Assembly: GCA_946645685.1 (NCBI GenBank)
Contig: CAMPCJ010000007.1
Coordinates: 1-43,540 of the forward strand
DNA length: 43,540 bases
From: an uncultured Clostridia bacterium
Lineage (GTDB): Bacteria; Bacillota; Clostridia; Oscillospirales; SIG627
Reading direction: 5' to 3'
A model generated the notes under the pieces. It saw only the letters and a list, made by a program, of their open reading frames with translations. It did no database searches and was not told the DNA's origin. Both the position numbers and the translations under genes were made by a program. Each line of letters starts with the position of its first letter. Within the stretch, counting starts at the first letter, position 1. Positions 1 to 43,540 of this stretch are shown one piece after another.

Positions 1-2700
1 GTCCGGATCCCTGCCATACGGGGTCTGACGGAGGAGGAAAAAGCGGAAAAGGAGCCTTACGACGCCGCGTGGAAGGGCTATAAAAGCGAACTGAAAGCCT
101 TATCGGATGGCGCTCTGTCCGTTCCGTGGGAGGAGCGGCAGGCGGACATGGAGGAATTTTTGCCCCTGGCAAACGCTCTGGTCGGCTTGTTTGAAACCAC
201 TCTGGCTCGCTTTACGGAAAAGAAGCGGGAGCGGAACGTGCTGAGCTTTTCGGATCTGGCGTCCCTGACGCTGCGCCTGGTGGGGCAAAGAGAGGGCGGC
301 GTCTTCGTGCCCACCGCCGCCGGCAGGGAGATCGGCGAGCGGTTCAGCGCCGTGTTCGTGGACGAGTATCAGGACACCAACAGCATCCAGGACGCCATTT
401 TCCGCTGCATCACCGGCGGGCGCAACCTGTTTCTGGTGGGCGACCCCAAGCAGTGCGTCTATCATTTCCGGGGCGCCGAGCCGGAGGTGTTCATTCGCTA
501 CCGCAAGACCCTGCCGGATTACCAGGCGGGGGAGGATCAGGTCATGGCGCGGCATTTTTTGTCGGATAATTTCCGCTGCGACCGCCCCGTCATCGACTTT
601 ACCAACGCCCTTTTCCGGGTGCTGATGAACGGAGAAGACCCCGAGTCCCTCTATCGCCCGTCCGATGAACTCCGTCCCGGCAAGGAGATCAGCGCCTACC
701 GGGAAATGCCGGTGGAGGTATGCGTTCTGGAGCCCAAGCCCTCCGAAAAAGGGGAAGGGGGCGCCGGGTCGGAACAGAAAGAAGAGGAAGAGACGGAAAA
801 CCGGGAAGCGGCGTATATCGCCGACCGCATCCGCGCCGTCCTGGACGGGGAGATCAAAAGGGCGGACGGCACGCCCTATCAGCCGGAGGACATTGCCGTG
901 ATCGCCCGCACCTGGAAAAACGTGGAAAGGGTGCAGGGCGCCCTGTCCCGCCGGGGCATTCCCGCCGCCTGGTCCAAGGGGGAGGAGGGGGAGAGCAGTC
1001 CCGAGGAATTCTTCGTTGTCTCCCTCTTGAAAGCGGCGGACAATCCCACCCGGGACGTGCCCTTGCTCGCCGCTCTGTATTCCCCCGTTTTCCGCTTTTC
1101 TCCGGACGATCTGTTCCGGCTGCGCAAGGATCATCCCGGCGTGAGCTTTTTTGCCGCTCTCACGGCGGAAGCGGCTTCGGAAAGCGCCGCCGCCCCCGCC
1201 TGCCGTGACGCCCTCGCCGCCCTGTCCGCCCTGCGCCGGGACGCCCGCGTCATGACCCCCACGGAACTGATCTTTACCGTCTACCGCAGCTTCAACGTGG
1301 AGGAGCTGTACCGAAAGACCTCTCCCGGGGGCGGCGCCGTCCGCAAAAAATTTCTGCGCCTTGCCCGGCAGGCGGAAACGGCGGGCTTTACCACCCTCGC
1401 CCGGTTTTGTCAGTACCTCTCTTCCGTGCAGGAAAAGAGCGACAACGCCGCCGGCGCCGGGGTGCGCCTGATGACCATCCACAAAGCCAAGGGGCTGGAA
1501 TTCCCCGTGGTCTTCGTGTCCTTCCTGTCCGCCCGCAAGGGGGGGAACACTGGGGGAAGGGTGTGGATGAGCGCCCGGTTCGGCGCCGCGTTCCCCCTGC
1601 CCAAATGGGGCGGCGTGTCCAACCGGGATCACCTGCTCACCGACCTTGCCCGCCGGGAAGAGGCGGCGGAGGAGCGGGCGGAGGAATTGCGGGTGCTGTA
1701 CGTGGCGCTGACCCGCGCCAAGGATAAACTCATCCTTACCGGCGCCCCCAAAAGCCTTGCCGCCCTGCAGAGCCGCACCCTGTTCCACTGTTCCGCCCCC
1801 CTGACGCCCGCCCTGGCGCAGGGACTTCTGGGAGCCGCTTCCACCCCCCTGGAATTTCTCTTCGTGGGACTGCACGACAGCCCGGCGCTGCGGAAAGCCC
1901 TGCAAAGCGGCGCCGGAGAAGAGAAGGGACTGATCGCTTCTCTGATCCCGTACGCTTCTCCCGTCTGCGACGGGGAGGAGCGGGCGGCGAGCGCTCCCGC
2001 TTCTCCGGGAACGCCCCTGCCCCCCTGGGAAAAGGTTTTGCCCTTCCTGAACTTCACCTACGCCCATCCCGAGCGGGAGACCCTGCCGAAAAAGCTCTCC
2101 GTTTCCGAAATCGTCCGGCAGGGCAGGCAGGAGGAAGCGCAGCTCGTTCCCCGGGGACTTTCGGACTTCGAGCGGGGCGTTCTGAAAGCGGACGCCGCCT
2201 TCCGGGGCACCGCCATCCATCAGGCGATGCAGTTTGCGGATCTGGAACGGGCTTCCCTCTCCCCCGACGGGGAGCTGGATCGGCTTTTGCGGGAGGGCTT
2301 CCTCACCGAAAAAATGGCGCGGGAGATCGACCGGCAGGCGTTCGCCGCCTTTTTCCGTTCCGATCTGTACCGCCGCATCGCCGCCTCCCCCCGGGTGGTA
2401 CACGAAAAGCGCTTCAACGTCCTGTTGTCCGGAGAGGAGCTGGTGGGTCGCCCCGGCGAGATCCTCATCCAGGGCGTGGTGGATCTGTGGTTTGAAAAAG
2501 AGGACGGCACCATCGCCCTTCTGGATTTCAAGACCGACCGCCTGCCCCCGGACGGGGATGCCATTCTCCGGGAGCGCCACGGGGAACAGCTGCGCATCTA
2601 CCGCCGGGCGGTGGAAGCCATGGAGGAAAAACCCGTGACGGAGCTTTTGCTCTATTCCTTCTCCCTGTCCCGCGCCGTTCCCGTTCCCCTGAACGGCTGA
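1..2700 (+). CDS. addA: Helicase-nuclease AddA, C-terminal part (5' truncated by window)
   Basis: Large subunit of the AddAB (RexAB) double-strand-break resection enzyme: a 3'-5' UvrD-like DNA helicase fused to a RecB-family nuclease. The reading frame is open from base 1, so the start and the N-terminal Walker A motif lie outside the window. Visible in order: motif II DEYQDTN (nt 361-381), motif III GDPKQCVYHFRG (about nt 439-474), motif V TIHKAKGLEFPVV (about nt 1473-1512), motif VI VLYVALTRAKDKL, and near the C terminus the RecB nuclease residues GTAIHQAMQ, GVVDLW and LLDFKTD (about nt 2519-2539). This order and the nuclease tail separate AddA from UvrD and PcrA. addB is presumably upstream, outside the window. 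The family is about 1200 residues long; 899 are seen here. Confidence 0.93.
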   Translation, partial: VRIPAIRGLTEEEKAEKEPYDAAWKGYKSELKALSDGALSVPWEERQADMEEFLPLANALVGLFETTLARFTEKKRERNVLSFSDLASLTLRLVGQREGGVFVPTAAGREIGERFSAVFVDEYQDTNSIQDAIFRCITGGRNLFLVGDPKQCVYHFRGAEPEVFIRYRKTLPDYQAGEDQVMARHFLSDNFRCDRPVIDFTNALFRVLMNGEDPESLYRPSDELRPGKEISAYREMPVEVCVLEPKPSEKGEGGAGSEQKEEEETENREAAYIADRIRAVLDGEIKRADGTPYQPEDIAVIARTWKNVERVQGALSRRGIPAAWSKGEEGESSPEEFFVVSLLKAADNPTRDVPLLAALYSPVFRFSPDDLFRLRKDHPGVSFFAALTAEAASESAAAPACRDALAALSALRRDARVMTPTELIFTVYRSFNVEELYRKTSPGGGAVRKKFLRLARQAETAGFTTLARFCQYLSSVQEKSDNAAGAGVRLMTIHKAKGLEFPVVFVSFLSARKGGNTGGRVWMSARFGAAFPLPKWGGVSNRDHLLTDLARREEAAEERAEELRVLYVALTRAKDKLILTGAPKSLAALQSRTLFHCSAPLTPALAQGLLGAASTPLEFLFVGLHDSPALRKALQSGAGEEKGLIASLIPYASPVCDGEERAASAPASPGTPLPPWEKVLPFLNFTYAHPERETLPKKLSVSEIVRQGRQEEAQLVPRGLSDFERGVLKADAAFRGTAIHQAMQFADLERASLSPDGELDRLLREGFLTEKMAREIDRQAFAAFFRSDLYRRIAASPRVVHEKRFNVLLSGEELVGRPGEILIQGVVDLWFEKEDGTIALLDFKTDRLPPDGDAILRERHGEQLRIYRRAVEAMEEKPVTELLLYSFSLSRAVPVPLNG

Positions 2701-2727
2701 AAAAAGCAGACTGAAAAAAGCATACTG

Positions 2728-2762
2728 AAAAAAAGCAGACTGAGAAATCAGTCTGCTTTTTT
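2728..2762. terminator. Bidirectional intrinsic terminator between addA and glutamine synthetase
   Basis: A strong hairpin has the stem GCAGACTGA paired with TCAGTCTGC around a GAAA loop, flanked by A-runs on one side and T-runs on the other, so it can stop transcription of both convergent genes. The 5' arm is present as three imperfect tandem copies (2700-2743) of a unit of about 14 bases. Confidence 0.85.
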
Positions 2763-2774
2763 CTTTGCTTGGTT

Positions 2775-4865
2775 TTATTTGATGCTGTTGAGCATTTCCG
2801 CGTAGGTGGGGAAGGGCCAGTACTTCCGCGCCACGGCGGTTTCCAGCTCGTCGATCACCGCCCGCAGCTCCGCCATGTCCGAAAATACCGTTTCCCGATA
2901 GAAGACGGCGCTTTTCAGGGTGCCGGTCACTTCCTTGGCGCGCACCACGTCCGCTTCCAGGGTGGCAAGACGGCTGCAAAGCTGTTCCGACAGAGAGGAG
3001 ATCCGCTTCAGAAGCTCGTCCTCCAGCCCGGTGGAAAGGGGAACGGGGAAAAGACTCTTGCGCCCTCTCTCCTCCAAAAGCTCGTTCTCATACCGCAGAA
3101 CGGCGGGCGCGATGTCCTTGCGCGCCAGATCGATCATGGTCAGCGCCTCGATGAGCAGCGTCTTGGAATAGTTTTCCAAAAGCACTTCCTGCCGGGAAGC
3201 GATCTCCGTGGGGGAAAGCACGCCCAGCCGGTCGAACATCTTCACGTTCTTCTCATCGGTGTAATGCGCCATGGCGTCCACGGTGCTGTCAAACCGGAGC
3301 AGTCCCCGGCGCTGCGCCTCCTGCGCCCACTCTTCGGAGTAGTTGTTGCCGTTGAAGAGGATGCGGCGGTGCTCGATGAGGGTGCGGTGGATCAATTCGT
3401 TGAGATCCGCGGCAAAATTGCCGCTCTTTTCCAGCTCGTCCGCGAATTCCGACAGCGTCTGCGCCACGATGGTGTTCAGGATCATATTGGGGCAGGCGAT
3501 GGAGTCGGAAGAGCCGGGCATACGGAACTCGAACTTGTTGCCCGTAAAAGCGAAGGGAGAGGTACGGTTCCGGTCGGTGGTGTCCCGGGAAAACTCCGGC
3601 AGAACGCCGGCGCCGATATTCAGCCGGGTGCGGGGACGATCCTCGGGCTTGGCGCCCGCCATAATGTCCTCCAAAAGCGCCATGAGGTCATCCCCCAGGA
3701 AGATGGAGATGATGCCGGGAGGCGCCTCGTTGCCCCCCAGCCGGTGATCGTTCCCGGCGGAGGAAACGGAGATCCGAAGCAGATCCTGGTTCTCGTCCAC
3801 CGCCTTGATGACCGCGGTGAGGAACAGCAAAAACTGCGCGTTCTGAGAGGGGGTCTTACCGGGCTTGAGCAGGCTTCTGCCCGTGTCCGTGGACAGGGAC
3901 CAGTTGTCGTGCTTGCCGCTGCCGTTGATCCCGGCGAAGGGCTTTTCGTGGAGCAGGCACGCCATCCCGTGGCGGGCAGCCACCTTCTTCATCATTTCCA
4001 TGGTGAGCTGGTTGTGATCCGTCGCCAGATTGGCGGTGCCGAAGATGGGCGCCAGCTCGTGCTGGCCGGGCGCCACCTCGTTGTGCTCCGTTTTGGCGAG
4101 AATGCCCAGCTTCCACAATTCCTCATCCAGATCCTGCATAAAGGCGAAGACCCGGGGCTTGATCTGTCCGTAATAGTGATCGTCCATTTCCTGACCCTTG
4201 GGCGGGCGTGCGCCGAAGAGCGTTCTGCCGCAGTAGATCAGGTCGGGGCGTGCGCGATAGGCTTCGGCGTCGATGAGAAAGTATTCCTGCTCGGGCCCGC
4301 ACTCCGCCGTCACGTGGGTGGTTTCCGTATCTCCGAAGAGCCGCACGATCCGCACCGCCTCCCGGGAAAGCGCCTCCATGGAGCGAAGCAGGGGCGTTTT
4401 CTTGTCCAGGCTCTCGCCCCGGTAGGAGCAAAACGCCGTGGGGATGCACAGGGTGTCGTCCTTGATGAAGGCGTAGGAGGTGGGATCCCAGGCGGAATAG
4501 CCCCGGGCTTCAAAGGTGGCGCGCAAGCCGCCGGAGGGAAAGCTGGAAGCGTCCGCTTCCCCGGAGACCAGATTTTTTCCGGAAAACGCCATGATCACGC
4601 CGCTTTCCCCGTCCCGCTGGATAAAGCCCTCGTGCTTTTCCGCGGTGGTGCCCGTCATGGGCTGGAACCAGTGGGTGTAGTGGGTGGCGCCGTTTTCCAC
4701 CGCCCAGGCGCCCATTTCCCGCGCCACCGTATCCGCGATGGAGCTTTCCAGCCGCTCTCCGGCGATGGTATTTTTCAAGGAGCGATACACGTCCTTCGGC
4801 AGTCTTTCCTTCATCACGGCGTCGTTAAAGACCTTGCAGCCGAACAGTTCCGGTATGTTTTTCAT
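2775..4865 (-). CDS. glnN: Glutamine synthetase type III
   Basis: Makes glutamine from glutamate, ammonia and ATP in the cytoplasm. At 696 residues it has the length of the GSIII (GlnN) family, well above the 440-470 of GSI. Typical GSIII signatures are present: [15 protein letters not shown], the [10 protein letters not shown] loop, [15 protein letters not shown] and [18 protein letters not shown] with the ATP-binding and glutamate-binding residues. The start ATG at 4865 is preceded by AAAGGAG. It lies 53 bases downstream of asnA on the same strand with no terminator between them, so the two form an ammonia-assimilation operon reading from the promoter at 6037-6065. No truncation is seen. 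Confidence 0.96.
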
Positions 4866-4918
4866 GCCTTGTTCTCCTTTACGGTTTCATAATAGGGTAT
4901 GGGGCGGACGCTCCGGCG

Positions 4919-5929
4919 TTACAGCAGAGGCACGCCTGCTTCCCGGCAGATACGTTCCGTTTCCCCGTCCCACAGGGATACCTGCACCTCGCCGATGTGG
5001 CATTTTTCCAGCAAGAGCAGGCACAGCCGGCTCTGTCCGATGCCGCCGCCCATGGTGAAGGGGAGTTTTCCTTCCAGAAGCGCCTTGTGGAAGGGCAGAC
5101 CGGCGCGATCCTCACAGCCCGCCTTTTTCAGCTGGTCGGCAAGGCTTTCCGGGCTGACCCGGATGCCCATGCTGCTCACCTCAAAGGCGCACCCCAGCGT
5201 TTCGTTCCAGAAGAGGATGTCTCCGTTCAGCGCCCAGTCGTCGTAGTCCGGCGCCCGCCCGTCGTGGGGCTTGCCGCTTTTCAGCTTGTCGCCGATCCCC
5301 ATGAGAAACACGGTGGGGTGTCCGGCGCGCATAAAGGCGTCTTCCCGTTCCTTGGGGGAGAGGGCGGGGTAGAGATCCTCCAATTCCTGCGAGGTGATGA
5401 AGGTCACGTCCCGGGAGAGGGTGGTCTTCAGAGCGGGAAAGAGGGCTTTCACCGCCGTCTGGGTGTCGCACACGGCGCCCACGATCTTTTCCACCGCGTC
5501 TTTCAGATACGTCGTGGTGCGATCCTCCCGGCGAATGACCTTTTCCCAGTCCCACTGATCTACGTAAATGGAATGAAGGTTGTCCATCTCCTCATCCCGG
5601 CGAATGGCGTTCATATCGGTGAACAGCCCCTCCCCCACGGGAAAGCGGTATTTTTTCAGCGCCATCCGTTTCCACTTGGCGAGGGAATGAACCACCACCG
5701 CGTCCGTGCCGGTCTCCTTCACGTCGAAACGGACGGGGCGCTCCACGCCGTTCAGATCATCGTTCAGGCCGCTGGCGGGGTCAACGAACAGCGGGGCGGA
5801 GACGCGCTTGAGATTGAGCGCTTTCCCGAGATTTTGCTGGAAGGTGCTCCTGAGCGTTCCGATGGCGTCCTGGGTGTCGTAGCTGCCCAGCAGGGGTTTG
5901 TACCCGGCGGGGATAACGGTTTTAGACAT
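4919..5929 (-). CDS. asnA: Aspartate--ammonia ligase (asparagine synthetase A)
   Basis: Class II tRNA-synthetase-like enzyme that makes asparagine from aspartate, ammonia and ATP. The 336-residue product matches the usual length of about 330. Recognisable blocks are the N-terminal LGSYDTQDAI, VSAPLFVDPASGLNDDLNG, the WKRMALKKY stretch, the SIYVDQWDWEKVI motif and the C-terminal TMGGGIGQSRLC motif 3. The start ATG at 5929 was chosen because family members begin MSKTVIPAGY-like and GAAAGGA lies just upstream; the frame stays open upstream through the leader to an ATG at 6016, which would add 29 unrelated residues. First gene of an operon with glutamine synthetase; both consume ammonia. Confidence 0.95.
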   Translation of the reverse strand: MSKTVIPAGYKPLLGSYDTQDAIGTLRSTFQQNLGKALNLKRVSAPLFVDPASGLNDDLNGVERPVRFDVKETGTDAVVVHSLAKWKRMALKKYRFPVGEGLFTDMNAIRRDEEMDNLHSIYVDQWDWEKVIRREDRTTTYLKDAVEKIVGAVCDTQTAVKALFPALKTTLSRDVTFITSQELEDLYPALSPKEREDAFMRAGHPTVFLMGIGDKLKSGKPHDGRAPDYDDWALNGDILFWNETLGCAFEVSSMGIRVSPESLADQLKKAGCEDRAGLPFHKALLEGKLPFTMGGGIGQSRLCLLLLEKCHIGEVQVSLWDGETERICREAGVPLL

Positions 5930-5985
5930 AGCGTCCACATCCTTTCTCCGGCTTTGCCGGCTGATACAGTAAAAAATGAAAATAA

Positions 5986-6026
5986 CAAAGGCGCCACCGC
6001 CCCCTGAGGAGTCCATAGCGCCTTTG
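5986..6026 (-). terminator. Possible attenuator hairpin in the asnA leader
   Basis: Read on the minus strand, CAAAGGCGC (6026-6018) pairs perfectly with GCGCCTTTG (5994-5986) around a 23-base loop and is followed by a T-rich run, as in a weak intrinsic terminator. An alternative hairpin, CATAGC (6031-6026) with GCTATG (6019-6014), uses the same bases, so the two folds exclude each other. The element sits between the asnA promoter and the start codon. Confidence 0.45.
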
Positions 6027-6036
6027 CTATGCGGGC

Positions 6037-6065
6037 ATCATAGCACGCTCCGTCCCCTTTGTCAA
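6037..6065 (-). promoter_or_regulatory. Sigma-A promoter of asnA-glnN
   Basis: On the minus strand a perfect -35 TTGACA (6065-6060) and -10 TATGAT (6042-6037) are separated by 17 bases. The transcript would start near 6030, giving a leader of about 100 bases before asnA. Confidence 0.85.
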
Positions 6066-6169
6066 GCCTTTTTTTGAAAAAAATCCCCTTTTGCCCGTTC
6101 ATAAGTCCCCCGTCCCCGTCATAGAATTGCATACCGCATTCGTTCAAACTGAAAAAGCCGGAGGTTACT

Positions 6170-7069
6170 ATGACGAGCTTTTATCCCGAAGGGGATCTTC
6201 TGTTTACCGAGGAAAATCAAACCGCCCTCGCCACCCGGGAGGGACTGCGATCCGCCATGGAGGAGGGCAGGATCCTGGAAGCCCGGGCGATCCTGTGCGA
6301 CCGTTCCATGGCGCTCCACTTCGATTTAGGCGGCGTGCCGGGGGTGATGCCCCGGGAGGAAGCGGCGGTGACGGCGCCCGGGGAGGAGACCCGGGACGTG
6401 GCGATCATCACCCGGGTGGGCAAGCCCTGCGCCTTTCTCATCCTGTCCTTGCCGGAAAAGGAGGGGGAGGCGGCGCTCCTCAGCCGCAGAGCCGCCCAGG
6501 AAAGGTGCCTGGAAGCGTATCTGGACGGCTTGGAGGTGGGGGACGTCCTGCCGGCGCGGGTGACTCATTTCGAGCCCTTCGGCGCCTTCTGCGACGTGGG
6601 CTGCGGCATCCCGTCCCTGCTTTCCATCGACTGTATGTCCGTGTCCCGGATCTCCCATCCCTCGGATCGCTTCCGGGTGGGGGAAAACATCCTCGCCGCC
6701 GTCCGCGCCCGGGACGAGGTGCGCCTGGGCAAACGGGGGCGCATCTCCCTGACCCACAAGGAATTGCTGGGCACCTGGCGGGAAAACGCCGCCTGCTTTT
6801 CCCCCGGGGAAACGGTGCTGGGGATCGTGCGCAGCGTGGAAAGCTACGGCGTCTTCGTGGAGCTTGCCCCCAATCTGGCGGGGCTGGCGGAGAGCCGGGA
6901 CGACGTGGCGGTGGGGGATCGGGTCAGCGTTTACATCAAAAGCATCCTGCCGGAAAAGCGCAAGGTGAAGCTGGTCATCGTGGACGCCTACCGAGGCGGG
7001 GAAAGCCCCGTGAAGACCCGCTACTTCATCCGGGAGGGCAACGTGTCCTCCTTCCGCTACGACGGGTAA
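6170..7069 (+). CDS. S1 domain RNA-binding protein (ribosomal protein S1-like)
   Basis: A 299-residue protein with two clear S1 (OB-fold) domains. The first starts near residue 122 (VGDVLPARVTHFEPFGAFCD) and the second near 214 (GETVLGIVRSVESYGVFVEL), ending in KRKVKLVIVD. Such short S1 proteins are common in Clostridia, where they are annotated as S1-like; the role is probably RNA binding at the ribosome or in mRNA turnover, but the exact target is not known. The start ATG at 6170 follows GGAGG at good spacing. It is transcribed alone, divergent from asnA, and closed by a strong terminator at 7077-7108. The N-terminal ~110 residues are not recognised. Confidence 0.8.
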   Translation: MTSFYPEGDLLFTEENQTALATREGLRSAMEEGRILEARAILCDRSMALHFDLGGVPGVMPREEAAVTAPGEETRDVAIITRVGKPCAFLILSLPEKEGEAALLSRRAAQERCLEAYLDGLEVGDVLPARVTHFEPFGAFCDVGCGIPSLLSIDCMSVSRISHPSDRFRVGENILAAVRARDEVRLGKRGRISLTHKELLGTWRENAACFSPGETVLGIVRSVESYGVFVELAPNLAGLAESRDDVAVGDRVSVYIKSILPEKRKVKLVIVDAYRGGESPVKTRYFIREGNVSSFRYDG

Positions 7070-7076
7070 AAAACGA

Positions 7077-7108
7077 GAGGAAAGATCTTGCTGTCTTTCC
7101 TCTTTTTT
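7077..7108 (+). terminator. Intrinsic terminator after the S1-domain gene
   Basis: GAGGAAAGA (7077-7085) pairs with TCTTTCCTC (7094-7102) around an 8-base loop, followed by six T. Confidence 0.9.
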
Positions 7109-7123
7109 ATATCCGTTATCTAC

Positions 7124-7152
7124 TTGCGCCCGGGGACTTTTTGTGGTAGAAT
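7124..7152 (+). promoter_or_regulatory. Probable promoter of the lon operon
   Basis: A weak -35 TTGCGC (7124-7129) and a good -10 TAGAAT (7147-7152) are 17 bases apart. A leader of about 80 bases follows, in which GGGG-TCGG can pair with CCGA-(bulge)-CCCC. No CIRCE or CtsR-type operator was recognised. Confidence 0.6.
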
Positions 7153-7237
7153 AGTGTGAAAAAATGGGGTCGGTGTTTGTCGAAAAGCAAAGAAGAGCCG
7201 ACGTCCCCTGCCAACACAGAAAGGAAAAAGCGAAAGA

Positions 7238-9613
7238 ATGTCCACCTTTACCGAAACCATCACCCGGGCGGCACTGCCGGTCATCCCCTTGCGGAACATG
7301 GTGCCCTTCCCCGGGATGGATCATAATTTTGAACTCAATGACAAAGGCGCCTTTTTGGCGCTGGATATGGCGATGCGGGCGGACGGCATGGTCTTCCTTG
7401 CCCCGCTGATCGATCCCAACGTGGAAAAGCCCGCCGCCGCGGATCTGCGCCGCGTCGGCGTCATCGCCCACGTGGATCAGTGCGTCCGCCTGGCGGAGAG
7501 AAGCACCCGCGTGGTCGCCAAGGGACTTTCCCGGGGCGTGCCGGTGAACGTCTTCGCCCTGGGCAGCGGCGCCCTCACGGCGGAAGTGCGCCGGGTGGAG
7601 GAGGAAGCCCCGGAAAGCGCCGCGGAAGAGGCGTTCCGCCGGCAGCTGTTGGAGCTCATCGGGGAATTCGTCAGCTTCCAGCCCCGGAAGAATGAAAAAT
7701 TCATGGCGGCGCTGGAGGGCGTGCGCCCCCTGGGACGGCTGGTGGATCTTGCCGCCGCCAACCTTTTGCGGGAAAGCGCGGATAAAACGGAGATCCTGGA
7801 GAAGGAGGACGTTTCCGCCCGCGCCCTGGCGCTGTGCGATATGCTCCGAGAGGAGATCGAGGTGGCACGGCTGGAAAAGCGCATCGCCGAGCGGGTCCAG
7901 CGGAACATGGATCGCCATCAGCGGGACTATTATCTCCGGGAGCAAATGCGGGTCATCCAGCAGGAATTGTCCGGCGGCGAGCCCCGGGACGGCGGCGAGG
8001 AAGAGGACGAGGGGGAGGAAGAGCCCCTGTATGAGGAAGACGATCTTCTCAAAAAGATTGAGGAAAGAAAACTTCCCGCCGAGGTAAACGCCAAGCTCCG
8101 CGCCCAGGCGCTGAAGCTGCAGAAGATGCCCTACGGCTCCTCCGAAGCCGCCCTCATCTCCAACTACGTGGAAACGTGTCTGGAGATCCCGTGGAACGTG
8201 TTTTCCGAACACGACACCGATCTGACGAAGGCGCGGGAGATCCTGGATCGGGATCACGACGGGCTGGAAAAGGTGAAGGATCGCATTCTGGAATACCTGG
8301 CGGCGTCCAAGCTGCGGGGGGACGTGCAGGGGCAGATCCTCTGTCTGGTGGGCGCCCCCGGCGTGGGCAAGACCAGCGTGGCTTCCTCCATTGCCGAAGC
8401 CATGGGGCGCAAGTACGTGCGGGTATCCTTAGGCGGCGTCCGGGATGAAGCGGACGTGCGGGGACACCGCAAGACCTACATCGGCGCCATGCCCGGGCGG
8501 ATCATCAACGCCCTGAAAGAAGCGGGCACCATGGATCCCCTCATCACCCTGGACGAGATCGACAAGCTCACCCGGGACGCCCACGGCGACCCCGCCAGCG
8601 CCCTTCTGGAGGTGCTGGACAGCGAGCAGAACCACGCCTTCCGGGATCACTTCGTGGAATTGCCCGTGGATCTGTCCCGCTGCGTGTTTTTGGCGACCGC
8701 CAACGAGACGGACACCATTCCCCCCGCCCTGTTGGATCGGATGGAGGTCATCCGGCTGAACGGCTATACCGAAACGGAAAAAATGCAGATCGCCCGGCAC
8801 CATCTCATTCCCAAGCAAGCCAAGCGCCACGGCTTGAACGGACGGCAGTTCCGCATCAGCGACAGCGCTCTGGTCGCCCTCATCCGGAACTATACCCGGG
8901 AGCAGGGCGTGCGGAATTTAGAGCGGGAGCTGTCCCGCCTGTGCCGCCGTGCGGCACGGGACGTGGTGGAAGGGAAAAAGTCCCTCTCCGTCACCGTCCG
9001 CAATCTGGAAGAGCTTCTGGGCAAGCCCAAGGTACTGCCCGAAAAGAAAAATTTGCCCGACCGGGTGGGGGTCGCCAACGGGCTGGCGTGGACCCTTGCC
9101 GGTGGGGAAATGCTCGCGGTGGAAGCCATTGCCATGCCCGGCAGCGGCAAGGTGGAGCTCACCGGCTCCCTGGGGGATGTGATGAAGGAATCCTGCCGCA
9201 TCGCCCTGTCCTGGGTGCGTACCCACGGCAAGGAGATCGGCATTACGGACGAAGAGTTTTATAAGAAGGACGATATTCACGTCCACTTCCCCGAGGGCGC
9301 CATCCCCAAGGACGGGCCCTCCGCCGGCGTGACGCTGGTGACCACGCTGGCGTCCCTTCTGTCCGGCCGCCCCGTCCGGGGAGACGTGGCGATGACCGGG
9401 GAAGTCACCCTCCACGGGGACGTGCTTGCCATCGGCGGCTTGCGGGAGAAGGCGAGCGCCGCCCTCCGCGCCGGGATGAAGGTGGTGCTGATCCCCAAGG
9501 ACAACGTGAAGGATCTGGACGAGGTGGATCCCAAGGCGAAGGAGACCATGACCTTTATCCCCTGTGAAAAGGTGGAGGACGTTCTGGCTGTGGCGCTGAG
9601 GAAAAAAGCGTGA
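7238..9613 (+). CDS. lon: ATP-dependent protease Lon
   Basis: Cytoplasmic AAA+ serine protease that degrades misfolded and regulatory proteins. The 791 residues are the normal length. An N-terminal LonN substrate domain (from PVIPLRNMVPFPG) is followed by a coiled helical region, the AAA+ module with Walker A GAPGVGKTS (about residues 372-380, Lys 378) and Walker B LITLDEIDKL, and the C-terminal protease domain with GPSAG containing Ser 695 and Lys 738 in GGLREK, exactly 43 residues apart as expected of the Lon dyad. The start at 7238 follows AAAGGA. A charged insertion rich in Glu and Asp (about residues 250-268) sits just before the AAA+ domain. The stop codon overlaps the GTG start of ysxC. 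Confidence 0.97.
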   Translation: MSTFTETITRAALPVIPLRNMVPFPGMDHNFELNDKGAFLALDMAMRADGMVFLAPLIDPNVEKPAAADLRRVGVIAHVDQCVRLAERSTRVVAKGLSRGVPVNVFALGSGALTAEVRRVEEEAPESAAEEAFRRQLLELIGEFVSFQPRKNEKFMAALEGVRPLGRLVDLAAANLLRESADKTEILEKEDVSARALALCDMLREEIEVARLEKRIAERVQRNMDRHQRDYYLREQMRVIQQELSGGEPRDGGEEEDEGEEEPLYEEDDLLKKIEERKLPAEVNAKLRAQALKLQKMPYGSSEAALISNYVETCLEIPWNVFSEHDTDLTKAREILDRDHDGLEKVKDRILEYLAASKLRGDVQGQILCLVGAPGVGKTSVASSIAEAMGRKYVRVSLGGVRDEADVRGHRKTYIGAMPGRIINALKEAGTMDPLITLDEIDKLTRDAHGDPASALLEVLDSEQNHAFRDHFVELPVDLSRCVFLATANETDTIPPALLDRMEVIRLNGYTETEKMQIARHHLIPKQAKRHGLNGRQFRISDSALVALIRNYTREQGVRNLERELSRLCRRAARDVVEGKKSLSVTVRNLEELLGKPKVLPEKKNLPDRVGVANGLAWTLAGGEMLAVEAIAMPGSGKVELTGSLGDVMKESCRIALSWVRTHGKEIGITDEEFYKKDDIHVHFPEGAIPKDGPSAGVTLVTTLASLLSGRPVRGDVAMTGEVTLHGDVLAIGGLREKASAALRAGMKVVLIPKDNVKDLDEVDPKAKETMTFIPCEKVEDVLAVALRKKA

Positions 9614-10188
9614 ACCGGCAGAACGTGACCCTGACCATCTCCGCCGGGCGGAAGGATCAGATCATCCGGGACGGTCTGCCGCAGATCGCCCTGTCCGGCA
9701 GGAGCAACGTGGGAAAATCCAGCGCCCTGAACAAGCTGCTGGGGCGCAAGCACCTGGCACGGGTCTCCGCTCAGCCGGGCAAGACCGTGACGGTGAACTT
9801 TTTCAATCTGGACGGCGCCTGTTACCTGGTGGATCTGCCGGGATACGGCTTCGCCCGCCGCAGTGAGGCGGAAAAGCGGGCGTGGTCCCGGCTGACGGAC
9901 GCCTATTTTCAGCAAAACGCCTCCCTGGCGATGGTGCTGCAGCTCATCGATCTGAAGACCGGGCCCAGCAAGGACGACGAAATGATGCTGAACTTTCTGG
10001 AGGAGGCGGGCATCCCCTTCGTGGTGCTTGCCACCAAGGCGGATAAGCTCAACGCCACCAACCGGCAAAAAAATCTCGCCGATCTTTCGCGTATGCTGGG
10101 ACAAGTCCCGGTCATCCCCTTTTCCTCTCTCACGGGAGAGGGCGCCGAAAGGGTGTGGAATCTCATTCAGACCACGGTCGAAGCCTGA
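9610..10188 (+). CDS. ysxC: Ribosome-biogenesis GTPase YsxC/EngB
   Basis: Essential small GTPase needed for late assembly of the large ribosomal subunit. The 192 residues contain G1 GRSNVGKSS (residues 30-38), the switch region around QPGKT (55-59), G3 DLPGYG (75-80), G4 TKADK and G5 SSLTGEG. It starts with GTG at 9610, overlapping the lon stop codon by four bases (GTGA), so translation is probably coupled. The lon-ysxC order is the same as in Bacillus, which supports the assignment. Confidence 0.95.
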   Translation: MNRQNVTLTISAGRKDQIIRDGLPQIALSGRSNVGKSSALNKLLGRKHLARVSAQPGKTVTVNFFNLDGACYLVDLPGYGFARRSEAEKRAWSRLTDAYFQQNASLAMVLQLIDLKTGPSKDDEMMLNFLEEAGIPFVVLATKADKLNATNRQKNLADLSRMLGQVPVIPFSSLTGEGAERVWNLIQTTVEA

Positions 10189-10211
10189 AAAGGATCGGAA
10201 AGGAGCGGGTC

Positions 10212-12470
10212 ATGGAAGAGCCCCGTCGCGTTTCTCTGGATAAACTGCTGTCCTGGCTCGCCCCGACGGACGGGCGGGAGGCGGTCGCCCCCGGCTCTCT
10301 CCGCCCCGATCCCGACGAGCCCCGGTGGGAGGGCGTAAGCCTGTCTTTGACCCTCAAAACCCCCGCCGGCCCTTTGGAGATCGCCGCCCGCGCCGACGCC
10401 GTCGTTCTGCGGCAGAGCACGTACTGCGTGGAAGAGGCGGCGCTGTCCGACGATTTCTTTCAACTGCCCCCCGCCGTCCGGGAGGCGGCGGAGATCCGGG
10501 GCAAGATCTTGGCGCTGGCGCTGGCGCAGGCGCGGCAGCTTTCCCGGGTGGGCGTGACGGTGGCGCTGTACGGCGCCGGCGAGGTGCGCCGGGAGACCGC
10601 CTTTTTTGAAAAAGAAGCGCTGCGGGACGAGGTGGCGCGGCTCCTTGCCCCCGTTTTGCCCCTGCTTCCCGCGCTGGCGGAACAGCCCCCCGTTCCCGTT
10701 ACCTTCCCCTACGATCATCTGCGGGAAGGCCAGCGGGATCTCATGGACGGGGTGTGGGACACCATCAAGGGCGGCAAGCGCCTGTTCGCCTGCGCGCCCA
10801 CGGGCATCGGAAAGACCGCCGCCGTGCTGTACCCCGCCTTGAAGGCGCTGGAAAAGGGCAGGGCGGAAAAGATCTTTTACGCTTCCCCCAAGAACACCCT
10901 GAAAGCCCAGGCCGCCGAAGCGGTGGCGCAAATGCAGGGAGACGGCTCTCTCCACGTTTTGACCCTGGCGGCGAAAATGAGCCTGTGTCCCCTGGGGCTG
11001 GAGGAGTGTCAGGGCAGGGACTGCCCCTTTTGTGAGGATCTGTCCCGCCGCGCCGCCCCCGCCGTCACGACTCTTTTCGAGATGGGATTCGTGGGGCCGG
11101 ATGAAGTTCGCGCCGTGGGGGAAAACTATCAATTGTGTCCCTTTGAACTGTCCTTGAAGGCGGCGGATTTTTCCCGGGTGCTCATCGGGGATTACAACCA
11201 CGCCTTCGACCCCCGCTTCCGGGTGGGGCAGGAAGGGAAGGATCGGGTGCTTCTGGTGGACGAAGCCCACAACCTGCCCGGCCGGATCCGGGAAAGCTTT
11301 ACGGAGGAGCTGACCCCCGCCGATCTGGATCCCTTTTACCGGGAGGACAATCTTCCCGGGCAAATGCTCCGGGAGCATTTCGAGCCCCTGTCGGAGCTGT
11401 TCGCCGTCCGCCGGAAGGCGTACCGGGAGGAAAAGCAGGACTATTCCTTTGAAAAACCCGTGGAAATGGAGGAAGCCGCCAAGGCGCTTCTGCCCAAGCT
11501 CCGCTTCGTTCTGGGGGACGGCTTCGGCGCCCTGCCGGAACCCTTTCGCAACCGGGTGCGCGCCCTCTACCGCAAGGTGAAAAAATACACGGAGCTGTGC
11601 CGGGATTTCGGGCAGGACTACGGGGAGATCCGTCAGCGGGACGGCGGCAGCAAGATCCATCTGCTGGATCCCCGGGAAAAGATCCGCGCCGCCGCGGACA
11701 AGTGGAAAAGCGCCGTGTTCTTCTCCGCCACGCTTGCCCCGAAGGAATACTACTTCACCGAACTTGCGGGGGAGGAAGGAGACCGCTTTCTGGATCTGCC
11801 CTCGCCCTTTCCCAGGGAAAACCTCTTCACCGGGATCGTCCCGGTGGACGTGTCCTTTTCCCGGCGGCACGAGACCGCCCGGGAGCTTTGCGGGGTCATC
11901 CGCGCCGTGACCCGGGCGCGGCCGGGGAATTATATGGTGTTCCTGCCGTCCTTTGAGTATCTGGATCTGGTGAGTCAGGAATACAAGCGGCGGTATATGG
12001 ACGACCGCCTGCTCATCCAAAGGCGCTTTATGCGCCGGGAGGAGCGCACCCGCTTTCTGGAGACCTTCCGGGAGAGCCGGGAAGGCGTGCTGCTGGGCTT
12101 TTGCGTCATGGGCGGCGTCTTCGGAGAGGGCGTGGATCTGAAAGGCGAAAGTCTGGTGGGCGAGATCGTGGTGGGCGTCGGCTTTCCGCCGCCCTCCGCG
12201 GAAGCGGAAGCGGAATCCGCCCTGTATTATAAACGGGATATGGACGGCAAGAGCTTTGCCTATACCCTGCCGGGCTGGAGCCGGGTGCTTCAGGCGGCGG
12301 GCAGGGTCATCCGGGACGAAGAGGACCGGGGCGTCCTGATCCTGTGCGACGAGCGGTATCTGCGGGAAGACGCCCGCGCCCTGTTCCCCGAACACTGGGA
12401 CGAGCCGAAGGTGTACGAAGGGGAAGGGCAGTTGGCGGCGGGACTCGCCCGCTTTTGGATGAACGGATGA
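10212..12470 (+). CDS. XPD/DinG-type ATP-dependent DNA helicase with a degenerate N-terminal nuclease-like domain
   Basis: Superfamily 2 helicase of the Rad3/XPD/DinG group, 752 residues. Walker A is PTGIGKT (196-202, Lys 201), the DEAH box is at 350-353, and the C-terminal half has GVFGEGVDLKGE and QAAGRVIRD (motif VI). A cysteine group at about 259, 266, 271 and 274, plus one in QLCPFEL, fits the iron-sulphur cluster of the family. The first ~170 residues resemble the PD-(D/E)XK fold found fused to these helicases in Clostridia, but the usual VEEIK is VEEAA here (residues 73-77), so the catalytic Lys is missing. Start ATG 10212 follows AAAGGAG; an upstream in-frame ATG at 10155 inside ysxC has no SD. 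Likely role: DNA or R-loop unwinding in repair. Confidence 0.85.
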   Translation: MEEPRRVSLDKLLSWLAPTDGREAVAPGSLRPDPDEPRWEGVSLSLTLKTPAGPLEIAARADAVVLRQSTYCVEEAALSDDFFQLPPAVREAAEIRGKILALALAQARQLSRVGVTVALYGAGEVRRETAFFEKEALRDEVARLLAPVLPLLPALAEQPPVPVTFPYDHLREGQRDLMDGVWDTIKGGKRLFACAPTGIGKTAAVLYPALKALEKGRAEKIFYASPKNTLKAQAAEAVAQMQGDGSLHVLTLAAKMSLCPLGLEECQGRDCPFCEDLSRRAAPAVTTLFEMGFVGPDEVRAVGENYQLCPFELSLKAADFSRVLIGDYNHAFDPRFRVGQEGKDRVLLVDEAHNLPGRIRESFTEELTPADLDPFYREDNLPGQMLREHFEPLSELFAVRRKAYREEKQDYSFEKPVEMEEAAKALLPKLRFVLGDGFGALPEPFRNRVRALYRKVKKYTELCRDFGQDYGEIRQRDGGSKIHLLDPREKIRAAADKWKSAVFFSATLAPKEYYFTELAGEEGDRFLDLPSPFPRENLFTGIVPVDVSFSRRHETARELCGVIRAVTRARPGNYMVFLPSFEYLDLVSQEYKRRYMDDRLLIQRRFMRREERTRFLETFRESREGVLLGFCVMGGVFGEGVDLKGESLVGEIVVGVGFPPPSAEAEAESALYYKRDMDGKSFAYTLPGWSRVLQAAGRVIRDEEDRGVLILCDERYLREDARALFPEHWDEPKVYEGEGQLAAGLARFWMNG

Positions 12471-12485
12471 TAAGGGAGAAAAAAG

Positions 12486-14006
12486 ATGTTCGGCAAAAAG
12501 AAAAAGAAATACGAAGGCAGAACCAATCTGTTCCTGGGCAATCTGGAGGAAGCGGCGGCAAAGAGAGAGGGGACTGAGACGGGCGAGGCGCCCGCTTCTC
12601 CCGCTCCCGCCGCCCCGTCGCCTGCCCCCGTCTCCCGGGAGGCGCGCCGTCCCGCACGCCCCCGCCGCGCCGTGCGCGCGCTTACGCCCGTAAAAGAAGC
12701 GCCCGCGCCGGAAGGAGAGCCGGAGCCGGAAAAAGAGCCCGAGCCGGAAAGAGAGCCCGAGCCGGAAAACGGTGCGCCCGCTCCCGGCACGGAAGAGGAA
12801 AACGCCCCGGCGCCGGCGAAGGGAGCTTCCGCCCCGCCCCCGGCGAACACGGACATTTTCGACGGGTTTGACGCCCCCGCCGCGGAGGAAGCGGCGCACC
12901 CCTTCGGCGCCACCGCGTTTGTGGAGTCCTTCCGGGAGCAGGCGGAAAAGACGCCCGTCCGGAAGAAGCGCGCCCGCCGGGATCTGCGCCGGAAGGCAAA
13001 GCTTCCCCCGCAGGATCTGCCCGGATCCGGGCGGCTGCGGGCATACATCCGGGGAGAAGAGGACAGCCGTCCCAAGCGGAAAGCGGAAAACGGCGTGGAC
13101 GCGGATCTGATGGATCTGTACGCGCCGGAGGGGGGCAAAAAGAAAAAACGCGCCCTCACCCCCGCGGATTGGGTGCGCTACGCCATTCTCTTTCTGTGCA
13201 TCTTCGGCTTTCTCATCGCCGGATACTTTGTGGTGAGCAAGCTGGCGGATTACTACCGGGGCAGCGCTCTGTACCGGGATCTGGCGGATCTGGTCACCAC
13301 CCGGGATCGCTTTGCCGACGAATATCTGGCGCGCTCCGCCCCCATGGGGCTGGCGCTGACCATCGAGGACGTGTTCAACGGCAAGACGGACGCCAACGGG
13401 GTCATCGGCGCCGCCGCCAACCGGGAGGAGCAGGAATTGATCGCCAAGATCCTGCGCTTAAAGCAGATCAACCCCGACACCGCCGGCTGGATCACCATCG
13501 ACAATACCGTGGTCAACTACCCGGTGATGTGGACGAAGACCCGGAACTATTATCTCCACCGGGATTTTTACGGCAAGAATCTGGGCGCCGGCGCCATTTT
13601 TATGGATGAGCGGAACAGCCCCGACATTTCCAAGAACCGCAACACCGTGATCTACGGGCACAATATGGCGGACGGCTCCATGTTCGCCTCCCTTCACGAT
13701 TTTTCCAATCCCTCCACCTTCTACAACGCCTCCATCCGGCTGGTCACCACCGACGGGATCTACGTGTATAAGGCGTTTTCCGTCCACCAATCCGACGCCT
13801 ACGACAACTATTTCGAGACCCAGTTCACCTCCGACCGCTCGTTTGAGGAATTCGTGGGCAATATGGCGGCGATCAGTATGTTCGATTCCGATCAGACGGT
13901 GGGGCGCTCCTCCCGCATTCTCACCCTGTCCACCTGCGAGAGCAGCACCCTGCAGAACAACGAGCGCTACGTGGTGCAGGCGGTCCTGGTGGACGTCATT
14001 CGCTGA
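12486..14006 (+). CDS. Class B sortase with long acidic/proline-rich cytoplasmic N terminus
   Basis: Membrane-anchored transpeptidase that attaches proteins to the cell wall. 506 residues: about 220 cytoplasmic residues rich in Ala, Pro, Glu and Arg (with an EPEPEKEPEPEREPEPE repeat near residues 79-95), one membrane helix (about 228-250), then a sortase domain with His 392 in YGHN, Cys 484 in LSTCES and Arg 494 in NNERYVV. The TLSTC motif and the long helix-strand insertion before it point to class B. The SD GGGAG lies 10 bases before the ATG. It is the last gene of the lon-ysxC-helicase run and is followed by a terminator. No substrate with an NPQTN-like signal is next to it, so it may be the general sortase of the cell; it is much longer than the usual 230-280 residues because of the tail. 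Confidence 0.88.
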   Translation: MFGKKKKKYEGRTNLFLGNLEEAAAKREGTETGEAPASPAPAAPSPAPVSREARRPARPRRAVRALTPVKEAPAPEGEPEPEKEPEPEREPEPENGAPAPGTEEENAPAPAKGASAPPPANTDIFDGFDAPAAEEAAHPFGATAFVESFREQAEKTPVRKKRARRDLRRKAKLPPQDLPGSGRLRAYIRGEEDSRPKRKAENGVDADLMDLYAPEGGKKKKRALTPADWVRYAILFLCIFGFLIAGYFVVSKLADYYRGSALYRDLADLVTTRDRFADEYLARSAPMGLALTIEDVFNGKTDANGVIGAAANREEQELIAKILRLKQINPDTAGWITIDNTVVNYPVMWTKTRNYYLHRDFYGKNLGAGAIFMDERNSPDISKNRNTVIYGHNMADGSMFASLHDFSNPSTFYNASIRLVTTDGIYVYKAFSVHQSDAYDNYFETQFTSDRSFEEFVGNMAAISMFDSDQTVGRSSRILTLSTCESSTLQNNERYVVQAVLVDVIR

Positions 14007-14044
14007 CCCCGGAAAAAAAGGGAGCAAGCAACGGCGCGCGGCTG

Positions 14045-14109
14045 AGGATCTATGCGCTGCTTGAAGCAAAAGATCTCACCAAAGCATCGTTTTGGTGAGA
14101 TCTTTTTTT
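14045..14109. repeat. Dispersed repeat copy 1, carrying a terminator
   Basis: Bases 14045-14096 match 43489-43540 at the window end with five single-base differences and no gaps (shared core TATGCGCTG-TTGAAGC-AAAAGATCTCACCAAA). The repeat holds a perfect hairpin, AAAAGATCTCACCAAA (14068-14083) against TTTGGTGAGATCTTTT (14091-14106), followed by T-rich sequence, and serves as the terminator of the sortase gene here. Confidence 0.8.
14068..14109 (+). terminator. Intrinsic terminator after the class B sortase
   Basis: A perfect 16-bp stem with a 7-base loop and a run of seven T at the end; the flanking A-run lets it also work on the minus strand for the Dabb gene. Confidence 0.9.
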
Positions 14110-14184
14110 CAAGACTTGCAGGCGCCCTTTGCGGACGGAAAGCTTTACGGGGGCGCCGAAAAGCGCTCGCTCCCTTTTTGCCGG

Positions 14185-14487
14185 TCAGAGCGCCACGTCC
14201 ACGGCGGCGCGGCTCTGACGCCTTGCCGCCATAAAGGCGCCCACCGCCTTGTGGTCGGGGTGCGTGAGGTAGGCGTTCAGCGCCTCCTGGTCGGCGAAAT
14301 CGGAAAGGAGAACGAGGTCGGCGTTGCCCCCGTCCGTATCCGGCGCGTTGAGGTGGGTCTCGCTGTGAAGGATCATGGGGATCTTGCCGGGGAGGGCGTC
14401 CAGCATTTCCTTGACGGCGCGGGCGTTTTCCCCGCGGGTCATCCCCTCCGCGTCCCGGAAGGTGAACAGCACGATGTGACGGATCAT
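14185..14487 (-). CDS. Dabb (stress-responsive A/B barrel) domain protein
   Basis: A 100-residue ferredoxin-like A/B-barrel protein. It begins MIRHIVLFTF and has the internal HSETHLN and the DLVLLSDFAD-EALNAYLTHPDH pattern typical of Dabb proteins, which form dimers. The cellular role of bacterial members is mostly unknown. The start follows GGAGG (read on the minus strand, 14497-14501 region). It is monocistronic: upstream is the AT-rich control region of the sigma factor gene, downstream the bidirectional hairpin at 14068-14109. Confidence 0.85.
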   Translation of the reverse strand: MIRHIVLFTFRDAEGMTRGENARAVKEMLDALPGKIPMILHSETHLNAPDTDGGNADLVLLSDFADQEALNAYLTHPDHKAVGAFMAARRQSRAAVDVAL

Positions 14488-14604
14488 AGAAAAAAACCTC
14501 CTTGGTCAATTTTCACCAGTATACGGCGAAAAAAACGTCCCCGCAAGACGAAACAAACAAAAAAATCCCGAAAAACAAGAAATTTTAAATTTTTATTAAA
14601 ATGC

Positions 14605-14633
14605 TTGACATAGTTTCGGCGAGATGGTATAAT
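14605..14633 (+). promoter_or_regulatory. Consensus promoter directly in front of the sigma factor gene
   Basis: Perfect -35 TTGACA (14605-14610) and -10 TATAAT (14628-14633) with a 17-base spacer, preceded by an A/T-rich stretch (about 14564-14602) that looks like an UP element. The ATG at 14639 begins only six bases after the -10 box, at the expected transcription start. Confidence 0.92.
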
Positions 14634-14638
14634 GTGGC

Positions 14639-15214
14639 ATGGTGTGTTATAAGGAAGAGCATTTCTCGTGGAAAAACGCGTCCCCGGCGGAGCAGGCGGA
14701 GCTTGTCCGCGCCGCGGCGGACGGCAAGGACGGCGCCTTCGCCGTGTTGGCGGAAGCGTTCGATCCCGTCCTTTCGTATCTGATCCGTTCCACCGGCGCT
14801 CCCCGGAGCGAAGCGGAGGATCTGCGGCAGGAGGGATTGATGGGTCTTTACAAGGCGTGCCATCTCTTCGATCCCGGGAAAGCGTCCTTCGCCACCTTCG
14901 CGCAGATCTGTATGCGTTCCGCCATGGTGGACGCCCTGCGCCGCTCTGCCCTCCGGGGAGAGATAGCGCCCCAAGCGACCGCTTTTCCGGAAGCCGACCC
15001 CCAGAAGGTTTTGGTGGATAAGGAGCGATTGGCGGAGGTGCTTGCCGAAATGGATCGCGTCCTTTCTCCCCTGGAGCGGCGGATCCTGAAGGAAAAGCTC
15101 CGCGGGGAAGACAGCGGCGCCATCGCCGCCGCCCTGGGTCTGTCCCGCCGGACGGTGGACAACGCACTCTTCCGCGGCCGCGCGAAGCTGAAACAAGCTT
15201 ATATGCCCGAGTAG
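14639..15214 (+). CDS. RNA polymerase sigma-70 family factor (SigH-like)
   Basis: A 191-residue alternative sigma factor. Region 2 is at about residues 38-100 (SEAEDLRQEGLMGLYKA, then SFATFAQICMRSAMVDALRR), and region 4 with the helix-turn-helix is near 142-185 (LERRILKEKL..., ALGLSRRTVDNALFRGR). The SF-x-x-FA-x-x-C block resembles SigH/Spo0H-type factors, but the regulon cannot be told. The ATG coincides with the predicted +1 of a consensus promoter, so the mRNA may be leaderless; GTG at 14642 is the only other early start, and no SD stands before either. The last codons overlap a tRNA-like element at 15204-15276, and the zinc-ribbon gene follows on the same transcript. Confidence 0.85.
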   Translation: MVCYKEEHFSWKNASPAEQAELVRAAADGKDGAFAVLAEAFDPVLSYLIRSTGAPRSEAEDLRQEGLMGLYKACHLFDPGKASFATFAQICMRSAMVDALRRSALRGEIAPQATAFPEADPQKVLVDKERLAEVLAEMDRVLSPLERRILKEKLRGEDSGAIAAALGLSRRTVDNALFRGRAKLKQAYMPE

Positions 15215-15276
15215 CTTAACAAAAGAGCAGTTTGATCCAAAGTCAAAAAGGTGACGGTGTAACTCCGTACCGGGCA
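15204..15276 (+). ncRNA. Degenerate tRNA-like cloverleaf in the leader of the zinc-ribbon gene
   Basis: A 73-base stretch can fold as a tRNA. Acceptor: 15204-15209 with 15271-15276 (six pairs, seventh mismatched). D arm: GCTT (15214-15217) with GAGC (15225-15228), preceded by TA. Anticodon arm: TTTGA (15231-15235) with TCAAA (15243-15247), seven-base loop TCCAAAG. Variable loop AAGGT. T arm: ACGG (15254-15257) with CCGT (15265-15268), seven-base loop. It lacks GG in the D loop, TTC in the T loop and U33 in register, and is followed by ACAA, not CCA, so it is not a normal tRNA. It starts within the last codons of the sigma gene. A decayed tRNA or a tRNA-mimicking regulatory leader are both possible. 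Confidence 0.45.
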
Positions 15277-15308
15277 ACAAATACAAAAACAAAAAAAGAG
15301 GTATGGCA

Positions 15309-15593
15309 ATGTTCGAAGACAAAACGTTAGTATGCAAGGATTGCGGCAACGAATTCGTGTTCACCGCCGGCGAGCAGGAATTCTACGCGGAAAAGGGCTT
15401 CCAGAATGAGCCCCAGAGATGCAAACCCTGCAGAGATGCCCGCAAGAACGCCTCCCGTCAGGCGCGCGAGTATTTCACCACCACCTGCGCTCGCTGCGGC
15501 AAGGAAGCGAAGGTTCCCTTCCAGCCCACCAGCGACCGCCCCGTCTACTGCAGCGATTGCTTTGCGGAGATGAAGGAGAACGGCGAGAACTGA
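15309..15593 (+). CDS. Small zinc-ribbon protein with two CxxC pairs of modules
   Basis: A 94-residue cytoplasmic protein with two zinc-binding ribbons: LVCKDCG plus RCKPCRDAR (first half) and TCARCGKEAKV plus YCSDCF (second half). This family, which begins M-x-D-KTLVCKDCG-x-x-F-x-F, is widespread in Firmicutes; nucleic-acid or ribosome binding is likely but not shown. The ATG at 15309 was chosen over the in-frame ATG at 15303 because the SD AGAGG is only 3 bases from the latter and 9 from the former, and because the family starts at this point. It lies behind the sigma factor gene and the tRNA-like element, with no separate promoter seen. Confidence 0.8.
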   Translation: MFEDKTLVCKDCGNEFVFTAGEQEFYAEKGFQNEPQRCKPCRDARKNASRQAREYFTTTCARCGKEAKVPFQPTSDRPVYCSDCFAEMKENGEN

Positions 15594-15662
15594 GCTTTGC
15601 CTCGTTTTCAGTGTTCAAAAAACCCTTCCGGGGGTAAAAGCCGTCCTTAAAGGGCCGGTTAC

Positions 15663-15700
15663 AAAAAACCGGCTGAAGTCTGACTTCAGCCGGTTTTTTT
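15663..15700. terminator. Bidirectional terminator
   Basis: CCGGCTGAAGTC (15669-15680) against GACTTCAGCCGG (15682-15693), flanked by an A-run and a T-run; it separates the zinc-ribbon gene from the convergent minus-strand operon. Both arms closely match the terminator at 22292-22339. Confidence 0.88.
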
Positions 15701-15720
15701 GCTGCGCTCGGGTGTAAGTT

Positions 15721-16260
15721 TTACGCGCCTTTGCTTTCCAGCCCGTAGATCCCCCGGCGCCGGGCGGCGGCGCGGTTTTCCCGGGTGACGGCGTAATCCC
15801 GGCGGGGCAGACGGACGGCGCAGGTATAGCGCCCCGGCGGCGTGCGGCGGACTTTCGGCTCCACCTGCTTCATGGCTTCCGTCATGGCGCGTGCGGCGGA
15901 GCGGGCGTGGCGGTAGGTGGTTCGCAGGGAGAAAAAGTGGTTCTGCGCAATGCTTTCCTGGGTCATCCCGTACAGATACCGGCACAGGGCGTATTGCTGC
16001 AGCACCGGGGAGCGGATCAGGGCAACGGCGCGGGCGAGCCGCTCCGCGTAGCGCAGGCAAAGCCTCTCCCGCCGCCGCAGACGGTTTTCCAGAAGGGTGT
16101 GGGAGAGGACGTGGGGCGCCAGATCCCGGCTGCTGCCGTCTCCGAAGCGGCGGATGAAGGAGCTGTAAGGCGCCTGATCCATCAGAAACAGAACGCGCTC
16201 GTCCTGCTCCACCGCCCGCTGCAGCAGCCGGTACCGGGTGACGTATTCATCCAGGGTCAT
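15721..16260 (-). CDS. Phage-type sigma-like/HTH regulator (DUF1492-like)
   Basis: A 179-residue, Arg-rich protein. The centre is helical, and the C-terminal part has an LYGMTQESIAQ-x5-SLRTTYRHA stretch that looks like a sigma region 4 or phage late-gene regulator helix-turn-helix (DUF1492/ArpU-like); this is a resemblance only. The start ATG at 16260 forms an ATGA overlap with the stop of the 59-residue gene upstream. The frame runs open further upstream to 16449 but that part is low-complexity and coincides with the other gene. The operon promoter carries LexA-type boxes, which would fit a damage-induced, phage-derived regulator. Confidence 0.6.
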   Translation of the reverse strand: MTLDEYVTRYRLLQRAVEQDERVLFLMDQAPYSSFIRRFGDGSSRDLAPHVLSHTLLENRLRRRERLCLRYAERLARAVALIRSPVLQQYALCRYLYGMTQESIAQNHFFSLRTTYRHARSAARAMTEAMKQVEPKVRRTPPGRYTCAVRLPRRDYAVTRENRAAARRRGIYGLESKGA

Positions 16261-16436
16261 GCCGGCCAAAGTCCTTCCCGACCGCGGCGCACGCTGATCT
16301 CGCCCTCCATGACCTCCGCGATCCAGCTCAGTTCTTCCGCCGTGTCTCCCAGAGTCCCCCGACTCAACTCCGCCGCCTCCCGCACCAGCTCCGTGGCGCG
16401 GCTCAGATCTTCCAGTGTATCGTAAACGTCTTCCAT
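16257..16436 (-). CDS. Small protein of unknown function, first gene of the SOS-type operon
   Basis: A 59-residue acidic, helical protein. It begins MEDVYDTLEDLSRATELVRE and ends in GREGLWPA. The SD TGAGGA stands 5-6 bases before the ATG, and the stop TGA overlaps the ATG of the next gene, so translation is coupled. No family was recognised; size and place before a DUF1492-like gene recall small phage-encoded partners. Transcribed from the consensus promoter at 16488-16516. Confidence 0.65.
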   Translation of the reverse strand: MEDVYDTLEDLSRATELVREAAELSRGTLGDTAEELSWIAEVMEGEISVRRGREGLWPA

Positions 16437-16487
16437 TTTTTATCCTCACAATTTTGAAATTTCGTTTTATTCCCCGTCAGTGCCTGG

Positions 16488-16516
16488 ATTATATCACGAA
16501 ATCTCGTAATTGTCAA
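16488..16516 (-). promoter_or_regulatory. Consensus promoter with a palindrome in its spacer
   Basis: On the minus strand: -35 TTGACA (16516-16511), 17-base spacer, -10 TATAAT (16493-16488). The spacer holds an imperfect palindrome, ATCACGA-N4-TCGTAAT (16493-16510), a likely repressor site. It drives the 59- and 179-residue genes. Confidence 0.88.
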
Positions 16517-16526
16517 GGGAAAATTA

Positions 16527-16540
16527 CGAAAAAGCGTTCG
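16527..16540. promoter_or_regulatory. Second, imperfect LexA-type box
   Basis: CGAAAAAGCGTTCG differs at one position from the CGAAC-N4-GTTCG pattern and lies within a longer palindrome TACGAA-N6-TTCGTA. It is 11 bases upstream of the -35 box, and 30 bases (about three helical turns) from the perfect box. Confidence 0.5.
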
Positions 16541-16556
16541 TATTTTTTTAAACAAG

Positions 16557-16570
16557 CGAACGGACGTTCG
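16557..16570. promoter_or_regulatory. Perfect Gram-positive LexA (SOS) box
   Basis: CGAACGGACGTTCG is a perfect match to the Bacillus-type SOS box CGAAC-RNRY-GTTCG. It abuts the stop codon of the spoVM-like gene and lies about 40 bases upstream of the -35 of the minus-strand operon. Confidence 0.7.
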
Positions 16571-16645
16571 TTAAGAGTTGCCCCGAAAGATCCGCCGCAG
16601 CCAGCCCCGCAGCAGATGAGGCGCTTTGAAAACAATGATCTTCAT
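16571..16645 (-). CDS. spoVM: SpoVM-like spore morphogenesis peptide
   Basis: A 24-residue gene. The product starts MKIIVFKAPHLL and ends RGWLRRIFRGNS: an amphipathic, basic helix. B. subtilis SpoVM (26 residues) shares MK at the start, Lys 7, Pro 9, Leu 12, Gly 14 and Arg 17. SpoVM marks the convex forespore membrane and anchors SpoIVA for coat assembly, so its presence suggests an endospore former. The SD is a GGGGGG run 8 bases before the ATG. Fourteen bases upstream ends a 48-residue membrane-protein gene, probably co-transcribed. Too short for certainty, but position-by-position agreement and the SD make it credible. Confidence 0.72.
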   Translation of the reverse strand: MKIIVFKAPHLLRGWLRRIFRGNS

Positions 16646-16660
16646 AAATGCTTCCCCCCT

Positions 16661-16807
16661 TTATTTTTTGAAAAGAAAGATGCCCGCGGTGAGGATCAGA
16701 ACGGCTTCCAGCCCCACCAAAAACCCCTTGGGCAAAAACAGGGCTGCCAGGATCCCTGCGCCGAACGAGAGCGCGGCAACGGCAAAGATCTGCCCTTTTT
16801 CGCACAC
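16661..16807 (-). CDS. Small two-helix membrane protein upstream of spoVM
   Basis: A 48-residue hydrophobic protein with two likely membrane helices (about residues 7-25 and 28-45) and a Lys-Lys end. The start GTG at 16807 was chosen because GGAGG stands 8 bases before it; the frame extends to an ATG at 16897, which has no SD and lies over the lysC promoter. The pair with spoVM suggests a sporulation role, by context only. Upstream, CATATATT (about 16826-16833, minus strand) vaguely resembles a sigma-E/K -10, but no convincing -35 is seen. Confidence 0.6.
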   Translation of the reverse strand: MCEKGQIFAVAALSFGAGILAALFLPKGFLVGLEAVLILTAGIFLFKK

Positions 16808-16873
16808 GCCTGCCACCTCCTTTTTTTCAATATATGCCGACGGCGGGAAAAAAAGAAGACGGGGCGCCTTTTC

Positions 16874-16902
16874 TTGACATTCCCGCCCGTTCCCCATATA
16901 CT
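16874..16902 (+). promoter_or_regulatory. Promoter of lysC
   Basis: -35 TTGACA (16874-16879), 17-base spacer, -10 TATACT (16897-16902). No lysine riboswitch fits between it and the gene (about 40 bases). Confidence 0.88.
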
Positions 16903-16950
16903 GGATTGGGTAGAAGAAATCCGGCGGGAGCCGGTAAAACGGGAGCAGAT

Positions 16951-18258
16951 ATGATCGTATGTAAATTCGGCGGATCCTCCCTGGCGGACGCCGGGCAGTT
17001 CCGCAAGGTCTATCAAATCGTCAAATCCGACCCCGGTCGGCGGTTCGTGGTGCCCTCCGCTCCGGGAAAGCGGAACGAGGCGGACGAAAAGGTCACCGAT
17101 CTGTTCTACGCCTGCTTTGAAGCCTGTGAGGAAGGCAGGAGCGTGGATCATCTGCTGGATCGCATTTTCCGCCGCTACGACGACATCATCGCCGACCTGG
17201 GGCTGAACCTGCGGCTGGACAGCGAGTTCGAGGGGATCCGCCGCCTGTTCGGGATGCGCCTGGGACGGGATTATTTCGTGAGCCGCGGGGAGTATCTCAA
17301 CGGCATCATCCTCGCCAATTATCTGGGGTATGAATTCATCGACGCCGCCGACGTGATCTTTTTCCGGCAGGACGGCGCCTTCGATCCGGACAAGACGGAC
17401 GTGTATCTGACGGAAAAACTGTCGAGAGCCCGGAACGCGGTGATCCCCGGCTTCTACGGCTCTGCCCCCGGGGGCACCGTCAAGACCTTTCCCCGGGGCG
17501 GCAGCGACATTACCGGCGCCCTGGTCGCCCGGGCGGCGAGGGCTGACGTGTATGAGAACTGGACGGACGTGGACGGCTATTTTTCGGCGGATCCCCGGCG
17601 CTTTCCCGCCGCCCGCTCCATTCCCGTCATGACCTTCCACCACCTGCGGGAGCTGCGCTACGCCGGCGCCGCCGTGCTTCACGAGGACGCCATCCGTCCC
17701 GTGCGGGAGAAGGGGATCCCCATTCACATTAAGAATACCAACCGACCCGACCGTTCCGGCACCCGGGTGGTGCCGCATCTTACGGAAAAGCTGTCCGGCG
17801 CCCTGGGCGTGGGCGGCAGGAAGGGATACGCCGCCGTGACGGTGGAGAAGGACGAGCTGCGCCGCTCCCCGTCGTTTTTCCGCACCTTTTCCTCTCTGCT
17901 GGAGCGCAGCGGCGTGCAGGCGGAGCTTTTGCCCTGCGGTGTGGACAGCGTCACCGCCGTGTTTCCCCGCCACGCTCTGACCGCTTCCCCCGCCGCCCTG
18001 GGAGAAACGTGGCGGGAAGCCCTGGAGGCGGAGTCGGCGCGGGCGGAGGAGTCCGTCGCCCTGGTCTCGGTGGTGGCGGGGGATCTCACCGGCGCGCCCG
18101 TTCTCCGCGCCCGCGCCCTGCAAGCCCTGGCGGACGCCGGCGTTTCCGTGATCTTCGCGGAGCAGAGCGCCGACGGCGTCCACCTGATCTTAGGGGTGCG
18201 GGAGGAGGCTTGCGCCGACGCGGTCGCCGCCCTCCACAAAGCGCTTTTCGAGGACTGA
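16951..18258 (+). CDS. lysC: Aspartate kinase
   Basis: Phosphorylates aspartate, the first step towards lysine, diaminopimelate, threonine and methionine. The 435 residues begin MIVCKFGGSSLADAGQF (kinase signature KFGGSS), with the catalytic-domain blocks VVPSAPGKRN, GFYGSAPGGTVKTFPRGGSD and ENWTDVDGYFSADPR, then C-terminal ACT domains (from about residue 310) for feedback control. The ATG at 16951 was chosen because GGGAG precedes it and homologues start here; the frame is open upstream over the promoter. Monocistronic, with its own promoter and terminator. Confidence 0.95.
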   Translation: MIVCKFGGSSLADAGQFRKVYQIVKSDPGRRFVVPSAPGKRNEADEKVTDLFYACFEACEEGRSVDHLLDRIFRRYDDIIADLGLNLRLDSEFEGIRRLFGMRLGRDYFVSRGEYLNGIILANYLGYEFIDAADVIFFRQDGAFDPDKTDVYLTEKLSRARNAVIPGFYGSAPGGTVKTFPRGGSDITGALVARAARADVYENWTDVDGYFSADPRRFPAARSIPVMTFHHLRELRYAGAAVLHEDAIRPVREKGIPIHIKNTNRPDRSGTRVVPHLTEKLSGALGVGGRKGYAAVTVEKDELRRSPSFFRTFSSLLERSGVQAELLPCGVDSVTAVFPRHALTASPAALGETWREALEAESARAEESVALVSVVAGDLTGAPVLRARALQALADAGVSVIFAEQSADGVHLILGVREEACADAVAALHKALFED

Positions 18259-18279
18259 ATTTTCGGGGGCACGCCATAG

Positions 18280-18307
18280 GAGCCGGACTTGTTCCGGCTC
18301 TGTTTTT
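18280..18307 (+). terminator. Intrinsic terminator after lysC
   Basis: GAGCCGGA (18280-18287) pairs with TCCGGCTC (18293-18300) around a 5-base loop, followed by TGTTTTT. Confidence 0.88.
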
Positions 18308-18330
18308 ATGTTCTTCCCCGCTGTTTTCCC

Positions 18331-18359
18331 TTGACAATCAGGGCGCTTTCGGCTATCCT
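18331..18359 (+). promoter_or_regulatory. Promoter of the glycosyltransferase operon
   Basis: -35 TTGACA (18331-18336), 17-base spacer, -10 TATCCT (18354-18359). Confidence 0.75.
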
Positions 18360-18400
18360 TGACATAGGTATGGATGAAAGGAAAGAAGGGAGGCGCCGCC

Positions 18401-19489
18401 ATGGGAATCGTGGTGATCCCCGCGTATAAGCCGGACGAAAAACTGCCCCGGCTGATCCGGGATCTGAAAGACGCGGGCGTTTCGTCTATCCTGGTGGTCA
18501 ACGACGGCTCCGGAGCCGCCTTTGACGGCGTGTTCCGGGAAGTGGAGGCGCTGGGCTGTGAGCTGTTGATCCACGAGGTCAACCGGGGAAAGGGCGCGGC
18601 GCTGAAGACCGCGTTCCGCCATCTTTCGGAACGGGGCTGCCGGGAGGTGGTCTGCACCGCGGACGCCGACGGTCAGCACCTGCCCGTGGACATCGTCGCC
18701 TGTTTGAAGGAAGCCGAGGCGCACCCCGGCGCCCTCATCATCGGCGGCAGAGGCTTTACGGGAAACGTGCCTTTGCGCAGCCGCCTGGGAAACGCCTTTT
18801 CCCGGCATACCTTTCACCTGTTCACCGGCGTGAAGGTCTATGATACCCAGACGGGGCTGCGGGCGTTTTCGCCGGATCTTCTGCCCCTGGTGGAAGGGGT
18901 GAAGGGCGACCGGTATGAATACGAGATGCAGATGCTCTGCGACGCGGCGAAGCAAAAGATCCCCGTGCGGGAGATCCGCATCCAGACGGTGTATCTGGAG
19001 GACAACGCCTCCAGCCACTTCAACGCCTTTCACGACGCCATGCGGGTGTACGGCATCCTGCTGAAAAACGGCAGCGGCATCGCCTATCAGATCTTCACCT
19101 TCCTCCTGTCCTCCGGGCTTGCTTTTCTGACGGACTTTCTGATCTATCATCTGCTTTTGACCCTGGTCTTCCGGGAGAAGGAGATTTCCCTCTTCGGCGT
19201 GACCGTTCTGGCCGCCACCCTCTCTCTTTTGATTGCCCGGATCGTAAGCTCTGTGGTGAATTTTACAGTGAACCGCCAGGCGGTGTTCAAGTCCGACGGC
19301 AAGGTCTGGAATTTCGTCGGCTACGTTTTGCTGGCCATCGCCGTCTTTTTCGGGCAGAAGACCCTGAACAATTTCTTTTATTACGATCTCAACTGGCACG
19401 CTTCTCTCGCCTACCTCGTCGCCCAGCTGATCTGTTATCCCGTGAGCTTTCTGGTGCAGAAGCTGGTGATCTTCCGGAATAAAAAATGA
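18401..19489 (+). CDS. Family 2 glycosyltransferase fused to a GtrA membrane domain
   Basis: A 362-residue membrane enzyme likely to transfer a sugar to polyprenyl phosphate or to flip such a lipid. Residues 1-220 form a GT-A glycosyltransferase (VVIPAYKPDE at the start, VVNDGSG, then DADGQHLPVD as the DxD region and DTQTGLRAF, typical of dolichyl-phosphate mannosyltransferase-like enzymes). Residues ~225-360 hold four hydrophobic segments of the GtrA type. ATG 18401 has GGGAGG 7 bases upstream and was chosen over an in-frame ATG at 18374. The stop overlaps the next start (ATGA), so the phosphodiester glycosidase is co-translated. Confidence 0.88.
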   Translation: MGIVVIPAYKPDEKLPRLIRDLKDAGVSSILVVNDGSGAAFDGVFREVEALGCELLIHEVNRGKGAALKTAFRHLSERGCREVVCTADADGQHLPVDIVACLKEAEAHPGALIIGGRGFTGNVPLRSRLGNAFSRHTFHLFTGVKVYDTQTGLRAFSPDLLPLVEGVKGDRYEYEMQMLCDAAKQKIPVREIRIQTVYLEDNASSHFNAFHDAMRVYGILLKNGSGIAYQIFTFLLSSGLAFLTDFLIYHLLLTLVFREKEISLFGVTVLAATLSLLIARIVSSVVNFTVNRQAVFKSDGKVWNFVGYVLLAIAVFFGQKTLNNFFYYDLNWHASLAYLVAQLICYPVSFLVQKLVIFRNKK

Positions 19490-20400
19490 AAGAAAAATTG
19501 CGTCCCTTCCTGCTGGTGCTGGCGGATCTGGCTCTTTTGGGCGCTTCTTTGGTGGTGTTCGCCCTGTTCCATCACGTCCTGCCCGGCACCGCCGTGGAGC
19601 GGCAGGAGACCACGCCCGGCGAAACGGCTGTCTTTTCCTTCCCCGGTCGCTTTACGGACGGCGGGGTGGAGGAGAGATGGGACGGGGACATCTACCACTA
19701 CCGGGACGCCGGGCTGGATCTTACGGTGACCTTTTATGAGAAAGACGGCGCCAGCTACACCCTGGCGGACTTTTATCTGAAGGATCTGTCCCGGTTTCGC
19801 ACCGCCTTTGCCGGCGGGGAATTCGTCACCGGCGTTTCGGATTCCGTTCTGCATATGGCGTCGGAAAACGGCGCTTTGCTCGCCGCCTCCGGCGACTATT
19901 GCGGGGTGCGCAAATCCGGTGTGGTCATCCGGGACGGCAGGGTCTACCGACGGGACAAGACCCACGAGGTGTGCGTATTGTACCGGGACGGCGTGATGGA
20001 GACCTACCGCTTTGCCGATTTTCACGTGGACGACGCCGTCGCCCGGGGCGCCTGGCAGGCGTGGGATTTCGGGCCCTGTCTGCTCCTGCCGGACGGAAGC
20101 GCCCGCACGGACTTTCACCCGGGCATCGCCGGCCCCAACCCCCGGATGCTCCTGGGGTATTTTGAGCCGGGGCACTACTGCCTGGCGGCGGTGAACGGAC
20201 GGCAGAGCGCCTCCCCGGGGCTGACGCTGCCGGAATGTGCCGCCCTGATGGAGGGTCTGGGCTGCCGCGCCGCCTACAATCTGGACGGCGGGCATTCCGC
20301 GGTGATGACCCTTTCCGGGCAGATCGTCAACAAGCCCTCCAAGGCGGGGGGCAGGGACATCAGCGACATTTTGTATTTAGCGAAGGAAGCGGGGGCGTGA
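19486..20400 (+). CDS. Phosphodiester glycosidase (NAGPA domain) exported protein
   Basis: A 304-residue protein with an N-terminal membrane anchor (about residues 7-30) and an extracellular NAGPA-type domain. Recognisable features are LAASGDYCG, the GIAGPNPRMLLGY stretch and YNLDGGHSAVM near the end, the hallmark of phosphodiester glycosidases that remove N-acetylglucosamine 1-phosphodiester-like caps. In bacteria the substrates are probably cell-envelope glycopolymers. The start overlaps the GT2-GtrA stop by four bases and the end overlaps the next gene. The coupling suggests it edits a glycan made or decorated by its neighbour; this is inferred. Confidence 0.85.
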   Translation: MKEKLRPFLLVLADLALLGASLVVFALFHHVLPGTAVERQETTPGETAVFSFPGRFTDGGVEERWDGDIYHYRDAGLDLTVTFYEKDGASYTLADFYLKDLSRFRTAFAGGEFVTGVSDSVLHMASENGALLAASGDYCGVRKSGVVIRDGRVYRRDKTHEVCVLYRDGVMETYRFADFHVDDAVARGAWQAWDFGPCLLLPDGSARTDFHPGIAGPNPRMLLGYFEPGHYCLAAVNGRQSASPGLTLPECAALMEGLGCRAAYNLDGGHSAVMTLSGQIVNKPSKAGGRDISDILYLAKEAGA

Positions 20401-20669
20401 GTGTGAACAAACGGCGCGTCAAGCTTTGGCTCTCTGTGCTGGCGCATCTGGTGGCGGTGCTGTCCGTCATGATGCTGACCCTTTTCATCCTGGATCGGGT
20501 CAACGAAGCCATGGCGTTTTTGAATAACGAGATCACCAAATGGATCCTGGCGGTCTATGCCCTGCTGGCGGCGATCCTCGCCGCGGGGGTGATCGTCCTG
20601 TATGAGAAGGGACTAAAAGAAGACCGGAGCGGATCGGAAGACAAAGGAGAACGACATGATCAAGAATAA
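20397..20669 (+). CDS. Small membrane protein of unknown function
   Basis: A 90-residue protein with two probable membrane helices (about residues 10-32 and 43-66) and a charged tail rich in Lys, Glu and Asp. The start GTG at 20397 overlaps the preceding stop (GTGA) with AAGGA 9 bases upstream; GTG at 20403 is an alternative. Its end overlaps the next gene by 14 bases. No family was recognised; tight coupling on both sides suggests a subunit or partner of the membrane proteins around it. Confidence 0.65.
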   Translation: MSVNKRRVKLWLSVLAHLVAVLSVMMLTLFILDRVNEAMAFLNNEITKWILAVYALLAAILAAGVIVLYEKGLKEDRSGSEDKGERHDQE

Positions 20670-21588
20670 AGAAAGAATGCGCTGGATCGTCACCCTGACC
20701 TTGTGCGCGACGGCGGTGCTGCTTTTCCTGCGGATGGTGATCATCTGGCGGGACGTGGATCCCTCCACCGGCCTGTTTCGCGCCGGCGCCGGCAAGCTTT
20801 GCGCCCTTTACAACGTCGCGGGGGTGGTGCTTTTGGCGGCGCTTTTGGTGGGCGCGCTGGTGGTGCAGTCCCGGCGGAAGAAGAAAAAGCCCGCCCCCAC
20901 GGTGGACGACCTGGTGCGGGAGATCATCGATCGAAACGATCCCCTCTTTACGGACGACGAGCGCCCCATGGGAGAAGAGGAGATCGCCAAGGACAGTCCG
21001 GATACCTACGCCGACGTGTGCAACGCCTCCACCTGGGAGGGAACGCTTTCCGCGTTTTCCTACACCCTGCCCGGCTTTTGCTTCCTGCTCTTTGCCTACG
21101 CGTTCATCCGGCAGGGGAACCGGGACGTTCTCACCATCCTGTATAGCGCGCTCAGCGTTCTCTGCGGCGCCTATTTCCTCCTGATGGGGATCCGCAACCG
21201 GGCTGCCAAGAACGTGCCCCTCGCCTTTTTCGGGCTGATCCCCGCCGCCTGGGCGACCCTGCGGATGATCATCGAATACCGGGACGTGGATCAGTACGCC
21301 AACCGGGATCTTTACACCGCCAATCTGATCTTCCTCATCGCCGTGGTGTGCTTCTTCGTGTATCAGGCGCAGGTCACGCTGGGCTTGAAGACGTATTCCA
21401 TGCCCCTTTCCTGGTTCGCCGCCTCGCTTCTGGTGGTGGCGCTGGGTCTGTCCGCCCGCCTGCCCCAGCTGGTGGGGCTGGTCGCCGGCAGATTGGGAGC
21501 GCTGGATCGGGTGCAGGCGGTGGGGCTCCTTCTGGATCTTTCCATCACCTTCTTCGCGGGCTTGAAGATCCGGGGAATGCTTCAGTAG
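20656..21588 (+). CDS. Multi-pass membrane protein of unknown function
   Basis: A 310-residue protein with about eight hydrophobic segments: two at residues ~8-30 and 52-72, a charged cytoplasmic loop (RRKKKK... to about 115, with an acidic DDLVREIIDRNDPLF helix), then six near the C-terminal half. RDVD motifs appear twice (WRDVDPSTG and YRDVDQYAN), suggesting an internal duplication. Start ATG 20656 follows AAAGGAG. It ends the glycosyltransferase operon, before the pduL promoter. I do not recognise a function. Confidence 0.7.
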   Translation: MIKNKERMRWIVTLTLCATAVLLFLRMVIIWRDVDPSTGLFRAGAGKLCALYNVAGVVLLAALLVGALVVQSRRKKKKPAPTVDDLVREIIDRNDPLFTDDERPMGEEEIAKDSPDTYADVCNASTWEGTLSAFSYTLPGFCFLLFAYAFIRQGNRDVLTILYSALSVLCGAYFLLMGIRNRAAKNVPLAFFGLIPAAWATLRMIIEYRDVDQYANRDLYTANLIFLIAVVCFFVYQAQVTLGLKTYSMPLSWFAASLLVVALGLSARLPQLVGLVAGRLGALDRVQAVGLLLDLSITFFAGLKIRGMLQ

Positions 21589-21606
21589 TTTTTTGCCGCT
21601 TTGCCC

Positions 21607-21634
21607 TTTACAAACGGGAAAAAAGCGATATAAT
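21607..21634 (+). promoter_or_regulatory. Promoter of pduL
   Basis: -35 TTTACA (21607-21612), 16-base spacer, -10 TATAAT (21629-21634). Confidence 0.8.
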
Positions 21635-21665
21635 GGCGTAAGAAAATCAATCGGGAGGAAAAATC

Positions 21666-22235
21666 ATGGAAAAAATCATCGTGGAAACCAGCGCGCGTCA
21701 CGTGCATCTCAGCCGGGAGCATATCGACTATCTCTACGGCAAGGATTATCAGTTGACCCATAAGAAGGATCTGTCCCAGCCCGGGCAGTTCGCCTGCGAG
21801 GAGAAGGTCATCGTCACCGGTCCCAAGGGCTCCCTGAAAATGAGCATCCTCGGCCCTGCCCGGAAGCAGAGCCAGGTGGAAGTTTCCGCCACCGACGCCC
21901 GCACCCTGGGCGTGAAGCCCCCCATCCGGGAGAGCGGCGACCTGGCGGGCAGCGCCCCCTGCACCATCACCGTGGGCGACAAGTCCGTGGAGCTGACGGA
22001 GGGCGTCATCATCGCCAAGCGCCACATCCACATGACCCCCGCGGACGCCGCGCACTACGGCGTGGCGGATAAGGACGTGGTCTCCGTGAAGCTGGACACC
22101 GCCGACCGCGCGCTGACCTTCGGGGACGTGGTGGTGCGCGTCAGCGACAAATTCGCCCTGGCGATGCACATCGACACCGATGAAGCCAACGCCTGCTGCG
22201 CCGGCCCCGACACCATGGGCACCATCATCAAGTAA
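21666..22235 (+). CDS. pduL: Phosphate propanoyltransferase PduL
   Basis: Zinc-dependent phosphotransacylase converting acyl-CoA (propionyl- or acetyl-CoA) to acyl phosphate, which can yield ATP with an acetate/propionate kinase. The 189 residues show the two beta-barrel repeats with metal-binding histidines in SARHVHLS (near the start) and AKRHIHMTP, plus GPARKQSQVEVS. There is no N-terminal encapsulation peptide before the first barrel, and no microcompartment genes are nearby, so it probably works free in the cytoplasm as the main Pta substitute. SD GGGAGGA; own promoter and terminator. Confidence 0.92.
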   Translation: MEKIIVETSARHVHLSREHIDYLYGKDYQLTHKKDLSQPGQFACEEKVIVTGPKGSLKMSILGPARKQSQVEVSATDARTLGVKPPIRESGDLAGSAPCTITVGDKSVELTEGVIIAKRHIHMTPADAAHYGVADKDVVSVKLDTADRALTFGDVVVRVSDKFALAMHIDTDEANACCAGPDTMGTIIK

Positions 22236-22291
22236 AAACCGTCTTTCCCGGACGTTTGACTCGCAATCGTCCTGCTTGCACCGAGCAGCGA

Positions 22292-22339
22292 AAAAAACCG
22301 ACTGAAGTCAGGAATGATCCTTGCTTCAGCCGGTTTTTT
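22292..22339 (+). terminator. Intrinsic terminator after pduL
   Basis: AAAAAACCGACTGAAG pairs with CTTCAGCCGGTTTTTT with one mismatch; an inner AGGA-atga-TCCT stem extends it. Arms match the hairpin at 15663-15700. Confidence 0.85.
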
Positions 22340-22361
22340 ATTAAAAAAAAGAAAAACGGTC

Positions 22362-22390
22362 TTGATTTATTCCAAGCGGCGTGATATAAT
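22362..22390 (+). promoter_or_regulatory. Promoter of the NahK-like kinase gene
   Basis: -35 TTGATT (22362-22367), 17-base spacer, -10 TATAAT (22385-22390). A leader of about 70 bases follows. Confidence 0.8.
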
Positions 22391-22465
22391 AAACTACTCA
22401 ATTTGGGGTGTTTTGCCCTCCTCCGGCGGCACCGTTCGATGAGAATACGCGCATCGAGGAGACGT

Positions 22466-23572
22466 ATGGGAATTCAAGCAGAAGAGATCGCGGCGGTATT
22501 GAAGCAGTTCGGCGTGGATTACGACGCTTTCCAGATCGAAACGTTTCACAGCGGGCACATCAACTCCACCCATCGGGTAGACATCCGGTATAAGGGCGTC
22601 TCGGACGCTTTTGTCGCGCAGCGGATCAACACCTACGTGTTCCCCGATCCCGTGGGGATCATGGAAAACATCGACATCGTCACCGGGCACATCCGGGACA
22701 AGCTGGTGGAGGCGGGGATCAACCCCGAGAGAAGGGTGCTGAACTTTTTGAAGCGCCCCGACGGCACCAACTATTATTTCGAGAGTCAAGAGTCGTTTTG
22801 GCGGGTGTATCGCTTCGTGCCCAACACCGTCACCTACGACAAGGCGGAGGATCCGTCCATCCTCACCAGCGCCGGGGTCGCCTTCGGCACCTTCCAGCGC
22901 CAGCTGGCGGATCTGGATATGTCCCTTTTGAAAGAGACGATGCCCGGCTTTCACGATACCCCCCGCCGGTGGGAGAATTTGATGAAGGCAGCCCGCCGGG
23001 ACAGCGAGGGAAGGCTGGCGGAGGTGGAAAAAGAGATCGCGTCCATTGAGAAACACCGGGATCTGTGGGCAAGGCTCATTTCGCTTCATAACGACGGCAC
23101 GCTCCCGTACCGCGTGACCCATAACGATACCAAGTACAACAACGTGCTGGTGGACGCCACCACCGGCGAAGCGGTTTGCGTCATTGATCTGGACACGGTT
23201 TCCCCGGGTCTGGCGGCGTGGGACTACGGCGACGCCATTCGCTTTTCCGGAAACCGCAGCGCCGAGGACGAGCCGGATCTTTCCCGGGTCAAGCTGGATC
23301 TGGAGCTGTACGAGGCGTTCGCCTCCGGCTTCATTCCCGCCTGCCGGGACGGCTTGACGGAAGCGGAACTGGATACGCTGTATCTGGGCGGCGTGACCAT
23401 GGCGTTTGAATTGAGTATGCGTTTTTTGGAAGACTATTTGCGAGGGGATAAATATTTCCGCATCCACCGTCCCCGGCACAACCTGTACCGGGCGCGGAGC
23501 CAGCTGGCGCTGGCGCTGAATATGGTGGAGCGGCTGGACGATTGCCACGCCATCGACAAGAAGTATTATTGA
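22466..23572 (+). CDS. Aminoglycoside-phosphotransferase-fold sugar kinase, N-acetylhexosamine 1-kinase-like
   Basis: A 368-residue kinase that closely follows the layout of bifidobacterial NahK/LnpB, which phosphorylates N-acetylhexosamines at C1: SGHINSTHRV near residue 30, NTYVFPDPVGIMENI, FHDTPRRW, the catalytic loop VTHNDTKYNNVL (HxDxxxxN) and IDLDTVSPG-x4-DYGDAIR for metal binding. C1-phosphates feed nucleotide-sugar synthesis, so it may supply UDP-HexNAc from salvaged sugars. ATG 22466 follows GAGGAG; an in-frame ATG at 22403 would add Arg-rich residues without an SD. No lacto-N-biose phosphorylase is next to it. The precise sugar is not certain. Confidence 0.82.
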   Translation: MGIQAEEIAAVLKQFGVDYDAFQIETFHSGHINSTHRVDIRYKGVSDAFVAQRINTYVFPDPVGIMENIDIVTGHIRDKLVEAGINPERRVLNFLKRPDGTNYYFESQESFWRVYRFVPNTVTYDKAEDPSILTSAGVAFGTFQRQLADLDMSLLKETMPGFHDTPRRWENLMKAARRDSEGRLAEVEKEIASIEKHRDLWARLISLHNDGTLPYRVTHNDTKYNNVLVDATTGEAVCVIDLDTVSPGLAAWDYGDAIRFSGNRSAEDEPDLSRVKLDLELYEAFASGFIPACRDGLTEAELDTLYLGGVTMAFELSMRFLEDYLRGDKYFRIHRPRHNLYRARSQLALALNMVERLDDCHAIDKKYY

Positions 23573-23648
23573 GGGCGCCGGCGAGAAAAAAAGAATGTCC
23601 GCGCCGGAGCGTCCGGCGAAAGAATGATAAAAAGGGAAGTTTACTGCT

Positions 23649-24332
23649 GTGGAAATCAACTTGAAAACATTGTTCGGCTGGATCACGAAGAGCATCGTCT
23701 TCATTGTTGTGGTCACGCTGGTGACGGGCGTGGGGACCTTTTTGTATACCAAGTTCTTCGTCCGTCCCACCTATCAGTCCTCGGTGAAGTTCAGCGCCAA
23801 CCCCGGCGATTCCGGCAACAACGGGCTGACCTATTATAAATCCGTGGCGCCGGAGTATATCGAGTATCTGAACGTCCACGAATTTTATCAGCTCGTGGCG
23901 GATCAGCTGCTGGTGGACAAGCACGAGTCCTATGAACCCTCTCAGGTGCAGAGCATGGTCACCTTTTCCGGCGTGGTGGAGGAGACCAGCGCGTTCTACG
24001 CCTACGTAAAGGCGGGCAGCGCTCAGCAGGCGATGGACGTGGCGGAAGCCGTGGCGAAGTGCGCGCCGGAGCGGATCAAATCCCTCCGTTCCACCGACAC
24101 GCTTCTGGTTTCCAGCTATCCCCAGCCGGCCACCAGCCCCTCCTCCCCCAATCTGATCAACAATACGATCTTCGGCCTGATCGCCGGCATCGTCATTTCC
24201 GTCCTTTTGGTGGTCTTCAAGGAGCTGCTGGACAACAACATCAAGACCAGCGAAGAGATCACGGAACTGTTCGGGCTGCCCGTTCTGGGCGCTGTCCCCG
24301 ATTTTTCAAACCAGGAAAAGGAGGGGAAGTAA
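23649..24332 (+). CDS. Polysaccharide chain-length/kinase-activator membrane protein (CpsC/Wzz type)
   Basis: A 227-residue protein with two membrane helices (about residues 16-38 and 173-195) around an extracellular domain, followed by a short cytoplasmic tail ending LPVLGAVPDFSN. The Pro-rich SSYPQPATSPSSPN before the second helix is typical of Wzz/CpsC/YwqC proteins, which activate the partner tyrosine kinase and help set polymer length. It starts with GTG at 23649 (GGGAAG 9 bases upstream). The kinase gene follows directly. Confidence 0.88.
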   Translation: MEINLKTLFGWITKSIVFIVVVTLVTGVGTFLYTKFFVRPTYQSSVKFSANPGDSGNNGLTYYKSVAPEYIEYLNVHEFYQLVADQLLVDKHESYEPSQVQSMVTFSGVVEETSAFYAYVKAGSAQQAMDVAEAVAKCAPERIKSLRSTDTLLVSSYPQPATSPSSPNLINNTIFGLIAGIVISVLLVVFKELLDNNIKTSEEITELFGLPVLGAVPDFSNQEKEGK

Positions 24333-25154
24333 ATGGCGGGCTATTACGCGAGAGGGCGCTATTCCAGCGCCGACGGCAGGCTGTTTGAAGTCAAGGAAGC
24401 TTACCGTACCATCCGTACCAATCTGATGTTTTCCATGGCGCACCCCGGGTGCAAGATCGTGGTGTTTTCCAGCGCCGTTCAGGGCGAAGGCAAAACCACC
24501 ACCGCCGCCAACGTGGCGTTCTCCATCGCCCGGAACAACCACCGCGTCCTTTTGATCGACATGGACTTGCGGCGTCCCCGCGTCCATCGCCTGCTCAAGC
24601 TGTCCAGCGTGCCCGGGCTGACCAATTTCCTGGGCGGCTTCAACGGCATTGAGGAGATCCTTCACCGGGGCGTGTTCCCCAACCTGGACGTCATTTGCGC
24701 CGGCACCATCCCCCCCAACCCGTCGGAGCTGGTGGCAAGCGCCCACATGGCGACCTTCCTGGACGAGCTGAAAAAGGGCTATGATTTTATCATCATCGAC
24801 TCGCCGCCCATGGGCGTTGTTTCCGACGCCCTGCCCCTTCTGCCCCTGGTGGACGGGATGGTTTTGGTGGTTCGCAGCCGTTACACCAACCGCAAGGACG
24901 TGAAGCGGGTGGTGGATCAGGTGCAGTTCATCCAGGGCAAGATCCTGGGCGTGGTGCTGAACGGCGTGCGGGATGAAAAACGGAGTTATTCCTACCGCCG
25001 CGGGTATCGCCGCTACGGGTACGGCTACGGCTACGGGTACGGGTACGGCTCGTACCGCACCGCCGCCGCCCAGCAGCAGGAGGCGCAGGCGCTTGCCGGT
25101 ATTACCCTGAAAGAGAAAAAGACCGGAAAATCCACCGGATCCGGGAAAAAATGA
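24333..25154 (+). CDS. Bacterial tyrosine kinase (CpsD/CapB type)
   Basis: A 273-residue cytoplasmic BY-kinase that works with CpsC. It has EAYRTIRTNLMFS at the N terminus, Walker A SAVQGEGKTTTAAN, Walker A' LLIDMDLRRPR and Walker B FIIIDSPPMG. The C terminus has a Tyr cluster: SYSYRRGYRRYG and then a run of six Tyr-Gly pairs (nt 25014-25049), the autophosphorylation site region. SD GGAGG just before the start at 24333. The gene ends with an ATGA overlap on the phosphatase gene. Confidence 0.93.
   Translation: MAGYYARGRYSSADGRLFEVKEAYRTIRTNLMFSMAHPGCKIVVFSSAVQGEGKTTTAANVAFSIARNNHRVLLIDMDLRRPRVHRLLKLSSVPGLTNFLGGFNGIEEILHRGVFPNLDVICAGTIPPNPSELVASAHMATFLDELKKGYDFIIIDSPPMGVVSDALPLLPLVDGMVLVVRSRYTNRKDVKRVVDQVQFIQGKILGVVLNGVRDEKRSYSYRRGYRRYGYGYGYGYGYGSYRTAAAQQQEAQALAGITLKEKKTGKSTGSGKK
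25014..25049 (+). repeat. Hexanucleotide tandem repeat (TACGGN) in the kinase tail
   Basis: Six in-frame copies of TACGGG or TACGGC, encoding (Tyr-Gly)6. Changes in copy number would keep the frame and alter the number of phosphorylatable Tyr. Confidence 0.9.
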
Positions 25155-25849
25155 AAACGGATATCCATTCCCACCTTCTGCCCGGGATCGATGACGGCGC
25201 GGAGCATTTTGACGACGCGGACAGGATCTTGGGAAAGGTGCGGAAAGACGGCTTGACCCACCTGGCGTTCACCCCGCATTTCTACCCCGCCGGAGACAGC
25301 GTCGGACGGTTTCTCGCCCGGCGGCGCGGGGCGGCGGAGCGGCTCTCTCAGTCGGCGCATTTTCAGGCGCTGCGCGTGACTTACGGCGCGGAGGTGTATT
25401 TGACGGAGGCGCTGTTCAATCACGAAGGGATCGAGCGGCTCGCCTACGAAGGCACCAACTTCCTGCTCACGGAGCTGGAGTACAACGTGCCCTACGGCGC
25501 CGGGGTGGAGCGAAAGCTGGAGCGGCTGATCAACGATTTGTCCCTGGTGCCCGTCCTGGCGCACATCGAACGCTTTCCGGATCTTTTGAATCACCCGGAG
25601 CGGGTGGCGTATCTGAGGGATATGGGCTGTCTGTGTCAGATGAACCTGCAATCCTTCGCCTCGTTTCTGAAGCGGCGGAAAATGCTGCGTCTGGTGTGTG
25701 ACGGTATGGTGGATTTTCTCGGTGAAGATCTGCACCGCGCCCCCCTTCCGCCCGACGTGAAGGAAAAGGCGCTTGAGGAGTTGGAAAAGGCGGCGCCCGG
25801 CTTTGTGGAGCAGTGCGACGCTTACGCCATGGAAACCGTGTTTAAATGA
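25151..25849 (+). CDS. Tyrosine-protein phosphatase of the PHP family (CpsB/CapC type)
   Basis: A 232-residue manganese-dependent phosphatase that removes phosphate from the CpsD-type kinase tail. Motifs: DIHSHLLPGIDDGA (metal-binding His), FTPHFYP, TYGAEVYLT, ELEYNVP, VPVLAHIERFP. The start ATG at 25151 overlaps the kinase stop. The three genes CpsC-CpsD-CpsB form a complete phosphoregulatory switch for surface polysaccharide, but no polymerase or flippase cluster lies beside it. Confidence 0.9.
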   Translation: MKTDIHSHLLPGIDDGAEHFDDADRILGKVRKDGLTHLAFTPHFYPAGDSVGRFLARRRGAAERLSQSAHFQALRVTYGAEVYLTEALFNHEGIERLAYEGTNFLLTELEYNVPYGAGVERKLERLINDLSLVPVLAHIERFPDLLNHPERVAYLRDMGCLCQMNLQSFASFLKRRKMLRLVCDGMVDFLGEDLHRAPLPPDVKEKALEELEKAAPGFVEQCDAYAMETVFK

Positions 25850-25893
25850 ATGGCTCTTTGCCGTCGGGAAAAGACGGCGGTGAAGTTCCAGAT

Positions 25894-25911
25894 AAATTTT
25901 ACGTAAAATTT
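25894..25911. promoter_or_regulatory. Perfect 18-bp palindrome upstream of the surface-protein gene
   Basis: AAATTTTACGTAAAATTT ends 4 bases before the strong SD AGGAGGT (25916-25922). It could be a protein-binding operator or an mRNA hairpin near the 5' end. No -35/-10 pair is clear in this gap. Confidence 0.6.
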
Positions 25912-25929
25912 CAATAGGAGGTACCCAAC

Positions 25930-26505
25930 ATGAAGAGAGCTTTGACGCTCGTCCTTTCTCTGGTGCTGGTTCTTTCCCTGCTGCCCCTGGCAGTCAGCGC
26001 GAGAACGCTCACCAATCGGGAGAAAGAGATCTTCACGGAGCTTCGCAGTCCCGCCCCGGCCGGCGATGGGGACTTTGTACTCCCTGAAGTGACGATCAAA
26101 AAGGGCGAGAACTACCTGATGGCGCTCGATGAAGCCCTGACGGACGCGCAGATCGACGCGATCCTGTCCTACGTTCGCGATGCCGAAGCGACGGTGACTG
26201 CCGCCGGTACCGGTAACGTTAAGAACTGGACGCAGGCGACCCGCGATCACGTTCTGATGGACATTGACCTGGCGGCGCAGCAGCTTGGCTTGCGCGCGGC
26301 CGGCCGTCCCGCCGGTAACGGCGAGCACGGTTGGGGCGAGATCTACGTTTACGATCCCGCTACCGGTGCGATCGTTGTGGCGGAAGACGAGCTGATCGTC
26401 AGAAAGACCGGCTCCGACGCCGCGTCCTTCGCGATCGCCGGCGCTTGCGGCCTGGTGGTTCTCTGCGCATGCGCTTTCGTTGCCAAGAAAGTCGAACTTT
26501 TCTAA
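25930..26505 (+). CDS. Secreted protein with a non-canonical sortase sorting signal
   Basis: A 191-residue protein with a signal peptide (residues 1-24, cut after AVSA), an exported domain with alternating acidic helices (DEALTDAQIDAILSYVRDAE) and a tail laid out like a sorting signal: VRKTG (residues 157-161), a hydrophobic helix (about 166-185) and Lys-Lys near the end. Canonical LPxTG is absent; only the TG is kept. The very strong SD AGGAGGT and codon use richer in GGT, GTT and GCT than the neighbours suggest high expression. A class D sortase follows within 7 bases. I do not recognise the exported domain; it may be a structural cell-surface protein. Confidence 0.78.
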   Translation: MKRALTLVLSLVLVLSLLPLAVSARTLTNREKEIFTELRSPAPAGDGDFVLPEVTIKKGENYLMALDEALTDAQIDAILSYVRDAEATVTAAGTGNVKNWTQATRDHVLMDIDLAAQQLGLRAAGRPAGNGEHGWGEIYVYDPATGAIVVAEDELIVRKTGSDAASFAIAGACGLVVLCACAFVAKKVELF

Positions 26506-26512
26506 GGCTTTC

Positions 26513-27184
26513 ATGAAACGCAGCTTGCATGCGGTCAAATCAGTGGCGAAGATTCTTTCGCCACTGATTTTGTCGTTCATCACCGTTTTTTGCGGCTTTC
26601 TGTTTTTGAAAAACACCGTCAGCGGCACCCTGGGCGCCGCCGGCCTGTTTCTGGCGGACGAGCCGTTTACCCCCGTCTTCAACGGGCGGGATATTTTCGA
26701 GGGCTATTCCGGCCCTGCGGATCAGGCGCAGACCATCGATCTGAACGACATCGTCTTTCCCCGGATCGGGGATAAATACGCCCGTCTCTCCATCCCGTCC
26801 TGCGGCATCGAGGACGACGTGTATTTTGACGATTCCGACGAGGCGCTGCGCCGCGGGCTGGGGCAGTATACCGGTTCCCGGATCCCCGGCTACGGCGAGC
26901 CCATTCTCATCGGCGGGCACAACAACCACGCTTTCCACACCCTGGGCAACGCCGCCGTCGGGGACGTGATCACCATCACCACCAACTACGGCGTCTTTGA
27001 ATACCGGATCGTGGAAACGAAGATCCGCCGGGCGGACGACCGCGCCGCCATGGAAGCGGAATTGACGCAGGATAAGGAACAGCTGATCCTGTATACCTGC
27101 TACCCGTTCACCACCCTGAGCCTGACGCCCGACCGCTATTTCGTGTACGCGGACAAGGTGTCCGGGCCCGTTTTGCTCTATTGA
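26513..27184 (+). CDS. Class D sortase, probably dedicated to the preceding protein
   Basis: A 223-residue membrane-bound transpeptidase. One N-terminal helix (about residues 14-34), then the catalytic domain with His 136 in IGGHNNHAF, Cys 196 in YTCYPF and Arg 208 in TPDRYFVYA; the TCYPF-PDRY pattern is class D-like. ATG 26513 has TAAGG 8 bases upstream and sits 7 bases after the substrate gene; the frame is open to 26480 inside that gene. The first 20 codons contain a perfect 14-bp inverted repeat (26537-26570) that may lower expression relative to the substrate. Confidence 0.88.
   Translation: MKRSLHAVKSVAKILSPLILSFITVFCGFLFLKNTVSGTLGAAGLFLADEPFTPVFNGRDIFEGYSGPADQAQTIDLNDIVFPRIGDKYARLSIPSCGIEDDVYFDDSDEALRRGLGQYTGSRIPGYGEPILIGGHNNHAFHTLGNAAVGDVITITTNYGVFEYRIVETKIRRADDRAAMEAELTQDKEQLILYTCYPFTTLSLTPDRYFVYADKVSGPVLLY
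26537..26572 (+). terminator. Perfect inverted repeat inside the sortase reading frame, possible attenuator
   Basis: AAATCAGTGGCGAA (26537-26550) pairs perfectly with TTCGCCACTGATTT (26557-26570) around a 6-base loop, followed by TTGTCGTT. It lies 32 bases after the stop of the strongly expressed substrate gene and within codons 9-20 of the sortase. Confidence 0.6.
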
Positions 27185-27194
27185 GGAGGGACGT

Positions 27195-28064
27195 ATGAAA
27201 CGAGCGATGAAGATCCTGGTCACCGTCCTCCTCCTTTTGGTGGCGGTGCCCGCGCTGGCGGGCTTTGCCGCCTCCCTGTCCCTGAACGGGCTGGGGCGCT
27301 TTGACACCTTGCGCGCCGAAGCGATGAAGAGCGGCTGGGCGGACGGTGTTCGCAGCGAGATCCGGGGGGAATTTGAAAGCATGAACCGGGTGTCGGACAT
27401 CCCCTCCTCCGTCACGGACCTCTTTCTGACGGAAGCGTTCACCGACGAGGTGTGCGCCTATCTTTGGAAGGACGGCGGGGAAGCGTTTCCCCGGGACGCG
27501 TTGACGGCGGATCTGACGGAGCGGATCACCTCTTACGCCGCCGGTGCGCGGGAGCGGGGTGAGATCGCCCTCACCGATGAGGAGTGGCAGGCGGCGGAAA
27601 AGGGCTTTGCCGAAACGGCTGCGTATTACGTGGACGCCGCCCGGGAGGAAATGACCGTGCGGGGGGTGGGATCCTTTCTGCGCTCTCTGACGGATCGGTG
27701 GGAAAAACTGTTTCCCTTCCTGGTGACCGGCTGCGCCCTTCTGGCGGCGGGCGCGCTGGCGCTTTTGGGGCTGATCTATAAAAAGCAGATCCTGCCCTGC
27801 CTGTACGCCGCCTTTGCCGGGGCGGGGCTGACCCTCTTCGTCCCCGGGCTGTGGCTGAAGCTGCAGGATTACGCCGCCCGCCTGCAGATCTATCCCTCTT
27901 ACCTGAAAGCGTTTCTGGTGCGGGTCTACGGCATCGGCTGCGGCAGGCTGTGGATCCCCGGCGCTGTTCTGCTTATTTTTGGACTGTCCCTGGGCGTCTG
28001 GGCGCTTTTTCGCGCCCGGAACACGCAAGGTCAAACGGAAAAACAACAAGGAGAAAGCCAATGA
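27195..28064 (+). CDS. Membrane protein of unknown function in the sortase operon
   Basis: A 289-residue protein with one N-terminal membrane helix or uncut signal (residues 4-26), an extracellular, acidic, helical domain (about 27-170), and three further membrane helices (about 178-197, 203-220, 258-280), ending in a polar tail rich in Gln. SD GAGGAGG. It follows the class D sortase by 10 bases and overlaps the carbonic anhydrase start by four bases. Not recognised; position suggests a part of the surface-protein system. Confidence 0.7.
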   Translation: MKRAMKILVTVLLLLVAVPALAGFAASLSLNGLGRFDTLRAEAMKSGWADGVRSEIRGEFESMNRVSDIPSSVTDLFLTEAFTDEVCAYLWKDGGEAFPRDALTADLTERITSYAAGARERGEIALTDEEWQAAEKGFAETAAYYVDAAREEMTVRGVGSFLRSLTDRWEKLFPFLVTGCALLAAGALALLGLIYKKQILPCLYAAFAGAGLTLFVPGLWLKLQDYAARLQIYPSYLKAFLVRVYGIGCGRLWIPGAVLLIFGLSLGVWALFRARNTQGQTEKQQGESQ

Positions 28065-28564
28065 TCCGTTCTTATCAGAATAAAACCCCCGTGATCGCCC
28101 CCGACGTGTTTTTGGCGGAGAGTGCCGCCGTCATCGGCGACGTGACCCTGGCAAGCGGCGTCAACGTCTGGTACGGCGCGGTGATCCGGGGCGATGAAGA
28201 CCGCATCGAAGTAGGGGAGCGGAGCAACGTGCAGGACAACGCCACCCTCCACGTGGGGAAGGGCTTCCCCATCCGGATCGGCACGGGCGTGACCGTGGGA
28301 CATAACGCGGTGGTACACGGCTGCACCGTGGGGGACGATACCCTCATCGGAATGGGCGCCGTGGTGCTGAACGGCGCGGTGATCGGCAAGGGCTGCATCA
28401 TCGGCGCGGGCGCCCTGATCAAGGAGAACAGCGTGATCCCCGACCGCTCTCTGTGCGTGGGCGTCCCGGCGAAGATCATCCGCACCCTGGACGAGAGCGC
28501 CGTGGAAGGCACCCGGAAAAACGCCGCCGTTTACTGCGAATTGGCAAGCGAGTACCGGACGTGA
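28061..28564 (+). CDS. Gamma-class carbonic anhydrase-like hexapeptide protein
   Basis: A 167-residue left-handed beta-helix protein of the YrdA/PaaY/gamma-carbonic anhydrase group. Hexapeptide repeats run from AAVIGDVTLASGVNVWYGAVIRGD onward in short pieces; metal-binding His residues appear in TLHVGK, VGHNAVVHGC. Likely a metal-dependent cytoplasmic trimer, possibly converting CO2 and bicarbonate, though many members have no shown activity. The ATG overlaps the previous stop (ATGA) and has AAGGAG upstream; its own stop overlaps the GTG of rlmA. Confidence 0.88.
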   Translation: MIRSYQNKTPVIAPDVFLAESAAVIGDVTLASGVNVWYGAVIRGDEDRIEVGERSNVQDNATLHVGKGFPIRIGTGVTVGHNAVVHGCTVGDDTLIGMGAVVLNGAVIGKGCIIGAGALIKENSVIPDRSLCVGVPAKIIRTLDESAVEGTRKNAAVYCELASEYRT

Positions 28565-29391
28565 TCTGTCCGGTGTGCGGCGCGCCGCTCGTCCCGGAGG
28601 GCGGCGCGTGCCGCTGCGAAAAGGGACACAGCTTCGACCGCGCCCGCGCCGGGTATTATAACCTGCTGCTGGACAGCGCCTCCCACGGACACGGGGACGA
28701 TAAGACCATGCTGAAAGCCCGCCGCGCCTTTCTGGACGGCGGTTGGTACGCGCCGCTGGCGGAAGCGGCGGGGGAGATCGCTTCCCGCGTTTTGCCCGAC
28801 GGCGGCGCCTTGGCGGACGCCGGCTGCGGGGAGGGCTATTACACCGAGAAGATCCTCGCCGCCCTGAAAAAAGCGGGGAGATCCTTTACCGCCTGCGCCT
28901 TTGACGTGTCTAAGGACGCGGCGAAAATGACCGCCGCCCGGGTGAAGGAGGCAGCCGTTTTCGTGGCGAGCGCCTACCGGATCCCCCTGGCGACCGGGTC
29001 GCAGGATCTGGTGCTGTCCCTGTTTTCCCCCTTCGCCCGGGCGGAATTTGCCCGGATCCTGAAGAAGGACGGCTTCCTCCTGCGGGCGGTGCCGGCGGAG
29101 GATCATTTGTGGGAATTGAAGCAGGCGCTGTATGACGAGCCCCGGAAAAACCGTCCCGACCCCGTGGAAACGGACGGGCTGTTCGTTCCGGTGAAGACCG
29201 TTTTGGTGCAAAAAAAGCTCCTGCTCCCCGGGGAGGCGGCGCGGGCTCTGTTTGAAATGACGCCCTACGCCCGGAAGACCGCGCCCGCGGATCGGGACAA
29301 ACTTGCGGGGATCGAAGAGCTGGCCGTGACGTTGTCCGTAAAGCTCCTTTTGACAAAAAAGGCTTGCGAAACGGACGGCGCCCGTGTATAA
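28561..29391 (+). CDS. rlmA: 23S rRNA (guanine-N1)-methyltransferase RlmA-type
   Basis: A 276-residue SAM-dependent enzyme that methylates a guanine in hairpin 35 of 23S rRNA. The N terminus has the RlmA zinc finger (ICPVCG... CRCEKGHSFDRA), followed by MLKARRAFLDGGWYAPL, SAM motif I LADAGCGEGYYT and LFSPFARAEFARIL. The E. coli enzyme has 269 residues. The GTG start at 28561 overlaps the preceding stop; no strong SD, so translation is probably coupled. Methylation at this site can change macrolide/tylosin binding in relatives (RlmAII); which position is modified cannot be read here. Confidence 0.88.
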   Translation: MICPVCGAPLVPEGGACRCEKGHSFDRARAGYYNLLLDSASHGHGDDKTMLKARRAFLDGGWYAPLAEAAGEIASRVLPDGGALADAGCGEGYYTEKILAALKKAGRSFTACAFDVSKDAAKMTAARVKEAAVFVASAYRIPLATGSQDLVLSLFSPFARAEFARILKKDGFLLRAVPAEDHLWELKQALYDEPRKNRPDPVETDGLFVPVKTVLVQKKLLLPGEAARALFEMTPYARKTAPADRDKLAGIEELAVTLSVKLLLTKKACETDGARV

Positions 29392-29392
29392 T
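29364..29392 (+). promoter_or_regulatory. Promoter of the LCP-family gene, within the end of rlmA
   Basis: -35 TTGCGA (29364-29369), 17-base spacer, -10 TATAAT (29387-29392), the latter overlapping the rlmA stop codon. Confidence 0.75.
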
Positions 29393-29422
29393 GATCGGGA
29401 AGAGAGAAAGGAGGCGCGTGAC

Positions 29423-30340
29423 GTGAAGCAATCCATGAAGGACTTTTTATTGACGCTGGTGATCTCCGTCGTCATCTTTGCGATCGTCGCTTTCTTTTTG
29501 ATCCAGGCCGCCGAGGGCTTGATGGGCGACGTGGTGGGCGGCGTGCGCGCCGCCGGCAGCGCCGGCAGGGGCGCGGGCGTGAACGAGGCGATGGCTGCCG
29601 TGGAGGGCAGCGAAGAGACGCGGGATCCCAATAAGAAGACCGTGACGGTGCTGTTCGTGGTGATGGATGAAGCCAAGCGGGCGGACGCCATTTTCCTTCT
29701 CGGGGTGGATCCGGAGAGCAAAAGCGCCACCATGGTGCAGATCCCGTCCAATGCCGCCGTCACGGAAGCGGGCATCACCTATAAGGTGGGTGATCTGTCC
29801 GGCGAGCGGCAGAGCGGTGTTTTGAAGAGCTTTATCCTGGAAGCGGTGGGGATCACCCCGGACTACGTCATGTCCATCACCCGGGACGGGCTTTCCAACT
29901 GGGTGGACTTTCTGGGGGGCGTCCGGTACAACGTGCCCCGGGATATGAGCGGATTTGACGCGTCCGCCAACCGGAAGATCGCCCTTTCCGCCGGAGAGCA
30001 GGTGCTTTCGGGGGATCAGGTGGCGCAGCTTCTGGCGTTTTCGGATTGGGACGGCGCCCCCGCGGCGCGGGACGAAATGCTCCTGGGCTTCGGCCGTGCC
30101 TTCGCCGGCACACTGCTGACCGCCGCCAACCTTTCCCCCGCGCGGGATATGTTCTACAACGTGTCCCGGCATATGTTTACCGATTTTACGGAAAAGGACT
30201 TCGCCGCCGTGGGGCCCGCCCTCTTCCGCTTCAATGAATTCGGACCCACCGTGGTGCGGATCCCCGGCTCCGCGGACGCCAACGGCTATTACGGCATTTC
30301 CGGCGACCGGGTCAAGCCCATGTTTGAACTTTACAAATAA
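29423..30340 (+). CDS. LytR-CpsA-Psr (LCP) family protein
   Basis: A 305-residue membrane-anchored protein. One N-terminal helix (about residues 9-31), then an extracellular LCP-like domain: DAIFLLGVDPESKSATMVQIP, a GITPDYVMSITRDG stretch, FLGGVRYNVPRDM and LSAGEQVLSGDQVAQLL. LCP proteins transfer lipid-linked glycopolymers (teichoic acid, capsule) to peptidoglycan. The key Arg of IPRDT is replaced (IPSNA), so activity may be reduced or altered. Start GTG 29423 follows AAAGGAGG 8 bases upstream; ATG 29384 overlaps the -10 box and was rejected. Terminator at 30345-30370. Confidence 0.78.
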   Translation: MKQSMKDFLLTLVISVVIFAIVAFFLIQAAEGLMGDVVGGVRAAGSAGRGAGVNEAMAAVEGSEETRDPNKKTVTVLFVVMDEAKRADAIFLLGVDPESKSATMVQIPSNAAVTEAGITYKVGDLSGERQSGVLKSFILEAVGITPDYVMSITRDGLSNWVDFLGGVRYNVPRDMSGFDASANRKIALSAGEQVLSGDQVAQLLAFSDWDGAPAARDEMLLGFGRAFAGTLLTAANLSPARDMFYNVSRHMFTDFTEKDFAAVGPALFRFNEFGPTVVRIPGSADANGYYGISGDRVKPMFELYK

Positions 30341-30344
30341 AAAC

Positions 30345-30370
30345 AGAAGGAGGCGCAGTCCTCCTTCTTT
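30345..30370 (+). terminator. Intrinsic terminator between LCP gene and yfhO-like gene
   Basis: AGAAGGAGG (30345-30353) pairs with CCTCCTTCT (30360-30368), followed by TTT. It is close to the SD of the next gene. Confidence 0.75.
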
Positions 30371-30382
30371 TGGAGTTGAGCT

Positions 30383-33094
30383 ATGCAGGAAAACGTTCAG
30401 ACCTCGCCGCCCCGCGGGAGCGTGCGGCGCGCCATTCAGAAGTGTGCGCAGGGAAAGAACGGGGCGGTATACGTCCTGGCTTTTTTCCTGCCCTTTTTTA
30501 TTTTTTCGCTGACGCTGGCGCTGCGGGGGGTGTATCCCTTCGGCGACCGGCAGATCCTGAATTACGACGGCTGGCACCAATACTATCCCTTCCTGATGAA
30601 GCTGTGGGATCACGTCCATCAGGGGCAGAGTCTGCTCTATGACCGCTCCATGGGGATGGGCACCAATTTTCTGTCGCTGCTCTCCTATTACGGCGCAAGT
30701 CCCTTGAACCTTGTGCTGCTTCTCAGCCCCACCCGGGATTTCCGGGTGGCGTTCACGGTGCTGACGGCGGCGAAGATCGGGCTGGCGGGTCTGTTCACCG
30801 CCAAGCTCCTGACCACCCTTTTCCCGCAAAAGAAGGGGTGGATGCCCGCCTTCTTCGGGACGGGCTACGCCCTGTCCGGCTTCGTGATGGGCTACTACTG
30901 GAATACCATGTGGCTGGACAACGTCGCCCTGCTGCCCCTCCTGCTGTGGGGGCTTGTGGTTCTGCTCCGCCGGGGCAGATGCGCGCCGTATATCCTGCTT
31001 TTGGGGCTGACGCTGTTCACCAATTACTACATCGGCTATATGTGCTGTCTCTTCCTCATCCTGGCGTTTGCGGCGCTGTGCTTCATCGACCGGGTGGGAT
31101 GGAGCGGCTTTTGGCGGCGCCTGGGTCGCTTTTCCCTGTCTTCCCTCACGGGGGGCGCTCTGGCGGCGGTGATGCTTCTTCCCGCCTATCACGGACTGCT
31201 GAACACCGCCGCCGCCCCCGCCGAGGAGATGCCTGGGGGCTTGACCTTCTATTACTCCCTGCGGGATCTTCTGGCGCCCCTGGCGGATTTTCAGATCCCC
31301 ACGGTCATGGAGGAGGGACTGCCCAACATTTACGCCTTCGCCCTCATCGCCCTGTTCGCCTTTGCTTTTCTGTGGGCAAAGCGGGTGGGCTTCCGGGAGA
31401 AGCTCTGCGGCGTTCTCATCGCCTTCTTTTTGCTGGCGAGCCTGAACGTCACCGCCCTCAATTACGTCTGGCACGGCTTCCATTTTCCCAATATGATCCC
31501 CTTCCGCTTCGCCTTCCTCTTCTGTCTGGTCATGGTGGTGCTGGGCTACGGGTACTACCGCCGGGGACTCTTTTTCCTGGACGGCGCGGACGCGGTGGGG
31601 ATGTTCCTGTTCATCCTTCTTCTGATCTACTGCGCCTGGGGATACAGCGATGAAAAAGCGGTGCTTGCCACCCTGGGGCTTTTGGTGACCGTTCTGGTGC
31701 TGTCCGCCCTTCACGCCGCCCGCTTCGTGCCCCGAAGGGTGCTTTCCGGCGCCGTTTGCGCCGTTCTGGTCACGGAAGGGGTCGCCTCCGCCTGGCTGGG
31801 CACCGGCGCCGTGGGCACCATGCCCTATTCCACCTATTTTTCCCGGGGGGAGGAGATCGCCGCCGCCTTAGAGCAGATCCGGGAAGCGGAAGGGGACTCC
31901 CGGGACTTTTACCGGATAGAGGGGAGCAGCTGGTATTCCCTCAACGACTCCTGCCTGTATGATTACAACGGCGTCTCCCAGTTCGCTTCCTCCGCCAACG
32001 CCCGCCCCGCCGCCTTCTTTGAGGAAACGGGACTGCCCGGAGAGCCGGCTTCCAACCGCTTTATCTACGCCCACACCACCCCCCTGATCAACACTCTTTT
32101 GGGCGTGAAATACATCTATCACCGGGGCAACAACCTGTTGACGGACGAAGCCCTGACCTGCCTTGCCCCGCCCGGTTTTTCCAAGCCCCTGAGCCTGTAC
32201 GAATACAACGGCTTCGTCGGACTCGGCTTCGGGATGGATCGGGGCGCGGCGGACTTTGCCTTCTCTCCCGACCGGGAGCCCTGGGAGGAGCAAAACGCGC
32301 TGTTTCGCGCCGCCACCGGGCTGGAGGGCGACCTTCTGATCCCGCTGGAGGTCACGGCGGAGAAGAGCGATACCCTCACCGTGACCGCCGCCTCCTCCGG
32401 CAAATGGCAGTGTACCAAGGCGGGGGACGAGGAGGCGGACGTGCTGCGTACCACCGTGAAAACCGACCGCTACGGCGACGTGTTCGTCTACGCCTTTTCG
32501 AAGAGAGCCGCCTCTCTTTCCGTCAACAACAACGCCTATCCCCTGGCGGACGACTTTTCCAACTTCGTCGCCGTGGGCTCCTTCCGCGCCGGCGTCACCT
32601 TCTCCCTGCGGGTGGTTTTGAGGGGACTTGCGGACGGGGACTGTGAAAACGTCACCCTGCGCGCCTTCGCCCTGGATCGCTCCCTGTGGGAAGCGGGTCT
32701 GGAGCGGCTGAGAGAGGAGAAGATGGAGATCGCCTCCTTTACCGAAACGAAAATGGAAGCCGCCGTCACCATGCAGGAAGACGGGTATCTGTTCACCTCC
32801 CTGCCGGCGGAGCGGGAGGGATGGACGCTTCTGGTGGACGGGAAAGCCGCCGAGATCGTGCCCTTCGCCGGCACCTTCGTGGGAACGCCGCTTTCCGCGG
32901 GCACCCACACCCTGTCCTTCCGCTACACCCCCGGCGGGTTCGTGCCGGGCTTGATCCTTTCCCTGATCGCCCTGGCGCTGACCGTCGCCCTTGCCGTGGC
33001 GGAGAAGAAGGGCTTCCGGTTCCTGCGGGAGGCGGAAAAGAAGCCCGTGGAGCTGCCCCTTGTTTTGGATGAAGAGGATCGGTGGGACGTATGA
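30383..33094 (+). CDS. YfhO family large membrane protein
   Basis: A 903-residue protein of the YfhO/GT-C-like group. About 12 membrane helices fill residues 30-480, with the early NYDGWHQYYPFLMKLWDH loop (an acidic Asp in the first outer loop, as in GT-C enzymes) and FTNYYIGYM. A long extracellular beta-rich region (about 500-850) follows, then a last helix (855-875) and a cytoplasmic tail. YfhO proteins take part in envelope glycan decoration (for example glycosylation of lipoteichoic acid in relatives); the substrate here is unknown. SD GGAG before ATG 30383. Its stop overlaps the next ATG. Confidence 0.85.
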   Translation: MQENVQTSPPRGSVRRAIQKCAQGKNGAVYVLAFFLPFFIFSLTLALRGVYPFGDRQILNYDGWHQYYPFLMKLWDHVHQGQSLLYDRSMGMGTNFLSLLSYYGASPLNLVLLLSPTRDFRVAFTVLTAAKIGLAGLFTAKLLTTLFPQKKGWMPAFFGTGYALSGFVMGYYWNTMWLDNVALLPLLLWGLVVLLRRGRCAPYILLLGLTLFTNYYIGYMCCLFLILAFAALCFIDRVGWSGFWRRLGRFSLSSLTGGALAAVMLLPAYHGLLNTAAAPAEEMPGGLTFYYSLRDLLAPLADFQIPTVMEEGLPNIYAFALIALFAFAFLWAKRVGFREKLCGVLIAFFLLASLNVTALNYVWHGFHFPNMIPFRFAFLFCLVMVVLGYGYYRRGLFFLDGADAVGMFLFILLLIYCAWGYSDEKAVLATLGLLVTVLVLSALHAARFVPRRVLSGAVCAVLVTEGVASAWLGTGAVGTMPYSTYFSRGEEIAAALEQIREAEGDSRDFYRIEGSSWYSLNDSCLYDYNGVSQFASSANARPAAFFEETGLPGEPASNRFIYAHTTPLINTLLGVKYIYHRGNNLLTDEALTCLAPPGFSKPLSLYEYNGFVGLGFGMDRGAADFAFSPDREPWEEQNALFRAATGLEGDLLIPLEVTAEKSDTLTVTAASSGKWQCTKAGDEEADVLRTTVKTDRYGDVFVYAFSKRAASLSVNNNAYPLADDFSNFVAVGSFRAGVTFSLRVVLRGLADGDCENVTLRAFALDRSLWEAGLERLREEKMEIASFTETKMEAAVTMQEDGYLFTSLPAEREGWTLLVDGKAAEIVPFAGTFVGTPLSAGTHTLSFRYTPGGFVPGLILSLIALALTVALAVAEKKGFRFLREAEKKPVELPLVLDEEDRWDV

Positions 33095-33825
33095 CGCTGC
33101 AAAAACTTCTGTCCGCCACCCGGAAGGGCGTGGACGATTTTCACATGATCCCCCCGGGCGCCTGCGTCGCCGTGGGGGTTTCCGGCGGGAAGGACTCTCT
33201 GGCGCTGGTCACCGCGCTGGCGGCTCTGGCAAAATTCCATCCCAGCCGCTTCACCGTCAAGGCGATCACCGTGGATCTGGGCTTTCCCGGGGCGGATTTC
33301 GACCCCATCGCCCGGTATCTGGAGGGACTTTCGGTGCCCTACCGGGTGGAGAAGACCGCCATCGGGCAGGTGGTGTTTCAGGAGAGAAAGGAAGACAACC
33401 CCTGCTCCCTGTGCGCCAAGATGAAGCGGGGCGTTTTGTGCAGCGCCGCCCGGGAAATGGGCTGTACCCACCTGGCGCTGGCGCATCACAAGGACGACCT
33501 CATCGACACCTTTTTGCTGAATTTGTTCTACGCCGGCAGGATCGATACCTTCCTTCCCGTCACCCGGATGGATCGCACCGGCGTTACCGTCATCCGCCCC
33601 TTTCTGTATCTGGAGGAAAAGGAGCTGGTGTACTTCGCCAACAAAAACCCCATGCCCGTCTGTCCCTCCGGCTGTCCCGCGGATAAGCACACCTGCCGGG
33701 AGAAAATGAAAACGCTGCTCAAGACCCTTGCCGCGGACAATCCCGACATCAAGGCAAAGCTCTTCGGCGCCGTGCTGCGGGCAGGCTTGCTCCACCGCCG
33801 GGAGAATGACACCATCCGTCTGTGA
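33091..33825 (+). CDS. TtcA/TilS-like PP-loop ATPase, tRNA 2-thiolation type
   Basis: A 244-residue N-type ATP pyrophosphatase. PP-loop SGGKDS is at residues 31-36, followed by NPCSLCAKMKRG (CxxC) and a later CPSGCPADKHTCRE group, as in TtcA-type enzymes that hold a 4Fe-4S cluster and put sulphur on cytidine 32 of tRNA. Proteins of this type are frequent in Clostridia; the target base here is not certain. The ATG overlaps the yfhO-like stop (ATGA), which decides the start over GTG 33082. Confidence 0.82.
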   Translation: MTLQKLLSATRKGVDDFHMIPPGACVAVGVSGGKDSLALVTALAALAKFHPSRFTVKAITVDLGFPGADFDPIARYLEGLSVPYRVEKTAIGQVVFQERKEDNPCSLCAKMKRGVLCSAAREMGCTHLALAHHKDDLIDTFLLNLFYAGRIDTFLPVTRMDRTGVTVIRPFLYLEEKELVYFANKNPMPVCPSGCPADKHTCREKMKTLLKTLAADNPDIKAKLFGAVLRAGLLHRRENDTIRL

Positions 33826-33860
33826 TGTGTGAACAAATTGTTAATATTGGCGGGATCGCC

Positions 33861-33888
33861 TTGCATTTTGCAGGCGGGAGATTATAAT
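33861..33888 (+). promoter_or_regulatory. Promoter of groES-groL
   Basis: -35 TTGCAT (33861-33866), 16-base spacer, -10 TATAAT (33883-33888), directly followed by CIRCE. Confidence 0.88.
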
Positions 33889-33900
33889 AGGAAATAGAAA

Positions 33901-33927
33901 TTAGCACTCACGCACATTAAGTGCTAA
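33901..33927 (+). promoter_or_regulatory. CIRCE operator (HrcA binding site)
   Basis: TTAGCACTC-N9-AAGTGCTAA; one base differs from the consensus GAGTGCTAA arm. HrcA repression of the chaperonin operon is expected, relieved by heat shock. Confidence 0.95.
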
Positions 33928-33954
33928 AATTTAAAACACAGGAGGAACACAAGT

Positions 33955-34236
33955 ATGTTGAAACCCCTCAGTGACAGAGTCGTTCTGAAAATGGTCGCTG
34001 CGGAAGAGACCACCAAATCCGGTATCATCCTGACCGGCGGCGCCAAGGAGAAGCCCGAGATCGCGGAAGTGATCGCCGTGGGACCCGGCGGCGTTGTGGA
34101 CGGCAAGGAAGTGACGATGACCGTGAAGGTCGGTCAGAAGGTCATTACGAGCAAGTATTCCGGAACGGAAGTTAAGTACGAGGGCGAGGAATACGTCATC
34201 GTCCGTCAGGGCGACATTCTCGCCGTCGTGGAGTAA
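33955..34236 (+). CDS. groES: Co-chaperonin GroES
   Basis: The 93-residue lid subunit of the chaperonin. It begins MLKPLSDRVVLKM, with the mobile loop around TTKSGIILTGGAKEKPE, and ends GDILAVVE. SD GGAGG. Located under CIRCE control, 12 bases before groL. Confidence 0.97.
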   Translation: MLKPLSDRVVLKMVAAEETTKSGIILTGGAKEKPEIAEVIAVGPGGVVDGKEVTMTVKVGQKVITSKYSGTEVKYEGEEYVIVRQGDILAVVE

Positions 34237-35889
<1,653 letters not shown>

Positions 35890-35908
35890 GCGACCCGGTA
35901 AAAGAACA

Positions 35909-35946
35909 AGACCGGACGATCCGAAAGGGTCGTCCGGTCTTTTTGT
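35909..35946. terminator. Intrinsic terminator after groL
   Basis: A 14-bp stem (GACCGGACGATCC-type arm, 35909-35922, against 35927-35940, one G-T pair) with a GAAA loop and a T-run; it also separates the convergent minus-strand operon. Confidence 0.9.
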
Positions 35947-35952
35947 ATGGCT

Positions 35953-36966
35953 TTAGTCCTCGTACAGGACTTTGCCGTTTTTGTAATCGAAGCACAAAAC
36001 GCCCCGGTGGCGGAGAAAATGATCCCGATCCGCCCCCACCCGGATGATCTTGACCACCCCGGTGCCCCGCTCGAAGGAAACGAAGTTGAAGGCGTCCCGG
36101 CTTTTGGCGTCCGCTCTGCGATCCGCGTCTCCGTGGCGGTTGCCCTTCCACATATCCACCGCGGGCCCTAAAAGATAGAACTGCCGGGGAAAGGCGGGAT
36201 CGAAGCAAAGGTAGTCACGGTGTCCGTGCCCGCCCAGATAGCAGATGAATTCGCCCCCCGCCTTCATAAAGGCGTCCACCGCTTCCTGATAGTGCCGCCG
36301 CAGTCCGGGGCCGCAGGGCGGCTCCACCGGGCGATCCAGGCAGGAGAAGCGGCAGGGCACCACTTCCTGGGGCGCCCGGGAGGTGTCGTGGGCGCCGATG
36401 ACCACCCCGCAGCCGTCCGCCCGGGCGCGATCGAGCTTTTCCCGGCAGAAGGAGAGCTGGGCGGGATCGTCCGCATCCTCCAGCATGGTGTTCAGGACGA
36501 TCAGGTCGATCTTGTGCGCCGGGTACCGCTTGCAGTAGTAGGTGGTGCCGGGGGTATATTCCACCCCGCCCCACAGGGGCGCGTAAGGCTCGAAAAAGGT
36601 GGCGGCAAGCGTCTTCTGGGGCACCCGGTCGTCCCAATTGTAGTCCGGGTCGTTCAGGGCGTCGTGGTTGCCCACGCACACCATCACCTTTTCGCACCCG
36701 GCTTCCTTCCAGAAGCCGTAGCCCGTGTGAAAGTAGCGCCGCACCATATCCCCGGTGCAGAGCATATCCTCAAACAGCCCCTCCATCTCCCCGGCGTACA
36801 GGGCGATGCGCTTCAGCTCCTCCGCCGCCCCGTGGGGGTCGGTGAGGTGGAGCAGGGTGAGAACGGGCAGCTCCTTTTCCCAAGCCGCCGGGCCGTGGTT
36901 GGCGGGGCGCCGGGCTTGCAGGAGCAGCTCCCGCACTTCGGGGTTTTGTCGTTCGATCTCCGTCAT
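35953..36966 (-). CDS. Calcineurin-like metallophosphoesterase
   Basis: A 337-residue dimetal phosphoesterase. Metal-binding motifs in order: LTDPHG (D-x-H), CTGDMV (GD), VGNHDAL (GNHD), a His in VIGAHDTS and GGHGHRD (GHxH). No signal peptide, so it acts in the cytoplasm; substrate unknown. SD GGGAG before ATG 36966, one base after the DUF4037 stop codon, so it is the third gene of a minus-strand operon. Confidence 0.85.
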   Translation of the reverse strand: MTEIERQNPEVRELLLQARRPANHGPAAWEKELPVLTLLHLTDPHGAAEELKRIALYAGEMEGLFEDMLCTGDMVRRYFHTGYGFWKEAGCEKVMVCVGNHDALNDPDYNWDDRVPQKTLAATFFEPYAPLWGGVEYTPGTTYYCKRYPAHKIDLIVLNTMLEDADDPAQLSFCREKLDRARADGCGVVIGAHDTSRAPQEVVPCRFSCLDRPVEPPCGPGLRRHYQEAVDAFMKAGGEFICYLGGHGHRDYLCFDPAFPRQFYLLGPAVDMWKGNRHGDADRRADAKSRDAFNFVSFERGTGVVKIIRVGADRDHFLRHRGVLCFDYKNGKVLYED

Positions 36967-36967
36967 A

Positions 36968-37891
36968 TTACTCCCTCACAGTATACAAAATGTGCAGATT
37001 GCGGATCTCCTCCGTCCGGATGCGGTCGTTCACCGCCCGGGCGAGCCGTTCCATTTCCGCCGTTTCCGGCAGGGCGCCGTCCCGGGCGCGGGCGCTTTGG
37101 GAAAGGGTCTCGCAGACCCGCTCGATCCGCTCTGCGACGCCGTCTCCCGCCAGAATGGCTTCCAGCTCTCCGGCGAGAGCTTCTCCCCCCGGCAGCGTCC
37201 GCAGGGAGCGGAACGCCCATTTGTAGTAGGGCTGAAAGCGCCCCGCCAAAAGGTGTGCGGCAGAAAGCGCCGCCCGGACGAACAGGGAAGCGGCAAGCGC
37301 CGCCGCGCCCGGTTCTCCGTGGGCAAGACAGCGGCTCACGTTGTACTGCCCCGCCTGTCCCATGAGAAAGAAGGCGCCCGCCAGCTTTTTATTCACCGCG
37401 TCCGGGGGGCATACCAGCCTTTCCCGCACCCGGGTGAAAAAACCGGAATCGTCCCGGAATATTTCGCCCCCCGCCGCCTCCGCCAAAGCGTAGTCCGGCA
37501 GATGGAGCCAATCGAAGAGGGACAGCTCGCCGTCCGGCACACCCAGATGCTCCTCCCAGAACCGCGCCGCCCGGATGGGGCCGTGCCGGTTGCCCCCCAC
37601 CGGGGAAAGGCGGCTGCGTTTCAAGCCCATGAATTCCCCGGGCAGCTTGGCGTAAGCGCGCTCCAGCAAAAATTCCTCCCGGCGGGAGACCACGTCCTCC
37701 CCCGGCAAAAAGATGCAAAAGCCCGGCTCGAAATCGTGATCCCGGGAAAGCGCGTCGTCGAAGCCCAGGCATTCTGACCCGGCGCCCGCCAGCCCGATCG
37801 CCACCTTGGGCAGCAGCCGGGGAAAGTCCCGCTCCATCACGGGCAGCCCCGCCTCCCGCCAGTAGGCGCGGGCGATCTCAAGCCCTTTCAT
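36968..37891 (-). CDS. DUF4037 (nucleotidyltransferase-like) protein
   Basis: A 307-residue protein. The N-terminal VAIGLAGAGSECLGFDDALSRDHDFEP region, given here in part, has the GSE-x6-D-x5-D-x-D layout of a polymerase-beta-type nucleotidyltransferase; the C-terminal half is helical (DUF4037). Such proteins in Firmicutes often sit next to TPR proteins, as here. The start overlaps the TPR gene by 14 bases. Nucleotide or tRNA modification is possible but not shown. Confidence 0.75.
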   Translation of the reverse strand: MKGLEIARAYWREAGLPVMERDFPRLLPKVAIGLAGAGSECLGFDDALSRDHDFEPGFCIFLPGEDVVSRREEFLLERAYAKLPGEFMGLKRSRLSPVGGNRHGPIRAARFWEEHLGVPDGELSLFDWLHLPDYALAEAAGGEIFRDDSGFFTRVRERLVCPPDAVNKKLAGAFFLMGQAGQYNVSRCLAHGEPGAAALAASLFVRAALSAAHLLAGRFQPYYKWAFRSLRTLPGGEALAGELEAILAGDGVAERIERVCETLSQSARARDGALPETAEMERLARAVNDRIRTEEIRNLHILYTVRE

Positions 37892-38699
37892 AGATCGCCT
37901 TTGCCCGCGCTTCCAGCTCCGCCTGGGTGAGAAAATGGCCGTAATACCCGAAGACCGGGGCGCATTTTTCGCACACGAAGGCGTAATAGCCGTTCCGGGG
38001 GATGTTTGGCGCGTCCAGCAGCTGTTCGGCGGCGCTCAGGTGCGTTTCGATCTCCGCCTCCGCCGCCTCCGTCCCCTTCCACAGGGACAGGGTGTCCGCC
38101 ATATTCAGGTGGGTGATGGCCTCTTCCGGCTCGCCCCCCTCTTTTTGCTTCATGACCGCAAGCGCCTTTTCGTACAGCGCCAGGGCTTCCTCGTACCTGC
38201 CCAGATCCGTCAGGGTCAGCGCCGTGTTGTTGTATAAGCCGCCCAGCCGGGGGTCGTCCTTTTCCAGATGCTTTTCATATAAAACCCGCGCCTTCTCCAG
38301 ATAGGGCAGGGCTTTTTCGGCGTGGTGAAAGGTGAAGTACACCGTGCCGGCGTTTACCAGGCAGGTGCCCGCCGTCGCCGTGTCTTCCAGCAGCATCTCC
38401 CCCAGATCCGCCACGGCGCTCTCCGCGAAGGAAACGGCTTCCCGCTCCCGTCCCTCCTTCCGGTAAAAGCCCATCAGTTCGTTCTTCACACTGTGTTCTC
38501 CCCGGCGGTCGTGACCCGCCCGGGCTTCCTCCAGCCAATAGAGCAGGTGGCGCTCCGCCCCCGCCTTGTCGTTGCGGGAGAGATATTCATCCAGCTTATC
38601 AATGACCCGCCCTAAGTCGATGGAAGCGATCTTCGGCTTTCCCGGATCCTCCATACACAAAAGGCAGCGGGGCTCTTCGTAATCGTCTCGGTTCAGCAC
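37878..38699 (-). CDS. Tetratricopeptide-repeat protein
   Basis: A 273-residue soluble protein with at least three TPR units (for example NAGTVYFTFHHAEKALPYLEKA, quoted in part, and LYNNTALTLTDLGRYEEAL) and a CLLC motif near the N terminus. TPR superhelices bind proteins. The start GTG at 38699 was chosen because GGAGG stands 6 bases upstream; ATG 38720 has none. First gene of the operon with DUF4037 protein and phosphoesterase; it probably links or regulates them. Confidence 0.78.
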   Translation of the reverse strand: MLNRDDYEEPRCLLCMEDPGKPKIASIDLGRVIDKLDEYLSRNDKAGAERHLLYWLEEARAGHDRRGEHSVKNELMGFYRKEGREREAVSFAESAVADLGEMLLEDTATAGTCLVNAGTVYFTFHHAEKALPYLEKARVLYEKHLEKDDPRLGGLYNNTALTLTDLGRYEEALALYEKALAVMKQKEGGEPEEAITHLNMADTLSLWKGTEAAEAEIETHLSAAEQLLDAPNIPRNGYYAFVCEKCAPVFGYYGHFLTQAELEARAKAIYERA

Positions 38700-38734
38700 G
38701 GCGACCCTCCTTATGAACACGCATCTCTCCTTTG

Positions 38735-38740
38735 ATTATA
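38735..38740 (-). promoter_or_regulatory. -10 box of the TPR operon
   Basis: TATAAT on the minus strand; only a weak -35 (TTTTCT, 38763-38758) stands 17 bases upstream. A hairpin GACCTTTT-N4-AAAAGGTC (about 38765-38784) lies between this and the divergent promoter. Confidence 0.5.
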
Positions 38741-38805
38741 CAGGAAAAAGCCGGGGAAGAAAAGACCTTTTCGGAAAAAGGTCAAAAAAGAGGCAACGGG
38801 CTTTC

Positions 38806-38834
38806 TTGACAAGCTCTGTAACTTTTGCTACAAT
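38806..38834 (+). promoter_or_regulatory. Promoter of the zinc-ribbon membrane protein genes
   Basis: -35 TTGACA (38806-38811), 17-base spacer, -10 TACAAT (38829-38834). Confidence 0.88.
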
Positions 38835-38868
38835 AAAAAAAGAACAAGTACTAAAGGGGTGGAGTGTC

Positions 38869-39570
38869 GTGGCAAAAAGAAATCCCGAAAAAAGGATCTG
38901 CAACAACTGCGGTGCGGAGATCCCGGACGGCACGCCCTATTGCCCCGTCTGCGGGGACGCCTTCGTTTCGGGGGCGGAGGAATATGATCGGATCTCCCCT
39001 CCCGGCGCCTGGCTTCGCCGGGTCCTGCTGATCGCCGCCGGCGCGGCGCTGTTGATCGGGCTGGTGTTCTTCCTGCCCCGGCTGACGTATCGTCCCGCCC
39101 GGCAGAAGACCCCTGCCAAAACGGTGGAAACGCAAAGTGCGGAAACGGCGCTTCCTTCCGAGCCGGTGCAGACCGACGGGGGGGAGATCGTGACGGATCT
39201 GCCGGAAAATCCGGTAGAGGCCGCCAAGGCGCAAGCCGTCCGGGAGGAAAACGCCCGGTATGAAGCGGAAACGGAGCAGATCGAAAAGGATTATGAAACG
39301 GCGCTTGCCTCTCTTCGCATCCGCTACGCGCCGGTGATCGCCCAGCTGCGGCAGGAGACCGCGGAACGGGAAGAAGCCTGGAAAGAGGCAAGAAACGCGG
39401 AAAGCTATGACGCCGCCGCTTTGAAGCGGGAATATGACCAGAAGGCGGAGGAGTACGTCGCCGCCCGGAACGACCTCGCCCTGCGGGAAAAGGCGGAAGC
39501 GCAAAAGCGGGACGAGGCGCTGTCCGCGGCGCAGACGGAGCATCTCGACCGGCTTTCAAAGATCGGATAA
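38869..39570 (+). CDS. Zinc-ribbon, single-span membrane protein with coiled coil
   Basis: A 233-residue protein: N-terminal zinc ribbon ICNNCGAEIPDGTPYCPVCG (about residues 10-29), one membrane helix (about 50-70), a Thr/Glu/Pro-rich linker and a long charged coiled coil (about 118-230, rich in Glu, Ala, Arg, with REENARYEAETEQI). Start GTG 38869 with GGGGTGGAG upstream. No enzyme motif. A paralogous architecture follows at 39624, so the two probably act together at the membrane. Confidence 0.72.
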   Translation: MAKRNPEKRICNNCGAEIPDGTPYCPVCGDAFVSGAEEYDRISPPGAWLRRVLLIAAGAALLIGLVFFLPRLTYRPARQKTPAKTVETQSAETALPSEPVQTDGGEIVTDLPENPVEAAKAQAVREENARYEAETEQIEKDYETALASLRIRYAPVIAQLRQETAEREEAWKEARNAESYDAAALKREYDQKAEEYVAARNDLALREKAEAQKRDEALSAAQTEHLDRLSKIG

Positions 39571-39576
39571 ACCAAG

Positions 39577-39601
39577 AAACGGGACGAAGGTCGTCCCGTT
39601 T
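39577..39601 (+). terminator. Hairpin between the two zinc-ribbon genes
   Basis: AAACGGGACGA pairs with TCGTCCCGTTT around a 3-base loop; only a short T tail, so probably a partial terminator. Confidence 0.6.
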
Positions 39602-39623
39602 CCCATCGAAAGGGGGAAAAAGC

Positions 39624-40571
39624 GTGGCGCATTGTCCCAAATGCGGCAAGGACTTGCCGGAATCGGCAAATCTGTGCCTGAACTGCGGCGCGCTCCGGGT
39701 GAGCCGTCCCCCTGTTTCCACCAGGGTGTTTCCCCTTCGCGCCCTTTCCCTGATCGTGCTTTGTCTGATCCTTGCGGCAACGGCTGCCGCCCTGGCTCTG
39801 CGCCCCCGTCCCGTCGCCGCGGCGCAGGCGAGCGACCCCGGGGAAGCGCTTGGCTCCCCGACGGCGGAGGAAACGGAAGAGAGGGCGGCGGAAAGCGCCT
39901 TGCCCGCGCTGGCAGATGAGGCGGAGACGTCCCCGCAGGAAGCGGCTTCTTCCGATCCCGCCGCCGCTTCCGCCGTCCTTCCCGCGTCTCCCGACCGGAA
40001 GTCCGAAAGCGCCGACGGCGCTGCCGGCACCGCCGCCCACACCCACCTCTATCAGCGGGTGGTCACCCGCGCTTCCACCTGCACCCGGGAGGGCGAAGCG
40101 GAATGGCGGTGCGGGGTATGCGGCGCCCTGGAAAAGACGGAAACGATCCCCTGCCACACCACCCCGGACGGGATCTGCGAGATTTGTAAACTGTACTGCT
40201 ATCAGGGCAAAAGCGTGAAACTGATCAACGATCTGGGCAGCAGTACGGGCAATTACTTTCTGTGTGCCACCGCAGGCGGCTATCAGGACTTTCGCATCAT
40301 CTCCTGCCGCTTTTACACGGCGGGGGGCGCCCTCCGGGTGAGCGGCAGGGCGCAGACCGTGGCGGACGCGGCGTATGCCGATACCTGTCAGGCGTGGGCG
40401 TTCTTTGCCGGGCAAAACCAGTTCACGACCCCGCTGACCCGGCGCACCGTCACCGTCATCGCCTCCGGGAAGAGCGGCACGGTGGACTTCGATGCGGCTG
40501 TGGCGGACTGGTCGGCTTTGAACGCCTCCGGGAAGAGCGGCTTTGAGATCTATTTTGCCGACGACGTATAA
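39624..40571 (+). CDS. Zinc-ribbon, single-span membrane protein with cysteine-rich outer domain
   Basis: A 315-residue protein: N-terminal zinc ribbon HCPKCGKDLPESANLCLNCG (residues 3-22), one membrane helix (about 38-60), an Ala/Pro/Glu-rich linker (60-133), then THLYQRVVTRASTC with CGVCG and CEICK pairs (about 134-190), and a beta-rich C-terminal domain. The THxY...ASTC...CxxCG pattern resembles a repeat seen in many clostridial surface proteins. GTG 39624 follows GGGGG. Substrate or partner unknown. Confidence 0.7.
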   Translation: MAHCPKCGKDLPESANLCLNCGALRVSRPPVSTRVFPLRALSLIVLCLILAATAAALALRPRPVAAAQASDPGEALGSPTAEETEERAAESALPALADEAETSPQEAASSDPAAASAVLPASPDRKSESADGAAGTAAHTHLYQRVVTRASTCTREGEAEWRCGVCGALEKTETIPCHTTPDGICEICKLYCYQGKSVKLINDLGSSTGNYFLCATAGGYQDFRIISCRFYTAGGALRVSGRAQTVADAAYADTCQAWAFFAGQNQFTTPLTRRTVTVIASGKSGTVDFDAAVADWSALNASGKSGFEIYFADDV

Positions 40572-40574
40572 AGA

Positions 40575-40607
40575 AACGGCGGATCCGAAGATCCGCCGTT
40601 CTCCTTT
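40575..40607. terminator. Terminator between convergent genes
   Basis: AACGGCGGATC (40575-40585) pairs with GATCCGCCGTT (40590-40600) around CGAA, then CTCCTTT. Confidence 0.75.
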
Positions 40608-41325
40608 ACCACGGCGCCAGAATGGCTTCCTTCAGCGCCCGGGCGCTTTGGTACCGGTCGGACGGGGCGGTGGCGAGGCATTTTTTCAGGATCCTGCCCC
40701 ACTTGCCCCGGCGGTAGCGCTCCACCGTGGGGTGGGCGTGGGTGAGCATCAGGTTGATCACCACGCCCCAGGCGAACAGATCCGTCCGGGCGTCCGTGCG
40801 GCTCATGCCGAACTGCTCCGGCGCGGCAAAGCCCACGGTGCCCAGCGCCGCCGTCTTCTGACTGCGCCCCTCGTCGATCACCGTGGCGATGCCCAGGTCG
40901 ATGAGGGTCGCCCTGCCTTTTTCATCCAGAATGACGTTCTCCGGCTTGAGATCCTTGTGCGCCACGCCCAGCCCGTGCAGCTCCATCAGAGCGTCGCACA
41001 GATCCAGGGCGACGGCGCGCACCGCTTTCCGGGGAAAACGCGGCGTTTCCTTCAAGCGCTTTGCCAGGGTCTCCCCGGGCACGTATTGGATTAAGACCAG
41101 AAAACCGTCCCCGTCCTCCGCCACGTCCAGAACGCGGGCGACCCGGCGGTTCTCCACCCCGGCGAGCCGGGTGAAAACGGCGGGGGAGGCGCCGGCGGGC
41201 AGCCGTTGGCAGATCAGTTTTCTGCCGGTCTGCCGGTGAACGTACAGCGCCTTGTTTTCTCCCAGCGGGCAGAGGCGGTCATAGTCCTTTGCCAGCGTAT
41301 TTAAAATATACGCGTTTTCGTTCAC
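40606..41325 (-). CDS. Hanks-type protein kinase (small, reduced N-lobe)
   Basis: A 239-residue cytoplasmic kinase domain without membrane part. Visible: catalytic loop VAHKDLKPENVIL (His 123, Asp 125, Lys 127, Asn 130), DLG in place of DFG (143-145), GTVGFAAPEQFG activation segment. The N-lobe is short, the Gly-rich loop is not clear (PLGENKALYV), and the usual VAIK Lys appears to be Gln (LICQRL, about residue 40), so activity needs testing. GTG 41325 follows AAAGGAG. Divergent from an XRE-type regulator gene, a pair often seen in Clostridia. Confidence 0.82.
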   Translation of the reverse strand: MNENAYILNTLAKDYDRLCPLGENKALYVHRQTGRKLICQRLPAGASPAVFTRLAGVENRRVARVLDVAEDGDGFLVLIQYVPGETLAKRLKETPRFPRKAVRAVALDLCDALMELHGLGVAHKDLKPENVILDEKGRATLIDLGIATVIDEGRSQKTAALGTVGFAAPEQFGMSRTDARTDLFAWGVVINLMLTHAHPTVERYRRGKWGRILKKCLATAPSDRYQSARALKEAILAPW

Positions 41326-41381
41326 GGCTTCTCCTTTTCCGCGCCCGTGGAGGCGCTTTATCTTGCGGAATGGGTGAATGT

Positions 41382-41410
41382 ATGGTAACATAAAAAAAAG
41401 AAAAAGGCAA
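41382..41410 (-). promoter_or_regulatory. Possible promoter of the kinase gene
   Basis: Minus strand: -35 TTGCCT (41410-41405), 17-base spacer, -10 TACCAT (41387-41382). Confidence 0.45.
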
Positions 41411-41499
41411 TTTTTTTGGAAAAAAAGCAAAAAAAGTGCCGTTTGTGGGCTCACAGCCCACCAAATCCGTAAAAGAAATGTGTAAAATGGAGGGCAAAG

Positions 41500-41970
41500 A
41501 TGGAATTTCATTTTTTCAAATGGAAGAAAGAAGGGAACGATACTTTGCCCAAAAAGACGGAAGAATTGCTGCAGGAACTCAGCACGGTGGCGGATATGAA
41601 GGAATACCTCTCCGGCAACGCGGAGGAATTCATCACCAAGGATTTTTTCACCTATCTGGAGGAATACACCGCCGCCCGGGGATATGACAAAAGTGAAGTG
41701 GCTCGCCTGTCCGGTCTGGATCGGTTTTACGTCTATGAGATCTACCGGGGCAGAAAGGTCCCCGCGTCGGATAAGATCGTCTGCCTGGCGCTGGCGCTGG
41801 AGTTGACGCTGGAGGAGACCCAGCACCTGCTCATGACCGCCTCCCGCCCGGTGCTGTACGCCAAGAAAAAGCGGGACAGCATTTTGATCTTCGCCATCAA
41901 CAACAAAAAGACCGTGGTGGAGACCAACGCCCTGTTGTACGAAGCGGGGGAGGCGCTCCTGCTGGATTGA
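41500..41970 (+). CDS. XRE-type helix-turn-helix protein paired with the kinase
   Basis: A 156-residue protein with a central lambda-repressor-like fold (about residues 60-105: YDKSEVARLSGLDRFYVYEI, then GRKVPASDKIVCLALAL, LEETQHLLM) and a C-terminal helical part (ILIFAINNKKTVVETNALLY). The ATG at 41500 has GGAGGG upstream; a TTG at 41545 would give the MPKKTEELLQEL start seen in relatives, so the start is open to doubt. Upstream lies the hairpin GTGGGCT-CAC-AGCCCAC (41445-41461), a possible operator. It may be controlled by, or control, the divergent kinase. Confidence 0.75.
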   Translation: MEFHFFKWKKEGNDTLPKKTEELLQELSTVADMKEYLSGNAEEFITKDFFTYLEEYTAARGYDKSEVARLSGLDRFYVYEIYRGRKVPASDKIVCLALALELTLEETQHLLMTASRPVLYAKKKRDSILIFAINNKKTVVETNALLYEAGEALLLD

Positions 41971-41981
41971 CCGCAAAAAAA

Positions 41982-42014
41982 AGAGGGACAAGCAAAACGC
42001 TTGTCCCTCTTTTT
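41982..42014 (+). terminator. Intrinsic terminator after the XRE gene
   Basis: AGAGGGACAAGC (41982-41993) pairs with GCTTGTCCCTCT (41999-42010), then TTTT. Confidence 0.9.
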
Positions 42015-42063
42015 GGTTACCCGTCCCCTGAAAATCCTTGTCAAAGAAAATCAGCCATCGCCA

Positions 42064-42092
42064 TTGACATTATAACGGTTTGCCGTTATAAT
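42064..42092 (+). promoter_or_regulatory. Promoter with perfect operator palindrome for the XRE-nucleotidyltransferase module
   Basis: -35 TTGACA (42064-42069), 17-base spacer, -10 TATAAT (42087-42092). A perfect palindrome, ATTATAACGG-N4-CCGTTATAAT (42069-42092), covers the spacer and the -10 box. A protein bound there would block the promoter; the XRE protein encoded next is the natural candidate. Confidence 0.9.
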
Positions 42093-42114
42093 TTAATCAA
42101 GGCAGGTGAATCCT

Positions 42115-42684
42115 ATGAACGTGAACGAGATCATGCGGGAAAAGCATGTATCCAAATACCGTGTAGCCAAGAACAGCGGCATTCCGTATATGACGCTGAA
42201 CGATATCTGCAGCGGCAAAGCCAGACTCGACAAATGCAGTGCATATACGGTGTATAAGCTGGCAAAGGAGCTTGACGTGACAATGGAAGAATTATTGGAA
42301 CCGATCCTAACGCCGCGCCCGGCGTTCGATCTGTTCAGGAGCAACGTCTGCCATAGACTGAAAGAGCTTGGCGATATCGACTTTTTGATCGATACCATTG
42401 AAAGCGACGAGATCACGACCTATTATAAAAGAGCGTGGTATCCCGAAAGTCTGTATCTGCTTGCCATGGTGGATTATATCAGCCGAATGAACGATGTGCC
42501 GCTTTGCGATTCTTACAATGAATTCCGCAAAGCAAAACTCAGAAGCGTTATATACCCTTCAAGCGTCATTGCGGCGGCGGCGGTATCCGGCGACAGCAAG
42601 ATCAAAGAGAAGGCAAGGGAGTCATCCATCCCGGAGTTTATGCGATTTAATATCGTAGAAAGCGAGGTCAGAAATGTCAACTGA
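42115..42684 (+). CDS. XRE-family regulator/antitoxin-like protein
   Basis: A 189-residue protein. N-terminal HTH (about residues 8-65: VSKYRVAKNSGIPYMTLNDI, CSGKARLDKCSAYTV, LAKELDVTMEELLEP) and a C-terminal helical domain of about 110 residues with YYKRAWYPESLYLLAMVDY. The C-terminal part looks like those of regulators linked to nucleotidyltransferases. ATG 42115 has AGGTGAA 7-10 bases upstream. Overlaps the next gene by 11 bases. Lower G+C and codons such as AAA, GAT and ATA differ from the neighbours, which suggests acquisition by transfer. It probably represses its own promoter. Confidence 0.8.
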   Translation: MNVNEIMREKHVSKYRVAKNSGIPYMTLNDICSGKARLDKCSAYTVYKLAKELDVTMEELLEPILTPRPAFDLFRSNVCHRLKELGDIDFLIDTIESDEITTYYKRAWYPESLYLLAMVDYISRMNDVPLCDSYNEFRKAKLRSVIYPSSVIAAAAVSGDSKIKEKARESSIPEFMRFNIVESEVRNVN

Positions 42685-43408
42685 AAACACCCGTGTATTC
42701 AGAAAAGACAATCTCGATCTATTCCTGAAGGAGCTTGCCAAAGAATATAAAAAACTCGCCGGCGGGAATATGCCGGCGGAGATCATCCTGATCGGCGGCG
42801 CGGCGGTCATTGAAAATTACGGATTTCGTGATATGACCACCGACATCGACGCCGTCATAAACGCCGCGTCCGCCATGAAGGACGCGATCAATCGCGTGGG
42901 AGACCGATTCGATCTTCCCAACGGCTGGCTGAACGCGGATTTTCAAAAGACCGGCTCATACAGCCGTAAGCTCTTTCAGTATTCATCCTTTTACAGGACT
43001 TTTAATCAGGTGTTGAACGTGCGCGTCGTGACCGGTGAATATCTGATCGCCATGAAGCTGCGCGCGTTCCGGCAGTACAAAAATGATCTTTCGGATATGA
43101 TCGGCATTTTGACGGAACACGAAAAGCGCGGTGATCCGATGACGTTGGATCGGATCGAGAAAGCGGTGACGGATCTTTACGGCTCATGGAAGGACTTCCC
43201 CAAGGGCGCAAAAGACTTTATGATCAACACGCTTTCCGCAGGGAATTACGAAAAGGTCTATGAACTGGTACGGCAGAACGAAAAGGACGCCAGGGTCGAT
43301 TTGATCGACTTTGAGGACAGATACCCCGGAACGCTAAAAACAGACAACGTGGACGACGTCCTTCAAAACCTCCGTGCGAGAAAGCGCCGGCGTGATCCCG
43401 AACGATAA
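42674..43408 (+). CDS. Nucleotidyltransferase-fold protein (DUF6036/AbiEii-like), possible toxin
   Basis: A 244-residue protein with the nucleotidyltransferase signature LIGGAAVIENYG (GG at 41-42) and D-x-D in TTDIDAV (Asp 57, Asp 59), and a later block VRVVTGEYLIAMKLRAFR with a conserved Lys, as in AbiEii/MenT-type enzymes and DUF6036 proteins. These transfer nucleotides to tRNA or proteins in known toxins. The start overlaps the XRE gene by 11 bases, so both are co-translated. Composition as for the XRE gene. Whether it is toxic is inferred from the arrangement only. Confidence 0.78.
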   Translation: MSTENTRVFRKDNLDLFLKELAKEYKKLAGGNMPAEIILIGGAAVIENYGFRDMTTDIDAVINAASAMKDAINRVGDRFDLPNGWLNADFQKTGSYSRKLFQYSSFYRTFNQVLNVRVVTGEYLIAMKLRAFRQYKNDLSDMIGILTEHEKRGDPMTLDRIEKAVTDLYGSWKDFPKGAKDFMINTLSAGNYEKVYELVRQNEKDARVDLIDFEDRYPGTLKTDNVDDVLQNLRARKRRRDPER

Positions 43409-43428
43409 CAAACTCAATACAGCGACCG

Positions 43429-43456
43429 AGCCGATGAGCGAAACCGTTCATCGGCT
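43429..43456 (+). terminator. Hairpin after the nucleotidyltransferase gene
   Basis: AGCCGATGA (43429-43437) pairs with TCATCGGCT (43448-43456) around a 10-base loop; the following sequence is A-rich, so it is a weak terminator at best. Confidence 0.4.
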
Positions 43457-43488
43457 TAAAAATATCTTTATGACGGCGCACTCAATTA

Positions 43489-43540
43489 AGGATTTATGCG
43501 CTGTTTGAAGCAAAAGATCTCACCAAAACACCGTTTTGGT
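43489..43540. repeat. Dispersed repeat copy 2, cut by the window end
   Basis: Matches 14045-14096 without gaps (five differences in 52 bases). The first arm of the hairpin and the start of the second are present; the rest lies beyond the window. Upstream, CGGCGC also occurs before both copies, 17-20 bases earlier. Confidence 0.8.

Follow-up and report, generated by a model that had tools for sequence, protein, structure and literature searches.

We report that a small exported protein and the sortase encoded directly behind it, found in a 43,540-nt stretch of clostridial DNA (hereafter the window), correspond, with a probability that we put at roughly 0.78 from comparison of homologous loci, to a dedicated enzyme and its substrate, which use a sorting signal with a basic residue at P3 and belong to a three-gene envelope module. 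Compared with published sortases, such a basic-P3 specificity is most likely new, whereas non-proline signals as such have precedents.

The first gene of the module (25930..26505; this gene, the rest of the module and the cassette preceding it all lie on the + strand) encodes a protein of 191 aa comprising a signal peptide (aa 1-24, MKRALTLVLSLVLVLSLLPLAVSA), a folded alpha+beta domain (approximately aa 28-151) and a sorting tail (aa 157-191) with the C-terminus ELIVRKTGSDAASFAIAGACGLVVLCACAFVAKKVELF. The tail is laid out as IVRKTG, helix and KKVELF; from its reading and the alignment of relatives, V157-R158-K159-T160-G161 (26398..26412) was assigned to P4-P3-P2-P1-P1', and the transmembrane helix predicted from sequence and structure model (aa 170-187) is followed by the basic end (26437..26505 for both). 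The protein therefore displays the elements of a sorting-signal layout, namely signal peptide, motif, hydrophobic helix and basic end; of 95 relatives, 89 have a signal peptide-like start and 85 have paired basic residues. LPxTG is absent from the 191 residues, where the motif is VRKTG, there is no match to PF00746, and profile searches of Pfam and NCBIfam assigned the protein to no family. The structure model (pLDDT 80, above 90 over much of residues 31-120) contains helices at 29-39, 53-65, 72-92 and 102-117 and strands at 122-127, 135-141 and 148-151, with the motif on a low-confidence linker that precedes the helix at 170-187. Fold comparison of this model with the PDB produced no significant match, and searching PDB sequences with the substrate profile returned chance matches only.

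A Shine-Dalgarno sequence, AGGAGGT (25916..25922), precedes the ATG of the exported protein by 7 nt. The stop codon (26503-26505) is separated by 7 nt from the sortase ATG at 26513, which has no Shine-Dalgarno sequence of its own; one of at least 6 nt was present in only 1 of 95 relatives, so translation of the sortase is probably coupled. An earlier sequence-only reading of this DNA had described the exported protein of 191 residues ending in VRKTG, a helix and Lys-Lys without LPxTG, the near-perfect Shine-Dalgarno sequence and the sortase start 7 bases further on, and all three are borne out. That reading also proposed a very abundant protein with distinct codon use. By similarity to the codons of ribosomal-protein, EF-Tu and GroEL genes, the substrate gene ranked 13th among 369 open reading frames from the window and 400 kb of its genome, a set in which many spurious antisense frames make the ranking supportive only; ribosomal, EF-Tu and chaperonin genes abounded above it, the sortase ranked 34th and the third gene 155th. 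High expression is thus plausible from the strong Shine-Dalgarno sequence and codon use, and a promoter scan found nothing.

The second gene (26513..27184) encodes a 223-aa protein of the sortase superfamily (PF04203, E 9e-20, 71 bits against a gathering score of 26.6), in which profile matches and alignment locate the residues His136, Cys196 and Arg208, invariant in 95 relatives. Among class-level NCBIfam models, class D (NF033746, E 6.6e-29) fits it best, with 100 bits under a cut-off of 165; we therefore call the enzyme class D-like, which retains the His-Cys-Arg triad and the nearest class of the earlier assignment to class D, and softens the assignment itself. The signals that partner class D enzymes, LPxTA or LPxTGS with proline at P3, were found in 0 of 88 same-order partners. 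The class E model scored 33 bits against a cut-off of 160, and a class E trait, Tyr in the S3 subsite together with a non-proline P3, is present (Tyr119, aligned through Phe92 of Clostridium perfringens SrtD).

Homologous pairs were retrieved by profile searches from seven genomes of the window's family and from about 33 of 394 genomes of its order, and a scan of named genomes added 80 loci, including Ruminococcus bromii, Clostridium methylpentosum, Anaeromassilibacillus, Gemmiger and Fournierella; another genome (G012) holds a further substrate homologue at a contig end. The substrate gene directly precedes the sortase gene in 95 non-identical pairs, which come from the window's order. Sampling of further Clostridia orders provided 41 extra modules. 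Distribution is patchy, the module not being found in 4 of 6 same-genus genomes, all of them incomplete. One locus (L285) displays the rearranged order sortase, third gene, substrate, and the module is still kept together.

TG occupies the expected tail position in 88 of the 95 pairs. Among these 88 tails, P3 is Lys in 76, Arg in 1, Ala in 3, Asp in 3, Glu in 2, Ile in 2 and Thr in 1, and never Pro, whereas P4 is Ile in 66, Val in 19 and Pro in 3. By sequence comparison, the family signal is [I/V]-[K/R]-x-T-G, with Lys or Arg at P3 where LPxTG has Pro. The proposal of a new specificity for a signal reduced to x-R-K-T-G was right about the missing proline at P3 and too narrow in its residues, since Arg at this position is unique, within the sample, to the window's own genome. 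Likewise, the suggested check by homologous pairs and a tail logo confirmed that the tail is conserved and co-occurs with this sortase type, and the conserved element turned out to be other than KTG. Motif plus helix recurs in 77 of the 95 homologous pairs; outside the substrate gene, 1 of 368 open reading frames has [ILV][KR]xTG near its end, with no helix after it. The signals of the 41 modules from other orders are LAYTG, LPFTG, LPYTG, LVNTG, VNQTG, VITKTG and VSKTA, rarely IKQTG or VKQTG, and three relatives from another order do have Pro at P3. Loci L289-L318 of another Clostridia order mostly pair a class E-like signal, LAYTG, with a class D-like enzyme bearing Ser at S3, and in a third order (L320-L328) some modules end in K-T-A or R-T-A (VSKTA, VGKTA), resembling LPxTA of Bacillus anthracis class D but with no Pro. 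Reading the tails of the window's own family as an LPxxTG variant was dropped once sampling widened. A search of the open PMC literature, coverage that leaves out most subscription papers and preprints, retrieved no occurrence of IKXTG or related spellings, and in the R. bromii literature sortase signals are mentioned only for the scaffoldins Sca2 and Sca5.

Seven of the 95 pairs have no TG, two of them being truncated gene calls. The earlier reading had named homologues without TG as evidence against its proposal; these exist and are few, 5 of 93 pairs with complete tails: L073 (IKKLG), L098 (VETSS), L099 (IKDTS), L107 and G004 (IEPKGYD), the last being the closest sister of the window's substrate, which has lost TG though the adjoining sortase is intact. 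In all five the helix and basic end are retained, as would be expected if the tail were a plain membrane anchor, the neighbouring sortase served other proteins and the likeness to KxTG reflected shared ancestry without cleavage. We regard this explanation as improbable, since TG is the most conserved pair in the tail among proteins of only 20-30% identity, the motif changes by clade in step with the S3 residue of the enzyme, and the tail is found on no other protein in the tested genomes. In the substrate of G004 (L004:1099-1989), domain and tail are additionally separated by an LRR-like insert of BspA type.

Exclusivity of the tail was assessed with a profile HMM over 12 genomes, which in 11 of them gave a single full match, always the neighbour of the sortase, and elsewhere weaker matches to the helix part only; in the twelfth genome, G004, the neighbour was matched by the helix part alone, in keeping with its loss of TG. 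At least one additional sortase is encoded in each tested genome. In the window this is a class B enzyme (12486-14006; TIGR03064, 162 bits), whose transmembrane helix is preceded by a charged N-terminal extension of about 230 residues; sortases in open frames of comparable length (510-756 aa) also occur in G004, G242, G395, G398 and R. bromii. Other anchors, gathered in the window's genome from searches and partial genome stretches, are SSQTGD, STATGD and STNTGD; R. bromii has AVQTG and SPKTG; and C. methylpentosum, with only two sortases, has some 70 anchor-like tails, mostly [PA]KTG[DE] among those sampled, and one IKATG. General anchors also often have no Pro at P3 ([ST]xTGD in the window's genome, AVQTG in R. 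bromii, AKTG[DE] in C. methylpentosum), and such Pro-less anchors are presumably clients of class B sortases.

The Pro-less anchors of the window's genome, together with the Ala, Thr, Asp or Ile found at P3 in some members, would also suit a general housekeeping sortase of loose specificity that anchors other surface proteins too, its basic P3 being the product of drift. This seems unlikely, if slightly less so than a plain anchor, given that Lys or Arg at P3 in 77 of 88 tails is not readily produced by drift, that every tested genome has another sortase available, and that C. methylpentosum, with two sortases, has one IKATG beside roughly 70 anchor-like tails, mostly [PA]KTG[DE] among those sampled. 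Most simply, the other signals would be handled by the second sortase, class B in the window, and the class D-like enzyme would serve its neighbour alone.

A correlate of the basic P3 was found in the enzyme. Tyr119 of the sortase (codon 26867..26869) aligns with the S3-subsite residue, which is Tyr229 in the class E enzyme SrtE1 of Streptomyces coelicolor, Phe92 in C. perfringens SrtD and Ala104 in Staphylococcus aureus SrtA, and a Tyr at S3 has been proposed to hydrogen-bond the backbone amide of a non-proline P3 (PMC5148588). The profile alignment shows Phe at this position in the solved class D structures 4D70 and 2LN7, and Tyr in 75 of 95 relatives. Across 133 pairs, Lys or Arg at P3 coincides with Tyr in 72 and another P3 with another S3 residue in 45, leaving 16 discordant pairs (12 with Lys or Arg and non-Tyr, 4 with another P3 and Tyr); one locus (L295) couples VKQTG with Tyr amid an order that mostly has Ser with LA, LP or LV signals. 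With shared ancestry counted, the correlation is not significant in an independent-pairs test that, having only 2-3 informative pairs, cannot reach significance; it recovered 2-3 independent co-changes in the same direction and 0 in the opposite one in nearly all pairings. A link between the S3 Tyr and the basic P3 is, from these alignments, a supported hypothesis, in which the two residues would be in contact.

The closest solved relatives of the enzyme are C. perfringens SrtD (PDB 4D70, signal LPQTGS) and B. anthracis SrtC/D (PDB 2LN7, signal LPNTA; match to the family profile at E 2e-22), with which it has the triad in common, and C. perfringens SrtD is likewise encoded in one operon with an anchor protein (PMC4498605). 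In contrast to the solved class D systems, which have Pro at P3 and Phe at S3, the module has Lys or Arg, Tyr, an NCBIfam class D score below the cut-off, and a third gene. The sequence-only reading took Pro as the usual need of known sortases, which fits the approximately 90% of known sorting signals with Pro at P3 (PMC5148588) but passes over precedents. A non-proline P3 and an S3 Tyr are shared with class E SrtE1, which uses LAXTG (PMC5148588), and module relatives in another order have LAYTG, close to that signal; nevertheless, the module sortase fits class E poorly, and its P3 is basic, whereas that of class E is small. Another clostridial sortase with a shifted motif is Clostridioides difficile SrtB, which recognises (S/P)PXTG and leaves NVQTG uncleaved (PMC4155245), but that enzyme is of class B, has several substrates and retains Pro.

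The third gene (27195..28064) encodes a 289-aa helical membrane protein. Its homologue was present in 94 of 94 loci reaching that far, directly after the sortase gene, usually within 20 nt or less, with a product of about 280 aa, as well as in nearly all modules from other orders. The self-contained unit of substrate and sortase envisaged earlier therefore holds as a pairing, in 95 loci, and had missed this membrane protein. No Pfam or NCBIfam family was assigned to it. Its AlphaFold2 model (pLDDT 85) is all helical, and the top Foldseek match is Lit of Bacillus cereus (7b0p) with probability 0.89 but an E of 0.43; in VIA-align, Lit reached Z 9.1 across 183 aa, on a par with ABC transporters that are unrelated to it (Z about 9). 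The Lit family PF07314 was unmatched by the window's protein and weakly matched by 1 of 34 members (E 0.0046). This weak resemblance of the predicted structure to Lit, the lipoprotein intramolecular transacylase, is a lead only.

In the window, the module comes after an exopolysaccharide-regulator cassette, recognised by its matches and its linkage: a Wzz chain-length determinant (23649..24332), a CpsD-type BY-kinase (AAA_31; 24333..25154) and a CpsB/CapC tyrosine phosphatase (25151..25849). Of 43 relatives with approximately 3.5 kb on both sides, 28 have Wzz and BY-kinase next to the module, and none was found in the 400 kb sampled from the window's genome. Because their strand and side vary, we describe this as linkage and not as one operon, and it suggests a role in the exopolysaccharide layer. 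The same linkage, and the presence of a single enzyme per substrate within one operon, as in pilus loci, would accord with a sortase that links its substrate units into a fibre resembling a pilus, or attaches them to polysaccharide and not to peptidoglycan. The likelihood of this we consider low, comparable to that of the plain anchor: neither a conserved internal Lys nor a pilin motif was found in the mature domain, no pilin fold match stood out, and class C sortase models matched the enzyme far worse than class D.

In the dedicated-pair reading, the first gene would provide a small, abundant surface protein that is exported through Sec and whose C-terminal helix retains it in the membrane; the class D-like sortase would recognise [I/V]-[K/R]-x-T-G, cut between Thr and Gly and transfer the substrate onto the cell wall, with Lys or Arg replacing Pro at P3 and Tyr replacing, in the S3 subsite, the Phe of solved class D enzymes; the third gene would contribute a co-conserved membrane partner; and the frequent proximity to the Wzz/BY-kinase cassette suggests that the module helps to organise or retain surface polysaccharide. 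A broader version is possible and more tentative: three-gene modules would extend across Clostridia with one client per sortase, enzyme and signal drifting as a pair through IKxTG, LAYTG, LPFTG, VNQTG and VSKTA, and would include the first sortase lineage to read a basic P3 by way of a Tyr-gated S3 pocket; a new, obligatory membrane partner would belong to it, as would a part in retaining exopolysaccharide.

Given the prevalence of Pro at P3 among known signals, this protein is likely to escape surveys based on LPxTG-like tails, both in R. bromii and in many other gut Clostridia. A sortase using lysine at P3 could be orthogonal to SrtA in protein ligation, and the unsolved question of sortase P3 specificity can be put directly to the test with this natural series of enzyme-signal pairs. 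In many gut Clostridia, the module would bring together a single small surface protein, an anchoring enzyme of its own and a membrane protein as partner; substrate, third gene and the link to polysaccharide regulators would define an uncharacterised envelope system of abundant gut bacteria.
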